NCBI RefSeq assembly: GCF_900129905.1
Contig: NZ_FQXG01000007.1
Location: 248,001-312,000 of the forward strand
Length of the DNA stretch: 64,000 nt
Direction of reading: 5' to 3'
Source of the DNA: Ferrimonas marina
GTDB lineage: Bacteria; Pseudomonadota; Gammaproteobacteria; Enterobacterales; Shewanellaceae
A program made the position numbers and the translations under genes. The notes below the pieces were generated by a model. The model made no database searches, was not told the origin of the DNA, and saw only the letters and a list, made by a program, of their open reading frames with translations. Every line of letters begins with the position of its first letter. The first letter of the stretch is position 1. Below are positions 1 through 64,000 of this stretch, piece by piece.

Positions 1-1867
1 TGGAGGCCTGCAGTGACTGGTGCAGGATCTGCTCCAGTTCCGGCGACAGGGTGACCACGGGGATCTCCCGCTCCGGTCCATTGATCTCCTGCACGATCAG
101 TCTCTTCATCGAGATGCGGCAGGCCGCGGTCAGGACATCCGGATCCTGGCTCTTGGGACCATACTCCACCAGGGTCTGAACCAGGGTGCGGGTATCGCGG
201 ATCGGCACGCCCTCGTTGAGCAGGTTCTGCATCACCTTGACGATCACCCCCAGCGACAGGATATCCGGCACCAGCCCCTCAACCAACTTAGGCGACTGCT
301 TGGCGAGAATATCCAACAACTGTTGCGCTTCTTCGTAGCCCAGCAGCTGGGCGGCATTGTTATTGAGCAGCTGCGACAAGTGAGTGGCCACCACGGTGGA
401 GGCATCCACCACGGTGTAACCCAGGGTCTGGGCATAGTCGCGCTGGTCTGGATTGACCCAGACCGCCTCCAGGCCAAAGGCGGGGTCCACCGTCGGTTGG
501 CCCTCGAGCTTACCGAACACCTGGCCGGGGTTGATGGCCAGCTCACCGTCGTGGCGGATCTCCGCTTCTCCCACCACTACGCCCATCAAGCTGATGCGGT
601 AGGTGCTGGGGCCGAGATCCAGGTTGTCACGGATGTGCACTGGCGGGATCAGAAAACCAAACTCCTGGGACAGCTTCTTGCGCACCCCCTTGATGCGGGA
701 CAGCAGCTCACCGCTTTGGCCCTTGTCCACCAGCGGGATCAGGCGGTAACCCACCTCCAGGCCGATGATGTCGACGTGGTTGACGTCATCCCAACCCAGC
801 TCCTTGTTGGGCTCCGATTCGAGCCGTTCGGTGTTGGCCTTGGCCTCCTGTACCTCGGCGTCAGCCTTGGCCTGGCGCTGTTTCTTCATCATCCACCAGG
901 TCGCGCCCGCCAGGCCCAGGGCCAAGCTGAGAAACGCCAGGTGGGGCATGCCGGGCACCAGGCCCATGACGAACAGCACCCCGGCGCTGATCCCCAGCAC
1001 CTTGGGGTTGTCGAACATCTGACGGGCGACCTCGTCGCCCATCTTTTGGGATTCGTTTTGCCGGGTGATGATGATGGCGGCACCGATGGAGAGCAGCAGT
1101 CCGGGGATCTGTGCCACCAGGCCGTCACCGATGGTGAGCAGGGTGTAGATCTCCACCGCCTCGGACAGGCTCAGGCCATGCTGGGCCATACCGATAACAA
1201 AGCCACCGAGGATGTTGATCACCAGGATCAGGATGCCGGCAACCGCATCCCCCTTCACGAACTTGGAGGCACCGTCCATCGAGCCGTAGAAATCCGCTTC
1301 CCGGGCTACGTCGGCACGGCGTTCACGGGCCTGCTCCTGGTTGATCAGGCCAGCATTGAGATCCGCGTCGATGGCCATCTGCTTGCCAGGCATGGCGTCC
1401 AGGGTAAAGCGGGCACTTACTTCGGAGATCCGGCCGGCACCTTTGGTGACCACCACAAAGTTGATGATCACCAAAATCAGGAACACCACCAGACCGACGG
1501 CGTAGTTGCCACCGATCACCACCGAACCGAACGCCTCGATCACCTTACCGGCGGAGTCCGGACCGTTGTGCCCCTCGAGCAGAACCAGGCGGGTGGAGGC
1601 CACGTTCAGCGCCAGTCGCAGCAGGGTGGCCACCAGCAACACGGTGGGGAAGGCAGCAAAATCCAGCGGGCGCAGGGTATAGATGGCCACCAGCAACACC
1701 ACCAACGCCAGGGCGATGTTGAAGGAGAACAGCATGTCCAGCAGGACAGCCGGCATCGGCAGAGTCACCATGGCCAGGGCAGCCAGGACCAGCAGCGGAG
1801 TGCCTATGCCTTTAATGTGGGTAAGCCGGTTCTGATAGAGCGAACCGAATGTGGCCTTGAGATCCAT
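1..1867 (-). CDS. flhA: FlhA, flagellar export gate protein (C-terminus cut by window edge)
   Basis: This is the large inner-membrane component of the flagellar type III export gate; its cytoplasmic nonamer ring docks export chaperones. The frame opens with ATG at 1867 (MDLKATFGSLYQNR) and stays open to position 1, about 622 codons. FlhA is usually about 700 residues, so roughly the last 75 lie outside the window. The first half is hydrophobic and carries the conserved cytoplasmic loop (KGAGRISEVSARFTLDAMPG) with the following DADLNAGLI stretch. The second half is the soluble export domain. It follows flhB with a 55-bp gap, the usual order of polar flagellar clusters. Identification is secure. 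Confidence 0.96.
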   Translation of the reverse strand, partial: MDLKATFGSLYQNRLTHIKGIGTPLLVLAALAMVTLPMPAVLLDMLFSFNIALALVVLLVAIYTLRPLDFAAFPTVLLVATLLRLALNVASTRLVLLEGHNGPDSAGKVIEAFGSVVIGGNYAVGLVVFLILVIINFVVVTKGAGRISEVSARFTLDAMPGKQMAIDADLNAGLINQEQARERRADVAREADFYGSMDGASKFVKGDAVAGILILVINILGGFVIGMAQHGLSLSEAVEIYTLLTIGDGLVAQIPGLLLSIGAAIIITRQNESQKMGDEVARQMFDNPKVLGISAGVLFVMGLVPGMPHLAFLSLALGLAGATWWMMKKQRQAKADAEVQEAKANTERLESEPNKELGWDDVNHVDIIGLEVGYRLIPLVDKGQSGELLSRIKGVRKKLSQEFGFLIPPVHIRDNLDLGPSTYRISLMGVVVGEAEIRHDGELAINPGQVFGKLEGQPTVDPAFGLEAVWVNPDQRDYAQTLGYTVVDASTVVATHLSQLLNNNAAQLLGYEEAQQLLDILAKQSPKLVEGLVPDILSLGVIVKVMQNLLNEGVPIRDTRTLVQTLVEYGPKSQDPDVLTAACRISMKRLIVQEINGPEREIPVVTLSPELEQILHQSLQAS

Positions 1868-1922
1868 ACAACGACTTAATATTGACGTAAGCGGCTCGAA
1901 TGCAATTTTCGCGCCAGTATTA

Positions 1923-3086
1923 TTATTGTGACTCGTCGTCTATCTCAGGCTCCTCCACCCAAAGTTCGGCGGGGATCGGCAGATCGGAAGGCAGGGGGAT
2001 TGGCTTGCGGCCCCGCCCGGTTTGGAACTGCTTAAGCTGGAAGACGTACGCCAGGATCTGAGCCACGGCCGTGAACAGCCCTTCAGGGATGGGCTTGTCC
2101 AGTTTGGTGGATTGATAGATCGCTCGTGCCAATGCCGGAGAGGATATCACGGGCACCTCATGTTCGCGCGCGATTTCACGGATTTTGAGGGCTATCTCAT
2201 CCGAGCCCTTGGCCACCACCAGCGGCGACGTATTGACACTCTTGTCGTACTTCAAGGCGACCGAGTAGTGGGTCGGGTTGACCACCACCACATCGGCCTT
2301 TGGCACCTCCGCCATCATCCGTCGTTGTGCCATCTCCCGCTGCAGCTGACGGATCTTACTCTTCACCTCCGGCTTGCCTTCGGTCTGCTTGTACTCGTCC
2401 TTGACCTCCTGCTTGGTCATCCGCAACTGCTTGTTGTGGTTCCAGAGCTGGTAGGGGGCGTCGATCACTACGACAAGCAGCAGCGAGCAACACAGCAGCA
2501 CAAACAGCGCCAGCAACAGTTCCAGGGCATTGCGCACCGCACCCGCGGGGGCCCCGGAGGAGAGCGCCAGGATCTTGTCGAAGTTAAAGCGCAGCAGCAG
2601 GTAGGCCACCACCGCCACCACCAGGAACTTGGCCACCGATTTCACCAGCTCCACCAGGGCCTGGACCCCAAGCATCCGCTTCAGCCCCTTCAGGGGGCTC
2701 ATCTTATTAGCCTTGGGCGCGGCGGCGCTCCAGCTGAAGCTCAAGCCCCCCAGGCCGATATTGCCGAGGAAGCCAGCGATGAAGAGCACCAGCACAAAGC
2801 CCAGCACCGGCACCAGCAGGTGCTCGAGGATGGCGCCGTAGAGCTTGCTCCACTGGCCGATGTCAAACACCTGGGCGCGGGTCAGGGTGAACTGCTGCTG
2901 GGCCAGCTGCAGCAAGGCTTCACCGATCTGGCTGCCGAGCATCAGCATGCTGGCGGCGGCGGCCACCAGCACCGCTGCGGTGCCCAGCTCCTTGGAGCGG
3001 GGAACCTGGCCCTTCTCCCGGGCCTGCTCGCGCCTTCGGGGTGTGGCCTCTTCTGTCTTCTCCTGACTGCTGTCGTTCTCCGCCAT
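1923..3086 (-). CDS. flhB: FlhB, flagellar export switch protein
   Basis: FlhB switches export from rod/hook to filament substrates by cleaving itself. The protein has 387 residues. It has a charged N-terminus (SSQEKTEEATPRRREQAREKGQVPRS is the family hallmark, seen here in full), four membrane segments at about 35-60, 85-115, 145-165 and 185-210, and a cytoplasmic domain with the autocleavage motif NPTH at residues 270-273. Its ATG shares a base with the fliR stop (TGATG), so translation is probably coupled. Length and motif are normal; nothing suggests loss of function. Confidence 0.97.
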   Translation of the reverse strand: MAENDSSQEKTEEATPRRREQAREKGQVPRSKELGTAAVLVAAAASMLMLGSQIGEALLQLAQQQFTLTRAQVFDIGQWSKLYGAILEHLLVPVLGFVLVLFIAGFLGNIGLGGLSFSWSAAAPKANKMSPLKGLKRMLGVQALVELVKSVAKFLVVAVVAYLLLRFNFDKILALSSGAPAGAVRNALELLLALFVLLCCSLLLVVVIDAPYQLWNHNKQLRMTKQEVKDEYKQTEGKPEVKSKIRQLQREMAQRRMMAEVPKADVVVVNPTHYSVALKYDKSVNTSPLVVAKGSDEIALKIREIAREHEVPVISSPALARAIYQSTKLDKPIPEGLFTAVAQILAYVFQLKQFQTGRGRKPIPLPSDLPIPAELWVEEPEIDDESQ

Positions 3087-3871
3087 CAGGGCACCTCACA
3101 CTGCAGCGCCAGCAGGTCGCAGATCAGCACCTGGCCGGATTGCCAGACAGAATGGAAGTGGGGCAGTACGCCCCCCAGAGTCAGCCAGAGGATCAACAGG
3201 CCTGACAGCATGGTGATGGGGAAGCCGATGGCAAAGATGTTGAGCTGGGGCGCCGCCCGGGTCATCACCCCGAAGGAGAAGTTGATCAGCAGCAGTGCAG
3301 TGGCGGCGGAGAGCGACAGGGTCAGGGCGCTGGCAAACATCAGGCCGCCAAACTGGGTGATCGCCTCCAAACCGGAGGGCGCCAGGCCCTGGCCGATGGG
3401 CAGGGTGTCAAAGCTGGCTACCAGCATCTTGATCATCAACAGGTGGCCATCGACGGCAAAGAACAGCAAGGTGGTGAGTAACAGGTAGAACTGGCCTACC
3501 AACGGCACCTGCTGGCCATTACTGGGATCCACCATGGAGGCAAAGCCCAGCGAGGTCTGCATACCGATGATCTGGCCCGCCAGCACGAAGGTGTTGAGCA
3601 CCAGCACCGAAACAAAGCCAACGGCGATGCCGATCAGCACCTGTTGAGCGGAGATCAGCATCCCTTCGGCGGAGAACAGCTCAACCTGGGGTGGTGGTGG
3701 CAGGATAGGCGCGACGGCGGCGGTGATCATCACCGCCAGCAGCAAGCGCACCCGGGCCGGTACCGAGGAGCCGCCGATGGTGATCATCACCATCAGCATC
3801 GCCGCGATACGAAACAGGGGCCACAACACGCTGCGCAGCCAATCGAACACGATGGGCAGCGGGAACTCCAT
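3086..3871 (-). CDS. fliR: FliR, flagellar export gate protein
   Basis: FliR is an inner-membrane subunit that forms the FliP5-FliQ4-FliR1 export gate in the basal body. It has 261 residues and is almost wholly hydrophobic, with about six membrane segments. I chose ATG at 3871 (MEFPLPIVFDWL) over an in-frame TTG nine bases upstream because family members begin at this point. It lies 22 bp after fliQ and overlaps flhB by one base. Conserved landmarks include GMQTSLGFASMVDP in the middle of the protein. Confidence 0.95.
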   Translation of the reverse strand: MEFPLPIVFDWLRSVLWPLFRIAAMLMVMITIGGSSVPARVRLLLAVMITAAVAPILPPPPQVELFSAEGMLISAQQVLIGIAVGFVSVLVLNTFVLAGQIIGMQTSLGFASMVDPSNGQQVPLVGQFYLLLTTLLFFAVDGHLLMIKMLVASFDTLPIGQGLAPSGLEAITQFGGLMFASALTLSLSAATALLLINFSFGVMTRAAPQLNIFAIGFPITMLSGLLILWLTLGGVLPHFHSVWQSGQVLICDLLALQCEVP

Positions 3872-3893
3872 CAGTCCCAACCCCGCGGCTGCA

Positions 3894-4163
3894 TCAGCCC
3901 ACCACCTGGGGGATCAGCTCCACCATCTCGAACATCAGCTCCATCAGGGTCCGGACCAGCCAGTGACCGAGGAACATCAGGGTGGTGAGAGTCACCAGCA
4001 GACGGGGCAGGAAGGAGAGGGTCTGCTCATTGATGGAGGTGGCAGCCTGGAAGATCGCCACCAGCAAACCCACCAGCAGGCCCGGCAGGATAATGGCCGC
4101 CACCATCATGACGATCACCTGCAGGGCGTGGCGGAAGATGTCGACGAAGGTCTCCGGCGTCAT
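3894..4163 (-). CDS. fliQ: FliQ, flagellar export gate protein
   Basis: This small 89-residue inner-membrane protein has two long membrane hairpin helices (about 15-40 and 50-75). It is the FliQ subunit of the export gate and packs around FliP and FliR. The N-terminus [14 protein letters not shown] matches the family. Its ATG overlaps the fliP stop (ATGA), so translational coupling is likely. Length is exactly typical. Confidence 0.95.
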
Positions 4164-4918
4164 GGGCCCCCCAGTCCGAAGCTGACCGCCAGGGTCCCCA
4201 TCACCAGGTTCCAGCCATCCACCAGCACAAACAACATGATCTTAAAGGGCAGTGACACGATCATCGGTGACAGCATCATCATACCCATGGCCATCAGCAC
4301 CGAGGCCACCACCAGGTCTATCACCAGGAAGGGGATAAACAGCATAAAGCCGATCTGAAAGGCGGTCTTCAGCTCCGAGGTCACGAATGCGGGGATCAGC
4401 ACCGTCATCGGTACCTGCTCCGGCTCGGTGATATCGGTGCGATCGGCGATCTCCAGGAAGGTGTTGAGATCGGTGATGCGGGTCTGGGACAGCATAAATG
4501 CGTGCACCGGCTTCTTGGCCAGCTCCAGTGCCTCCATCGCCCCCAGCTCCTCGTTCATGTAGGGCACCACGGCGTCTTCATAGACGGTATCCAGCACCGG
4601 CGACATGATAAACAGGCTGAGGAACAGCGCCATCCCCAGCAGCACCTGGTTGGAGGGGGTCTGCTGCAGGCCCAGCGCCTGACGCAGGATCGCCAGCACC
4701 ACGATGATGCGGGTGAAACTGGTCATCAGGATCACCATCGCCGGCAGGAAGGTGAGCGCCGTCATCAGCGCCAGGATCTGCAGGCTGACGCTGTACTCCT
4801 GAGTGCCGTCGGGGCCGGTGATCACCGAGATGGCGGGGATCCCCGGGTCCGCCCAGGCCAGGGCGGGACACAGCAGCAACAGGGCCGTTAGCAGCCCAAA
4901 TCGGGTCAGCTTGGCCAC
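4160..4918 (-). CDS. fliP: FliP, flagellar export gate protein
   Basis: FliP is the main gate subunit (five copies) of the flagellar secretion pore. The 252-residue product starts with a cleavable signal peptide ([15 protein letters not shown]) followed by the mature N-terminus and the family signature region [19 protein letters not shown]. The start is GTG at 4918; it shares one base with the TAG stop of fliO, and no better ATG exists upstream. Membrane segments lie at about 45-80, 90-110, 190-220 and 225-245. It overlaps fliQ at its 3' end. Confidence 0.95.
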
Positions 4919-5298
4919 TAGTTTGCTCTCTTGTTGAACTTGGCCAGCAGGTGGCCGAACTGGGCGCCGCCCTCCGCCTCCAGCGGTTGTTCCAGCTTAT
5001 CCAGCATGGTGATCTGGGTGGCGGTGATCCCCACCAGGTACTGCTGCTCGCCCACCTGGATGACGGCCACCCGCTCCTTGCTGCCCACCGGCATCATCGC
5101 CACGGATTTGATCTGGCCACCGCTGATCTGGCTGGGCAGATTAAGACGACGACCCAGCACCCCCAGCACGATGATCAGTGCCAGCACACCAAACAAACTC
5201 GCCACCACGGTGACCAGTTGGTCGTTGCCGCCAGCGACAGGCTCGGCGGCCCACACCGGCAGCGCCAGTGCCGCCAGCAGGACAGTCAGAATTCTCAT
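4918..5298 (-). CDS. fliO: FliO, flagellar biosynthesis protein
   Basis: FliO is a scaffold for assembly of the FliP ring and is the least conserved export-gate gene. The product has 126 residues: a signal-like N-terminus ([14 protein letters not shown]), one membrane helix at about 30-48 ([21 protein letters not shown]), and a small cytoplasmic domain with the family pattern [20 protein letters not shown]. It overlaps fliN by four bases. Position between fliN and fliP and the membrane topology make the call solid. Confidence 0.92.
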
Positions 5299-5681
5299 CG
5301 CAGTTTCTTGATCCGTTCGGTCTGGCTGATCACGTCGGTCAGGCGGATACCAAACTTGTCGTTCACCACCACCACCTCGCCGTGGGCCACCAGGGTGCCG
5401 TTGACCATCACATCCAGCGGCTCACCGGCCACCCGGTCCAGCTCCACCACCGAGCCCTGGTTGAGCTGCAAAAGGTTACGGATGCTGATCTGGCTGCGCC
5501 CCACCTCCATGGAGATGTTGACCGGGATATCCAGGATGGTGTCCAGCTTGCGGCGCTCCTCGGCGCTGATCCCCGCATCGTCGCCAAACTCTTCCAGCTC
5601 GACCGACTCCACCTGCTCGCCCAGGGCCGCGGCCCACTCTTGTGCCAGCTCGTCCTGGTTCGGATCTTGATCGTCAATCAT
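5295..5681 (-). CDS. fliN: FliN, flagellar motor switch protein
   Basis: FliN forms the lower part of the C-ring rotor and binds FliH during export. The 128-residue protein has an acidic N-terminal tail and a C-terminal SpoA domain (about 50-128) with the conserved DIPVNISMEVGRSQISIRNL and LDVMVNGTLVAHGEVVVV regions. Start ATG at 5681 overlaps the end of fliM by four bases. Its normal partner FliG is not encoded in this window, although FliM and FliN are intact. Confidence 0.96.
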   Translation of the reverse strand: MIDDQDPNQDELAQEWAAALGEQVESVELEEFGDDAGISAEERRKLDTILDIPVNISMEVGRSQISIRNLLQLNQGSVVELDRVAGEPLDVMVNGTLVAHGEVVVVNDKFGIRLTDVISQTERIKKLR

Positions 5682-6745
5682 TGGTCACCTTCACTCTCTT
5701 TGGCCGCCGGGGTTACCACCACGGATTCGGAATTGAGGCTCAAGGCCCCCTGACGGCTGATCAATTGCAATTCGTTCTTGTAGGACTTGGGCCTTGGGAT
5801 CCGCTCGCTGATCTGGATCGCCGCGTGGTCGCCGCTGCGACCCAGCTTACCGCGGAAGGTGGGCAGCTCCTCCACCTTCACCAGCAGATGCTCCGGCAGC
5901 TCGATGGGGATGATGTCTCCGGTCTTCATCTCCATCACATCCCGCAGCCGGATCTCCTGTTCAAACAGGGTGGCGTTAAACTCCACCGGCACGTCCATGA
6001 TCTCCTCCTGCAGGGCTTTGGCCCAGCGCAGGTCGGTGTCCTGCTTATCGCTCTGCACACCGGCATCCAGCAGTTCGCGGATCGGTTCAATCATGGAGTA
6101 AGGCAAGGTGATGTGGAAATCGCCGCCACCGCCATCCAGCTCGATGTGGAAGGAGGAGACCACCACCACCTCGGTGGGGCTGACGATATTGGCCATGGCC
6201 GGGTTGACCTCGGAGTCCAGGTACTCGAACTCCACGTCCATCACTGGCGACCAGGCCTCCTTGTAATCCTCGAACACCGTCTTGAGCAGCAGCTGAATGA
6301 TGCGCCGCTCGGTCGGGGTAAACTCCCGGCCCTCGATCTTGGCCTGGAAGCGGCCATCGCCGCCAAAGAAGTTGTCCACCAGCAGGAACACCAGGCGGGC
6401 CTCCATGGTGATAAGGCCGGTGCCCTTGAGCGGGCGGAAGCGCACCATGTTGAGGCTGGTGGGGACAAACAGGGTGTGGACGTACTCGCCAAACTTGACC
6501 ATCTGTACGCCGTTGATCGACACCTCGGCGCTGCGCCGCATCATGTTGAACAGGCTGATCCGCAGGTGACGGGCAAAGCGTTCGTTGACCAGCTCCAGGG
6601 TGGGCATGCGGCCACGGACGATGCGGTCCTGGGAGGCAAAATCGTACACCACCGCACTGCCATCGCGTTGCGGCTTATCCTCCTGCACCTCGTCTACGCC
6701 GTGCAGCAGCGCATCAATCTCGTCTTGGCTGAGCAGATCTGTCAT
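5678..6745 (-). CDS. fliM: FliM, flagellar motor switch protein
   Basis: FliM is the C-ring middle protein that receives CheY-P and changes rotation direction. The 355-residue sequence opens with the CheY-binding peptide (LLSQDEIDALLHGV), followed by the CheC-like middle domain (about 45-230) with its GGxG-type turn in NFFGGDGRFQ, and a C-terminal SpoA domain that contacts FliN. It lies 9 bp after fliL and overlaps fliN. All expected domains are present and the length is normal. Confidence 0.97.
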   Translation of the reverse strand: MTDLLSQDEIDALLHGVDEVQEDKPQRDGSAVVYDFASQDRIVRGRMPTLELVNERFARHLRISLFNMMRRSAEVSINGVQMVKFGEYVHTLFVPTSLNMVRFRPLKGTGLITMEARLVFLLVDNFFGGDGRFQAKIEGREFTPTERRIIQLLLKTVFEDYKEAWSPVMDVEFEYLDSEVNPAMANIVSPTEVVVVSSFHIELDGGGGDFHITLPYSMIEPIRELLDAGVQSDKQDTDLRWAKALQEEIMDVPVEFNATLFEQEIRLRDVMEMKTGDIIPIELPEHLLVKVEELPTFRGKLGRSGDHAAIQISERIPRPKSYKNELQLISRQGALSLNSESVVVTPAAKESEGDQ

Positions 6746-6754
6746 GGCTTTCTC

Positions 6755-7276
6755 TTATTGCATCACGAAGCCGGTAAACAGCACCCGATCGACGGAGGGC
6801 TGGCCGGTAATGGATTGCATGGTGGTCTGTACATTGGCCAGGGCACGGCGACGCAGTTCGTCCTTGCCCTCCTTGCGTCGCAACAGCTCCGGTTTGGCGG
6901 CACTGAAGGTGGTCAGCAAGGCGTCCTCCAGCAGCGGAATGTGCTTGCGCACCGCCTGCTGAGATTCTGGACTGCGCACCTGGAACTGCACCTTGATCTG
7001 GACCATGTAGCTGCGGTCATCGCCGGGCAGATTGAACAGGAAGGGGCGCGGCAGGCTGACGTACTGGGCACCGTTGACCGCGGCGGTGATGCCGGTGGGG
7101 CTCTCCGCCACCGCTTCCACCTCAGCGCTGGGGCTGTCGGAGTCCCGGGTCAGCATCAGCACCAAAGCAAACACCAGGGCTACCAGGGCAACGGCGGCGG
7201 CGCCGAACAGCGCAAAGCGGCGCCACCGGGGAGCGGGTTTATCCCGCCGTTGTAACTCCAAAGTCTGTTCTGCCAT
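6755..7276 (-). CDS. fliL: FliL, flagellar basal-body-associated protein
   Basis: FliL is a single-pass inner-membrane protein that surrounds the stator and supports torque. It has 173 residues: a short cytoplasmic tail, one membrane helix at about 22-44 (FALFGAAAVALVALVFALVLML), and a periplasmic FliL domain ending in GFVMQ, the typical C-terminus. The ATG at 7276 sits about 57 bp after the fliK stop. Nothing unusual. Confidence 0.94.
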   Translation of the reverse strand: MAEQTLELQRRDKPAPRWRRFALFGAAAVALVALVFALVLMLTRDSDSPSAEVEAVAESPTGITAAVNGAQYVSLPRPFLFNLPGDDRSYMVQIKVQFQVRSPESQQAVRKHIPLLEDALLTTFSAAKPELLRRKEGKDELRRRALANVQTTMQSITGQPSVDRVLFTGFVMQ

Positions 7277-7333
7277 GGTGTTGTCGTTCTTCGTTTATTC
7301 CAGTGGTTATCGGTGCCTAGGGTATCACAGGCC

Positions 7334-8536
7334 CTAGGCGTAGTAATCGATGGCGCCGTCGGCGCGACGGCTCTGCCAGGCGATCTGTTCAGTCTCTTCG
7401 CTGTCGCTATCCTGGGCCTCGCCGGCAAACGCCTCCTGGCCCGGGTTGCGGTCAGGATCACCGTGCTGGATGTCGGCTTCCGCCAACTGCAGCCCCTGCT
7501 GCTCCAGCATCTCCCGCAGCCTTGGCAGGGCCTGCTCCAACATCTCCCGGGCCTGGGCATTTTGCGCCACCACTTGCAGGTGGGCCTGGTCGCCGTTCAT
7601 CTGCAGCCGTACCTGCAGGGCGCCCAGCTCCGGCGGATCCAGCCGCAGCTCAGCGCTGAGCCGGTCGGTGTTGATCATCACCATCAGCCGCTCTCGCAGC
7701 TCCGGGGCCAGGCGATCCGCCGGCACCGGCTGACGCAGGGCAGCCTCAGCCCCGGCGGCATTACGTTGGGCGGTGGCCTGCAACTGTGCCTGCTGTTGCT
7801 GCTGACGCTGCAGGGCCAGCCCCTCCTCCACGCTGGCCTCTTCCAGTAGTGGGTTGCTGACCTCCAGCGCCGCTTGGTTATCTGCTATCGGAGCCGCTGC
7901 GGCCAGGCCCATAGCCGGTAGCCCTTTGTTCAGTTCAGCGCCCTTGCTGGTACCATCCAGCAGTTCAGCGCTAAGCCGGCCACTGCCCTCCAGCGAAGTG
8001 CCAAAATGAGCCTGGCCAAGTCGGTTCTTGGCGCCAGGCAGAGGCTCGGCCTCCTCGGTCGTCATCATGCCCGCGGGGCTGGCATTTGCCGCCTTCAGCT
8101 CGGCGTCGCTGAGCGTATGACCGGTCGAGACCGCGCCAGCCAACGGATTGAGGGTCGGCTCGACTTCTGAGCTCAACTGCTCACCCGGCTGCGTCCCTTC
8201 CTTGGTGACAGGCTCGTCGCCACTGTCGAGGACCGCCGGCCTTTCAGCCCCGTCGTTCAGCGCCGCCCCTTGCTGAGCCAACTGGCTGAGCAGGGCATCC
8301 GGGTCTTCGACGGCAAGCTCTTGCCCCTCGGCAACTGCCGCCTCACCCTCGGACAGCGCCTCCCCCTCCGACAGCATCTCAGGAGCCAACTGCGGTGACT
8401 CCAGCTTCGCCTCCCCTTCCGGGTCCGCCATTAGGCTGGAGACCAGATCCGCGAAGCCTCCGCCCTCCGGGGCATGGCCGCTGCTGTCGGTGGTCACGCC
8501 CTTGGTCGGGGTGGGTACCAAAATCTCTGTCAACAT
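7334..8536 (-). CDS. fliK: FliK, hook-length control protein
   Basis: FliK measures hook length and triggers the FlhB specificity switch. I place the start at ATG 8536 (MLTEILVPTPTK, preceded by AGAAGTG) rather than the GTG 36 bases upstream. The 400-residue product has a long, low-complexity acidic N-terminal ruler. Its compact C-terminal Flg_hook domain (about 285-365) carries the diagnostic ELRLDPPELGALQVRL motif. Only that C-terminal part is conserved in the family, as expected. Upstream lies a cluster of four sigma-54-like elements, so this gene probably starts its own transcript running through flhB. Confidence 0.93.
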   Translation of the reverse strand: MLTEILVPTPTKGVTTDSSGHAPEGGGFADLVSSLMADPEGEAKLESPQLAPEMLSEGEALSEGEAAVAEGQELAVEDPDALLSQLAQQGAALNDGAERPAVLDSGDEPVTKEGTQPGEQLSSEVEPTLNPLAGAVSTGHTLSDAELKAANASPAGMMTTEEAEPLPGAKNRLGQAHFGTSLEGSGRLSAELLDGTSKGAELNKGLPAMGLAAAAPIADNQAALEVSNPLLEEASVEEGLALQRQQQQQAQLQATAQRNAAGAEAALRQPVPADRLAPELRERLMVMINTDRLSAELRLDPPELGALQVRLQMNGDQAHLQVVAQNAQAREMLEQALPRLREMLEQQGLQLAEADIQHGDPDRNPGQEAFAGEAQDSDSEETEQIAWQSRRADGAIDYYA

Positions 8537-8641
8537 GTTCACTTCTGCAATCGGTTGGGTCGCTTTAGTCACGTGGACCGTCCTTTGCCCGGCAATGGCG
8601 CGCCGACGGACCCACGATCAGCGCAGGAATCTCTTCACTCT

Positions 8642-8715
8642 GCAAAAATCACACCAGTCGGCAAAAATCGCACCACTCGGCCGCAAAAATCGCACCAGCC
8701 GGCAAAAAACACACC
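8642..8715 (-). promoter_or_regulatory. Four tandem sigma-54-like promoter elements upstream of fliK
   Basis: On the minus strand a 14-bp core GG-N10-GC is repeated four times: 8642-8655, 8661-8674, 8683-8696 and 8702-8715. Copy spacings are 19, 22 and 19 bp. Each copy reads close to YTGGTGYG-N4-TTGC, against the sigma-54 consensus TGGCACG-N4-TTGCW. The copy nearest fliK has the best -12 element (TTTTTGCA); a start about 12 bp downstream would give a leader of about 95 bases before the fliK ATG. Polar flagellar fliK operons are known sigma-54/FlrA targets. Which copies work is not visible. Confidence 0.6.
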
Positions 8716-8755
8716 AGCTCAAGCATTGCTGGGTGCAGCAATGAGTAAAAACAGC

Positions 8756-9199
8756 CTATCGGCCCCGACGCACGTATTGCTGCAGGGCGAACTCGTCCAT
8801 CGCCCGCTGCTCGCGCTGGGCCAGCGCCTGGGCCCGCCGGGTCTGCTCCTTCTCCAGCAACAGGGCGATCGCCTTTTGCCGCTGCTGCGCCTCCTGCCAC
8901 AAGCCCTGGCGCTGCTGCTGGGCCTGCACGCTCTGCTCCAGCTTGTTGTTCTGCTGCACAATCGCCGCATCCAGCTTGGCGATGAAATGGTGGTATTGCT
9001 GGTAGTCGGAAGCACTCAGGGTCGCACCGGCCTGCTGCTGAGCCTGCTTGACGTAGTCCCAGCGGTAATTCTGCAGCTGCTGCAACTGCTGGCGACAGGC
9101 GGCCACCGCCGAGTTGGCGCTGCGCAGGTTTAGGCTGGCCTGTTCGAAGGCTTGTTCAGCCAGCTCCAGCACCTTGGCCAGTTGCTTGGGATCGCTCAT
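8756..9199 (-). CDS. fliJ: FliJ, flagellar export chaperone/ATPase stalk
   Basis: FliJ is the central coiled-coil stalk of the FliI ATPase and helps couple it to FlhA. The 147-residue product is nearly all alpha-helical and rich in Gln, Ala and Leu, as in the family. A long coiled coil covers about 5-135 (AEQAFEQASLNLRSANSAV through AQALAQREQRAMDEF). It lies 10 bp after fliI. The start is ATG at 9199 with the standard MSDPKQLAKVLELAEQ N-terminus. Confidence 0.9.
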   Translation of the reverse strand: MSDPKQLAKVLELAEQAFEQASLNLRSANSAVAACRQQLQQLQNYRWDYVKQAQQQAGATLSASDYQQYHHFIAKLDAAIVQQNNKLEQSVQAQQQRQGLWQEAQQRQKAIALLLEKEQTRRAQALAQREQRAMDEFALQQYVRRGR

Positions 9200-9209
9200 C
9201 GACTACCCC

Positions 9210-10553
9210 CTAGCCTTTGCACTGGGCGGCAATACGGGCCAGCTGGGTCAGGCTGGTCTCGTAGTCCACCGGTTGGGTCATGGGTTGGCGCAGGAAGGCG
9301 GTGAATGCCGGCTGCAGCGCGATGGCCTTATCCACCTTGGGATCTGAGCCCTGGCTGTAGGCACCGATGGCGATCAGATCCTGGTTCTGGCGATAGGCCG
9401 ACCACAGCTGCTTAATCAGCTGAGCTGCCTGCAGGTGAGCCTCTTCGGTGACCTGGGGCATCACCCGGCTGATGGAGGCCTCGATATCGATGGCGGGGTA
9501 GTGGCCCCCCTCCGCCAGCGCGCGGGACAGCACCACATGGCCATCCAGGATCGCCCGGGCACCATCGGCGATGGGGTCCTGCTGGTCGTCCCCTTCGGTC
9601 AAGACGGTGTAGAACGCAGTAATACTGCCCTGCCCCGGCCCGCCGTTACCGGCCCGTTCCACCAGCTTGGGCAGCTTGGCAAACACCGACGGCGGATAAC
9701 CCTTGGTGGCCGGCGGCTCGCCGATGGCCAGGGCGATCTCCCGTTGGGCCTGGGCGTAACGGGTTAGCGAGTCCATCAGCAGCAGCACGTTCTTGCCACA
9801 GTCGCGGAAGTACTCCGCCAGCCGGGTGGCGGTTTCGCAGGCGCGCAGCCGCATCAATGGGCTGGTGTCCGCCGGGGCGGCAACGACCACGGCACGGGCG
9901 CGTCCCTTAGGCCCCAGGATAGATTCGATGAACTCCTTCACCTCTCGACCCCGCTCCCCCACCAGGCCCACCACGATCACGTCGGCATTGGTGCCCCGGG
10001 TCATCATCCCCAGCAGCACGGATTTGCCCACCCCGGAGCCGGCAAACAGGCCCATACGTTGGCCCTGGCCAACGGTCAGCAGGGCGTTGATGGCGCGCAC
10101 GCCGACATCGATGGGGGCCTCCACCGGGCGGCGGGCCATGGGGTTGAGCAAGGTGGCGTGGTGAGAGCTGCGGTTGCGGGTCATCAGCGGGCCGAGGCCA
10201 TCGATCGGCTCACCGTTACCATCCACTACCCGACCGAGCAGTTCTGGCCCCACCGCCAGCCCCTGGCGTGCCCCCAGCGGGGTTACCCGGGCACCGGGCA
10301 GCACCCCTTTGAGCTCCTCCACCGGCATCAGGTAAAGGATCTGGTCATCAAAACCCACCACCTCGGCGGTCAGGCTGCCCCCTTCCGTCTCAATCTGGCA
10401 CAGCGAGCCCACCGGGGCGCGGCAGCCCACAGCTTCCAGGGTGAGGCCAACCACCCGCAGCAGCTGGCCGGAGGCGACTGCGGCGACCGGCTTCACCTGG
10501 CCCTGCCAGGCGGCGAGGCGGGCCTTGAGCCGCTCGCTGCGAAGCCCCTTCAT
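9210..10553 (-). CDS. fliI: FliI, flagellum-specific ATPase
   Basis: FliI hydrolyses ATP to unfold and deliver export substrates. The 447-residue protein is a close relative of the F1 beta subunit, with Walker A AGSGVGKS at about 171-178 and the nearby [15 protein letters not shown] stretch. The Walker B region is [17 protein letters not shown], and [20 protein letters not shown] follows. Its ATG overlaps the stop of the fliH remnant (ATGA). FliI normally works with two FliH subunits, whose N-terminal domain is missing here, so regulation of this ATPase may be altered unless another fliH exists. Confidence 0.97.
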
Positions 10554-10960
10554 CGGTGCTCCGTTGGGGTATCAGTGGGGGTTTCGCCGCTGGCTTCGAC
10601 GGGATTGTCGGGGCTCTGAGCCGGTGGTTCCGGCTGTGTGGCGTCCGATGCTTCGGCATCGGCTTCAGGCCGGGCTGGCGTTGCGGACGGTGCCGCCACC
10701 GGCTCCGGCTTAGGATATTCAGGCTCCTGGGCAGCGGCGCGGGGAGAGCCGGCGAACTGTTCCAGCACCTTGCGCAGGCGGTCCTCCTCCAGCATCGGCA
10801 CCTGGCTACGCTCGGTGCGGATCTGCAGCGAGCCCTGGGTCAGCTGCGGCTCAGCCTGCAGTTGCCACTGGCGCTGCTGGATCTGCTCGTCACCGAAACT
10901 GGTCTTCACCAGCTCCAGATCCTCCGGGTTCAGGGTAGAAATGGCGGGGCCGCTGGGCAT
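10550..10960 (-). pseudogene. fliH: Truncated FliH: only the C-terminal domain plus a Pro-rich tail
   Basis: The 136-residue frame matches only the last part of FliH, the FliI-binding negative regulator of export. Residues 9-70 (starting NPEDLELVK, then WQLQAEPQLTQGSLQIRTERSQV) correspond to the conserved C-terminal domain. A Pro/Glu-rich tail of about 65 residues follows. FliH is normally 230-300 residues; the N-terminal region that binds FliN and the coiled coil are absent. An in-frame TAA lies nine codons upstream of the ATG, and no trace of the missing half is found in the 114 bp before flrA. The ATG and a weak GACGGA site might still permit expression. It could be a real deletion remnant or an assembly artefact. 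Confidence 0.75.
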
Positions 10961-11024
10961 GAAGGATCCGTCAAAAAGTTGTTGTTATTGGTATGCTTAG
11001 CGTTTTGTATGCATTAAACATGCC

Positions 11025-11050
11025 AAAGCCGCAGATAACTCTGCGGCTTT
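11025..11050 (-). terminator. Hairpin terminator after flrA
   Basis: A perfect 11-bp inverted repeat (AAAGCCGCAGA, four-base loop, TCTGCGGCTTT) lies 25 bp downstream of the flrA stop. The tail is only CTTT followed by GGCATGTTT, so termination may be moderate. flrA is commonly a separate transcription unit in polar flagellar clusters, which fits. Confidence 0.6.
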
Positions 11051-11074
11051 GCGATGGGTCTATCGAGGAAGCGT

Positions 11075-12502
11075 TTAGCCCTCTTTGGAGAGGCCGTACT
11101 TGCGCATCTTCTCCACCAGGGTGGTTCGACGCATCCCCAGCAGCTCGGCGGCGCGGGCCACCACGTTCTGACCCTGGTCCAAGGCCTGGCGGATCATGTC
11201 CACCTCCAACTCCGCCAGCATGTCCTTGAGGTTGAGACCATCTTCAGGCAGCTCGTTGGAGAAGCGCTGCTCCGGGATCTCCACCGGTTCGTCACCACTG
11301 AACAGGGCCGCCATCATGTCGCGCTCCTGGTCCTCTTCCGGGTATTCGACGGTGAACTCCGGCACCTCAACATGGCGGTACTTCATCGGCAGATCATTCA
11401 CATCCACCATGCCACCGGGGCAGAGGATCACCATCCGCTCCACCAGGTTGGACAGCTCACGGACGTTACCTGACCAGGGGTGCTCCACCAGGGAGTCGAT
11501 GGCACGGCGGGTAAAGCGCACCATGCCCTTGCCTTCCCCCTCGATGCGGCTGACCAGCTCGTTGAGCAGCAGCGGGATGTCCTCGGTACGTTCACGCAGG
11601 GCGGGCATCTCAATGGGGAAGACGTTGAGGCGGTAGAACAGGTCTTCGCGGAACTCACCGCGCTCGATCATCTGCTCAAGGTTGCGGTGGGTGGCCGCAA
11701 CGATGCGCACATTGGACTTGATCGGCGCACTGCCGCCGACCCGCTCAAAACTGCGCTCCTGCAGAACCCGCAGGATCTTGACCTGCATGTGGGCCGGCAT
11801 ATCGCCGATCTCATCGAGGAAAAGGGTGCCACCCTCGGCCAGCTCGAAGCGGCCCTTGCGGGTGCTGATGGCACCGGTAAAGGCGCCCTTCTCGTGACCG
11901 AACAGCTCGCTTTCCAGCAGATCCGGCGGAATGGCACCGCAGTTAACCGGGATAAAGGGGCCGTCGCGCTGGGCGGAGAGGTAATGGATATTGCGGGCCA
12001 CCACCTCTTTGCCGGTGCCGGACTCGCCGGTCACCAGCACGCTGGCGTCGGTGGCGGCAACCTGACTGATCAGGTGACGAACGTGGGCCACGCTCTCGCT
12101 GCGTCCGACCAGAGAGCGGAACAGCTTGGTTTGATTGGGGCTGGTGGGGGCTACCTCGTGGCGTACCCGCTGGAATACCTGGCAGTAGTGCAGCAGCTCG
12201 GTGACCTGACCGTAGGCGAAGGGCTGCTCCAGTCGGCCCACCAGGTTGGGGCGCTCCAGCGCGGTTTCGCCGATGCTGAGTACAGGCTGGCGATCAAAGC
12301 GGGCCAGTAGCGGCGCCAGGTCGCCATCGAGCAGATCACCGGCAACCAGGACAGCGCGGTAGCGCTGGCCGGCCAGGCTGGATTCCAAGGCATCGACAGC
12401 GGTGTGCTCGACCTCTTCCCCTAAGAACTGCAGGAGGAATAAAAGCTGCTCCTGCCGGGAAGCGTCGCTATCGACAAGCAAAATGCGTTGATCTGTCTGC
12501 AT
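11075..12502 (-). CDS. flrA: FlrA/FleQ-type sigma-54-dependent flagellar master regulator
   Basis: This enhancer-binding protein turns on class II flagellar genes with sigma-54. It has 475 residues: an atypical receiver-like domain (about 1-120) and an AAA+ domain (about 130-370) with Walker A GESGTGKE at 159-166, the sigma-54 contact loop GAFTGA at 206-211 and Walker B LFLDEIGD. A Fis-type helix-turn-helix lies near the C-terminus (ARAAELLGMRRTTLVEKMRKYGL). That last segment and the ELEVDMIRQAL sequence favour FlrA/FleQ over FlrC. The partner genes flrB and flrC that normally follow are missing; a terminator and the fliH remnant come instead. Confidence 0.93.
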   Translation of the reverse strand: MQTDQRILLVDSDASRQEQLLFLLQFLGEEVEHTAVDALESSLAGQRYRAVLVAGDLLDGDLAPLLARFDRQPVLSIGETALERPNLVGRLEQPFAYGQVTELLHYCQVFQRVRHEVAPTSPNQTKLFRSLVGRSESVAHVRHLISQVAATDASVLVTGESGTGKEVVARNIHYLSAQRDGPFIPVNCGAIPPDLLESELFGHEKGAFTGAISTRKGRFELAEGGTLFLDEIGDMPAHMQVKILRVLQERSFERVGGSAPIKSNVRIVAATHRNLEQMIERGEFREDLFYRLNVFPIEMPALRERTEDIPLLLNELVSRIEGEGKGMVRFTRRAIDSLVEHPWSGNVRELSNLVERMVILCPGGMVDVNDLPMKYRHVEVPEFTVEYPEEDQERDMMAALFSGDEPVEIPEQRFSNELPEDGLNLKDMLAELEVDMIRQALDQGQNVVARAAELLGMRRTTLVEKMRKYGLSKEG

Positions 12503-12608
12503 GAGTTCGCTTACTGGGAACGGCGTATCGCCCCGAGATTCTTCTAGTTTGAGTTGTTATTTCACGAATGGCGACGACGGTACCCTGGGTACGGTCACTC
12601 ACTAAGCC

Positions 12609-12636
12609 ATTGTAACCGCCGTTAAGATTGGCGCAA
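12609..12636 (-). promoter_or_regulatory. Candidate sigma-70 promoter for flrA
   Basis: On the minus strand TTGCGC (12631-12636) and TACAAT (12609-12614) are separated by 16 bp, about 105 bp upstream of the flrA start. The region between fliS and flrA (250 bp) has no other feature I can support. Confidence 0.4.
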
Positions 12637-12752
12637 CAGGCGGATGGATCCCTGACGCATTATTAGACGAAGGTCAAAATCCGGTTCACAGCATTAGGGA
12701 GCGACAACTCTTTGACTGGACTTTAGCAGAAGATCCTGCCGCCCCCGCTGAC

Positions 12753-13154
12753 TCAACCAGCTTGCGGCAGATGGTGATGCTCCGGCGGGATGGCATCCCA
12801 GCCCTCTTTCACCGTCTTGAGCAGGTCCACCACCTCCAGCAGGATCGCCTTGTCGTTATTGGCGTTAGCCTCCGCCAGACGGCGTACGATGTAGTCGTAC
12901 ATGGCGGACAGGTTCTGGGCAATCTCACCGCCCTGTTCGAAATCCAGCGCCGCCTGCAGGTGGGCTACGATCTCAATGGTGCGGCTGATCAGCTCGCCCT
13001 TCTTGCCCAGTTGCTCCTGCTCAATGGCCAGGTGCGCCTGCAGCAGCTTCTGGATGCTGCCACCGAGCAGCATCTGCACCACCTTATGGGGGCTGGCCAC
13101 CGCCGCCTGACTGTCGATGTTGACCTTGTTGTACGCCTTGAGTGAGCCTCGCAT
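12753..13154 (-). CDS. fliS: FliS, flagellin export chaperone
   Basis: FliS binds the C-terminus of flagellin in the cytoplasm and keeps it unfolded for export. The 133-residue helical protein begins MRGSLKAYNKVNIDSQAAVASPHKVVQMLLGG, which is the family pattern (AYxxv...A..aSPh.li.mLydg). It overlaps the upstream fliT-like gene by one base, so the pair is probably translated together. It is the last gene of the flaG-fliD-fliT-fliS unit. Confidence 0.94.
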   Translation of the reverse strand: MRGSLKAYNKVNIDSQAAVASPHKVVQMLLGGSIQKLLQAHLAIEQEQLGKKGELISRTIEIVAHLQAALDFEQGGEIAQNLSAMYDYIVRRLAEANANNDKAILLEVVDLLKTVKEGWDAIPPEHHHLPQAG

Positions 13155-13504
13155 TACGCTATTCCTGCTTCGATTTGTTGGTATTGTTTCACCTGACGGC
13201 GTCCCTTGCGGTAGCCCCCGAGGCGGTTTTGTTGGGTCATCAACTGCGTCGTCGCCTGACGCTTGAGCTCGTTGATATGTTGCTGTTGCTGGCGCAGCCA
13301 GGCTTCATCCTGACCCAGCTCCGTGGCCAGGGCTGCTTGCAGCAGCGGCTCTCGCTCGGCGATGGTCTGGTTTAGCCGTTCTAGCCACTGCTCGATGTCA
13401 TCTGCGGCACTGCCATCTTCCGGCGCTTGAGCCAGGTCTTTCAAGCACTGGGCTATCACCTCATCGCACTGGGCGATCTGTTGTTTCAGCTCGGTGCTGT
13501 GCAT
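13154..13504 (-). CDS. fliT: FliT-like flagellar chaperone
   Basis: A 116-residue, wholly helical, Gln/Glu-rich protein sits between fliD and fliS, the place taken by FliT (FlaI/FlaJ in vibrios), which binds the filament cap protein FliD. The N-terminal half (LKQQIAQCDEVIAQCLKDL) and the coiled-coil body are FliT-like, but the sequence is weakly conserved and the name rests largely on position and helical character. It abuts fliD and overlaps fliS by one base. Confidence 0.7.
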   Translation of the reverse strand: MHSTELKQQIAQCDEVIAQCLKDLAQAPEDGSAADDIEQWLERLNQTIAEREPLLQAALATELGQDEAWLRQQQQHINELKRQATTQLMTQQNRLGGYRKGRRQVKQYQQIEAGIA

Positions 13505-14901
13505 CAGTCACTGCTCCGGATCAGACCCGGCAGATTGTTGAGGCTGCTGGTGACATAGGCCCCCTGCTGACTGAGCTGGGCGACCGCCAGATCCATGGCG
13601 TTGTACTGTTTGTAGAGGCGAGCTTCCGTAGCGGCCATCTGCCGCTCCAGGGCCTCGCGCTCCTTGTCGATCTGGGTCAGCTGACGCTGCAGGGATTCAT
13701 CGCGGGTATCGAACATCCCACCGGTCTGCAGGTAGTTGTCGGTCACATCGTGCAGTTTGTAGGCCAGGCCAACGTCTTCGGCGGCAAACAGCTCCGCCAG
13801 CCCTGCCATGTCGTTCTCGATCGCCTCGGTAAGCATCTCATCGTCGATCTCCAGGACCCCCTCACGGGTGAAGCTGATACCGAACTGGGACAAGGTCTTG
13901 AGCTCACCATTGACCGGATAGCTGTCACCGATGGCATTGCGTAGCTGACTGGTGATGGAGCGGGTCATGGAATCCGACTGCAGCGCCCCGGCGTTGGGGT
14001 CCTCGGAGTCTTCATTGACCGTGGTCAGGTAGCTGATGCTGAAGGAGAGCTCCTTGAACGCCTCGACAAAGGCCTCCACCGACGCTTTGGCGGCAGCCTC
14101 ATCCCGGGTAACGGATACCCGGGTGATCTCTCCCGGCTCCGCCTTGGTCAGGTTAAGGGTCAACCCGGGTACTACGCTGTCCACCCGGTTGCTGGCAGAG
14201 ACCGCGATCATGCCGTCCACCGAGATGCGGGCATCCTGGGCGGCCTGAGTTTCCACCATGTTGCCGAACACCGCATCCAGCTGACTGCCCGGGGCACCAT
14301 TGGCGGTTACGGTGATCTGGTTCTCCAGGCCGGTCTCGTCGGAGCCAATCACCAGACGGGGACCAGACTCGGTCTGCACCACAGTGGCGGAAACCCCGGG
14401 GTTGTCGTCGGCGGCGTTGATCTTGGCGGCGATCTCCTCGAGCCCATCCTCCTCATCCACCTCGATGCTGAAGGTCTGCTCGGGATCCGGCAGCGGATTG
14501 CCATCCTCATCGACCCCCTGGCCGATGGTCAGGGTCCCGGTTAACGGCAGGTCCGGATCCAGATCATTGGTGCGCAACTTCTGGCTCTCCGCCAATTGCA
14601 GCACCTCAACGTTGTAGGTGCCCGGTACCGCCTCACTATCCACGCTGGCACTGAGGTAATCCTCAGTACTGGTGCTGACCCGGCGCTTATCGAAGGTGGC
14701 CGGGTCCTGCAGGTCCTCCACTGCACTTTGGAAGGTGCCCAGGGAGGATTTGAGGGTCCCAAGGGCCGAGATCTCCGTCTCCGCCTTGGCCGCGCGCACA
14801 TCCAGGGTGGCAAAGCGTGGCGTGTAGCTCGCCGCCAGCGTCGCTTCCACGATGCCGTTGATGTCGAGGCCAGAGCCGATACCGGCAGCCGTCAAACCCA
14901 T
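13504..14901 (-). CDS. fliD: FliD, flagellar filament cap protein
   Basis: FliD forms the cap at the filament tip and folds exported flagellin. The 465-residue protein has the N-terminal FliD domain (GIGSGLDINGIVEATLAA, about 6-105), a variable middle region, and the C-terminal domain with the closing helices (REALERQMAATEARLYKQYNAMDLAVAQLSQQ). Export substrates of this kind have no signal peptide, as here. It lies 19 bp after flaG and overlaps fliT by one base. Confidence 0.95.
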   Translation of the reverse strand: MGLTAAGIGSGLDINGIVEATLAASYTPRFATLDVRAAKAETEISALGTLKSSLGTFQSAVEDLQDPATFDKRRVSTSTEDYLSASVDSEAVPGTYNVEVLQLAESQKLRTNDLDPDLPLTGTLTIGQGVDEDGNPLPDPEQTFSIEVDEEDGLEEIAAKINAADDNPGVSATVVQTESGPRLVIGSDETGLENQITVTANGAPGSQLDAVFGNMVETQAAQDARISVDGMIAVSASNRVDSVVPGLTLNLTKAEPGEITRVSVTRDEAAAKASVEAFVEAFKELSFSISYLTTVNEDSEDPNAGALQSDSMTRSITSQLRNAIGDSYPVNGELKTLSQFGISFTREGVLEIDDEMLTEAIENDMAGLAELFAAEDVGLAYKLHDVTDNYLQTGGMFDTRDESLQRQLTQIDKEREALERQMAATEARLYKQYNAMDLAVAQLSQQGAYVTSSLNNLPGLIRSSD

Positions 14902-14920
14902 AATCTGTTTCCTTTGTCTC

Positions 14921-15307
14921 TTACACCTGAGTCTCGATCAATACCCCGGTCAGGTCCGAAAGCCGGGCGGCAAGCTCCAGCACCTCTTCGGCAGGAATTT
15001 GCCGGATCACCTGATCGTTGTGGGTATCCCGCACCACCACCACGTCACGGCCAGAGGCGTCATCGACGTGAAAGGAGAGCGCCCGCTGGTTACCACTGAC
15101 AAAGCGCTCCAGCTCCTCGGCGATGCGGTTGAGGCGCTCCTGGTCCAGTGCCGGGTTATCGGCCTTGACGCCCTTTTCCATCGACTGCACTGCGTCTTTA
15201 GCTACCACTGCGGTGGTTTCCTGGCTCGAACGTGCCGGGGCCGGGGTATTGCTGGCCACGGAGTTTGCAAGATGTGTACCAGAAACATTGGTTAATTGAG
15301 AAGCCAT
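14921..15307 (-). CDS. flaG: FlaG family protein
   Basis: The 128-residue protein belongs to the FlaG family, found between flagellin and fliD in polar flagellar systems and linked to filament length. The variable N-terminal half is followed by the conserved domain (about 60-128): LNRIAEELERFVSGNQRALSFHVDDASGRDVVVVRDTHNDQVIRQIPAEEVLELAARL in outline, ending in LTGVLIETQV. A sigma-28 promoter lies 37 bp upstream. Its exact biochemical role is not established. Confidence 0.9.
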   Translation of the reverse strand: MASQLTNVSGTHLANSVASNTPAPARSSQETTAVVAKDAVQSMEKGVKADNPALDQERLNRIAEELERFVSGNQRALSFHVDDASGRDVVVVRDTHNDQVIRQIPAEEVLELAARLSDLTGVLIETQV

Positions 15308-15343
15308 AGTGCGGTCCCATGGTTGTGTATTCGCTCTTTCGCT

Positions 15344-15370
15344 GTATCGGCGATCCCGCGAAGAGCTTTA
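15344..15370 (-). promoter_or_regulatory. Sigma-28 (FliA) promoter of flaG-fliD-fliT-fliS
   Basis: The minus strand reads TAAAGCTC (15363-15370), an 11-bp spacer, then GCCGATAC (15344-15351). This is close to the sigma-28 consensus TAAAGTTT-N11-GCCGATAA, and the spacer has the exact length. It lies just after the terminator of the upstream flagellin gene and 37 bp before the flaG ATG. Confidence 0.75.
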
Positions 15371-15374
15371 GCTG

Positions 15375-15408
15375 AAAAAACAAACAGGCCACCTCACGGT
15401 GGCCTGTC
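15375..15408 (-). terminator. Intrinsic terminator of the downstream flagellin gene
   Basis: On the minus strand ACAGGCCACC-gtga-GGTGGCCTGT is followed by TTGTTTTTT, 25 bp after the flagellin stop. It is a perfect 10-bp stem with a U-rich tail. Confidence 0.85.
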
Positions 15409-15433
15409 ATTAGGTTGGGTAGAACCCGAATGC

Positions 15434-16615
15434 TTACAGCAGGGACAGAGCCAGCTGCGGGATCTGGTTGGCCTGGGCCAGCATGGCGGAGCTGGACTGC
15501 TGCAGCACCTGCTGCTTGGACAGTTCCGCGGTCTCCTTGGCAAAGTCCACGTCCACGATGCGGCTGTTGGCGTCGGAAACGTTGATCTGGATGTTGCTCA
15601 GGTTGTTGATGGTGTGGCTAAAGCGGTTTTGTACCGCACCCAGATCCGCACGCTGCTCATCGATCTCGGTGATGGCCTGGTCGATCACCATGGTGGCCAC
15701 GGTGGAGCCGTTCAAGGTGCTCAGGTCCAGGTCGGCAACAGAGATGGTGTCCGCCACAGCGGCCGGATCGGTGGTGATAGTCTCGCCATCCAGGTCACCG
15801 GCACCGGTGTCGTTTACAGAAGTCACGGTGATGGCGGCATTGGCCAAGGAGTCATCCACCAGGAAGATCAGGTCGCCCGCGCTGGAGGTCACACCGTATT
15901 GATCGTCCTCTTCGGCTACCAGGGCGGTGATGCCCTTGCCACCAACCGCTTCGTTCATTTTGGCGGCGACATCTTCTACGGTGTCACCCACATTGATGGT
16001 GAAGGAGGACTCCTTGCCATCGATGTCGATGGTCACGGTCTCATCTTCGGTGATGCCAGTAATATCCGCGGCATCCCAAGCACCGCCATCGATGCCCAGA
16101 CCACCGGTCAGGGAGGCGGCACTCACGTCACCCAGGGAAACGGAGATGGTTTCGTTGGCGTTGGCGCCCACCTGGAAGGACTGGGTACCGTAGGAGCCGT
16201 CCAGCAGGTTGTTGCCACCGAAGGAGGTGGTGTCGGCGATCCGGTCCAGCTCGCTTTGCAGCGCGGTCATCTCTTTCTGGATGGAGGCACGGTCCTGCTC
16301 GGAGTTGGAGCCGTTGGCGGACTGGATGGACAGGTCACGCATACGTTGCAGGATGTTGGTAGATTCCTGCATGGCACCTTCCGCGGTCTGAGCGATGGAG
16401 ATGCCGTCGTTGGCGTTGCGCATGGCCACATCCAGACCACGGGTCTGGGAGGTCAGGCGGTTGGAGATCTGCAGACCTGCCGCATCGTCCTTAGCGGAGT
16501 TGATGCGCAGACCGGAGGCCAGGCGCTCCATGGAGGTGTTGCCAGCACCGCTGGCAGAGTTCAGGTGGTGCTGGGCCGACATTGAAGTCACATTGGTATT
16601 TACGGTAACAGCCAT
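15434..16615 (-). CDS. Flagellin (filament subunit), downstream copy
   Basis: This 393-residue flagellin has the conserved N-terminal D0/D1 domain ([19 protein letters not shown]..., about 1-140) and the C-terminal D1/D0 domain ([30 protein letters not shown]..., last 90 residues). Between them is a variable surface domain. I chose ATG at 16615 (SD AAGGAAG) rather than an upstream frame extension. The termini are nearly identical to the second flagellin gene 275 bp upstream, while the middles differ, as expected of duplicated filament subunits. It has its own sigma-28 promoter and terminator. Confidence 0.95.
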
Positions 16616-16710
16616 GGGCGTTCTTCCTTCTCGATATAAGACCACGGGACCAGTCATCGACTGTGTTCAGCACCGCGAAAACTGCAGCACCTCATCCCCT
16701 TACACCCGCT

Positions 16711-16737
16711 GTTTCGGCGATGAATCTACCGCCTTGA
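16711..16737 (-). promoter_or_regulatory. Sigma-28 promoter of the downstream flagellin gene
   Basis: The minus strand reads TCAAGGCG (16730-16737), 11 bp, GCCGAAAC (16711-16718). Spacer and GCCGA core fit sigma-28; the -35 element is weaker than that of flaG. It is 95 bp upstream of the flagellin ATG. Confidence 0.6.
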
Positions 16738-16841
16738 GAAAAAAAGCCGCAAAACCATCCACTTTTACCCGCCATTAACCAACAAAACACCCCCACACAA
16801 CCAAGGCAACGCAAAGGCAAACTACACAACCAGACAGATAC

Positions 16842-16868
16842 AAAAAAGGCCACCTCTCGGCGGCCTTT
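16842..16868 (-). terminator. Intrinsic terminator of the upstream flagellin gene
   Basis: On the minus strand AAAGGCCGCC-gaga-GGTGGCCTTTTTT, a stem with one G-T pair and a run of six T, begins 22 bp after the stop. Confidence 0.85.
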
Positions 16869-16890
16869 AAAATCTTTACTAACCAGTATC

Positions 16891-18036
16891 TTACAGCAGA
16901 GACAGAGCCAGCTGCGGGATCTGGTTGGCCTGGGCCAGCATGGCAGAACTGGACTGCTGCAGCACCTGCTGTTTAGACAGCTCTGCGGTCTCCTTGGCAA
17001 AGTCCACGTCAACAATACGGCTGTTAGCTTCGGAGACGTTCACCTGGATGTTGCTCAGGTTATTGATGGTGTGGCTGAAACGGTTCTGTACCGCACCCAG
17101 GTCAGCACGTTGTTCATCGATCTGGGTGATCGCTTGGTCAATCGCGACAATGGCAGCCTGAGCACCAGAAGCGGTGGAGACATCCAGCTTCGAGATATCG
17201 AAGCTGTCATCAGCACCGACGGTCGGCGCAGTCACACCGGTACCGGCCATAACCAAGTTGGATGCACCACTCCCATCATTTTCAATGGAGCCTTCGATGA
17301 TAATGTCACCGGCATCATTAACACTTGCCGCCACGCCAAGGTCGCCCAGATCGCGGTTCAGTGCATCCACAATGCCACCGGCATCAGTTGCACCGCTCAA
17401 ATCAACAGTAACGGCAGGCTGAGCGGTACCGGTTGCATCGGTGTAGGTGAAGCTCAGGTCATCTGCGGCGATCAAGGCATCTACGCCCGCTGCAGCAACC
17501 AGAGTACCTGAAACATCTTTACGCTGAGCCAGAGCGTCGGCGGACACATCCCCCAGCGACAGGGCGATGGTTTCATTGGCGTTTGCGCCAACCTGGAAGG
17601 ACTGGGTGCCGTAGCTGCCATCCAGCAGGTTCTGACCACCGAAGGAGGTGGTGTCAGAGATACGATCCAGTTCGCTCTGGAGCGCAGTGATCTCCTTCTG
17701 GATGGAGGAGCGATCTTCTGCCGAGTTAGAGCCGTTGGCGGACTGGATGGACAGGTCACGCATCCGCTGCAGGATGTTGGTGGACTCCTGCATGGCGCCT
17801 TCGGCGGTCTGGGCGATGGAGATGCCGTCGTTGGCGTTACGCATCGCCACATCCAGGCCACGGGTCTGGGAGGTCAGACGGTTGGAGATCTGCAGACCTG
17901 CTGCATCGTCCTTGGCGGAGTTGATGCGCAAGCCGGAGGAGAGACGCTCCATGGCGGTGTTGCCGCCGCTGCTCGCCTTGTTCAGGTTGTGCTGAGCGGT
18001 CATGGAGGTGACATTGGTATTTACAGTAACAGCCAT
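16891..18036 (-). CDS. Flagellin (filament subunit), upstream copy
   Basis: A second flagellin of 381 residues, starting [25 protein letters not shown] and ending [13 protein letters not shown]. The N-terminal ~140 and C-terminal ~95 residues match the other copy almost exactly, whereas the central domain (about 165-290, rich in Ala, Asp, Gly and Val) is unrelated in detail. It is the first gene of the flagellar block in transcription order. It is preceded by the best-spaced sigma-28 promoter of the two and a long leader. Confidence 0.95.
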
Positions 18037-18107
18037 TGCTGATTCCTCTTGTTGATGGCCTGCCCAGACGACGCCGGTGTTATGGCCCTGTAGTTCCTTC
18101 CCCCTTG

Positions 18108-18134
18108 TTATCGCGCATACGCATCAATGCTTTA
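18108..18134 (-). promoter_or_regulatory. Sigma-28 promoter of the upstream flagellin gene
   Basis: The minus strand reads TAAAGCAT (18127-18134), 11 bp, CGCGATAA (18108-18115), close to TAAAGTTT-N11-GCCGATAA. It lies 72 bp before the ATG. Confidence 0.7.
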
Positions 18135-18262
18135 GCACTTTTTTTACCACCACAAACAAGACGCCAACCCAACCACAAGAGATCGCAACAACTTAATCAT
18201 TTTCAGATCGATCACACTGGTTAACCCCTGCTCACCTGGCCTTAATCTCTAAACAAACGCCA

Positions 18263-18290
18263 CAAAAAAGCCGGCAACAGTGCCGGCCTT
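18263..18290 (-). terminator. Intrinsic terminator after the SDR gene
   Basis: On the minus strand AAGGCCGGCA-ctg-TTGCCGGCTTTTTT lies about 20 bp downstream of the SDR stop. The strong GC stem and T run make this a clear terminator that separates the SDR transcript from the flagellin gene. Confidence 0.8.
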
Positions 18291-18309
18291 GGTTGTTCAG
18301 GCTGAAAAA

Positions 18310-19071
18310 TCAGAAGCGCAGGCCGCCATCGATCTCCAGCACCCGGCCATTGATGTAGTCATTGTTGACGATAAAGGCCACGGTACGGGCGATCTCGTCC
18401 GGCTTGCCAACACGACCGGCGGGGATCATCCCCTCCAATCGTGCCAGTGCCTCCGGCTTCATCGACTCCACCATCTCGGTGGCGATAACGCCCGGGGCAA
18501 TGGCAGCGGTACGGATATTGTGACGGGCCAACTCCCGAGCCCAGCCGGTGGTCATGGCTACCACCGCTGCCTTGGAGGCGGCGTAGTTGGTTTGGCCGAT
18601 GTTACCGGAGCGGGCCAGTGAGGAGATGTTGATGATCACCCCACCCTGGCCGTGCAGCGCCATCTGGGCAGCCGCCTCACGACCACACAGGAAGCTGCCG
18701 GTCAGGTTCACGTCGATCACCGACTGGAACTGGGCCAGGGACATCTTGCTCTGCACCGCCCCCTCCTTGACCTTCACCAGCATGCCATCACGCAGCAAAC
18801 CGGCATTGTTGATCAGCACATGAGGGCCGCCGATCTCCTGGGCAATGCGCTCAAATACCTGCTCTACCGACGCTTCCTCGGTGATGTCCAGGGGGAAAGT
18901 CTCAGCCTTCAGCCCCTGCTCCGCCAGCAACCCGGCGGCACGGGCCAGGGCATCCTGGTTGATGTCGATCAGCACCAGCTTGGCGCCCTGGCTGCCCAGA
19001 TGCTGGGCCATCGCCAAGCCCAGGCCACCGGCTCCGCCGGTGATCACCACCACTTTGTTATCCAGTTCCAT
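18310..19071 (-). CDS. SDR family oxidoreductase (FabG-like)
   Basis: A 253-residue classical short-chain dehydrogenase/reductase. It has the NAD(P)-binding motif TGGAGGLG (about 11-18), the NNAG motif, and the catalytic Ser-Tyr-Lys triad in [21 protein letters not shown] (YxxxK). The C-terminus [13 protein letters not shown] is typical of FabG relatives, so the product probably reduces a 3-oxoacyl or similar carbonyl, but the substrate cannot be read from sequence. Start ATG at 19071 has AAGGA nine bases upstream. It follows the antiporter gene by 120 bp. Confidence 0.88.
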
Positions 19072-19191
19072 GGTTTTTATCCTTGTTGTTCGATTCGCTG
19101 CGGCAAACCACTGCCAGCTTGATGCCCAGCATGCCAAAGCCGGTCCCCCGGGGACAAACCCAAGGGCGAAATGGGGATTGATACAGGTGGA

Positions 19192-21135
19192 TTAAAACCC
19201 TTCCAACAGCCGTCGCTCGGCGCGCTCCATCTTCGAGGGCGGCCCCTGCAGCAACAGGATATCCCCCTCCTGGAACTGCAGCTCATCATCCAGCGCCTGG
19301 CGAGCATCCTCACGCTGTACCGCCTCAACACTGACCTGCCACTGCTGCAGCGAGATCTCCTGCAGACTGCGCCCGACCGCCCAGGCATCCCGGGTCAGGG
19401 TGATACCATGCAGTTGCTCCCGTGGAGTCTCCTCACCAGAGAAGAAGCCATGCAGGGTGGAGTAGTGACGGCGCCGCTCGCGCTCAAGCCGCTTGAGGAT
19501 GGTGGAGAGGGGCACATCCAGGCGATAGAGCACCTGGGAGACCAGCATCAGGCTGCCCTCCAGCGATTCAGGAATGACCTGGTCGGCCCCCGCTTCTCGC
19601 AACGCCTTAAGGGTCTTGTCATCCCGGGTGCGCACCAGGATTGGCAGCTTGGGAGAAAGCGCCCGGATGCAATCGAGCTGGTTGAAGATGGCGCGGCGGT
19701 TGTCGTAGGTCACCACCACCATCTTGGCCCGGAGCAGCCCTGCGTCCTTGAGGATCTCGCTGCGGCGGCCGTCACCAAACAGCACCGGCTCGCCACCACC
19801 CCGGGCTTCACGCACCCGCACCGGGTCCAGATCCAGCGCCAGGTAGGGGATCCCCTCCCGGCGCATAAAGCGAGCCAGGGTTTGGCCTACCCGACCGTAG
19901 CCGAGTAACAGGACGTGATCCTCAAGCTGGGGTGCCTTGGGCTGGATATCCCCGCCAGTAAGGCGATCGCCACTGCCGAGCATCAGCTTGGCCAGCTCCA
20001 GGCAGCGGTTAATCAGGGTGGGGGCCAGCACCATAGAGAGCACCCCCACCACCACGATAAGATTACCCAAGGCAGGATCGATCACCTGCCAGGTCAGTGC
20101 CAGTCCCACCAGGATAAAGCTGAACTCGCCGATCTGCGCCAGACATAGGCCGGTAGCCAGGGCGTCCTTGATCTTCTCACCGGTGCCCACCGCCAGCATC
20201 GCCACAATGGCCGCTTTCATCAGCATCACCAGTGGCAGCATCAGCAGCAGCAACAGCCAGTGCTCCATCACGATGGAGATATCCAGCAGCATCCCCACCG
20301 AAACGAAGAACAGCCCCATCAGCAGATCGCGAAAGGGACGGATGTCAGCTTCCAACTGCTGTCGATACTGGCTCTCCCCCAGCAGCATCCCCGCCAGGAA
20401 GGCCCCCAGTGCCATCGACAGACCCAGCCAGAGGGTGACAAAGCCGGTGGCCAGGGCCACCACCAGGGTGGTAAGGACAAACAGCTCGTCGGAGCGGGAG
20501 CGGGCCACCTCATCAAACAGCCTCGGCAGCAGGTAGCCGCCGGCCCACAGCAGCGCAGTAAACACCGCACCGGCCTTAAGCAGGGCCCAGCCCAGCTCAA
20601 ACACCAGGGCGGTGCCAACGTTTTCGGAGCCCAACATGGGGATGATGATCAGCAGGGGGATCACCGCCAGGTCCTGGAACAGCAGCACACTGACGGAAAG
20701 CTCACCATGACGACGGTTGAGCCAACCCAGCTCATCCAGCTGTTTCAGTACGATGGCAGTAGAGGAGAGGGCGATGGCGGCGCCCACCACGATGGCGGCG
20801 CGCAGCTCAACCCCCAGGGCGAGGGCGATAAGCGAGGCGATCCCCCCGGTGACCAACACCTGGGCGCTGCCCAGGCCAAACACCCGGCTGCGCATCGCCC
20901 ACAGCCTGGGCAGGGAGAACTCGAGGCCAAGGGAAAACATCAGGAAAACGATACCCAGTTCGGCAACCAGGTGGATCTGATCCTGGGTCAGCCAGGCCAG
21001 GCCTTCGGGGCCAGCGAGCAGCCCTAAGCCCAGCCAGGCCAGGATCACCGGCAAGCCCAAGCGACGCACCAAGGCGATGGCCACAATGGCCATGGTGGCC
21101 AACAACAACCCTAAGCCTAACCAGCTTTCCTGCAT
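19192..21135 (-). CDS. CPA2 family monovalent cation:proton antiporter with RCK domain (KefB/YbaL type)
   Basis: A 647-residue inner-membrane protein. The first ~380 residues form 12-13 membrane segments of the Na+/H+ exchanger fold. A cytoplasmic RCK/TrkA-N nucleotide-binding domain follows (about 410-540; HVLLLGYGRVGQTLARF is the Rossmann glycine motif), then a TrkA-C domain (about 560-645). Such proteins exchange K+ or Na+ for protons under redox or electrophile control. No KefF/KefG ancillary protein is adjacent. The start at 21135 has a perfect AGGAGG site, unlike in-frame codons farther upstream inside tilS. Confidence 0.9.
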   Translation of the reverse strand: MQESWLGLGLLLATMAIVAIALVRRLGLPVILAWLGLGLLAGPEGLAWLTQDQIHLVAELGIVFLMFSLGLEFSLPRLWAMRSRVFGLGSAQVLVTGGIASLIALALGVELRAAIVVGAAIALSSTAIVLKQLDELGWLNRRHGELSVSVLLFQDLAVIPLLIIIPMLGSENVGTALVFELGWALLKAGAVFTALLWAGGYLLPRLFDEVARSRSDELFVLTTLVVALATGFVTLWLGLSMALGAFLAGMLLGESQYRQQLEADIRPFRDLLMGLFFVSVGMLLDISIVMEHWLLLLLMLPLVMLMKAAIVAMLAVGTGEKIKDALATGLCLAQIGEFSFILVGLALTWQVIDPALGNLIVVVGVLSMVLAPTLINRCLELAKLMLGSGDRLTGGDIQPKAPQLEDHVLLLGYGRVGQTLARFMRREGIPYLALDLDPVRVREARGGGEPVLFGDGRRSEILKDAGLLRAKMVVVTYDNRRAIFNQLDCIRALSPKLPILVRTRDDKTLKALREAGADQVIPESLEGSLMLVSQVLYRLDVPLSTILKRLERERRRHYSTLHGFFSGEETPREQLHGITLTRDAWAVGRSLQEISLQQWQVSVEAVQREDARQALDDELQFQEGDILLLQGPPSKMERAERRLLEGF

Positions 21136-21154
21136 CCCTACCTCCTGGTATCGC

Positions 21155-22474
21155 TTATCCTGGTTCTGGGCACCATCCCTGCCCATGCGTGCTCTGGGCC
21201 CAGCTTTCCTGCCAGTAACCCAATGCCGCGATAGGCCTGTCATGGTAACAGAGCATCGCCACCCGGTCTCGCTGCCAGGGTGGCACGCCATATTCCTGCC
21301 ACAGCTTCTTCAGTGGCCGAGAGCCGTTGCGCCCCACCGGGTGCAGGCGCAGGCTGCCGGGCAAACCGTAGCACACGGTTAATCCGCTAAGCCCCTGGGG
21401 CAGCGACAAGCGCGGCCCACTGTCTCGAGAGACCAACTTCCAATGCTCGCCATTGGCCAGAGGGTCCGGGCCAAAAACCTCCTGGGTGGGCAGCACCGGC
21501 GGGGCTTTAGCCAACAGGTAGAGCCCCTGCTGATAGCGCCGTACCGACCATTCGCCCCAGTCCAATTGTGGCTGACTGTCCGGCCGTGCGGTCCAGAAAT
21601 CCTGTAGCTGGGCCAGTTGTACCCGGCTGGGCAGCAGGGCGTCCTGCAAAGCCAGCCAGTAGCGCAGCAGGTTATTGCGTCGGGCGAGGCTAAAGCCCTC
21701 ACTGTTGGTCAATGACAGCCCCTGCCCCGGCAGGACGCAGGCCTGCCAGTCCTGCTGGGCTAGTTCATCGCACAATTGCTGCTGCTCAGCGCAGAGCTCG
21801 GCACTGCGGGCCAGGCTGCGTTTGACCCCCGGCCAGCGCTGCTGCCACTGGGGCAGCACCTGGTGGCGCAGGAAGTTGCGGTCAAAACGTAGGTCCTGGT
21901 TGGAGTCATCCTCGATGTGGGCCAGCCCCAACTCCCGAGCCGCGGCTTCCAGCTCAGCACGCTCAAAGGCCAGCCAGGGACGCAGCAAGCGCCCCGCCCC
22001 CAGAGGCTGCTGCGCCGGCATGGCCGACAGGCCCTTAGGGCCACTGCCACGCTTGAGCGCCAACAGCAGAGTTTCCGCCTGATCGTCCAAGTGGTGCCCG
22101 GTCAGCAGAATATCCTGCGCGCAGATACGCTGTTTAAACGCCTGATATCTCGCCGTTCTGGCCAGGGCTTCGACGCTTTCGCGAGGGCCGGGGTTGAGCT
22201 GAACCGGGATGATCTCGATGGCCAGGCCCAGTTGCTCTGCGCTGCGTTGGCAATGCTCTGCCCAGGAATCGGCGTTGGCGGACAGGCCATGGTGGACATG
22301 AAGAAGGTGACAGGGGATGTCAGGGTGGTGGGATTGCCAGCGGGCCAGCAGTGTGGCCATCAGTTGCGAGTCGACGCCACCGCTGTAGCCCAGCCAGACC
22401 CGCTTGGGCTGGGCCTGGCTCAGGGCGCACTCCAGCGCCGCGTAAAGCGGCGCGGTGGCTAACTCAGCGGCAAT
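21155..22474 (-). CDS. tilS: TilS, tRNA(Ile)-lysidine synthase (start codon abnormal)
   Basis: TilS converts the wobble cytidine of tRNA-Ile(CAU) to lysidine, an essential step. The ATP-binding PP-loop SGGVDS lies in frame at about 22366-22383, upstream of the first ATG (22360), so the gene must start earlier. Upstream the frame reads [14 protein letters not shown]..., a normal TilS N-terminus, but contains no ATG, GTG or TTG before a stop inside accA. Candidates are ATT at 22474 (used here, giving 439 residues and overlapping accA) or CTG at 22435. The TilS middle and C-terminal domains follow. A sequencing error or a rare start codon would explain this. Confidence 0.85.
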
Positions 22475-23423
22475 AGCCGTAGCCCATCAGGCGCTCGTAG
22501 CGCTCCGACAGCAGGCGATCCAGGTCCAGACCCTGGAGCAGGCCCAGATCCTCTTCCAACCGCGCCTTGAGGCTGTTGGCCATGCCGGTGGGATCCTTGT
22601 GGGCACCGCCCATCGGCTCCTTGATGATGTTGTCCACCAGGCCCAGCTCGTGCAGGCGCTGAGCGGTGATCCCCATGGCTTCCGCCGCCTTGGGCGCCTG
22701 TGCCGCGTCCTTCCACAGGATGGAAGCACAGCCTTCCGGCGAGATCACCGAGTAGGTGGAGTACTGCAGCATGTTAACGCGGTCACCCACACCGATGGCC
22801 AGTGCCCCGCCGGAGCCACCTTCGCCGATCACGGTGCACACCACCGGCACCTTGAGGCCGGACATCACCAGCAGGTTCTTGGCGATCGCCTCGGACTGGC
22901 CACGCTCTTCGGCACCAACGCCGGGGTAGGCGCCAGGGGTGTCGATGAAGGTCAGGATCGGCAGCTTGAAGCGCTCCGCCATCTCCATCAGACGTAGCGC
23001 CTTGCGGTAGCCTTCCGGACGTGGCATACCGAAGTTGCGGCGGATCTTCTCCTTGGTGTCGCGACCCTTCTGCTGGCCGATCACCATCACCGGCTGATCG
23101 TTGAAGCGAGCGGTACCACCGATGATCGCCTCGTCGTTGGCGTAGGCGCGGTCACCGGCAAGCTCGTCAAACTCGGTAAACAGCATGCGAATGTAGTCCG
23201 CGGTGTAGGGACGCTGCGGGTGGCGAGCCAGCTGAGACACCTGCCAGGGGGCCAGATCGGAGAAGATCTTGCGGGTCATTACCTCGCGCTTCTCCTCCAG
23301 TTGGCTGATCTCCTGCTCCAGATCCAACTCCAGGTCGCCGTTTTGCGAGACCTTACGCAGCTCTTCGATTTTTGCTTCCAGCTCCGCGATGGGCTGTTCA
23401 AACTCCAGAAAGTCCAAGCTCAT
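22464..23423 (-). CDS. accA: AccA, acetyl-CoA carboxylase carboxyltransferase alpha subunit
   Basis: AccA with AccD transfers the carboxyl group from biotin to acetyl-CoA, the first step of fatty acid synthesis. The 319-residue protein starts [19 protein letters not shown] as in E. coli, with AGGA upstream; an upstream in-frame codon was rejected. The carboxyltransferase core includes [29 protein letters not shown] and the oxyanion region [15 protein letters not shown]. It follows dnaE, the standard gammaproteobacterial order, and its end overlaps the probable start of tilS. Confidence 0.97.
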
Positions 23424-23462
23424 ATTCCTATTCGCGTTGCGGGGCATCCTGCGCCCCGGCGG

Positions 23463-26960
<3,498 letters not shown>

Positions 26961-27033
26961 CGGCATGGCGGGGCCACTTCTCTCCGGAAAGTGGGGCACC
27001 GATGCCCCACCTCAAAAAGTTATCTTGTCAGTT

Positions 27034-27636
27034 TTACCGTACTTTCGCTGTCGCGTCTCGTTGCGACAGGGCACGTTGTACCGGCGCGAAGCTGGTACGG
27101 TGCTCCGGCAGGGGGCCGTGGGCCTGGAGTGCTTCCAGGTGGGCCTTGGTGGGGTAGCCTTTGTGTTTGGCAAAGCCGTACTGCGGGTGACGGCTGTCCA
27201 GCGCCACCATTTCGAGATCCCGCACCACCTTGGCCAGGATGGAGGCGGCGGAGATGGCGGGCTCCTTGTCGTCCCCTTTCACCAACGCCTCGGCGGGCAG
27301 GCCACCGAAGTCCGGGCAGCGGTTGCCATCCACCCGGACCAGGGTCGGGGTGACGGACAGGCCGGCTACTGCGCGCTGCATCGCCAGCATGGTGGCATGA
27401 AGGATGTTGAGCTGGTCGATCTCCGCCACGCTGGCGCGGGCGACATGCCAGGCCAGGGCCTTCTCGCGGATCTCATCAAACAGCAAGATCCGCTTCTTCT
27501 CCGACAGCTTCTTTGAGTCTCTGAGGCCCTCGATGGGGTTGGCGGGATCCAGGATCACCGCCGCGGTGACTACGTCCCCCACCAGCGGGCCGCGGCCCAC
27601 CTCATCAACCCCGGCGATACGCTCAATCACCGCCAT
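27034..27636 (-). CDS. rnhB: Ribonuclease HII
   Basis: RNase HII removes ribonucleotides misincorporated in DNA. The 200-residue protein has the signature [22 protein letters not shown] (catalytic Asp-Glu-Asp set with [17 protein letters not shown] and VDGNRCP). The start region is a run of GTG and ATG codons overlapping the end of lpxB; ATG at 27636 or 27642 are both possible. It sits between lpxB and dnaE as in E. coli. Confidence 0.95.
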
Positions 27637-28858
27637 CACCATCACCACCCTCGCCGTCGTCGCTCTCCATCACCGGATTGTCGTGCAGACGACGTTGCTT
27701 GTTCGCCTCAACAACGGCCATCACCGCCTCGGCGGCGCGGGCCGACGCATCGCGACGGATCTGCTGATGCAGCTCGGTAAAGCGGCTGACCAGGGGGGTC
27801 GGATCCAGGGTCAGCTTCTGCTCCACCTCCGCTACCAGCTTTTCCACGGTACAGTCGTACTGCAGCAGCTCGGGCACCAGGTCCTCACCGGAGAGCAGGT
27901 TGGGCAGGGCTACCCGGTCCACCGACATCATCGCCTTGGCGATGTGGTAGGTCAGGGTGCTGACCTTGTAGGCCACCACCATGGGGCGTTTAACCAGCAT
28001 CGCCTCCAGGGTAGCGGTGCCGGAGGCCAGCAGGATGGCGTCCGAGGCAGTCATCACCTCACGGGAGCGGCCATCCACCAGGGTCAGCTCAGGGGCTTGT
28101 TCCATCTCGGCCAGCAGCGTTTCGAGTTGCTCGCGGCGGGCGGCGTTGGCCAGCGGCACCGCAATGGTGAGATCCGGCAGCCGACGTTGCAGCTCGGCTG
28201 CCGCCTGCAGGAACACCGGGCCGATGCGGCTCATCTCGCCACCGCGGCTGCCCGGCAGCATCGCCAGCACCTTGCCCTGGGCCGGTAGACCCAGCGCTTC
28301 ACGGGCCGGGCCGGGCTCACTGACCAGCGGGATCTCATCCGCCAGGGTATGGCCGACAAACTCGCAGCTGACCTGGTGCTGGTCATAGAAGGCTTTTTCA
28401 AAGGGCAGCAGCGCCAGCACCTGATCGGTGGCAGCGTCGATCTTGAAGATCCGCTTGGGACGCCAGGCCCAGACCGAGGGACTGACGTAGTGCACCGTAG
28501 GGATCCCGGCGTCCTTGAGGGTTTTCTCCACCCGCAGATTGAAATCCGGGGCGTCGACGCCGACAAAGACATCGGGCTTGAGTTCGGTGATCCGCTCCAC
28601 CAGTTCGCGCTTGATCTTGAGCAGCCGTGGCAGGCGACCGAGCACCTCCACCAGGCCCATCACCGACAGCTCCTCCATCGGGAACCAGCTGTCCAGACCC
28701 TGCTCAATCATCAGCTCGCCGCCGATGCCGACAAAGCGGGCGTCCGGATGCTGCTGGCGCAGCGCCTTGAGCAGACCAGCACCTAAAATATCGCCGGAGA
28801 TCTCTCCGGCGACGATGGCAATGGTCAGTGGGCGGAACTCCTCCAAACTGGCCTCCAC
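27623..28858 (-). CDS. lpxB: LpxB, lipid-A-disaccharide synthase
   Basis: LpxB condenses UDP-diacylglucosamine with lipid X to make the lipid A disaccharide at the inner membrane. The 411-residue protein has the GT19 landmarks [25 protein letters not shown] and [14 protein letters not shown]. It starts with GTG at 28858, immediately after lpxA. The C-terminus carries an unusual acidic, Gly-rich tail ([13 protein letters not shown]) of about 15 residues that overlaps the rnhB start; typical LpxB ends earlier, at about 380 residues. Confidence 0.95.
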
Positions 28859-28859
28859 C

Positions 28860-29630
28860 TTAGCGTACGATCCCGCGGCTGGAGCTTTCCACGAAGTCCG
28901 CCATACCGACCACCTCGGGGTGCTCCTCAGCCAGCTTGCGCAGTTCAGGCAATGCCTCAGCGGTGGTCAGGCCGCTGCGGTACAGGGTCTTGTAAGCCTT
29001 GCGGATCGCAGCAATCGCCTCCTTGGAGAAGTCACGACGCTTAAGGCCTTCGCTGTTGATGGTGCGGGGCACCGCGCTTTGGCCGGAAACCATCACGTAG
29101 GGTGGTACGTCCTGCAGCACCAGCGAGCAGCCGGCGGTGAAGGCATGGGCACCGATATGAACGAACTGGTGTACCCCGGTCATGCCGCCAAGGATCGCCC
29201 AGTCATCCACCCGGACATGACCGGCGATGGAGGCGTTGTTGGCCAGGATCACGTTGCTGCCCACCACGCAGTCGTGGGCCACGTGGGTATAGGCCATAAA
29301 CAGGTTGTTGGAGCCGATCTTGGTCAGCCCCTGGTCCTGAATGGTGCCACGGTGCACGGTACAGCACTCACGGAAGATGTTGTTGTCGCCAATCTCAACC
29401 CGGGTCGGTTCGCCGGCGTACTTCTTGTCCTGGCACTCTTCGCCAATGGAGCTGAACTGGAAGAACTTGTTGCCCTTACCAATGATGCAAGGACCCTTGA
29501 TCACCACGTGGGAGCCCACCCAGGTGTCGTCACCGATCTCCACATCGGCACCGATGTAGGTGAACGGACCGATGGTGACGTTGTTTCCGATTTTGGCGTC
29601 CGGATGGACTACCGCGTTGGCATCAATCAC
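28860..29630 (-). CDS. lpxA: LpxA, UDP-N-acetylglucosamine acyltransferase
   Basis: LpxA performs the first step of lipid A synthesis, putting a hydroxyacyl chain on UDP-GlcNAc. The 256-residue protein is a left-handed beta helix with repeated hexapeptides ([22 protein letters not shown]), the catalytic His in the HDCVVG region, and a helical C-terminus ending SSRGIVR. The start is GTG at 29630 (GTG ATT GAT), two bases after the fabZ stop. The genes fabZ-lpxA-lpxB are tightly packed, as in other gammaproteobacteria. Confidence 0.96.
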
Positions 29631-29632
29631 GT

Positions 29633-30082
29633 TTACATCTCTCGCTTAGCGCACATTAGATCGGCGCTGCATACCACTTTACCGTCCACCAGGGCGCGGG
29701 CTTTGTAGAAGCCGATACCACGACGGTCCTTCAAGAACTCTACCTCCAGCTGCAGGGCGTCACCCGGCACCACCGGCTGCTTGAAGCGGGCGTTGTCGAT
29801 GCCAGCAAACAGGTAGAGGCTGTTCTCTTCCTTGCCGTGGGTCTTGAACGCCAGGATGGCGGAGGCCTGGGCCAGCGCTTCCAGGATCAGGACGCCGGGC
29901 ATCACCGGCATCTGCGGGAAGTGGCCGGGGAAGAAGGGCTCGTTGTAGGAGACGTTCTTCAGTGCCACCAGCTTCTCGCCGGGGGTATAGTCCAGGACGC
30001 GGTCGACCAGGACGAAGGGATGGCGGTGCGGCAGGTGGTCCAGGATCTCCCGGATCTCCATGGTGTTCAGTTGTTCGGACAA
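29633..30082 (-). CDS. fabZ: FabZ, 3-hydroxyacyl-ACP dehydratase
   Basis: FabZ dehydrates 3-hydroxyacyl-ACP and competes with LpxA/LpxD for substrate. The 149-residue hot-dog-fold protein has [16 protein letters not shown] and the catalytic region [26 protein letters not shown]. The best start is TTG at 30082, with GAGG eight bases upstream; the next ATG (30061) would lose seven residues. E. coli fabZ also uses TTG. Confidence 0.95.
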
Positions 30083-30102
30083 AGTGGTTTCCTCAAACCC
30101 GA

Positions 30103-31137
30103 TTATTTCTCGTCGCCGGCCTGTTCAGCCAGCTGTTTCTCCAGGGCGCGCAGACGACGGTACATGTCGTCCAGTTGGCGCATCCGAACGCTGTTTTTAC
30201 GCCAGGTTTTGGCGTCTTGCAGCGGCGGTGGCGAGGCGTACTGCCCTGGTGTCTTGATGTTACCGGTGACCCCGGTCAGACCGGACAGCAAGGTGCCGTC
30301 GCAGATCTCCAGGTGGCCGGCGATGGCGCTGTTGCCACCGAAGATACAGTGCTTACCCACCTTGGTGCTGCCAGCCACCACGGTGGCGCCAGCGATGGCG
30401 GTGTGGGCGCCAATCTGAACGTTATGGGCGATCTGCACCATGTTATCCAGGATCACCCCCTCTTCGATGCGGGTGTCATCCAGGGCACCACGGTCGATAC
30501 AGGTGTTGGCACCGATCTCGACCTTGTCGGCGATCACCACCGAGCCCAGCTGGGGGATCTTGATCCACTGGCCCTTGTCGTTGGCGTAGCCAAAGCCGTC
30601 GGAGCCGATCACGGCACCGGCGTGGATAATGCACTCGCGGCCAATGCGCACCCCATGATACAGGGTGACGTTGGCCCAAAGGCGGGTCTGGCTCCCAATC
30701 TGGACATCGGGACCGATCACGCAGCCGGGGCCAACCTGGACGTCATCGCCGATCACCACGCCCGCTTCCACCACCACGTTGGCGCCGAGGCTGACGTTGC
30801 TGCCCAGCTCAGCGCTGGGGTCGACCTGGGCGGAGGGATGGATGCCGCTGGCAGCGGCCGGGGTGCTGTCCAGCAGTCGGGCCACCATGGCATACCCCAG
30901 GTAGGGATTGGCCATGATCAGGGCGTTACCCTCGAACCCTTCGGCGTCCGCCTCAGACAGGATCACGGCGCCCGCCTGGGTCTGCTCAAGCTGGGAGCGG
31001 TACTTGGAGTTGGCCAGGAAGGCCACATGCTGTTTTTGGGCTTGCTCTAACGTAGCGACACCCTCAATGAGGGTGTCGTCGTTGCCCTGCAGGCGGGCAT
31101 CCAATGCACCCGCCAACTGCGCCAGGGTCATGCTCAT
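30103..31137 (-). CDS. lpxD: LpxD, UDP-3-O-acylglucosamine N-acyltransferase
   Basis: LpxD adds the second hydroxyacyl chain in lipid A synthesis. The 344-residue protein has an N-terminal uridine-binding domain (about 1-100), a hexapeptide-repeat beta helix (about 100-300; [22 protein letters not shown] and the catalytic-His segment [11 protein letters not shown]) and a helical C-terminus. It follows skp by three bases. Confidence 0.96.
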
Positions 31138-31140
31138 GAA

Positions 31141-31644
31141 TCAGTTACCTTTGGTGACTGCTTCAAGAACCTTAGCAGAGATGTTGTGCTGCTCGTCGGC
31201 AAATACCACGCTGCGGGCTTCCAGCACGATGTCGTAACCGCCCTGCTCTGCCACGGTCTGAATGGCACCCTGCACCTGCATCAGGATCTTGCGTTGCTCG
31301 TCATTCTGACGCTTCTGCATGTCCTCTTCCAGGGCCTGGCCCTTGAGCTGCAGGTCTGCCTGCAGGGACTGGCCCTTACGCTCCATCTCGGTCTTCTGGG
31401 CGTCGCTCATCAGGGCAGCGTCTTTTTGCATCTTCTGCGCCAGCTCCTGCAGCTCTTCCTGCAGGGAGCGTACGGCGGCGATGCGCTCGGCGAAGTCCTG
31501 CTCCATCTTCTGGGCAACGGCTTCGCGCTCCGGGTGCTGGGCGATCACTGCGCCCATGTCGATCACGGCGATCTTCTGTTCTGCGTGGGCCGCGGGGGCC
31601 AGGGTTGCCAGCATCAGGGCGGCAGTCGCGATTACTTTTTTCAA
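31141..31644 (-). CDS. skp: Skp/OmpH, periplasmic outer-membrane-protein chaperone
   Basis: Skp is a trimeric periplasmic chaperone that carries unfolded outer-membrane proteins to BamA. The 167-residue precursor starts with a clear signal peptide (MKKVIATAALMLATLAPAAHA) and continues as a long coiled-coil arm (about 45-130). I prefer TTG at 31644, spaced well from AGGAG, over the GTG three codons upstream that lies directly on that site. It lies between bamA and lpxD, the canonical order. Confidence 0.93.
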   Translation of the reverse strand: MKKVIATAALMLATLAPAAHAEQKIAVIDMGAVIAQHPEREAVAQKMEQDFAERIAAVRSLQEELQELAQKMQKDAALMSDAQKTEMERKGQSLQADLQLKGQALEEDMQKRQNDEQRKILMQVQGAIQTVAEQGGYDIVLEARSVVFADEQHNISAKVLEAVTKGN

Positions 31645-31689
31645 GGGTTTCACTCCTATGTGAATTTATTCTGTTTCGGGTACTGGCTG

Positions 31690-34191
31690 TTAGAAGGTTC
31701 GACCAATGTTGAAGGAGAACACCTCGGTGCGATCCCCCTCGTACTCTTTGATCGGCCAAGCCAAGCTAAACACCATGGGGCCCATGGGCGATACCCACTG
31801 TACCGACATACCGTAAGACGCCCGGATCCGGCTCGGATCGGAGTAGTCCTCCAGCTTATCAAACTCGGACTGGGGCAGGAATCGGTAGGAATCGTACTCA
31901 AACTCTGTGTCCCACACGTTACCGGCATCGACGAAGAACGAGGTCCGTACGGTGTTGGCGTAGGCCTCATCCAGGAACGGCGTCGGGATCACCAGCTCGG
32001 CGCTCAGGGTAGCGATGGAGTTACCACCGACGGAGCGACCGGTATCCACCGTCACCCGGTCCGGGTTACCGGGCAGGTCACAATTGCCGATACCGCCGGA
32101 GGGATCCGGGATACAGGGGGTACCGTCACCGGTCAGGTAGAAGGCGCGGGGGCCAACGGAGTTGGTGCGGAAGCCACGCAGGATGGTGGAACCACCGGCG
32201 TAGAAGTTCTCCCAGAACGGCAGGATCTGATCGTGCTCGACCGTGCCATCGTCGTAGGTGCCGTAGCCGTTACCGTAACCCAGGCGACCCCGGGTCAGGA
32301 ACACCCAGCGGTGGTTCCGTGACAGCGGGAAGTAGAAGCTGGTGTCAAAGTTGACCTTGAAGTACTGGTTGTCACTGCCCGGTGCGGTCACCTTGGTGCT
32401 CAGTCGCTGGTTGTTACCGGCGGTGGGGAACATGCCCCGGTTCAAGGTGCTGCGGGTCCAGTTGGCGTTCAACTCAAAGTTGTCGAAGGCCAGGGTCGAG
32501 GTGGGGTCGTTCACATCGGCGTAGATGTTGTAGAACTTCAACACCTGCTGATAGGGCGACACCTCGGACAGTTCGTTGTGACGATAGCCGATGCCCACAC
32601 CCAGACGGTTGTATTCGTTGATCGGCCAGGACAGGTCAAACGCCACGCCGTAGGAGTCGTTCTTATAGGACTCCAGGTAGTAGCGATCGGCGTCAAAGGC
32701 AGACCAGTAGATGCTGCCACCGGCACTGACCCCATCCTTGGTGAAGTAGGGATCGGTGTAGGACAGGTTAACGTTCTTGGAGTAGGAGTTGGTGTTCACG
32801 TTGATGCCAACGTTGTTACCACTGCCCAGGAAGTTGCCCTGGGACAGGCCCAGCTGCAGGCTGAGCTTACTCTCGGTGCCGTAACCCACGCCAAAGGTAA
32901 AGGAGCCGGAGGGCTGTTCCTTCACCTGGTAGGCCACGTCCACTAGGTCGTCGGCGCCGGGCACCGGCGTGGTGGTGGATTCCACCGTCTCGAAGAAGCC
33001 CAGACGGTTGAGACGCTCTTTGGACAGCTCCACGTTACGGCTGTTGAGCCAGGTGCCTTCCATCTGACGCATCTCGCGGCGCAGCACCTCGTCACGGGTA
33101 ACGTGGTTACCGGCGAAGTCCACCTTACGCACGTAGATGCGCTTGCCCGGATCGATGTTGATGTTGAGGGTGACCTCGTTGGTCTCATCATCGATGTCCG
33201 GATAGGTGTTAACCGTCGGGTAGGCGTAGCCGTAGCGGCCGAGGAACTTGCTGATCAGCTCCTCGGTGAAGGTCACCTCGGCGCCGTTGTAGAGGTTGCC
33301 CTCGCGCAGGGGCACCAGGGCCTCGAGGATCTCGCGCTTATCCAGCAGCTCACCGGTGAGGTTGACCTCTTTGATGTTGTACTGCTCGCCCTCATCGATG
33401 TTGATGGAGACGTACAGGCCCTTCTTGTCCGGGGTCATCGCTACCTGGGTGGAGTCCACCCGAAAACGAATGTAGCCGCGGTCCTGGTAGTAGGAGGTTA
33501 GGGTTTCCAGGTCGCCTTCCAGCTTCTGCTTCTGGTAGCGGCGATCGCCGAAGAAGTCCCACCAGGCCTTGTAGTCTTTCAGCTCAAGACGACCGATCAG
33601 TTCATCATCCGGGAACACGGTGTTACCCACCACGTTGATCTGGTGGATCTCCGCCGCGTCACCCTCTTTAAACTGGAACTTCAGCTCTACCCGGTTACGG
33701 GGCAGGTTGATGATCTGGGCCTCCACCTTGGCGTTGTACTTACCCACGCCGTAGTAGAAGTCCTGCAGCCCCTTCTCAATCTCGGTCAGCAGGGTGCGGT
33801 CAAGGGGTTCACCCACCTTAACGCCGGAGCTGTCCAGGCTCTCCTGCAGCTGCTCATCTTTGATGTCTTTGTTGCCGTCCAACACGATGTTGGAGATGGT
33901 GGGACGCTCGCGTACCTGCACCACCAGGGTGTTGCCTTCACGCAACACCTCGACGTCGTCGAAGTTAGCGGAGGCGTAGAGCGAACGGATTGCACGCTGG
34001 AGGGTAATGGCGTCGATCTCGTCGCCTACCTTGACCGGCAGGTTAAGCAACGCGGCACCCAGGGCGACACGTTGTAATCCCTCAACTTTGATGTCTTCTA
34101 CGACAAATGGCTCGAAGCCTGCAGCCGTGGCAGCCCCGGAATAGGTGGCCCCGACAAGCAGCATCGACGCCATGATTTTATTTATTCTCAT
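31690..34191 (-). CDS. bamA: BamA, outer-membrane protein assembly factor
   Basis: BamA is the essential core of the BAM complex that inserts beta-barrel proteins into the outer membrane. The 833-residue precursor has a signal peptide (about 1-23) and five POTRA domains (about 24-420, starting [17 protein letters not shown]). A 16-strand barrel follows, with the lid motif [13 protein letters not shown] and a C-terminal phenylalanine (FSFNIGRTF). It lies 32 bp after rseP and 45 bp before skp. Confidence 0.98.
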
Positions 34192-34223
34192 AGACGCGAC
34201 TTTCTTGTAATTCCCTAATGTCC

Positions 34224-35573
34224 CTACAGTCGGGCAACATCGTTGACAATGGCAATGGACATTAACAACAACAGCAGCGCCGAGCCGATTCTAAAGCCGA
34301 TCTCTTGCGCCCTCTCGGGCACCGGCTTGCCGGTTAAAAGCTCAATAAAGTAATAGAGTAAGTGACCACCATCAAGTACCGGCAACGGGAAGAGGTTGAT
34401 GATCCCAAGGTTGACGCTCAAAAGCGCCAGGAATCCCAGGAAAAACACCAAGCCAACTCCGGCACTGGCGCCCGCTCCCTGGGCAATGGCGATGGGCCCG
34501 CCCAAGTTCTTCACCGACAGGTCGCCGGTCAACAACTTCACGAAGGTACCCAAGGTCAAAGTGGTCAGCTCCCAGGTGCGGTCTGCGGCCTTCACCGCCG
34601 CGGCCAGGGGGCCAAATTTCAGATCCAGGCGGTAGGCCTCGGGCCAGGGTTCACGCAGCGGGGCGATCCCCACCTTGCCCACCAGTTGGCCCTCTTCCAC
34701 CGTGCCTCGCGGGGTCACGGTCACCACCTGGCGGCCACCGTCCCGTTCGATGTCCATAGTTAACGCTTGATCGGCGGAAGCGGTAATGGCCGCCACCAGC
34801 TGTTCCCAGTTGACCGGCTCACCGTCGACGTGGGTGATGCGGTCGCCTTCCCGAAGGCCAGCGGCGTAGCCGGCGCCCTCTTCGTCAACGAAGGCCAGTT
34901 CGGTGGTAATGGTTGGAGTCCACAGCTGCAGGCCCAGGCTGGTGGTCAGCGGTTCCTTGTCCGGATCCACCGTCCAGCTACGGGTGTCCAGGGTGAACTG
35001 CTGCTCGCGGCTGTCGCCATCGGCGACCAGGGTCAGGGGGATGCGATCGGCGCCGATCTGCGCCGCCAGAGCCAGGTTAAAGGCTTCCCAATCCGCCACC
35101 GGCTCACCGGCGACCTGGGTCACTACGGATTTGTCCGGCAGCCCGGCGCGGGCGGCGATGGAGTTCTCCACCGGTGCGGTCAGTACCGGCTTCACTGTCG
35201 GCACGCCGATCAGGAACATGGCAAACAGCAGCACCAGGGCCAGGGCAAAGTTGGCCAGGGGGCCGGCGGCCACCACGGCGATGCGCTGCCCCACCGGCTT
35301 ACGGTCAAAGGCCTGCTCGGCCTCCTGCTCGGAGATATCATCGACCCGGCCATCGAGCATCTTGACGTAGCCCCCTAGGGGGATCATCGCGACGACGTAC
35401 TCGGTGCCATCCTTGCCCATGCGACGCCAGATGGGTTTACCAAAGCCGATGGAGAAACGTTCGACCTTGACACCGCACCGCCGGGCCACCCAGAAGTGTC
35501 CGAACTCATGTACGGTGACCAGGAGCCCAAGAGCGACAATAAAGGCTCCCAGGTTCCAGAGAAATCCAAGCAT
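34224..35573 (-). CDS. rseP: RseP, intramembrane site-2 zinc protease
   Basis: RseP cuts RseA in the membrane to release sigma-E. The 449-residue protein has the zinc motif HEFGH at about 22-26, two PDZ domains in the periplasmic loop (about 115-310), and the second active-site motif LPVLDGGHL with the metal-binding Asp. The ATG at 35573 shares its A with the dxr stop (TGATG); the GTG just before it is less likely. Confidence 0.96.
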
Positions 35574-36763
35574 CACTTTCCTCGACTGATCCAGCCACTT
35601 GCCAGTGACCGGGATTGTTTATCCAATTCTGCCAGCCCCTGCAGACTGCTGCAGTGGGCCAAATCTGCGTGCTCAAGACAGTACCCGTTTACTCGGGCAA
35701 TGTCACTAAAGCCGATCTGCCCCGCAAGAAATGCCGCAACTGCGATCTCGTTCGCGGCATTGAGCACCGTGGTCGCCTCCTGGCCCTGGTGACAGGCGTC
35801 GATGGCCAGCTTGAGGCAGGGATAGCGCGCATAATCCGGCGCTTCGAAGGTCAACTGTCCGACCTTGAAAAAGTCCAAAGGTTCCACCCCGGCGGCGATC
35901 CGCTGGGGGTAGGCCAGGGAGTGAGCAATGGGGGTACGCATGTCCGGCTGGCCCATCTGGGCCAATACGGAGCCGTCCTGGTACTGGACCATGGAGTGGA
36001 TAACGCTTTGCGGGTGGATCACCACCTGGATCTGGTCCGGACGGGTATTGAACAGCCAGCGGGCTTCCACGTACTCCAGCCCCTTGTTCATCATGGTGGC
36101 GGAGTCGACCGAGATCTTACGCCCCATGGACCAGTTGGGGTGGGCACAGGCCTGATCCGGGGTGATGCTGTCAAAGCTGGCCAGGTCACGGGTGCGGAAC
36201 GGGCCGCCAGAACCGGTCAGCAGCAGGTGGGAGATGCCGTGCTGAGCCAGGTCACAACGGCCAAGCTGGCCCTGAACCGCCTCCGGCAAACTCTGGAAGA
36301 TGGCGTTGTGCTCGGAGTCGACCGGCAGCAGGGTGGCACCACTCTCCTTGACCGCATCCATAAACAGACGGCCGGAGACCACCAGGGCCTCCTTATTGGC
36401 CAGCAGTACCCGCTTGCCCAGGCGTACGGCAGCCAGGGTGGAGGCCAGACCGGCGGCACCGACGATGGCGGCCATCACGGTATCCACCTGCGGCAACTGG
36501 GCCACGTCCACCAGGGCCTGCTCGCCAGCCAGCACCTCAGTGGGCACCAGGCCTTTAAGCTGAGCTGCCAGCTGCTTGGCCGCTTGCGGATCGACCATCA
36601 CCGCGACGTCCGGAACAAACTCAAGACACAGCCCCGCCATCACTTCGGCGTTGCTGTGCGCGGTCAGTACCGAGGCCCGGTAGAGATCCGGATGACGCCG
36701 AATGACATCCAGGGTGTTACCGCCAATGGAGCCTGTTGCCCCGAACACCGCCACATTCTGCAT
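35573..36763 (-). CDS. dxr: Dxr, 1-deoxy-D-xylulose 5-phosphate reductoisomerase
   Basis: Dxr makes methylerythritol 4-phosphate in the non-mevalonate isoprenoid pathway. The 396-residue protein has the NADPH-binding motif [14 protein letters not shown] at 8-21, the catalytic loop [10 protein letters not shown], and [12 protein letters not shown]. It feeds the same pathway that supplies UppS, encoded two genes downstream. Overlaps rseP by one base. Confidence 0.97.
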
Positions 36764-36766
36764 GGA

Positions 36767-37615
36767 TTACGCCCCAAACAGCAGGTACAAAAAGGCGAAC
36801 ACCGGCATCGCTGCGGTCACGCTGTCGATGCGATCCAGCACCCCACCGTGGCCAGGCAGCAGACTGCCGCTGTCCTTGATGTTGGCCGCACGCTTAAACA
36901 TGCTCTCGGCCAGGTCCCCCAAGGCGGAGGCAAACGCGGTTACCATCCCCAGCAGCAGCGCCTCAACCAGGCTCAGGCTCGGCACCAGCTGCCAGCCGAT
37001 CAGGCTGAGCAGGGCACAGACCGCCATACCACCGAGCAGGCCCTCGCGGGTTTTGCCGGGGCTGACCTTGGGGATCAACTTGTTCTTGCCGATGGCTTTG
37101 CCGACGAAGTAGGCGCCGGTGTCGGCCCCCCACACCAGCAGCAACACTGACAGCACCAGCCAGGCCCCGTCCAGGGTGCCCGGCCAGGCCTTCAAAGCCA
37201 GCAGGGCAGCAAAGCAGGGCAGCAGGGTCAACTGGCCAAAGATCACTTTGGCAAACAGACTGTTCTGCCACTTGGCCGCACTTTCCGGGAAGGTGAGTAC
37301 CAGTGCCAGCGCGGCCAGCCACCAGAGCACGCCAGCCACCAGCAGGCCATGGTAGAGCGGATGCAGATGGCCATCCACCCAGATCAGCGAGCTGGGCACC
37401 AGCAACAGCAGTGCCACCAGCAACGCCGCTATGGAGGCGCCGTACAGCCACTTGGCCGCTGGCTGTCCCGGCAGTACCAACGCGCCCCACTCCCGGGCGG
37501 CCAGAACGATGACCACGGCCACGGCCACGGAGAAGCCCGTGATGGGCAGCATGAAGATCCCTGCCAGCGCGATGGGCAGCAGCAGCAGGGCAGTCAGAAC
37601 ACGTTGCTTAAGCAA
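36767..37615 (-). CDS. cdsA: CdsA, phosphatidate cytidylyltransferase
   Basis: CdsA makes CDP-diacylglycerol for all phospholipids. The 282-residue membrane protein has about eight helices and the family signature SMFKRAANIKDSGSLLPGHGGVLDR near the C-terminus, preceded by SPGKTREGLLGG. The start is TTG at 37615 (TTG CTT AAG) with GAGG in front, matching the MLK N-terminus of homologues. It is three bases from dxr. Confidence 0.95.
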   Translation of the reverse strand: MLKQRVLTALLLLPIALAGIFMLPITGFSVAVAVVIVLAAREWGALVLPGQPAAKWLYGASIAALLVALLLLVPSSLIWVDGHLHPLYHGLLVAGVLWWLAALALVLTFPESAAKWQNSLFAKVIFGQLTLLPCFAALLALKAWPGTLDGAWLVLSVLLLVWGADTGAYFVGKAIGKNKLIPKVSPGKTREGLLGGMAVCALLSLIGWQLVPSLSLVEALLLGMVTAFASALGDLAESMFKRAANIKDSGSLLPGHGGVLDRIDSVTAAMPVFAFLYLLFGA

Positions 37616-37673
37616 ACAAACCTCGAAAATATCAAAGATGAAACTGGGATCAGCCGTTAAGTGTAGGGGCTAT

Positions 37674-38432
37674 TCAGCTCAGGGTGGCGTCCATGATTTG
37701 CGCCGATGTCTTGCCAAATCGACGCTGACGGGAAGCGAAACAGGTCAGTGCCTCGTTGAAGGCGTCATCGGCAAAATCCGGCCACAGGGTCTCGGAGAAG
37801 AACAGCTCGGCGTAGGCACACTGCCACAACAGGAAGTTGCTGATGCGCTGCTCGCCGCCGGTGCGGATAAGCAGGTCAACCTCAGGCTGATCTGCCAGGC
37901 AGATAAAGCGACCCAGCAGCGCCTCATCTATCGCTTCCACCTCGATCTCGCCTTGCTGGGCTAAGCGCGCCGCTTGTTGCGCCGCCTGAACCATGTCCCA
38001 GCGACCACCGTAGTTGGCCGCCACGTTCAGCCTCAGCCCCTGGCATTCCGCCGTGGCCAGCTCCGCTTCGCGGATGCGCTGTTGCAACTTGGGTTCAAAG
38101 GCGCTGATGTCACCCACCACCCGCAGACGCACGTCGTTCTTTTTGAGCAGCTTGACCTCTCGACGCAGCACGGTGATGAACAGCCGCATCAGCATCTGCA
38201 CCTCCCGGGCCGGCCGCTGCCAGTTCTCACTGGAGAAGGCGAACAGGGTCAGCGCCTGCACACCACGCTCACGGCACAGTCGCACAACCTCGCGGACCGA
38301 ACGTACCCCGGCACGGTGGCCTACGACGCGCGGCTGCCCGCGTGACTCGGCCCAACGGCCATTGCCATCCATGATGATGCCAATGTGGCTGGGGATAACG
38401 AGCTCACCTGAGATGGGTGCGGACTGCGGCAT
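37674..38432 (-). CDS. uppS: UppS, undecaprenyl diphosphate synthase
   Basis: UppS builds the C55 lipid carrier for peptidoglycan and O-antigen. The 252-residue cis-prenyltransferase has IIMDGNGRWAESRGQPRVVGHRAG with the catalytic Asp, FAFSSENWQRP, and the RTGGEQRISNFLLWQ..YAEL block. I chose ATG at 38432 (MPQSAPISG) over a TTG ten codons upstream. Confidence 0.95.
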   Translation of the reverse strand: MPQSAPISGELVIPSHIGIIMDGNGRWAESRGQPRVVGHRAGVRSVREVVRLCRERGVQALTLFAFSSENWQRPAREVQMLMRLFITVLRREVKLLKKNDVRLRVVGDISAFEPKLQQRIREAELATAECQGLRLNVAANYGGRWDMVQAAQQAARLAQQGEIEVEAIDEALLGRFICLADQPEVDLLIRTGGEQRISNFLLWQCAYAELFFSETLWPDFADDAFNEALTCFASRQRRFGKTSAQIMDATLS

Positions 38433-38460
38433 GAAATGAGGTCCCGTAACACTGAAAACC

Positions 38461-38495
38461 AAAACGCCGTGTAGGATACCACTACACGGCGCTTT
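38461..38495 (-). terminator. Intrinsic terminator after frr
   Basis: On the minus strand GCGCCGTGTAG, a short loop, CTACACGGCGTTTT forms a strong stem about 80 bp after the frr stop and just upstream of uppS. It can act in either direction because both flanks hold T or A runs. Confidence 0.7.
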
Positions 38496-38574
38496 TTCTA
38501 ACCCACCGGGGAGAATGCCGGGGCACGAAGGCTCAGAAACGTGAGGCCTTCTTTTGCCCAGCCTTCACCGGGGT

Positions 38575-39132
38575 TCAGACTTCCATCAGCTCTTTTTCTT
38601 TGTCCGCAGTGATCGCATCGATCTCTTTAACGAACTTGTCGGTCAGCTTCTGGATGTCGTCTTCGCCGCGACGGGCGTCGTCTTCGGAGATCTCTTTCTC
38701 CTTCTCCAGCGCCTTGATGTCACCGTTGGCGTCACGACGGATGTTGCGGATGGCAACCCGGCCCTGTTCCGCTTCACCGCGAACCACCTTAACCAGCTGC
38801 TTACGGCGCTCTTCGGTGAGCGGCGGCAGCGGGATACGGATAACGGTACCGGCAGAGTTGGGGTTGAGGCCCAGATCGGAGCTCATGATCGCCTTCTCTA
38901 CGGCCTGGATCAGGGACTTATCGAACACGGTCACCGCCAGGGTGCGGCTGTCTTCGGTGGTCACGTTGCCCACCTGCTTCAGCGGGGTGTCGGCACCGTA
39001 GTAGGAAACGGTGATGCCATCCAGCAGGCTGGGGTGAGCACGACCGGTGCGTACCTTGGCCATCTGGGAGCGGGTCGCTTCCACGCTCTTGGCCATGCGA
39101 CTTTCAGCGTCTTGTTTGATCTCGTTAATCAC
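38575..39132 (-). CDS. frr: Frr, ribosome recycling factor
   Basis: Frr works with EF-G to split ribosomes after termination. The 185-residue protein has the tRNA-shaped two-domain fold, with [42 protein letters not shown] and [12 protein letters not shown] as landmarks. The start is GTG at 39132, as in E. coli. pyrH-frr adjacency (29 bp) is conserved. Confidence 0.97.
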
Positions 39133-39161
39133 GGGATAAGTCCTATCTCTTTGAAACGGGG

Positions 39162-39896
39162 TTATTCGGTGTCGTTGCTGATCAGGGTGCCGATGTTTTC
39201 ACCCATCACCACGCGGCGCAGCGCGCCAGGCTCGTTCATGTTGAAGACCATGATCGGCATGCCGTGGTCGCGAGCCAGAGTGAAAGCGGACAAGTCCATT
39301 ACTTTCAACTCTTTCTCCAGCACTTCTTGGTAGCTGAGCTTATCATACTTCACCGCTTCCGGGTTCTTAACCGGGTCATCGGTGTAGACGCCATCCACCT
39401 TGGTCGCCTTCATCACCACATCGGCTTCAATCTCGACACCACGTAGGCAGGCGGCGGAGTCGGTGGTGAAGAAGGGGTTGCCGGTACCGGCGGAGAAGAT
39501 CACCACCCGGCCGGTCTTGAGCAGGCTGATCGCCTCGGCCCACTGGTAGTTGTCACAGACACCGTTGAGCGGGATGGCAGACATCAGGCGGGCATTGACG
39601 TAGGCACGGTGCAGGGCATCACGCATCGCCAGGCCGTTCATCACGGTGGCCAGCATCCCCATGTGATCGCCCACTACGCGGTTCATGCCCGCTTCGGCCA
39701 GGCCCGCGCCGCGGAACAGGTTACCGCCACCCAGCACCACACCGACCTGGACACCCAGCTCCACCAGCTCCTTGATCTCCTGGGCCATGCGGTCCAGGAC
39801 CTTGGGATCGATGCCGAAGCCCTCGGAGCCCATCAGGGCCTCACCACTGAGTTTCAACAGAATTCGACGAAATGCAGGTTTTGGATTGGTGCTCAT
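39162..39896 (-). CDS. pyrH: PyrH, UMP kinase
   Basis: PyrH phosphorylates UMP to UDP and is allosterically controlled by GTP and UTP. The 244-residue amino-acid-kinase-fold protein has [13 protein letters not shown] at the N-terminus, [11 protein letters not shown], and [16 protein letters not shown] perfect 15-bp hairpin lies about 25 bp before its start (see separate entry). Confidence 0.97.
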
Positions 39897-39920
39897 ATAT
39901 AAGATCCTGATACGTGGGCT

Positions 39921-39960
39921 TGCTGATCTTTGCTGCCGGGTTCAGCAGCAAAGATCAGCA
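39921..39960 (-). promoter_or_regulatory. Perfect 15-bp hairpin in the pyrH leader
   Basis: The arms TGCTGATCTTTGCTG (39921-39935) and CAGCAAAGATCAGCA (39946-39960) are exact inverted repeats around a 10-base loop. They sit between the tsf terminator and the pyrH ATG. No T run follows on the minus strand, so this is not an ordinary terminator. It could stabilise the pyrH message, mark an RNase site or affect translation; function is not known. Confidence 0.55.
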
Positions 39961-39965
39961 GCGCC

Positions 39966-39995
39966 TAAAAAAGACCGCAGCACAGGCTGCGGTCT
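39966..39995 (-). terminator. Intrinsic terminator after tsf
   Basis: On the minus strand AGACCGCAGC-ctgt-GCTGCGGTCTTTTTT lies 20 bp after the tsf stop. Perfect 10-bp stem with six T. Confidence 0.9.
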
Positions 39996-40016
39996 GAATA
40001 TGGAACAAGTCGGCGC

Positions 40017-40889
40017 TTATTGCTTAGCCGCGGCTACCTGAGCAGCAACTTCAGCAGCGAAATCGACTTCTTCTTTCTCGATACCTTCGCCCACTTCCAG
40101 ACGTACGAAGTTCACCACGTCGGCGCCCTTCTCTTTCAGCAGTTGACCAACGGTCTTGGACGGATCCTTAACGAAAGCCTGACCGGTCAGGGAGATCTCA
40201 CCGGTGAACTTGCGCATACGGCCTTCAACCATCTTCTCAGCAATCTCTTTCGGCTTGCCGGAGTTCATGGCGATCTCAACCTGGATCTCACGCTCTTTGG
40301 CCACAACTTCAGCGGAAACGTCTTCCGGCTTAACGAACTGCGGGGAGCAAGCAGCGATGTGCATGGCGATGTCTTTCGCCAGCTCTTCGTCGCCACCGTT
40401 CAGAACGGAAACTACACCGATCTTACGACCGTGGATGTAGGCACCCAGGTTGTCACCTTCAACGATCTGAACGCGACGTACGGCCATGTTCTCACCGATC
40501 TTGGCAACCAGCTGAGCACGGATGGTCTCAACGTCGGAGTCACGCATCGGGGCGGCACGCAGCGCTTCGATGTCGGTGATCTTGCCAGCCAGGGCGATGT
40601 CGCCGATCTCGTTGGCCATGGCCTGGAAAGAGGCATCCATAGCAACGAAGTCAGTTTCACAGTTCACTTCAACCATGGCTGCAACACCGTCAGCCTGCTT
40701 GATGATCAGGGTACCCTCGGCAGCAACACGGCCGGCTTTCTTAGCGGCTTTGGCCAGACCGGACTTACGCATGTTCTCAATGGCTTGCTCGATGTCACCG
40801 TTGGTCTCAACCAGGGCTTTCTTACAATCCATCATGCCAGCGCCAGTGCGCTCGCGCAGCTCTTTTACCAGGGAAGCAGTAACTGCCAT
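40017..40889 (-). CDS. tsf: Tsf, elongation factor Ts
   Basis: EF-Ts exchanges GDP on EF-Tu. The 290-residue protein starts [26 protein letters not shown], the family N-terminal signature, and contains [10 protein letters not shown]. The ATG at 40889 has GAGGAAA upstream; a TTG two codons earlier was rejected. It follows rpsB in the usual rpsB-tsf pair. Confidence 0.97.
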
Positions 40890-40922
40890 TGTCAATTTCC
40901 TCTAGACACACGTCTGATTTAG

Positions 40923-40943
40923 AAAAAGGGGCCCGTGGGCCCC
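40923..40943 (-). terminator. Attenuator-like hairpin between rpsB and tsf
   Basis: On the minus strand GGGGCCC-ac-GGGCCCC followed by TTTTT lies about 85 bp after rpsB. It may reduce read-through into tsf, a known feature of rpsB-tsf operons. Confidence 0.6.
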
Positions 40944-41028
40944 AATTTAACCAATAATGCCCAGCTAACTATGGCAGAAAGATGGGCATTGAATCTTGGC
41001 GATCTGGGGGGCAAAAACCCGACCCAAA

Positions 41029-41757
41029 TTACTCGGCTTCTACGAAACCGTCTTGCTCAGCTTGAACAACCAGGTCCTGACCACGGCCGTCTTTAACAGC
41101 CTGGGCAACCGCACCGGTGTACAGCTGGATAGCGCGGATCGCGTCATCGTTGCCAGGAACGATGTAGTTTACGCCGTCCGGGTTGGTGTTGGTATCAACG
41201 ATAGCGACAACCGGGATGCCCAGGTTGTTGGCTTCTTTGATAGCAATGTGCTCGTGGTCGGCACCGATAACGAACATTACGTCCGGCAGGCCGCCCATGT
41301 CCTTGATACCACCCAGGGACTTGTCCAGCTTGGCCATTTCACGAGTGCGCATCAGCGCCTCTTTCTTGGTCAGCTTTTCGAAGGTGCCGTCTTGAGACTG
41401 AGCTTCCAGATCCTTCAGACGCTTGATGGACTGACGAACGGTCTTCCAGTTGGTCAGCATACCGCCCAACCAGCGGTTGTCGACGAAGAACTGGTCGCAG
41501 CTTTGAGCCGCTTCTTTAACCGCTTGACCGGCAGCGCGCTTGGTACCAACGAACAGAACTTTACCGTTCTTGGAAGCAACGTTGCTGATGAAAGCCAGGG
41601 CTTCGTTCATCATCGGAACGGTGTGTTCCAGGTTGATGATGTGAACCTTGTTACGAGCGCCAAAGATGAACGGCTTCATCTTCGGGTTCCAGTAACGGGT
41701 TTGGTGACCGAAGTGCACACCGGCCTTCAGCATGTCGCGCATGGAAACAGTAGCCAT
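41029..41757 (-). CDS. rpsB: RpsB, 30S ribosomal protein S2
   Basis: The 242-residue S2 protein starts [27 protein letters not shown] and contains the S2 signatures [16 protein letters not shown] and [28 protein letters not shown] in segments. Divergent from map, the conserved gammaproteobacterial arrangement. The leader probably carries the S2 autoregulatory element. Confidence 0.98.
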
Positions 41758-41944
41758 GATAAATCTCTCTTAAATTTGGGGTTAAGCCTCCACGTACTCC
41801 ATAGCCCGACCCCGAAGGGCACCCCGCACTATGTGTCGGTACGTGTGTGGTTTATGAGTTAATTTTAACGATATAATGACGCCCATTCCGCTGGGCCTGG
41901 CGCAAACGCCAGCCCCCTGCCCGAAGGCATGGCAATGAGAGTCG
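41758..41944 (-). ncRNA. rpsB leader (t44/S2-type autoregulatory RNA), by position
   Basis: The predicted rpsB transcript has a leader of about 187 bases between its promoter and the rpsB ATG. In enterobacteria this same map-rpsB interval holds the t44 RNA element, where S2 represses its own operon. The leader is GC-rich with possible hairpins (GGCTGGCGTTTGCGCCAG and CCCTTCGGGG). I rely on position and length; the structural match has not been checked. Confidence 0.45.
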
Positions 41945-41950
41945 GCGCGC

Positions 41951-41979
41951 TTTATACCATACTGCGCCCGCAAGCTCAA
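41951..41979 (-). promoter_or_regulatory. Sigma-70 promoter of rpsB-tsf
   Basis: On the minus strand TTGAGC (41974-41979) and TATAAA (41951-41956) are spaced by exactly 17 bp. This places the start near 41944, about 187 bp before rpsB. Confidence 0.7.
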
Positions 41980-42028
41980 ATTTCACAGCGCCTGGGCGGT
42001 CAGCAAAAACGAGTTAAAGAGTAGCCTA

Positions 42029-42823
42029 ATGAGTATTGTCATCAAGACCCCGGAAGAGATCGAAAAGATGCGCATCGCGGGCCAACTGGCGGCCCAGGTG
42101 CTGGAGATGATCGAGCCCCACGTGCAGAAAGGGATCAGCACCGAGGAGCTGAACCAGATCTGCCATGACCACATCACCAAGATCCAGGGGGCGATCCCGG
42201 CGCCGCTGAACTATCACGGCTTCCCCAAGTCCACCTGCATCTCCATCAACGAAGTGGTGTGCCACGGCATTCCGGGCCATAAGAAGCTCAAAGAGGGCGA
42301 CATCGTCAACATCGACATCACGGTGATCAAGGATGGCTTCCACGGCGACACCTCCAAGATGTTCATCGTCGGTAACACCACCCCGCGCAACAAGAAGCTG
42401 GTGGAGATCACCCAAAAGGCGCTGTACGCCGCCATCCACACCGTCAAGCCCGGCGCCTGCCTCAGTGAGATCGGCGATGCCATCCACCCGCTGGCGGATC
42501 AGAACGGCTTCTCCGTGGTGCGCGACTTCTGCGGCCACGGCATCGGCAAGGAGTTCCATGAGGAGCCCCAGATCGTCCACTACCGCAACAAGGCCAAGCT
42601 GGAGCTGAAGGCCGGCATGTGCTTCACCATTGAGCCGATGATCAACGCCGGTGACTACCGCTGTAAGGTCAGCAAGAAGGACGGTTGGACCGCCACCACC
42701 AAGGATGGCCAACCCTCCGCCCAGTACGAACACACCCTGCTGGTGACTGAAGATGGCTGCGAGGTTCTGACCTGGCGCGGCGAAGAAGAGGGGCAACTGC
42801 CCCGCATCATCAGCCACGGCTAA
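42029..42823 (+). CDS. map: Map, type I methionine aminopeptidase
   Basis: Map removes the initiator methionine from nascent proteins. The 264-residue protein has the metal ligands of the family in NIDITVIKDGFHGDTSKMF, FCGHGIGKEFHEEP and FTIEPMIN. It is the first gene of the plus-strand map-glnD-dapD group and is divergent from rpsB. Confidence 0.97.
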   Translation: MSIVIKTPEEIEKMRIAGQLAAQVLEMIEPHVQKGISTEELNQICHDHITKIQGAIPAPLNYHGFPKSTCISINEVVCHGIPGHKKLKEGDIVNIDITVIKDGFHGDTSKMFIVGNTTPRNKKLVEITQKALYAAIHTVKPGACLSEIGDAIHPLADQNGFSVVRDFCGHGIGKEFHEEPQIVHYRNKAKLELKAGMCFTIEPMINAGDYRCKVSKKDGWTATTKDGQPSAQYEHTLLVTEDGCEVLTWRGEEEGQLPRIISHG

Positions 42824-42837
42824 GCTCAGGCACACGG

Positions 42838-45438
42838 ATGGACAATCAGGCGATGGTGGGCCAGATCAAGGCCCAGTTGGCAACCCTGGATCAGCAGCAG
42901 CACCAGCAGTTCGTTGAGGGTGAGGCGATCGGCGTATTGCTGGCCGCCCGCGCCCACGAGGTTGACCTGCTGCTGCAGCGGCTGTGGCAGCAGTTTGAGC
43001 TGGGGCAGCAGGGGCTGGCATTGGTGGCGGTCGGCGGCTATGGCCGCGGTGAGCTGCACCCCCGCTCCGACATCGACCTGCTGCTACTGACCTCGGAGCA
43101 GCCTACGGCTGAGCAGGAGCAGCGCCTCGGTGTCCTGCTCACCACCCTGTGGGACGCCCGACTGGAGATCGGCCACTCGGTCCGCTCGGTGGCGGAAACC
43201 CTGGCCAGGGCCCAGGATGATGTGACCATCGCCACCAACCTGCTGGAGTCACGCCTGCTGTGCGGTGACCAGACGCTCTATAGCGAGCTGCAGCAGGGCC
43301 TGCTGAGGGACGACTTCTGGCCCAGCGCCGACTTCTTCCAAGCCAAGTTCGAGGAGCAGGAGCTGCGCCACAGCAAATCCACTCCCTTCGATCTGGAACC
43401 CAACATCAAATCCTGCCCCGGTGGCCTGCGCGATGTGCAGACCATCACCTGGGTGGCACTGCGCCACTTCAACGCCAGCTGCCTGGCGGAGCTGGTCAGC
43501 CATGGCTACCTGACCCAGGAGGAGCTGGAGGAGCTGGGCACCTGTCGCGACTACCTGTGGCGTCTGCGCTTTGCCCTGCACCTGGTGGCCGGCCGGGCCG
43601 AAGAGAAGCTGCTGTTTGACCGCCAACGAGACGTGGCCAAGTTGATGGGCTATAGCGACGAAACCCAGCTGGCGGTCGAGCAGATGATGAAGCGCTACTA
43701 CCGTACGGTACGGGCGGTGCGTGAACTCAACCAGATGCTGCTGTTGCTGTTTCAGCAGGCCACCCTGGATCGACAGGCATTGCCGGCACGCGAACCGCTA
43801 AGCGAGCGCTTCGACCGTCGTGGTCACTACATCGAGGCCCGACGGGACGACATCTTCGCTCAGCCCGACAATCTGCTGGCGCTGTTTCTCGATGCCCTGG
43901 AGCATCCGGCCATCACCACCATCTCCGCCTCAACCCTGCGCCTGCTGCGCAATGCCCGCCGCACCCTGGCGGCACCGCTGTCGGAGCGAGCCGAGTGTCG
44001 CCAGCTGTTTATGGCGATCCTCAAGCACCCCCAAGGCTTCAAGGCGCTGTCATTGATGCACCGTCACGGCATCCTTGGCGCCTACCTCGAGCCCTGGCAA
44101 CACATCACCGGGCAGATGCAGTTCGACCTGTTCCACGCCTACACCGTGGATGAGCACACCCATCGTCTGCTGCAATTCATCGAGCGCTTCTCCAACCCGG
44201 AGCACAAGTCGATCTTCCCGCTGGGCAGCGTGCTGATTGATCAGCTGCCCAAGAAGGGGCTGCTGGTGCTGGCCGCCATCTTCCACGACATCGGCAAGGG
44301 CCGGGGCGGTGATCACAGCGACATCGGTGCCGAAGAGGCCAAGCGCTTCTGTCAGCAGCATGGCATGAACGAACACGATGGCCGACTGGTGGCTTGGCTG
44401 GTACAGCACCACCTGCTGATGTCGGTCACCGCCCAGCGCCGCGACATCACCGATCCCGAGGTGATAGAGACCTTTGCCAACCAGGTCAAGGATCAGACCC
44501 AGCTGGCCTACCTCTACTGCCTGACCGTGGCGGACATCTGCGCCACCAATAACAGCCTGTGGAACAACTGGAAGGGCTCGCTGTTGCGGGAGCTGTACCA
44601 CGCGTCCCGGGAGCGGCTACTCAACGGCTCGATGGCGCCGGTGGATGGCCGGGCGCGCATCCGCGAACACCAGGCGAAAGCGCGCAATCAGCTGTTGCGC
44701 CAAGGCTTCGAACAGGCCGACATCGACCAGCTGTGGCAGCGCTTCTCCGCCGATTACTTCCTGCGTTTCACTCCGGCGCAGATCCAGTGGCACAGCGAAC
44801 ACCTGCTCAGCCAGCCGGACGAGCCGCACCAGGTGCAGCTGTCGGTACACATGACCCGTGGCGGCACCGAGCTGTTTGTCTACGCCCCGGATAGCCCGGG
44901 GCTGTTTACCCGGGTGATGACGGTACTGGACGCCAAGCGGCTGTCGGTACACGACGCCCAGATCTTCACCACTCGCGATGGCTACGCGCTGGACAGCTTC
45001 GTCATCCTCGAGCATGATGGCGCCCCGGTACAGAGCCCCTCGCGCATCGCCAGCATCCGCAAGAGCCTGCTGCAGGCACTGCGCCGGGCCCAGGCCCCCA
45101 GTCGGGCACTGCGCCCGCTGTCCCGTAAGCTGCGCTCCTTCCAGGTGCCAACCCGGGTCAAGTTCCTCAACAACCATCGCAAGAACAGCTCGATGGTGGA
45201 GCTGGTCACCCTCGACCGCCCCGGCCTGCTGGCCCAGATCGGCGAGGTGTTTGAACAGTGCGGCATCGAAGTGAAGGCCGCCAAGATCACCACGGTGGGC
45301 GAAAAAGCGGAGGATTTCTTCCTGCTGTCGACCCCCGAGGGCGAGGCCCTGTCTCCGCCCATGCAACACACCCTGCGCAGCGCCCTGACTGAGGCCCTGG
45401 AGCAGGACACCCTATCGAATTTGAAGGAGTCATCATGA
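42838..45438 (+). CDS. glnD: GlnD, bifunctional uridylyltransferase/uridylyl-removing enzyme
   Basis: GlnD senses glutamine and modifies PII protein, setting nitrogen metabolism. The 866-residue protein has the nucleotidyltransferase motif [19 protein letters not shown] (about 66-84), the GlnD linker, an HD hydrolase domain ([20 protein letters not shown], about 480-500) and two C-terminal ACT domains (about 680-760 and 785-860). Its end overlaps dapD by four bases. Confidence 0.97.
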
Positions 45439-46259
45439 CCGAACTGCAACAGCGCATCGAAGCGGCTTTTGAATCCCGCGCTGAGCTTACCCCCACCACC
45501 GCCCCGGCCGAGCTGTGCGCCGACGTTAAGCGCGCCCTGGCCATGCTGGACAGTGGCGAGGCCCGTGTTGCCGAGAAGCGCGATGGTCAGTGGGTTGTCA
45601 ACGAGTGGCTGAAGAAGGCGGTACTGCTCTCCTTCCGTCTGTTCGACAACCAGGTGATTGACGGTGCCGAGACCAAGTTCTTCGACAAGGTACCGATGAA
45701 GTTTGCCGATTACGACGAGGCCCGCTTCCGCAAGGAAGGCATGCGCGTGGTGCCGCCGGCCTCGGTGCGCCAGGGCGCCTTTATCGGCAACAACACCGTG
45801 CTGATGCCCTCCTACGTCAACATCGGCGCCTACGTCGATGAGGGCACCATGGTCGACACCTGGGCCACCGTGGGTTCCTGTGCCCAGATCGGCAAGAACG
45901 TGCACCTGTCCGGCGGCGTTGGCATCGGTGGCGTGCTGGAGCCGCTGCAGGCCAGCCCCACCATCATCGAAGACAACTGCTTTATCGGCGCCCGCTCCGA
46001 GGTAGTGGAAGGGGTGATCGTCGAGGAGGGCTCTGTGATCTCCATGGGAGTCTACATCGGCCAGAGCACCCGCATCTTCGACCGCGAAACCGGTGAAGTT
46101 CACTACGGTCGGGTTCCGGCCGGCTCCGTGGTGGTCTCCGGTACCCTGCCCTCCAAGTGCGGCACCTGCGATCTCTACGCCGCCATCATCGTGAAGAAGG
46201 TGGATGCCAAGACCCGCGCCAAGGTGGGCATCAACGAGCTGCTGCGCAGCGCCGAATAA
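45435..46259 (+). CDS. dapD: DapD, tetrahydrodipicolinate N-succinyltransferase
   Basis: DapD adds succinyl to tetrahydrodipicolinate in the lysine/diaminopimelate pathway. The 274-residue hexapeptide-repeat protein has [50 protein letters not shown] and ends in LLRSAE. Good ribosome site AAGGAG inside the end of glnD. A terminator follows. Confidence 0.97.
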
Positions 46260-46273
46260 GCCGCCAGCACCCA

Positions 46274-46304
46274 TAAAAAAAGCCACCAAAAGGTGGCTTT
46301 TTTT
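46274..46304. terminator. Bidirectional terminator between dapD and the PTS gene
   Basis: AAAAAAAGCCACC-aaaa-GGTGGCTTTTTTT is followed by T on the plus strand and preceded by A on the same strand. It can end both the dapD transcript and the convergent PTS transcript. Confidence 0.85.
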
Positions 46305-46313
46305 GTGCCTGGG

Positions 46314-47738
46314 CTAATCCGAACGGGGCTTCAGCGCCTGCTGCAGGCGGGCCCGGACACCATCCGCCTGGGTACCGACCACCAACTGAACCCCTTCGCC
46401 GTGCTGGATCACCGCCTTGGCACCCAACCGCTTAAGCGCTGCCGGGTCCAATCGTTCCGGCTGATACAGCGACAGCCGCAGCCGGGTCAGGCAGGCGTCC
46501 AGGCTCTTGAGGTTCTCTGCCCCGCCCAGCGCCGCCAGGATCGCCTCGGTGGAGGCCTTGAAGAAGCGACTCTGCCGATGGCGGGTGCGGCCCGGTGTCG
46601 CCAGATCAAAGCGCAGGATCGCCACCCGGAACAGGGTGTAGTAGAGCAGCGCGACCGGCAAGCCAAGCCAAAGCAGCGGCCAGGGATCGCGGCTGATCTG
46701 CAGGTAGAGCAGAAAATCCAGCATGCCATGGGAGAACACGATGCCATGGTGTGCCCCCACGTATATCGCCAGCATGTAAGCCAGCCCCGTCAACAGCGCG
46801 TGCAGCAGGAACAGCCCCGGCGCAATAAACAGGAAGGCAAACTCAATGGGTTCGGTCACCCCGGTGAGCCAGCAGGTCAGCGCGGCGGAGATCATGATTC
46901 CCCCGGTCTGGCGACGCTGTCGCGGCTCGGCACAGTGCCAGATAGCCAGGGCCGCTGCCGGTAGCCCCCACAGCTTCACCAGGTAGCCCCCCGCCAGATG
47001 GCCGGCGTTGGGATCGCCGGCAAGAAAGCGGGTGATCTCGCCGGTTACCGGGTAGTTGGGGCCGGCGTTGTACTGACCAATCTCGTAGAAGAACGGCAGG
47101 TTCCAGATGTGATGCAGCCCCAGCGGAATGAGCAATCGCTCAACCGTGCCATACAGGCCCCAGGCCAGCATCGGCTGCTGGAACAGGGCCCAGTCGGAGA
47201 AGCGGTCAAGCAGGGACTGCAGCGCCGGCCACAACATGGCCAGCACGGCCCCCAGCAGCATCCCCAGCGGTACATTGACCAGCGGCACCAGGCGACGCTC
47301 GGAGAAAAAGGCAAAGGCCTCCGGCAACCGGATCTTGTGGAAGCGTCGGTAGGCGGCGCTGGTTTGCAGGCCGATCAGCACGCCCCCCAGCACTCCGGTA
47401 TTGAGGGTCTGAAAGCCCAGTACCGGCTGGGTTGGCCAGCCAAAAGACTGGGCCAGGGCCGCCATGGTGGCTAACAGTGCACCGTAGCCGGTCACCGCCG
47501 CCAAGGCCGCGGTGCCATCCTGATGGCAGAAGGTCAGCGCCACCGCCACGGCAAACATCAGCGGCAACAGCTCAAATACCGAGGCGCCGGTATAGAGCAG
47601 CAGGTTAGTCAGCAGCTCAGGGAAGAAGGGAACGGCGTTACCCAGCCCCACCAGCAGGCCGGCCACCGGCAGCACCGCTACCGGCACCATCAACGCCTTG
47701 CCCACCCGCTGCAGGCGATGAAACAGCCGCTGTGGCAT
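46314..47738 (-). CDS. PTS glucose-type EIICB component
   Basis: A 474-residue phosphotransferase transporter resembling PtsG (477 residues in E. coli). The membrane EIIC domain (about 1-370) takes in the sugar; it has ten or so helices and the GITEPIEF-like motif (GVTEPIEFAF). The cytoplasmic EIIB domain (about 395-470) has the phosphorylated cysteine in SLDACLTRLRLSL. No EIIA domain or gene is present, so a separate EIIA-Glc must serve it. ATG at 47738 shares a base with the yqcA stop. Sugar (glucose or N-acetylglucosamine) is inferred from family only. Confidence 0.85.
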   Translation of the reverse strand: MPQRLFHRLQRVGKALMVPVAVLPVAGLLVGLGNAVPFFPELLTNLLLYTGASVFELLPLMFAVAVALTFCHQDGTAALAAVTGYGALLATMAALAQSFGWPTQPVLGFQTLNTGVLGGVLIGLQTSAAYRRFHKIRLPEAFAFFSERRLVPLVNVPLGMLLGAVLAMLWPALQSLLDRFSDWALFQQPMLAWGLYGTVERLLIPLGLHHIWNLPFFYEIGQYNAGPNYPVTGEITRFLAGDPNAGHLAGGYLVKLWGLPAAALAIWHCAEPRQRRQTGGIMISAALTCWLTGVTEPIEFAFLFIAPGLFLLHALLTGLAYMLAIYVGAHHGIVFSHGMLDFLLYLQISRDPWPLLWLGLPVALLYYTLFRVAILRFDLATPGRTRHRQSRFFKASTEAILAALGGAENLKSLDACLTRLRLSLYQPERLDPAALKRLGAKAVIQHGEGVQLVVGTQADGVRARLQQALKPRSD

Positions 47739-48211
47739 CAGGCGTTGGCGACCGCCGGTTGCTCCAGGGCCGCCAGCCACTGAGGCAGCCAGGCCAGGGC
47801 TTCCACCTCGGGCTCGAAGGTTTCGCAGGCGTCGATCTGCAGACGTTCACCGACCCGCTGTGCGGTCAGTTCGGTCAGCAGCTCATCAAACTGACGGCCG
47901 GCGCCGCAGTAGGTCTCGCCGTAGCTACTGTCGCCCAGTGCCACCACGCCGTAGCGCAGGTTGGGCAGCAGCGGGAAGCGCTCCTTGAGATCGAAGAACA
48001 GCGGGGCCAGCTCATCGGGAATATCACCGGAGCCGGTGGTGGAGGTGATCACCAGCAGGACCTGGTCGGCAATGGCGCTGATCGCCGCCGCCGTGCGCTC
48101 TTCAATAAACTGTACCTGGTGACCCTGCTCTTTCAGTGCCGCTGCGACCTGGTCGGCCACGTGTTCAGCGGCACCGTAGACCGTCCCGACCAGCAAATGA
48201 ATGGATGACAT
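47738..48211 (-). CDS. yqcA: YqcA, flavodoxin
   Basis: A 157-residue flavodoxin with the FMN phosphate loop GTVYGAAEHVA (8-18) and FMN-binding segments STTGSGDIPDE and NLRYGVVALGDSSYGETYCGAG. The latter fit YqcA better than MioC. In E. coli yqcC, truC and yqcA are neighbours; here a 165-bp gap separates it from truC and the gene instead overlaps the PTS gene. It would act as a one-electron carrier. Confidence 0.85.
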   Translation of the reverse strand: MSSIHLLVGTVYGAAEHVADQVAAALKEQGHQVQFIEERTAAAISAIADQVLLVITSTTGSGDIPDELAPLFFDLKERFPLLPNLRYGVVALGDSSYGETYCGAGRQFDELLTELTAQRVGERLQIDACETFEPEVEALAWLPQWLAALEQPAVANA

Positions 48212-48376
48212 AACGTTAACCGACTTGAAACTTGATGGCTTCCAACTTACTGTAAGGGCCGAACAGGCGCAACCAGCCCAGATGGGGTCCCAGCATGCAA
48301 CAACGTAGCCTTCGGCGTCGACAGATCCACCGCCAGGTCAGCAGCCAGCGACGTGTTCGTCGAAATCTCTACTTTG

Positions 48377-49165
48377 TTACGGTGCAGAAGACGGAACTGC
48401 CCCTGGCCCTGCCGCGAGTGCGTCACTCCTGATCTGGTAGTACTCCTGCTGCTGCGGCCAGCCAAATCGAGCCAGCAGCGGCTGCCACTGACTCTCCAGT
48501 GGTGCCTCGATCCACAAGGGTGTTCCACTGACCGGGTGCCTCAGTCCCATCCCCTTGGCCACCAGCCATAACCTCTGCAGATCAAACTCGTTGCGGTACA
48601 GCTTGTTGTGATGGCGATCGCCGTGGGTGGTATCGCCGATGATGGGATGGCGCAGATGGGCCATATGGCGTCGTAGCTGGTGCTTACGCCCGGTCTTGGG
48701 CATCAGGTGCATCAGGGTATAGCGCGCACTGGGGTAACGACTCACCGGGATCGGCAGCTCCACCTGTCGCAACGGGCGATAATCGGTTACCGCCTCCTGC
48801 GGGGCCTTGTCGGGATCGGCGTGCTTATCGGCGATCTTATCCAGCTCCTCCTTGAGTGGGTAATCCAGGCTACCGGATTGGTTCAGGTAGCCCCGCACCA
48901 AAGCCAGGTAGTGCTTCTCCACCTGGTGTGCCTCCAGCTGGGCCGACAGCGTCCGTGCCACCTCGGAGCTTTTGGCAAACAGCAGCACCCCTGAGGTCGG
49001 GCGATCCAGCCGGTGCACCGGAAACACATGACAGCCCACCGCATCCCGGGTCATCTGCATGGCAAACTGGGTTTCATGGCGATCCAGCCAGCTGCGGTGC
49101 ACCAGCAGCCCCGACGGCTTGTGCACCGCCACCAGGTGCTCGTCCTCGTACAGGATCTCAATCAC
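48377..49165 (-). CDS. truC: TruC, tRNA pseudouridine(65) synthase
   Basis: TruC makes pseudouridine 65 in tRNA-Ile and tRNA-Asp. The 262-residue protein (E. coli 260) has the RluA-type catalytic motif VHRLDRPTSGVLLFAKS with the active Asp, and RYTLMHLMPKTGRKHQLRRHMAHLRHPIIGD. The start is GTG at 49165 (GTG ATT GAG) with GGAGG nine bases upstream; earlier codons fall inside yqcC. Overlaps yqcC by eight bases. Confidence 0.93.
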   Translation of the reverse strand: MIEILYEDEHLVAVHKPSGLLVHRSWLDRHETQFAMQMTRDAVGCHVFPVHRLDRPTSGVLLFAKSSEVARTLSAQLEAHQVEKHYLALVRGYLNQSGSLDYPLKEELDKIADKHADPDKAPQEAVTDYRPLRQVELPIPVSRYPSARYTLMHLMPKTGRKHQLRRHMAHLRHPIIGDTTHGDRHHNKLYRNEFDLQRLWLVAKGMGLRHPVSGTPLWIEAPLESQWQPLLARFGWPQQQEYYQIRSDALAAGPGAVPSSAP

Positions 49166-49496
49166 CGCTGGCTCCCTCCGGTTGTGACAAGGCACGATCC
49201 AGCTGGGCCAGCAGGTCAACCACCCCATCCAGCCCCGACCGCCCTCGCCACGACTCCTCCGCCATCGGCGCCACCGCTACCTTGGTAGGCAGCGCCTGGC
49301 CAGCCTCCATCAGCTGCTGCAGCCGCGGCAGGTAGAGGAACTGAACCCACTGCTCAAACCTCAGGGTATCGCAGGCAAAGGGCTGTCGACTGGCCAGCGC
49401 CTCGGCACTGGGGGGGCTGCTTTGCCAGAGCTGGGCCTGCTGCAGTGCCGCCTGTAACTGCGCCAGCAAAGAGTGGATGAGATGCCTGTCGTGCAT
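49158..49496 (-). CDS. yqcC: YqcC family protein (DUF446)
   Basis: A 112-residue helical protein of the YqcC/DUF446 family, recognised from LLAQLQAALQQAQLWQ, FACDTLRFEQWVQFLYLPRLQQLM and its position next to truC. Function unknown. ATG at 49496 has AGGACA in front. It is divergent from the DUF3549 gene. Confidence 0.88.
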   Translation of the reverse strand: MHDRHLIHSLLAQLQAALQQAQLWQSSPPSAEALASRQPFACDTLRFEQWVQFLYLPRLQQLMEAGQALPTKVAVAPMAEESWRGRSGLDGVVDLLAQLDRALSQPEGASGD

Positions 49497-49592
49497 GGGT
49501 TGTCCTGGCTGTGAGCGAATGGGCGGGGATAATACCATTGCCTGTCCACAGGCCCTATAATGGCGCCCCCAAATCCCTGCCGGAGCGCCCTG

Positions 49593-50609
49593 ATGGACAC
49601 CATTACCACCCTGGATCAATTCTTAACCCAAGCGGGCACTCAGTACCAAGTGTACGATCTTGGCCGCCGGGTGGTGCCCCTGGACCGTCCCCTGTTCGGC
49701 CAGATCGAATCCGGTCATCAGCCCTACCCCTTCCCCCGTGCCGGCCACGCCTGGCTGGGTCTGCTGTTCTGGAATCCTCAGCTGTCGGCCCAGCATTACG
49801 TCTGGTTCCTCAAGCTGCCGCTGGATGAGCGTGGCCTGATCAACCCGGCGGCACGTAACCAGTTTCTGCAGATGGTGGTGGAGGCCCTGGGCCAGGACCC
49901 GGCGGCGCCCTTGAGTGAAGAGCAGCAGGAACGACTCAACAACAACCCCTTCACCTTCACCCCGAGCCAGGAAAAGATGGCGATGTTCCATGCCCGGGTC
50001 CGCGGTCTGCTGGCACAACCGGCCAGCGTCCACTTCGAATCGGTACAGCACTACCTGTTGGGCCAGCGGCCCTGGGACCAGTGGCAACAGCTTGGACTGC
50101 AGGGTTTTGCCGATATGGCCTGCCGGCTCACCGCCCAGGAGGAGGCCGACGTGGTAACGGCGATCGAGAAGATGCCGATGGCACCGCTGCAGGCCTGGGC
50201 TAGCATGCAGGAGCACACCTCGGTCAGCGATGCCCTGGCTCAAGCCTGGTTGCAACGGGCGGGCCGATGTGACGACGATGCCAGCGAGCGGTTGTGCCTG
50301 CGGGCACTGGCCGGCAATCCGCAGTACTGCCGCCAAGGGGTTGATCTTTTGTTGGCAAAATCCGATCTGGATCCCGAGGCACTGATCGCCATCGCGGCAC
50401 GGATGTGGCATGGTTTGGATGAACAGCGGGTCGGTCTGATGCTGGAGAAGATGGCACTGCACCCCAGCCAGCTGTTCAATCAACTCTACCTGGACCTGGT
50501 GGCCATCCCTGCCTTGCGCCCAGCGGTGCTGGCCAAGATGCGTGACCCCCAACGTTCGCCGGCCCTGGCCCAGGCCATCGGCCGATTGATGACCGCCTTG
50601 CGAGGATAA
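49593..50609 (+). CDS. DUF3549 family protein
   Basis: A 338-residue soluble protein of unknown function, starting MDTITTLDQFLTQAGTQYQVYDLGRRVVPL, which I recognise as DUF3549 from Shewanella, Vibrio and relatives. The C-terminal half is built of helical repeats and looks HEAT-like (LALRALAGNPQYCR..., ..IAARMWHG..). No catalytic motif is evident. It is two bases before DUF3301 and divergent from yqcC, a conserved neighbourhood. Confidence 0.8.
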   Translation: MDTITTLDQFLTQAGTQYQVYDLGRRVVPLDRPLFGQIESGHQPYPFPRAGHAWLGLLFWNPQLSAQHYVWFLKLPLDERGLINPAARNQFLQMVVEALGQDPAAPLSEEQQERLNNNPFTFTPSQEKMAMFHARVRGLLAQPASVHFESVQHYLLGQRPWDQWQQLGLQGFADMACRLTAQEEADVVTAIEKMPMAPLQAWASMQEHTSVSDALAQAWLQRAGRCDDDASERLCLRALAGNPQYCRQGVDLLLAKSDLDPEALIAIAARMWHGLDEQRVGLMLEKMALHPSQLFNQLYLDLVAIPALRPAVLAKMRDPQRSPALAQAIGRLMTALRG

Positions 50610-50611
50610 CC

Positions 50612-51022
50612 ATGCTAAACCTGTTCGACCTGATGCTGCTGATGCTGTGCGGCCTGGTGGGGATGCTTTTCTGGCAGCTGCGCCAGATCTCCGAAGGGGC
50701 CGAGTTTCACGCCCGTCGTCTGTGCCAGCAACGTCGCCTGCAGATGCTCAACGTCGCCCGGGTCCAGGCACGCTTGGGCCGCATCCCCGGCCAGGGGATT
50801 GGCTGGAAAACCCGCTACCAGGTGGAGTTCAGCACCGACGGTCTCAATAGCCTCAAGGCCGAACTGGAGTTTCTCGGCAATCGGCTGAAGGACACCCAGA
50901 TGCCCTTTTACCCGGAGCCGGAGTGGCAGCAGGCGCCACAATCCCGTGGTCGCGTCGGCATGGGCAGCTGCGGTGGTGGCAGCTGTGCGCCCAAGAAAAA
51001 CTGCGGAACCGGTTGCCGTTAA
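50612..51022 (+). CDS. DUF3301 family membrane-anchored protein
   Basis: A 136-residue protein with one N-terminal membrane helix (FDLMLLMLCGLVGMLFWQL, about 5-23), a conserved basic segment (ARRLCQQRRLQMLNVARVQ) and a Cys/Gly-rich tail (CGGGSCAPKKNCGTGC) with four cysteines. The family is DUF3301, function unknown. The Cys tail might bind a metal, which is inference. Confidence 0.8.
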   Translation: MLNLFDLMLLMLCGLVGMLFWQLRQISEGAEFHARRLCQQRRLQMLNVARVQARLGRIPGQGIGWKTRYQVEFSTDGLNSLKAELEFLGNRLKDTQMPFYPEPEWQQAPQSRGRVGMGSCGGGSCAPKKNCGTGCR

Positions 51023-51024
51023 GG

Positions 51025-51060
51025 ACAAAAAAGAGAACCGCAACAGTCACCTGTTGCGGT
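51025..51060 (-). terminator. Intrinsic terminator of Csr-type RNA copy 1
   Basis: On the minus strand ACCGCAACAG-gtga-CTGTTGCGGT followed by TCTCTTTTTT. Perfect 10-bp stem. Confidence 0.85.
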
Positions 51061-51406
51061 CCCGGGTACAACGTCTTGCGTCAACATCCACTGTTAACTC
51101 AGTGCTCCCTGCTTCATCCTTGAGTTGAATGGCATCCTGCCTCTTCCCTGACCGATCCCTCGGCCTCCCTGTACTCCAGCGCGGGTAACTCCTACCCAGA
51201 AACCATTCCTTGGTCACTCTCGCCACTGCATCCTGCAACTCCCTGGCGAAGCCCTGTCAAACGTACTGGTATCCCTACCACGACCCAATCCTTCGGGCCG
51301 AACACCTTCCTCCATGAAGGGGTCCATCGTCATCCCTGAACTCGTAATGGGGTGGCTTGGCTTCCTGCTAAATCACCCGCCAAATCAACGTTTCCTGTTC
51401 CGACAG
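51026..51406 (-). ncRNA. CsrB/CsrC-type CsrA-titrating small RNA, copy 1
   Basis: About 381 bases on the minus strand contain 22 GGA motifs between 51060 and 51412, and none in the 60 bp beyond. Many sit in loops of perfect small hairpins: GGGTA-GGAGT-TACCC (51183-51197), TGGTA-GGGA-TACCA (51267-51280), GGC-AGGAT-GCC and TGC-AGGAT-GCA. CAGGATG/CAAGGATG are the known CsrA-binding repeats of CsrB. The RNA ends at an intrinsic terminator (stem 51037-51060, T run to 51026). A candidate promoter TTGTCC-N16-TAAACT lies at 51413-51440. Length is like E. coli CsrB (369). No protein-coding frame is credible here. Confidence 0.8.
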
Positions 51407-51412
51407 GGATAG

Positions 51413-51440
51413 AGTTTAGATGAGCGCCGGGTGAGGACAA
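51413..51440 (-). promoter_or_regulatory. Candidate promoter of Csr-type RNA copy 1
   Basis: On the minus strand TTGTCC (51435-51440) and TAAACT (51413-51418) are 16 bp apart, giving a start near 51406, just before the first GGA motif. Match to consensus is moderate. Confidence 0.45.
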
Positions 51441-51560
51441 GACGGTCAGACAGGGGGGCGCTACCGTCAAAGCCCCGAAAAGGGCAGAAGTGGAATTCAA
51501 TATCATATTCATATCAGTGACTTAGATGTAAAAAGTCAGCATCGGGCCTGGCGCTAAAGG

Positions 51561-51575
51561 GGCGATCTCTTACAC
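51561..51575 (-). promoter_or_regulatory. UvrY/GacA-like box for Csr-type RNA copy 1
   Basis: On the minus strand GTGTAAGAGATCGCC, about 160 bp upstream of the predicted start. It contains the TGTAAG half of the TGTAAG-N6-CTTACA operator of GacA/UvrY; the second half is degenerate. The identical 15-mer precedes copy 2. The stretch between the two RNA genes also has an AT-rich run at 51630-51672 and nothing else I can identify. Confidence 0.6.
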
Positions 51576-51721
51576 CGAGTCGAGAGATCACAGGCCGCTT
51601 TTAAGGCCAGAAAACCTGCCCTCGCTTGTGGATTTTTTCTTTTTATAACATGTACTTATTTTAAAAATGCATGTTCAGATAGCGACAGGCTATGAGCTAT
51701 GAGGCGGGGCGGTGGCAACCA

Positions 51722-51757
51722 CAAAAAGAACGGGCCGCAATCCGAAGATTGCGGCCC
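51722..51757 (-). terminator. Intrinsic terminator of Csr-type RNA copy 2
   Basis: On the minus strand GGGCCGCAATC-ttcg-GATTGCGGCCC followed by GTTCTTTTTG. Eleven perfect pairs capped by a stable UUCG tetraloop. Confidence 0.9.
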
Positions 51758-52077
51758 TTTTAGTGCTGTTAAGCTGTCCTGCTTAAATTAGTGCCACTCC
51801 CTGGCCCATCCTTGCGTAGTATCTGCTAATCCGTGCGTCGTCCCTGGCTGATCCTTCAGCTTCCTTGTACTTGCGTACTTGCCTTCCTGGCAGGGTAATC
51901 TTCCTGTTTACCCAACACGGTCTCCCGTGTGTTCCATCCTTGCGGCCTCATCCTATCCGCCGGCACCCTTCATCAAGCCCCACTCCCTGTGGAAGCCCGT
52001 TCCAGTGCCTGACATCCCTCATGACCCAACTCCATGTCAGTGCCAATTCGAGATGTTCGCCCGTTCCTTGAGCTTGT
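51722..52077 (-). ncRNA. CsrB/CsrC-type CsrA-titrating small RNA, copy 2
   Basis: About 356 bases on the minus strand carry 20 GGA motifs. Perfect hairpins with GGA in the loop include CCAC-AGGGA-GTGG (51980-51992), GCCA-GGGAG-TGGC (51793-51805), CTGA-AGGA-TCAG (51848-51859) and GCC-AGGAA-GGC. The RNA ends at a strong UUCG-loop terminator (51732-51757). It starts near 52077 after the promoter TTGTGA-N16-TAGAAT. Organisation is parallel to copy 1, but the sequences are not simple copies. In the family such RNAs sequester CsrA. Confidence 0.8.
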
Positions 52078-52083
52078 AGTTAA

Positions 52084-52111
52084 TTCTATTACTTCGTTTT
52101 TTTCTCACAAG
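52084..52111 (-). promoter_or_regulatory. Promoter of Csr-type RNA copy 2
   Basis: On the minus strand TTGTGA (52106-52111) and TAGAAT (52084-52089), 16 bp apart, with start near 52077. Confidence 0.55.
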
Positions 52112-52252
52112 CCCCAATGTGAACCCAGATCACAGTGAAAGCCAAAGTGTGAACGAAGTGATGCGGCGCAAACCATTGGTTTAAACAGGTTTTAACATCA
52201 TTTGCCCGGTTATCGCTGGTACCAATAGTGGAGTTTGCCCAACCCCACTATG

Positions 52253-52267
52253 GGCGATCTCTTACAC
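52253..52267 (-). promoter_or_regulatory. UvrY/GacA-like box for Csr-type RNA copy 2
   Basis: The same 15-mer GTGTAAGAGATCGCC as before copy 1, here about 183 bp upstream of the predicted start and five bases from the stop codon of the GNAT gene. E. coli csrB and csrC also have their UvrY boxes far upstream. Confidence 0.6.
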
Positions 52268-52271
52268 GCCA

Positions 52272-52904
52272 CTAGGAGATCGACGCTTCAGCCAGGGAGA
52301 GCCGATAGAGATCCCCCTCCACTCGGCCCACCTTGAGGTTGGCGAGGAACTGGAATCCCTGTTGCTCAAACATCGGCACCAACGCCTTTTGATACACCAT
52401 GGCGGCCAGGGCCGGTACCTGCTCTTCACGCTGCCAGCGAGTCAGGGCTGCCAGCAGCTGCGCACCATAGCCTCGACGCTGGTAAGCCGGTGCGACCGCG
52501 ATAAACTGGATCAACCAGCTTGGCCCCGCCCCCAGGCTGTCCATCACATCCTCTTCCCGGGCCATCCATTGGCGGGCACCACTCCAGCCGGTACCCAGCG
52601 CCATCTTCAGGCGCCAGTTCCAGAAGCGGGACTGGCCTAAGGGGTAGTGCTGATCCAGCAAGGAGGCCACCGCCACCAAGGTGCCCTCCACCTCCAGGCC
52701 CAGGAAGCGCTGTTGACGCTGCCACATCTCCTGCAGCTCCTCCCGGATCGCCGCCCGCAGGCGTTGTTCGTAGTCCTGACTGGGCAGGACGGCACGAAAG
52801 AAGGGATCATCACGATAGGCATTTAGCAGCAGTGAGGCGGTCAGCCGCAGGTCGTCGGCAGACAGGTAACGTAAGGTGGCAGCAGCGGCAGAGGCCGGTT
52901 CCAT
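52272..52904 (-). CDS. GNAT family N-acetyltransferase
   Basis: A 210-residue acyltransferase with the acetyl-CoA-binding motif A (VAPAYQRRGYGAQLLAALTRW, about 139-159) and the preceding beta strand LIQFIAV. The substrate cannot be told. It is divergent from the DUF2789 gene across 139 bp that hold no feature I recognise. Confidence 0.82.
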   Translation of the reverse strand: MEPASAAAATLRYLSADDLRLTASLLLNAYRDDPFFRAVLPSQDYEQRLRAAIREELQEMWQRQQRFLGLEVEGTLVAVASLLDQHYPLGQSRFWNWRLKMALGTGWSGARQWMAREEDVMDSLGAGPSWLIQFIAVAPAYQRRGYGAQLLAALTRWQREEQVPALAAMVYQKALVPMFEQQGFQFLANLKVGRVEGDLYRLSLAEASIS

Positions 52905-53043
52905 GGCAGGGCTCCCTTTGGTGGCTGGCGCCGGTTCACCACCCCCGGGGGCACGGTTCCAGCGTTGGGCAGCTAAGCTTCAGTAAAAGACCCCCTAAAC
53001 ATCGGTCAAATGATGACCAAAATGCAAGCTTGAGGGCCTTAGC

Positions 53044-53274
53044 ATGGACATGACCCCGAAAGACCTGACCCACCTGTTCGCCCAGCTTGGCCTGGATCCC
53101 GAATCCACCGCCATCGATCACTTCCTGTCGGAGCACCGGCTTAGCCCGGGTCAATCCCTGGAGGAGGCGCCGTTCTGGAACGACAGCCAGCGTGCCTTTC
53201 TGATGGAAGAGCGGCATCGGGATGCCGAATGGACCGAGACCATCGACATCCTCGATACCTTGCTCAGGGGGTGA
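53044..53274 (+). CDS. DUF2789 family small protein
   Basis: A 76-residue acidic protein recognised as DUF2789 by LFAQLGLDPESTAIDHFLSEH and LEEAPFWNDSQRAFLMEE. Function unknown. Its stop codon touches that of the convergent lipoprotein gene with no gap between them. Confidence 0.8.
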   Translation: MDMTPKDLTHLFAQLGLDPESTAIDHFLSEHRLSPGQSLEEAPFWNDSQRAFLMEERHRDAEWTETIDILDTLLRG

Positions 53275-53661
53275 TTACAGGCTGCTGCGGGTGGCGTCAG
53301 CGTAAGCGCGATCACCCCAGCCGATCACTGCACCGTCACGGAACACCACAGCGGTACACTCGTCCTTGGCGGTCTTGCCATCGCCCTTGTTGCGGTGGGT
53401 GCGGAAATAAAGCACCTGGACAACACCCGCATCCAGTTGATGCAGTTCATTGAAGTCTGCGGTGCCCATGATGGTACGGACCTCGGCGACCGACATGCCC
53501 AGGTCCACCTTCTCCAGGTTTTTCCGATTCAGTTGCTGCTGCTCCTCCCAGGTACTCTTACCGTCCCAGCCCCCTTTGTTGCCCATCGCGACAACACAGC
53601 CGTTCAGGGCCAGAGTGGAGGTCAACATCATGGCCACCAGCAATTTGTTTTTATGCATCAT
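53275..53661 (-). CDS. DUF3192 family lipoprotein
   Basis: A 128-residue precursor with a lipoprotein signal peptide (LLVAMMLTSTLALNGC, lipobox cysteine at about 22) and a small domain like SmpA/BamE (VDLGMSVAEVRTIMGTADF...VLYFRTH). The family is DUF3192, function unknown. Residues after the Cys (VV) favour the outer membrane. The start has AAGGATG upstream. Confidence 0.83.
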   Translation of the reverse strand: MMHKNKLLVAMMLTSTLALNGCVVAMGNKGGWDGKSTWEEQQQLNRKNLEKVDLGMSVAEVRTIMGTADFNELHQLDAGVVQVLYFRTHRNKGDGKTAKDECTAVVFRDGAVIGWGDRAYADATRSSL

Positions 53662-53820
53662 TACATCCTTTGTTTGCGAGTTATCGAAGACACCCTATCC
53701 TAGAGCAAGGGGCGTACCAGAAATTTAAATTTATTAAAAACAACAACTTGGATATATGGCCTGGCTCACAATTGGCAAATAAGGCAAACTTGTGGCGATT
53801 CTCACCAACGGACATCGCCC

Positions 53821-54108
53821 ATGGATCCAGTTATTCATCAGGCACTTAGTGACCTGCATCGACAGGGCGTCAGCCCCACCCTGGCCCGCCTGAAAAGCAA
53901 AACCGGCCACAGCTTCCCGATGCCGGTGCTGATCCAGGCACTGAAGCAATGGAAGGCCAACCCGCAGCCACTGGAGGCCGAGCCGGCGTTAAAGCCAGCC
54001 GAGCCGACGGCGCCCGCTCCAGACCTGGCTGCCCAGGTGGCCGCCCTGCAGCAACGGCTGACCGAGCTGGAGCGGGAGGTCGCCGAGCTCAAGGCTCGCC
54101 GTGATTGA
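53821..54108 (+). CDS. Hypothetical protein, helix-turn-helix-like N-terminus and coiled coil
   Basis: A 95-residue protein I do not recognise with certainty. The N-terminus (HQALSDLHRQGVSPTLARLKSKTG...MPVLIQALKQWK) resembles the KfrA-type DNA-binding start. A Pro/Ala linker follows, then a leucine-rich coiled coil (LAAQVAALQQRLTELEREVAELKA, about 68-92). A weak hairpin terminator follows at 54117-54135. DNA binding is inference. Confidence 0.6.
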   Translation: MDPVIHQALSDLHRQGVSPTLARLKSKTGHSFPMPVLIQALKQWKANPQPLEAEPALKPAEPTAPAPDLAAQVAALQQRLTELEREVAELKARRD

Positions 54109-54116
54109 GCTCGCTC

Positions 54117-54135
54117 CGGGCCAAGCCCGGCTTTT
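54117..54135 (+). terminator. Short terminator after the 95-residue protein
   Basis: CCGGGC-caa-GCCCGG followed by CTTTT; six-pair stem. Moderate support. Confidence 0.5.
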
Positions 54136-54197
54136 GTCCCACCCCCGGGCTGGCTATACTGTCGCCCCTTTTTGTCCCCGCTATCCATTGAGCCGCT

Positions 54198-54980
54198 ATG
54201 TACCTGGTTGAGATCCGCTTTGACTGCTTTGCCGACACCACCCTGACCGCCGTGGAGCGGGCCATTAACGGCTTGATGGAGGCGTGGCGCTATAATGGCC
54301 AGGTGCTGGGGCGGGAGTTTCCCCTGGTACAGAACGAGGCGGAGTTTCGCCTGCGGGTGATGTGCCCAGGCGAGGACAGCCTGCACAGCCGCTACCACTC
54401 CCCCTGGGCTCAACGGGCATTAGAGAATTTGGCCGAGGCCAAGCTGCTGCAGCCCCGGGTCAAGGTGCTGGGCCGGGACATCAACGCCGACCACTGTGCC
54501 GAGCAGCCGCCACAGCAGTGGCAGATCCTCTACACCACCTATGTCCACTCCAGCTCCCCACTGCGCGATGGCGACTCGATGATGCCGGTGCCGCTCTACC
54601 TGCTGCCCGCCAGCTTCAACGGCGATCACAAGGCTTTGGTCAAATGGCAAACCGAATGGCAGGCCTGCGATGAGCTGCAGATGGCCGGCAGCGGCGCGGT
54701 GGAGTTCGCCGCGCTGGAGGAGATCGGCAGTGTTACCAGCACCCTGTTCCGGCGCGGCTGGGATCTGCGTGGCCGGCTGGAGTACCTGACCCAGGTGCCC
54801 ACCTACTACTACCTGTACCGGGTGGGGGGCGAATCCATCGAACAGGAGATGGCCCGCCCCTGCCCCCGTTGTGGCAACCCGGACTGGGCGCTGGAAACCC
54901 CGCTGCATGACCTGTTCTATTTCAAGTGCGATGATTGCCGCATCGTCTCCAACCTGTCCTGGGATCTGCAGCAGGGCTGA
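54198..54980 (+). CDS. DUF2310 family zinc-ribbon protein
   Basis: A 260-residue protein ending in a zinc ribbon: CPRCGN (about 223-228) and CDDCR (about 246-250). The N-terminal part is ferredoxin-like (YLVEIRFDCFADTTLTAVERAINGLMEAWRYNGQ). Recognised as the DUF2310 family, role unknown. It lies 89 bp after the previous gene and 77 bp before the aldehyde dehydrogenase, on the same strand. Confidence 0.78.
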   Translation: MYLVEIRFDCFADTTLTAVERAINGLMEAWRYNGQVLGREFPLVQNEAEFRLRVMCPGEDSLHSRYHSPWAQRALENLAEAKLLQPRVKVLGRDINADHCAEQPPQQWQILYTTYVHSSSPLRDGDSMMPVPLYLLPASFNGDHKALVKWQTEWQACDELQMAGSGAVEFAALEEIGSVTSTLFRRGWDLRGRLEYLTQVPTYYYLYRVGGESIEQEMARPCPRCGNPDWALETPLHDLFYFKCDDCRIVSNLSWDLQQG

Positions 54981-55057
54981 TCTACGGCTAAGGTCGAATA
55001 AGCGTGGTGAAAAATTAGGCACAGACTGAGAGAGTCCAAATCAAGGAGGACTCTTCC

Positions 55058-56578
55058 ATGATCTACGCCAAGCCGGGCACCGAGGGTGCCCCGTTCCAGT
55101 TCAAACCCCAATACCAGAACTACATCGGCGGCGAGTGGGTCGCCCCGGTCAATGGTCGCTATTTCGATAACCCCTCTCCGGTCGATGGCTCGGTGATCTG
55201 CGCCATCCCTCGTTCCGACGGCGCCGATATCGCCCTGGCACTGGATGCCGCCCATGCTGCCCAAGCCAGCTGGGGCCAGACCGCCCCGGCCGAGCGGGCC
55301 AACATGCTGCTGAAGATCGCCGATCGGATCGAACAGAATCTTGAGATGCTTGCCTATGTCGAGACCTGGGAGAACGGCAAGGCGATCCGCGAGACCCTCA
55401 ACGCTGATATCCCCCTCTGTGTTGATCACTACCGCTATTTTGCCGGCGCGATCCGGGCTCAGGAGGGCAGCATCGGCGAGCTGGACGCCTACACTGCCGC
55501 CTACCACTTCCATGAGCCAATCGGCGTGGTGGGTCAGATCATCCCCTGGAACTTCCCACTGCTGATGGCGGCCTGGAAACTGGCCCCGGCGCTGGCCGCC
55601 GGCTGTTCGGTGGTGCTCAAGCCCGCCGAGCAGACCCCGGTCTCCATCCTTATCCTGCTGGAGCTGATCGGCGATCTGATCCCCCCCGGGGTGGTCAACG
55701 TGGTCAACGGCATGGGGGAGGAGGCCGGCGAGGCGCTGGCCTCCTCGGACCGCATCGCCAAGCTGGCCTTCACCGGCTCCACCGCGGTGGGACAGCACAT
55801 CATGCGCTGCGGCGCCGACTCGCTGATCCCGGTGACTCTCGAGCTGGGCGGCAAATCCCCCAACATCTACTTCGAGGATGTGCTCGATCAGGACGACGCC
55901 TTCTTCGACAAGTGCCTGGAGGGGTTACTGCTGGGCTTCTTCAACCAGGGTGAGGTCTGTACCTGCCCCTCCCGGGCGCTGGTGCAGGAGTCGATCTACC
56001 CGCAGTTTATTGAGCGGGTACTGGCCCGGGCCGAGCACATCAAACAGGGCAACCCGCTGGACACCGACACCCAGATCGGCGCCCAGGCCTCCCAGGAGCA
56101 GTTTGACAAGATCATGTCCTACATGGAGGTGGCCCGTAACGAGGGCGCGGAATGCCTGCTCGGTGGCGACGCCGCCGCCATGAGCGCGGAGCTGGCCGGT
56201 GGCTTCTATGTGCAACCGACCCTGCTCAAAGGGGAGAACTCGATGCGGGTGTTCCAGGAGGAGATCTTCGGCCCGACCCTGGGGATCACCACCTTCAAGG
56301 ATGAGGCCGAGGCCCTGGCCATCGCCAACGACACCAGCTACGGCCTCGGTGCCGGGGTCTGGACCCGGGATCAGAACCGTGCCTACCGCATGGGCCGCGG
56401 GATCCAGGCCGGGCGAGTCTGGATCAACTGCTACCACCTCTACCCGGCACACGCCGCCTTCGGTGGCTACAAGAAGTCGGGCATGGGACGGGAGACCCAT
56501 CTTAAGGCGCTGGGCAACTACCAGCAGACCAAGAACCTGCTGATCAGTTACGATCCCAACCCGCTGGGCTTCTTCTAG
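55058..56578 (+). CDS. exaC: ExaC/AcoD-type acetaldehyde dehydrogenase
   Basis: This NAD-dependent aldehyde dehydrogenase of 506 residues oxidises acetaldehyde or similar aldehydes. It matches the ExaC/AcoD group along its length: N-terminus [25 protein letters not shown], oxyanion Asn in [21 protein letters not shown], catalytic Glu in LELGGKSPN, catalytic Cys in [12 protein letters not shown], and the C-terminus [10 protein letters not shown] perfect AAGGAGGA site precedes ATG 55058. No quinoprotein ethanol dehydrogenase is encoded beside it. A terminator follows. Confidence 0.92.
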
Positions 56579-56601
56579 TCAGATCAAGCCGTGCTCGAAG
56601 C

Positions 56602-56630
56602 AAAAAAAGGAGGCCATCGGCCTCCTTTTG
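56602..56630 (+). terminator. Intrinsic terminator after exaC
   Basis: AAAAAAAGGAGGCC-atc-GGCCTCCTTTTGTT. It lies 24 bp after the stop and faces the convergent cytochrome gene, so it may serve both. Confidence 0.85.
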
Positions 56631-56646
56631 TTATGGTCGGTCAGGC

Positions 56647-58962
56647 TCAGTGGGCACTGCCGGCATGCATCGCATCAATGCCAAAGGTTTTGCCCTCTGC
56701 ATGGCACACGCCGCAAGACTCGACACCGGCGACCGCAGTGCTCATATCCTCGGCCAACACGGCACCGTTGTTGCTGAAGTGGCTCAACGCGGTGGGCGTA
56801 TTGTGCACATGGCAGCTTCGGCAGGCTTCGGTCACCGGAGATACCTGGTACAGGTTGCCACTGAAGGGCGGATACTCTACCTGAACCTGGCGTTTGGCGG
56901 AGCGCAGGCCTCCGTCCTCGGCGAACAGGCTGAGATCGTCCTTGTGGCAGGCGGCACAATGGTTCAGCTGCTGCGGATAGCCGGTCAGCTCGTTGTCGAG
57001 GATAAACACCGCATGGGGATCATCCAGGTCCCAGGCACCGGAGTGGAAGCGGTGCGATACCGTCATCAGGTCACGGTTGAAGTACTGGTTCGGGACCTGC
57101 TCCATCTCCACGTCACCACTGGTATTGGTCACGAACAGATTGACCCCGGCATGGTAGGAGCCGGCATTGCTGCTGTTATGGCACTGGCTGCATTGGGCCA
57201 GTTCGCTATTGCCGTAGGCCTTCTTCACCAGGGTCAAGTCATCGTGACAGCTGTTGCACTTGGCCACATCGACGCTCATCCGCTCCGGGGTGTCGGTTTG
57301 CAACATCACCGGCTCAGCGCCACCGCCCACTACGGCGTATTCAAAGATGGCCACCGGCGACTGAATGCCGCCGTCGACACAGATTGGCTGACGAGGCCCC
57401 ACCTCCAAGGCCGGATCGCTGGCTACCAGCTCGCCGCCCTGGGTACAAACCGCAAAGTGCGGCGCAAAGACCACGGTATCACCATCAGCAAACACCATCG
57501 CATCCGCCGCCGCCAGCACCGAGGTCAGTTGGCCGCCCACGGCGGTCATATTATCCAGGTGGAACGCCTTATGGCGGCCATAGTCGGCAAAGCCATTCGC
57601 GTTAACCGCGGTAATGGTGATCTCAGGTAACACGCCCTTACCGGCGTGGTACGGGGTTAAATCGAAGCCGTCGGCGACCGCTGCGCCATTGACCATCACA
57701 TCAAACACCGCGGTCATGTCACCGCTGACGGCATCCCGTTCAAAGGATGCCACAGACATGGTCAACACCGCCTTGGCCAGCTCGGTATCACCGACTCGGT
57801 GGGCGTTGGCGGGCGACAGGTTGCCGCTGCCATGGCAGTTCACACAGGCATCGTCGGTCACGCCATCGTGATTCAGGACCAGGCTGTCGTCGCTGGTGAA
57901 GTTGATATGGCAGCTTTCACAGGCCTGCACCGATGCAACCTGCCAACCATCCCCATTGTCGTGACACAGCACGCATTCGGTGCCACGGGCGGGATAACCG
58001 ATGTGGCTAAACTCCGCCTTGGCATCGCCCACCAGCGCATCGGCCAGATGGTGTCCGGCATGGAGGCGGTGCACCATTGGGGCGAAGTCCGGGTTAAAGC
58101 CCTTGGGATCCTCACCACTGCCGTTGTCAGCATCCCCCAGGGCCAGGGCCCGGTTGTGACAGGCAATGCAGTTCTCGACCTGCTGATAGTTGTGGTGGGC
58201 ATCGATGGCGGCCAGCCGGATGTCGTCCTCGGCAAAGCCGTTCAGGGTGCCGTGGCAGCGGGCACAGGCCTGGTTGGAGACGATGTCCTTGACGCTGTCG
58301 GCGGCATCACCGCTGGCCGGGATGTAATCCTGCACGGTGGAGAGCAGCTTGTCGGGGATCGGCATGCCATTGTGATCCACTACGTCGTAACTGCGCACCA
58401 TGATGCGGTGCAGCGCGTTCGGGTCGCTGTCCATCACCACCGGGGCATTGCCTTCATGCTCCCAGGTGCCGGTGTAGGTACCGGGGGCCTCGGGGTCTTC
58501 CACCAGTGTACAAGCCTGGACCTCGTTGCCGCCCCGGTCGGTGGTGATGCCACTGGGGGTACAGTACATGGAGAATCCGGCTCCGTTGGCCATGGCATGG
58601 TTAACCCAGATGGACTGCGCTTCGTTGTTCTCTGCCGGGGCCTGGTGACTAACATAAACCGCTACCTTACTCAGGCCGTGGAACGCCTGCTCGGCGCCAG
58701 CCGGGCTGCGGCCCTGGGCGGTAAAGCGGATCTGGAAGGGCTGATCGCCACTGATCACGGTGGCGGACGGATCGACCACCAGAACCAGGTCACTGGCCTG
58801 GGACACGCTTTGCACTATGGGATAGGGTGGCCAACCCGACTCACCCGGGGGGCCCTCTGGCCCAGGGGCACCATCCTGGCCATCATCGCCGTCCGAACAA
58901 CCGCCAAGGCCTAACCCCAGCCCCAATAGCACCAACCAAACGTAGCTCCAACCTTTCATCAT
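56647..58962 (-). CDS. OmcA/MtrC family outer-membrane decaheme c-type cytochrome
   Basis: A 771-residue lipoprotein (lipobox GLGGC, Cys 22) with a collagen-like Gly-Pro linker (about 27-45). Ten CxxCH heme sites were counted, at about 233, 265, 330, 348 and 373 in one pentaheme domain and 569, 591, 669, 714 and 750 in another. Two Cys of the intervening beta domain (506, 528) may form a disulfide. This is the split-barrel/pentaheme layout of MtrC and OmcA, which pass electrons to extracellular iron, manganese or flavins. No mtrA, mtrB or cymA is next to it, so its partner porin is elsewhere. AAGGAG precedes the start. Confidence 0.93.
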   Translation of the reverse strand: MMKGWSYVWLVLLGLGLGLGGCSDGDDGQDGAPGPEGPPGESGWPPYPIVQSVSQASDLVLVVDPSATVISGDQPFQIRFTAQGRSPAGAEQAFHGLSKVAVYVSHQAPAENNEAQSIWVNHAMANGAGFSMYCTPSGITTDRGGNEVQACTLVEDPEAPGTYTGTWEHEGNAPVVMDSDPNALHRIMVRSYDVVDHNGMPIPDKLLSTVQDYIPASGDAADSVKDIVSNQACARCHGTLNGFAEDDIRLAAIDAHHNYQQVENCIACHNRALALGDADNGSGEDPKGFNPDFAPMVHRLHAGHHLADALVGDAKAEFSHIGYPARGTECVLCHDNGDGWQVASVQACESCHINFTSDDSLVLNHDGVTDDACVNCHGSGNLSPANAHRVGDTELAKAVLTMSVASFERDAVSGDMTAVFDVMVNGAAVADGFDLTPYHAGKGVLPEITITAVNANGFADYGRHKAFHLDNMTAVGGQLTSVLAAADAMVFADGDTVVFAPHFAVCTQGGELVASDPALEVGPRQPICVDGGIQSPVAIFEYAVVGGGAEPVMLQTDTPERMSVDVAKCNSCHDDLTLVKKAYGNSELAQCSQCHNSSNAGSYHAGVNLFVTNTSGDVEMEQVPNQYFNRDLMTVSHRFHSGAWDLDDPHAVFILDNELTGYPQQLNHCAACHKDDLSLFAEDGGLRSAKRQVQVEYPPFSGNLYQVSPVTEACRSCHVHNTPTALSHFSNNGAVLAEDMSTAVAGVESCGVCHAEGKTFGIDAMHAGSAH

Positions 58963-59323
58963 CTTGCTCCTTGTCGTTATTCGAGTCCGAGCTCACAACA
59001 ACAACTCGACAAGACACACTCTCCAGCGCAGCAACTTAAGCTGACAGCCGTCCTGTCATCGCGCAGCACAGCGAAAAGAAACTGGCGGCATGACAATGAC
59101 ATCCAATGAAGAGTCCATCTTCGAGCAGGGCGGTCGATTCGGCGCGGTATTGAGGATTGGAGAAAGCAGGCAAGAGGGCGGGACCACGGCCCTGGTGCAC
59201 GTCAATCGGGACAACCCAATGCACCGGTAACCCATAGTGGGTCCACCCTAGCCTTGCCCTCCCTTAAGCGCGATTCGAACCGACATCCCATTAGAAAGGT
59301 AGAATTTTCTCCCGCCCCGCCCC

Positions 59324-59337
59324 CTGATCCAAATCAA
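59324..59337 (-). promoter_or_regulatory. FNR/EtrA-like site upstream of the decaheme cytochrome
   Basis: CTGAT-CCAA-ATCAA differs by one base from the FNR consensus TTGAT-N4-ATCAA. It is about 365 bp upstream of the cytochrome ATG, so a long leader would be needed. Function is inference. Confidence 0.35.
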
Positions 59338-59407
59338 ACCACCAGCGGATTTATACAATCTGGAGTCACCCGGTGTCGCTGGCGAGATCCCGCCGGTGGC
59401 GGCACAC

Positions 59408-59438
59408 AAAACAGGGAGGCCATCGGCCTCCCTGTTTT
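59408..59438. terminator. Intrinsic terminator after syd
   Basis: AAAACAGGGAGGCC-atc-GGCCTCCCTGTTTT, symmetrical, about 19 bp from the syd stop. Its 17-base core is identical to that of the exaC terminator. Confidence 0.85.
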
Positions 59439-59456
59439 CTCTTTCGTGCGTTGAGT

Positions 59457-60092
59457 TCAGCCCTGGCGACGACCGCGCAGATGGCCCCACATGGTCTTGA
59501 ATCGCCGGAGCAAACCTTGCTGGCTGGGCGCGGGGGTATCCGGCACCGGCTCCGGCATCACCACCCGGGGGCTTAGCTGGCTCACCAGCTCATCGATGCT
59601 GTCCGCCAGCTTCTGTTGGGGCGGCTGACCCGGCACCTCCAGCCAGACACTGCCATCGCCGTTATCCAACACCAGCATGCTGTCGCCGTCGCCCACCAGG
59701 CCGATAAACAGGGTCGGTGCCTGTTTCAGCTTGCGCTTCATCATCAGGTGGCCAATCAGGTTCTCCTGCAGGAAGTCCAGATCCGCCCGGTTCCACACCT
59801 GCAGCAGTTCCCCTTCGCCGAAGGCCGCATCAAACAGCAGCGGACCGGCGTAGTAGTGACTGTAGAACTCGGTCAGCGCCGGGTGCAGGCTCAGCTCCAG
59901 CGCCTCGGCAATATTATCGAAGCTGGCCGGGCGGGGCTGCGGCACCGCATGCCAATGGGCCAGGCCCTGCTCATCGCGATGATCCAGCGCGGGTCCGGCC
60001 TCACTCTTGTCGCACACTGGGCCATGACCCAGGCTCTGCTGCCAGGCGGTTTGATAGCGTTCGATAAAGGGCGTCAGGGGAGATTGCGACAT
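59457..60092 (-). CDS. syd: Syd, SecY-interacting protein
   Basis: Syd is a peripheral protein that binds SecY and checks translocon assembly. The 211-residue product begins MSQSPLTPFIERYQTAWQQSLGHGP, and the core has FYSHYYAGPLLFDAAFGEGELLQVWN and ENLIGHLMMKRKLKQAPTLFIG. The C-terminal 30 residues extend past typical Syd (about 180) as a Pro-rich and basic tail. ATG at 60092 was chosen. It is divergent from queF, as in E. coli. Confidence 0.92.
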   Translation of the reverse strand: MSQSPLTPFIERYQTAWQQSLGHGPVCDKSEAGPALDHRDEQGLAHWHAVPQPRPASFDNIAEALELSLHPALTEFYSHYYAGPLLFDAAFGEGELLQVWNRADLDFLQENLIGHLMMKRKLKQAPTLFIGLVGDGDSMLVLDNGDGSVWLEVPGQPPQQKLADSIDELVSQLSPRVVMPEPVPDTPAPSQQGLLRRFKTMWGHLRGRRQG

Positions 60093-60148
60093 GGGGGTAC
60101 TCGAATGAGGTAAAATAGCGGGATATTGTGCCACGACTTGAAGCCATT

Positions 60149-61000
60149 ATGTCACATCATGATCCTTACCAGGGCGCCGACGCCCTCTCTGGCCTGACCC
60201 TGGGCCAGGCCACCCAGTACGTCGACCAGTACGACCCCAGCCTGCTGCAAGCGGTGCCCCGCAGCCTCAACCGCGATGCCATCGAGCTGACCGAGGCCCT
60301 GCCCTTTGATGGCGCCGATCTCTGGACCGGCTACGAGCTGTCCTGGCTCAACGCCAAGGGCAAGCCCCAGGTGGCGATCGCCCAGTTTGCCCTGCCCGCC
60401 AGCAGCCGCAACCTGGTGGAGTCCAAGTCCTTCAAGCTCTATCTCAACAGCTTTAACCAGACCCGGGTCGAATCGGTCGAGGCGCTGACCCAGATGCTGC
60501 AGCGAGACCTGTCCGCCTGTGCCGATGGCCATGTGGAAGTTGTCCTGGTGCTGCCCAAGACGTTTCGCCAGCAGCCGGTGGTGGAGCTGGAGGGGGAATG
60601 CATCGACGAGCTGGACATCGAGGTGGACAACTTCGACTTCAATCCAGGCTTATTGGAGGGGGCGGCCACCGGGCCTGTGGTGGAGGAGACTCTGCGTTCC
60701 GATCTGCTCAAGTCCAACTGCCTGATCACCTCCCAGCCGGACTGGGGCAGTGTTCAGATCCGTTACCGGGGCGCCCAGATCGACCGCGAGGCCCTGCTGC
60801 GCTACCTGATCAGCTTTCGCCAGCACAACGAGTTTCACGAGCAATGCGTCGAACGGATCTTTATGGACCTGAAGCGCTACTGCCAGTGCGAGGCCCTGAC
60901 GGTCTACGCCCGTTACACCCGCCGCGGCGGGCTCGACATCAACCCGTTCCGTTCTGACTTCGAGCCGGTACCCGACAACGACCGACTGGCTCGCCAGTGA
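60149..61000 (+). CDS. queF: QueF, NADPH-dependent 7-cyano-7-deazaguanine reductase
   Basis: QueF reduces preQ0 to preQ1 in queuosine synthesis. The 283-residue two-domain (YqcD-type) protein has the catalytic Cys in [21 protein letters not shown], the NADPH-binding [16 protein letters not shown], and [20 protein letters not shown] at 60149 (MSHHDPYQG) matches homologues; an upstream ATG seven codons earlier is less likely. No preQ1 riboswitch was seen in the 56-bp gap to syd. Confidence 0.95.
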
Positions 61001-61018
61001 GTCAAAAGCTGGGCCAGC

Positions 61019-61885
61019 TCAGGCCACCGCCTCCTCGGGCTGGGGCGCCAGGCTGGCCCGGACACTGTTGTAGGTGAGGAAGTAGGTGTCCATGCCAAAC
61101 AGGTCCAGGCTGGGCAGTACCCCCTTGCGCTGGAACAGCTCCAGCTGAGAGGTGAGCGGCTCAGAGGTCGGCCAGAGGCGACTGTAGACCGCCGCCAATC
61201 GCACCAGGTCCAGGTAGCTGACCTCCGGCGTCTGGTAGGCGCTGTCGCGGCCATGGCGGGCCACCTCCACCAGCGCCTCGGGAAAGTCCCAGTTCTCCAG
61301 TACCGTTTTGCCCAGCTGCGGCCCCAGCAGTTGGATCGCCCGGCTCAGGTGCTGCTCATCCGGCAACAGCGCGGGGCAGCGCTCCCACTGGTCCAGCAGC
61401 GGCAGCGCACCGATGTTGTGGACCAGGCAGGCCAGCAGCAGGGTATCGCTGTTGAGGTGGCGCTGCAGCCCCTGGTCGTGCAGGCAGGCCAGCACCGCCA
61501 GGGCGCAACTGGCCACCTCAACGCTCTGTTGCCACAGGCTCTCCATCCAGCGCCAGGTGCGCTCCTGCTCGGAGTAAAACAGCTGGTGCATCGCCACCGC
61601 AGAGGCCAGCTCCCGGGTTTTACTCAAGCCCAGCCGCTTAACTGCCAGCGCCAGGCTATCCACCTTGACCCGGCCGCCGAACGCGGCAGAGTTGGCCAGC
61701 GCCACCAACCGGGTGGTCAGGGCAGGGTCCTGCATGATGGTGTTGGCCAGCTGGTCCAGCGGGCAATCGGGGTCCTGACACTGCTGGCGCACCCGCATCG
61801 CCACTTCCGGCAGGGTGGGCAGCACCAAGGTGTTGTTCTGGATCTTCTCAATCAGCTGCAAAAGCAGGGCGCGTTCCGTCGCCAT
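61019..61885 (-). CDS. HDOD domain protein
   Basis: A 288-residue protein with an HDOD domain (about 15-210): VLPTLPEVAMRVRQQ, IMQDPALTTRLVALANSAAFGG, AVKRLGLSKTRELASAVAM and LACLVHNIGALPLL. The His of the last motif is retained, but most HD catalytic residues are absent, as is usual for HDOD. Such proteins act as signalling scaffolds. No second output domain is present. It converges with queF (18 bp) and is divergent from trhP. Confidence 0.85.
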   Translation of the reverse strand: MATERALLLQLIEKIQNNTLVLPTLPEVAMRVRQQCQDPDCPLDQLANTIMQDPALTTRLVALANSAAFGGRVKVDSLALAVKRLGLSKTRELASAVAMHQLFYSEQERTWRWMESLWQQSVEVASCALAVLACLHDQGLQRHLNSDTLLLACLVHNIGALPLLDQWERCPALLPDEQHLSRAIQLLGPQLGKTVLENWDFPEALVEVARHGRDSAYQTPEVSYLDLVRLAAVYSRLWPTSEPLTSQLELFQRKGVLPSLDLFGMDTYFLTYNSVRASLAPQPEEAVA

Positions 61886-62038
61886 GGTGTTCTCGTCGTC
61901 GTCCTGGGTAAGGCCATCGGGCCAGCTTAGCAGGTTGTTACCTACACAGGGCGACCGTGGATTGGTTAATCTGTTGTTAACGACCCGTAAGTTTCCGCTG
62001 CCAGTGGGGAACAGAAGCGCAGTCACACCTGTCTACAT

Positions 62039-62067
62039 TTGCAACAGGGTCTGGCCGGCAGTAGAAT
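62039..62067 (+). promoter_or_regulatory. Sigma-70 promoter of trhP-yfhL
   Basis: TTGCAA (62039-62044) and TAGAAT (62062-62067) with a 17-bp spacer, 53 bp before the trhP ATG. Confidence 0.6.
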
Positions 62068-62120
62068 TGCCCGCCGCTAATGAGATGTGCCGATGGCACG
62101 ATTTGTCCTTGAGGATCCCC

Positions 62121-63729
<1,609 letters not shown>

Positions 63730-63783
63730 GCGCCCAAGCCGGTTAAGATTCTCCGACCCCGCGGCCTGCGGGGCATATTATTA

Positions 63784-63816
63784 ACGGGAGCGCCCCATCG
63801 GCGCTCCCGTTTTTCT
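63784..63816 (+). terminator. Intrinsic terminator after yfhL
   Basis: ACGGGAGCGCC-ccatc-GGCGCTCCCGT followed by TTTTCTG, 55 bp after the stop. Perfect 11-bp stem. Confidence 0.85.
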
Positions 63817-63835
63817 GTCCAGCTGGGAGACCTAC

Positions 63836-64000
63836 ATGACCTTAGTGGAACTGACCATCGTGCTGCTGGCGATCTACCTGGGGGCGCGACTGGGCAGCAT
63901 CGGCATCGGCTACGCCGGTGGCATGGGGGTGCTGGCGCTGGCCGTGGTGGGGGTGCCGCCGGGCAATATCCCGGTGGCGGTGATCCTGATCATCATGTCG
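63836..64000 (+). CDS. Dcu-type anaerobic C4-dicarboxylate transporter (N-terminus only)
   Basis: The first 55 codons run off the window. The sequence MTLVELTIVLLAIYLGARLG...GIGYAGGMGVLALAVVGVPPGNIPVAVI closely follows DcuA/DcuB, which exchange fumarate for succinate in anaerobic respiration. DcuA versus DcuB cannot be told from this part. GGGAGA precedes the ATG. Confidence 0.85.
   Translation, partial: MTLVELTIVLLAIYLGARLGSIGIGYAGGMGVLALAVVGVPPGNIPVAVILIIMS

Follow-up and report, generated by a model that had tools for sequence, protein, structure and literature searches.

Does the 1,249-nt gap between a DUF3301 gene and a GNAT acetyltransferase gene of Ferrimonas marina (positions 51023-52271 of the window, the whole 64,000-nt stretch of DNA analysed here) contain two regulatory RNA genes of the CsrB/CsrC type, and how would two such genes have come to lie side by side? 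The initial annotation had described a 1.25-kb interval without genes carrying two units of about 380 and 356 bases on the same strand, each with at least 20 GGA motifs. The list of open reading frames of the window contains only short ORFs in the gap, and both units were recovered with coordinates that agree within a few bases and with the motif numbers claimed (Table 1). With a probability of about 95%, we take them to be two tandem paralogous csrB genes at the ancestral csrB locus, each having its own terminator and its own promoter, which UvrY would activate, and giving rise to an RNA that would bind CsrA. The anatomy, conservation, covariation and synteny of the units, their paralogy and the presence of CsrA and UvrY in the genome were all computed.

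Table 1. Features of the csrB locus and of its surroundings (window coordinates)
Feature	Position	Strand	Details
csrB unit 1 (u1), GNAT-proximal	51722..52076	-	predicted RNA of ~355 nt, 20 GGA, 12 ANGGA
csrB unit 2 (u2), DUF3301-proximal	51025..51406	-	predicted RNA of ~382 nt, 22 GGA, 12 ANGGA
u1 promoter, TTGTGA-16-TAGAAT	52083..52110	-	generic scan and conservation in relatives
u2 promoter, TTGTCC-16-TAAACT	51413..51440	-	conserved in 8/8 u2 rows; missed by the generic scan
u1 intrinsic terminator	51732..51757	-	generic scan; conserved in relatives
u2 intrinsic terminator	51034..51063	-	generic scan; conserved in relatives
Putative UvrY/GacA-type box of u1, TGTAAGAGATCGCCCATA	52249..52266	-	starts at -190; left half intact, right half decayed
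Putative UvrY/GacA-type box of u2, TGTAAGAGATCGCCCCTT	51557..51574	-	starts at -168; left half intact, right half decayed
DUF3301 gene	50612-51022	+	borders the gap on the u2 side
GNAT acetyltransferase gene	52272-52904	-	borders the gap on the u1 side
Flavodoxin (YqcA position), syntenic marker	47738..48211	-	PF00258; order as in E. coli
TruC-type pseudouridine synthase, syntenic marker	48377..49228	-	PF00849; order as in E. coli
YqcC-type protein (DUF446), syntenic marker	49158..49619	-	PF04287 matches residues 49-142

Motifs were counted on the minus strand, from 52077 to 51726 for u1 and from 51405 to 51026 for u2. Dinucleotide-shuffled versions of the two units contain on average 13.2 (u1) and 14.0 (u2) GGA, with a standard deviation of 2.4-2.6, and the 20 and 22 GGA observed exceed these means by about 3 standard deviations. 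The excess reaches about 5 standard deviations for ANGGA, present 12 times in each unit against shuffled means of 3.8 (u1) and 3.3 (u2; standard deviation 1.7 for both). When 350-nt segments from the two strands of the 64-kb window are ranked, the places of the two units take the first two positions for GGA (22 and 20, followed by 18) as well as for ANGGA (12 and 12, followed by 8), and the spacer between the units has zero GGA on the minus strand.

Assignment of the units to the CsrB family was addressed with two covariance models. Genome-wide, the Rfam CsrB model RF00018 matches u1 with 29.2 bits (E 5.4e-6) and u2 with 19 bits (E 0.0067), and these are its sole matches at E<=10 in the 4.98-Mb genome (103 of 156 first-look candidates scored). 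The check proposed in the initial annotation thus finds both units, at scores below the curated cut-off of 71 bits, which is an annotation threshold and not a biological definition. The E value of u2, about 0.007, is modest on its own because at E<=10 the model also matches in 8 of 14 control genomes, exceeding the cut-off in one, that of E. coli, the family's home. At the curated cut-offs the Rfam search of the window gives no match in the gap; its sole match is a t44 RNA at 41781-41867 (minus strand, 76.6 bits). Rfam matches to Whalefall-1 and NEAT1_2 were taken as chance. Over 19 sources, the RF00018 cut-off was reached by three of the four single-copy Ferrimonas (L016, L017 and L019, 84-86 bits) and by none of six tandem Ferrimonas, eight Shewanella and one Paraferrimonas. 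We read the scores below the cut-off as the narrowness of the Rfam model. By the same counts, the duplicated Ferrimonas csrB copies look more diverged than the single ones.

The second model, R1, was built from 20 Ferrimonas rows including the two of the window, and its own rows match by construction. On the window genome R1 gives strong full-length matches at u1 and u2 only (138 and 99.7 bits), and no third csrB was found among the 150 of 1147 candidates scored. Nine further matches reach E<=1, with 14-22 bits. Seven are confined to the terminator end of the model, from position 95 onwards, and one of the seven lies on the strand opposite the u1 terminator; the remaining two are stretches of 51 and 39 nt, one of them within u2.

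The initial annotation had stated that many of the GGA motifs lie in hairpin loops. According to the local hairpin criterion (a stem of 4 bp or more, G-U allowed, closing a loop of 4-8), 8 of 20 GGA in u1 and 9 of 22 in u2 do so, against shuffled means of 2.3 and 3.5. These counts were reached by 0/300 shuffles for u1 and 2/300 for u2, and the corresponding fractions by 9/300 and 27/300. Hairpin enrichment per GGA on the single sequence is clear for u1 and weak for u2; the fold of u1 is more stable than that of its shuffles (z -3.91) and that of u2 only moderately so (z -1.96).

Comparison across relatives gives stronger evidence. Nine helices hand-picked from RNAalifold predictions were tested, comprising 18 of 38 pairs in u1 and 23 of 42 in u2, and eight of them, all but helix 3 of u1, have a loop that carries a GGA. 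In the 8-species alignment of u2, 13 of 23 pairs have changed on both sides and 91.8% of the cells are paired, compared with 32-49% when the helices are slid; in u1 9 of 18 pairs have changed on both sides and 94.9% of the cells are paired, compared with 25-53%, percentages that favour the tested helices because these were selected from the same alignments. Three of the nine u1 pairs changed on both sides fall in the helix that has no GGA. The covariation score was matched by 0/500 shuffles for u2 and u1 alike, and the number of pair types is not clearly above shuffles, 179/500 and 59/500 being as high. Alignment A2 omits the near-duplicate rows G007 and G011. For G002 and G008 the start of the RNA was placed by analogy, because the promoter search was mis-sited in these two and in G011. 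Display of GGA in hairpin loops thus appears to have been preserved by compensatory changes in both units.

Each unit has its own predicted promoter and terminator, as had been claimed, and here it is conservation that counts. The totals of the generic scan are near chance (one promoter against 0.8 expected, three terminators against 1.7 expected), and the u1 promoter and both terminators are credible because they are conserved in relatives. Both predicted intrinsic terminators are strong, one closing each unit. In the 14 aligned Ferrimonas loci, TTG and TA.A.T precede u1 or the single unit in 14/14 rows and CTTG in 12/14; CTTG and TA...T precede u2 in all eight rows, that of the window included.

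Upstream of the promoters lie putative boxes of the UvrY/GacA type, whose consensus is given as TGTAAGN6CTTACA (PMC3171408, in part). At both window units only the left half-site is kept, TGTAAGAGATCG. Where the promoter search worked before u1, in 11 of 14 rows, the half-site begins between -188 and -191; before u2 it begins between -164 and -168, between -188 and -191 or in both ranges in 8/8 rows, although the short pattern also matches elsewhere in some rows. Both halves of the box are recognisable in three relatives (G003, G006 and G013), at the same place as in the window, and a box with at most two mismatches was not found at loci L057 and L058. Measured identically, the box of E. coli csrB is located at -191. 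The genome encodes one copy of csrA, and one gene exceeds the cut-off of the UvrY model NF007018 (368.4 bits, cut-off 280).

The neighbouring genes point in the same direction. The Ferrimonas order flavodoxin-TruC-YqcC-(DUF3549-DUF3301)-csrB-csrB corresponds to yqcA-truC-yqcC-csrB of E. coli, and because of this match the tandem site looks like the ancestral csrB position. The YqcC-type gene probably starts further inside than called. E. coli CsrB resembles the window units in the arrangement of these genes on one strand, in the position of its box and in its 22 GGA and 369 nt; it differs in being single at the locus, in having 7 ANGGA and in the absence of DUF3549 and DUF3301 genes between yqcC and csrB. 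CsrC, the second such RNA of E. coli, is encoded elsewhere. Taken with the RF00018 matches, the motifs and the covariation, the synteny with E. coli csrB upholds the initial assignment of the units to the CsrB/CsrC type.

How widespread the pair is was determined in a survey that kept 80 of 208 relatives and in which nine named Ferrimonas loci (L056-L064) were replaced by 14 same-genus genomes. A unit was called from a terminator preceded within 300 nt by six or more ANGGA, so weak copies may be missed, and at some one-unit loci the GNAT border is absent or the contig edge was reached. Two units were found in 55 of the 85 loci, one in 26 and none in four; three of the latter stop less than 650 bases past DUF3301, and in the fourth (L078) no unit was seen over 1.9 kb. 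The initial annotation had implied that such pairs are rare, a view that does not stand: 47 of 69 Shewanella/Parashewanella loci (18 others having one unit and four none) and eight of 14 Ferrimonas loci (the other six having one) are paired, and adjacency has been published for S. putrefaciens (PMC3171408, in part). Both Paraferrimonas loci have one unit. The place of u1 is filled in 13 other Ferrimonas and that of u2 in seven. At E<=1e-4, R1 finds two units in eight of the 14 Ferrimonas genomes, one in six and never a third; in the two Paraferrimonas genomes it finds a unit at the csrB locus (51 and 25 bits) and no second full-length unit, and in Shewanella sp. ANA-3 two units. At the Shewanella loci examined the pair sits between the GNAT and DUF3301 genes, as in Ferrimonas, with the same order and strand.

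Some Shewanella loci deserve separate mention. In L111, L112, L118 and L122 a distance of 2.4-3 kb separates the two units, suggesting an insertion like the transposase of S. oneidensis MR-1. Shewanella benthica DSM 8812 (L079, about 7469-8264, minus strand) carries an outsized CsrB with approximately four GGA-rich internal repeats of 87-97 nt. Motif counts are also raised in L075, L092, L093 and L114.

Local duplication followed by divergence had been proposed for the window pair, and the paralogy is visible in relatives, u1 and u2 of G003 being 77% identical over 164 nt. When u2 was used as a DNA query against the window genome, u1 was not recovered at E<=0.001, because the copies are too diverged. 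When the duplication occurred was approached with trees of the RNAs, one including the terminator and made from 66 hand-chosen units out of 136, the other free of the terminator and made from all 136, and with a tree of seven neighbouring proteins from 32 loci, rooted on 16 Shewanella loci. One account, the less probable, is that the pair is ancestral to Ferrimonas and Shewanella and that Paraferrimonas and the second Ferrimonas clade each lost a copy. Locus, order and strand are identical in both genera, as this account would have it, and gene conversion between tandem copies, which is possible behind the tree pattern, could make paralogues seem younger than they are. Moreover, R1 scores the Paraferrimonas loci low, so a diverged second copy could be missed there. 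With the terminator included, however, all 22 Ferrimonas units fall on one side of a branch with support 100/99 (66 rows). In the terminator-free tree (136 rows), in which several long branches were flagged, this grouping has 81/69 and is not firm, and u1 (F1) and u2 (F2) no longer form one group each. Trees that pair F1 or F2 with one Shewanella copy (S1) fit worse (AU p 0.042 and 0.044 with 66 rows, 0.002 and 0.031 with 136), with p values that are soft because the groupings were defined after the first tree was seen. They speak against one-to-one orthology between the Ferrimonas and Shewanella copies, a result weakened by possible gene conversion and by the shortness of the alignments. The neighbouring-gene tree also speaks against an ancestral pair, since it sets the single-copy lineages between the tandem groups: Paraferrimonas comes next to the root group, followed by the single-copy and the tandem Ferrimonas clades side by side, with branches at 100/100. 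For loss of u2 in the single-copy Ferrimonas versus their split before the duplication, the AU p values are 0.44 and 0.50 (66 rows) and 0.32 and 0.33 (136 rows), and the RNA trees favour neither.

Judged by the trees of the RNAs and of the neighbouring proteins, which lean this way, tandem duplication occurring separately in Ferrimonas and in Shewanella would be the simpler reading. We give an even chance to the broader proposal that csrB was tandem-duplicated at least twice, in Ferrimonas and in Shewanella, each copy having its own UvrY-controlled promoter and some single-copy sisters keeping a more canonical CsrB, and that selection repeatedly favoured two separately tunable adjacent CsrA sponges.

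Two further explanations concern the units themselves. In one, only one unit is an active csrB and the other a decaying copy. The window u2 is indeed the most diverged Ferrimonas copy, with 19 Rfam bits, the lowest R1 score of 22 (99.7 bits) and a flagged long branch of 0.74; yet it retains box, promoter, terminator, 22 GGA and hairpins that covary in the 8-species alignment, and eight species retain both units, which makes decay quite improbable. That the segments are chance purine-rich or coding sequence and no sRNA genes can practically be dismissed: the gap has ORFs of 60-68 aa, nothing speaks for a protein-coding reading of these short frames, and Rfam is silent there at its curated cut-off, but chance GGA richness is ruled out by counts above the dinucleotide shuffles and by the top ranks in the window, promoter, terminator and box positions are conserved, compensatory changes occur, and the place is that of E. 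coli csrB.

Returning to two functional tandem csrB genes, the following circuit can be proposed. UvrY, of the BarA/UvrY system, would activate each promoter from the putative box located about 170-190 bp upstream; a separate promoter would drive each csrB and a separate intrinsic terminator would end it. Each RNA would offer many GGA, several of them in conserved hairpin loops, and could bind several CsrA dimers, and the RNAs of u1 and u2 would jointly determine how much CsrA is free. That both units are transcribed, bind CsrA and depend on UvrY, and that they may divide the labour, is what we infer. Graded titration of CsrA by the pair, as put forward in the initial annotation, is plausible. 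Its link to the motility and PTS/carbon genes of the window was not borne out, nothing having been found that connects them to the pair, and a nearby PTS gene is no evidence of a link because the sRNA acts in trans through CsrA.

The closest known system is that of Shewanella, where, as in Ferrimonas, two csrB genes lie together among shared neighbour genes. In S. oneidensis MR-1 csrB1 and csrB2 are separately transcribed, with a putative UvrY box each, and a transposase lies between them, unlike in Ferrimonas, whereas they are adjacent in S. putrefaciens CN-32 (PMC3171408, in part). Loss of BarA or UvrY lowers their RNAs more than 100-fold; when cells grow in complex medium, csrB2 is 3-10-fold above csrB1, and growth phase changes csrB1 and hardly csrB2 (same source, in part). 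Either gene alone restores siderophore production in the Shewanella double mutant, hence both are functional (PMC11045786, in part). With about 325-382 nt, the copies of Ferrimonas are shorter than Shewanella csrB1 and csrB2, which are predicted at 420 and 421 nt, and, by the trees, their duplication is perhaps a separate one. By analogy with S. oneidensis, the benefit of a second copy probably lies in controlling the two differently.

More distant parallels exist. Pseudomonas brassicacearum rsmX-1/rsmX-2 is likewise a tandem duplicate of a GacA-controlled Rsm sRNA, of the RsmX type of about 110 nt, with 75% identity, in another genus and at another locus (PMC7911923, in part). In Aliivibrio salmonicida csrB2/csrB3 the copy adjoins its parent and is ascribed to duplication, but among the species those authors studied this recent event is seen in A. 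salmonicida alone, and the remaining vibrio copies belong to different synteny groups (PMC6262261, in part). The three Csr sRNAs of Pseudoalteromonas were rejected as a tandem precedent, since Pf2 and Pf3 adjoin different genes (PMC11882849, in part). A full-text search, whose coverage leaves out most subscription journals, found no paper on Ferrimonas CsrB.

Because the pair had already been described in the sister genus Shewanella, the Ferrimonas find is sound but largely ordinary; with it, the version of the BarA/UvrY-Csr circuit that has paired csrB genes would now include Ferrimonas. At its cut-off the Rfam CsrB model overlooks all eight Shewanella and six tandem Ferrimonas loci tested, and annotation relying on that cut-off would therefore probably miss them. 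If the duplications were separate, Ferrimonas and Shewanella would constitute a natural repeat experiment on the keeping of several CsrA sponges.
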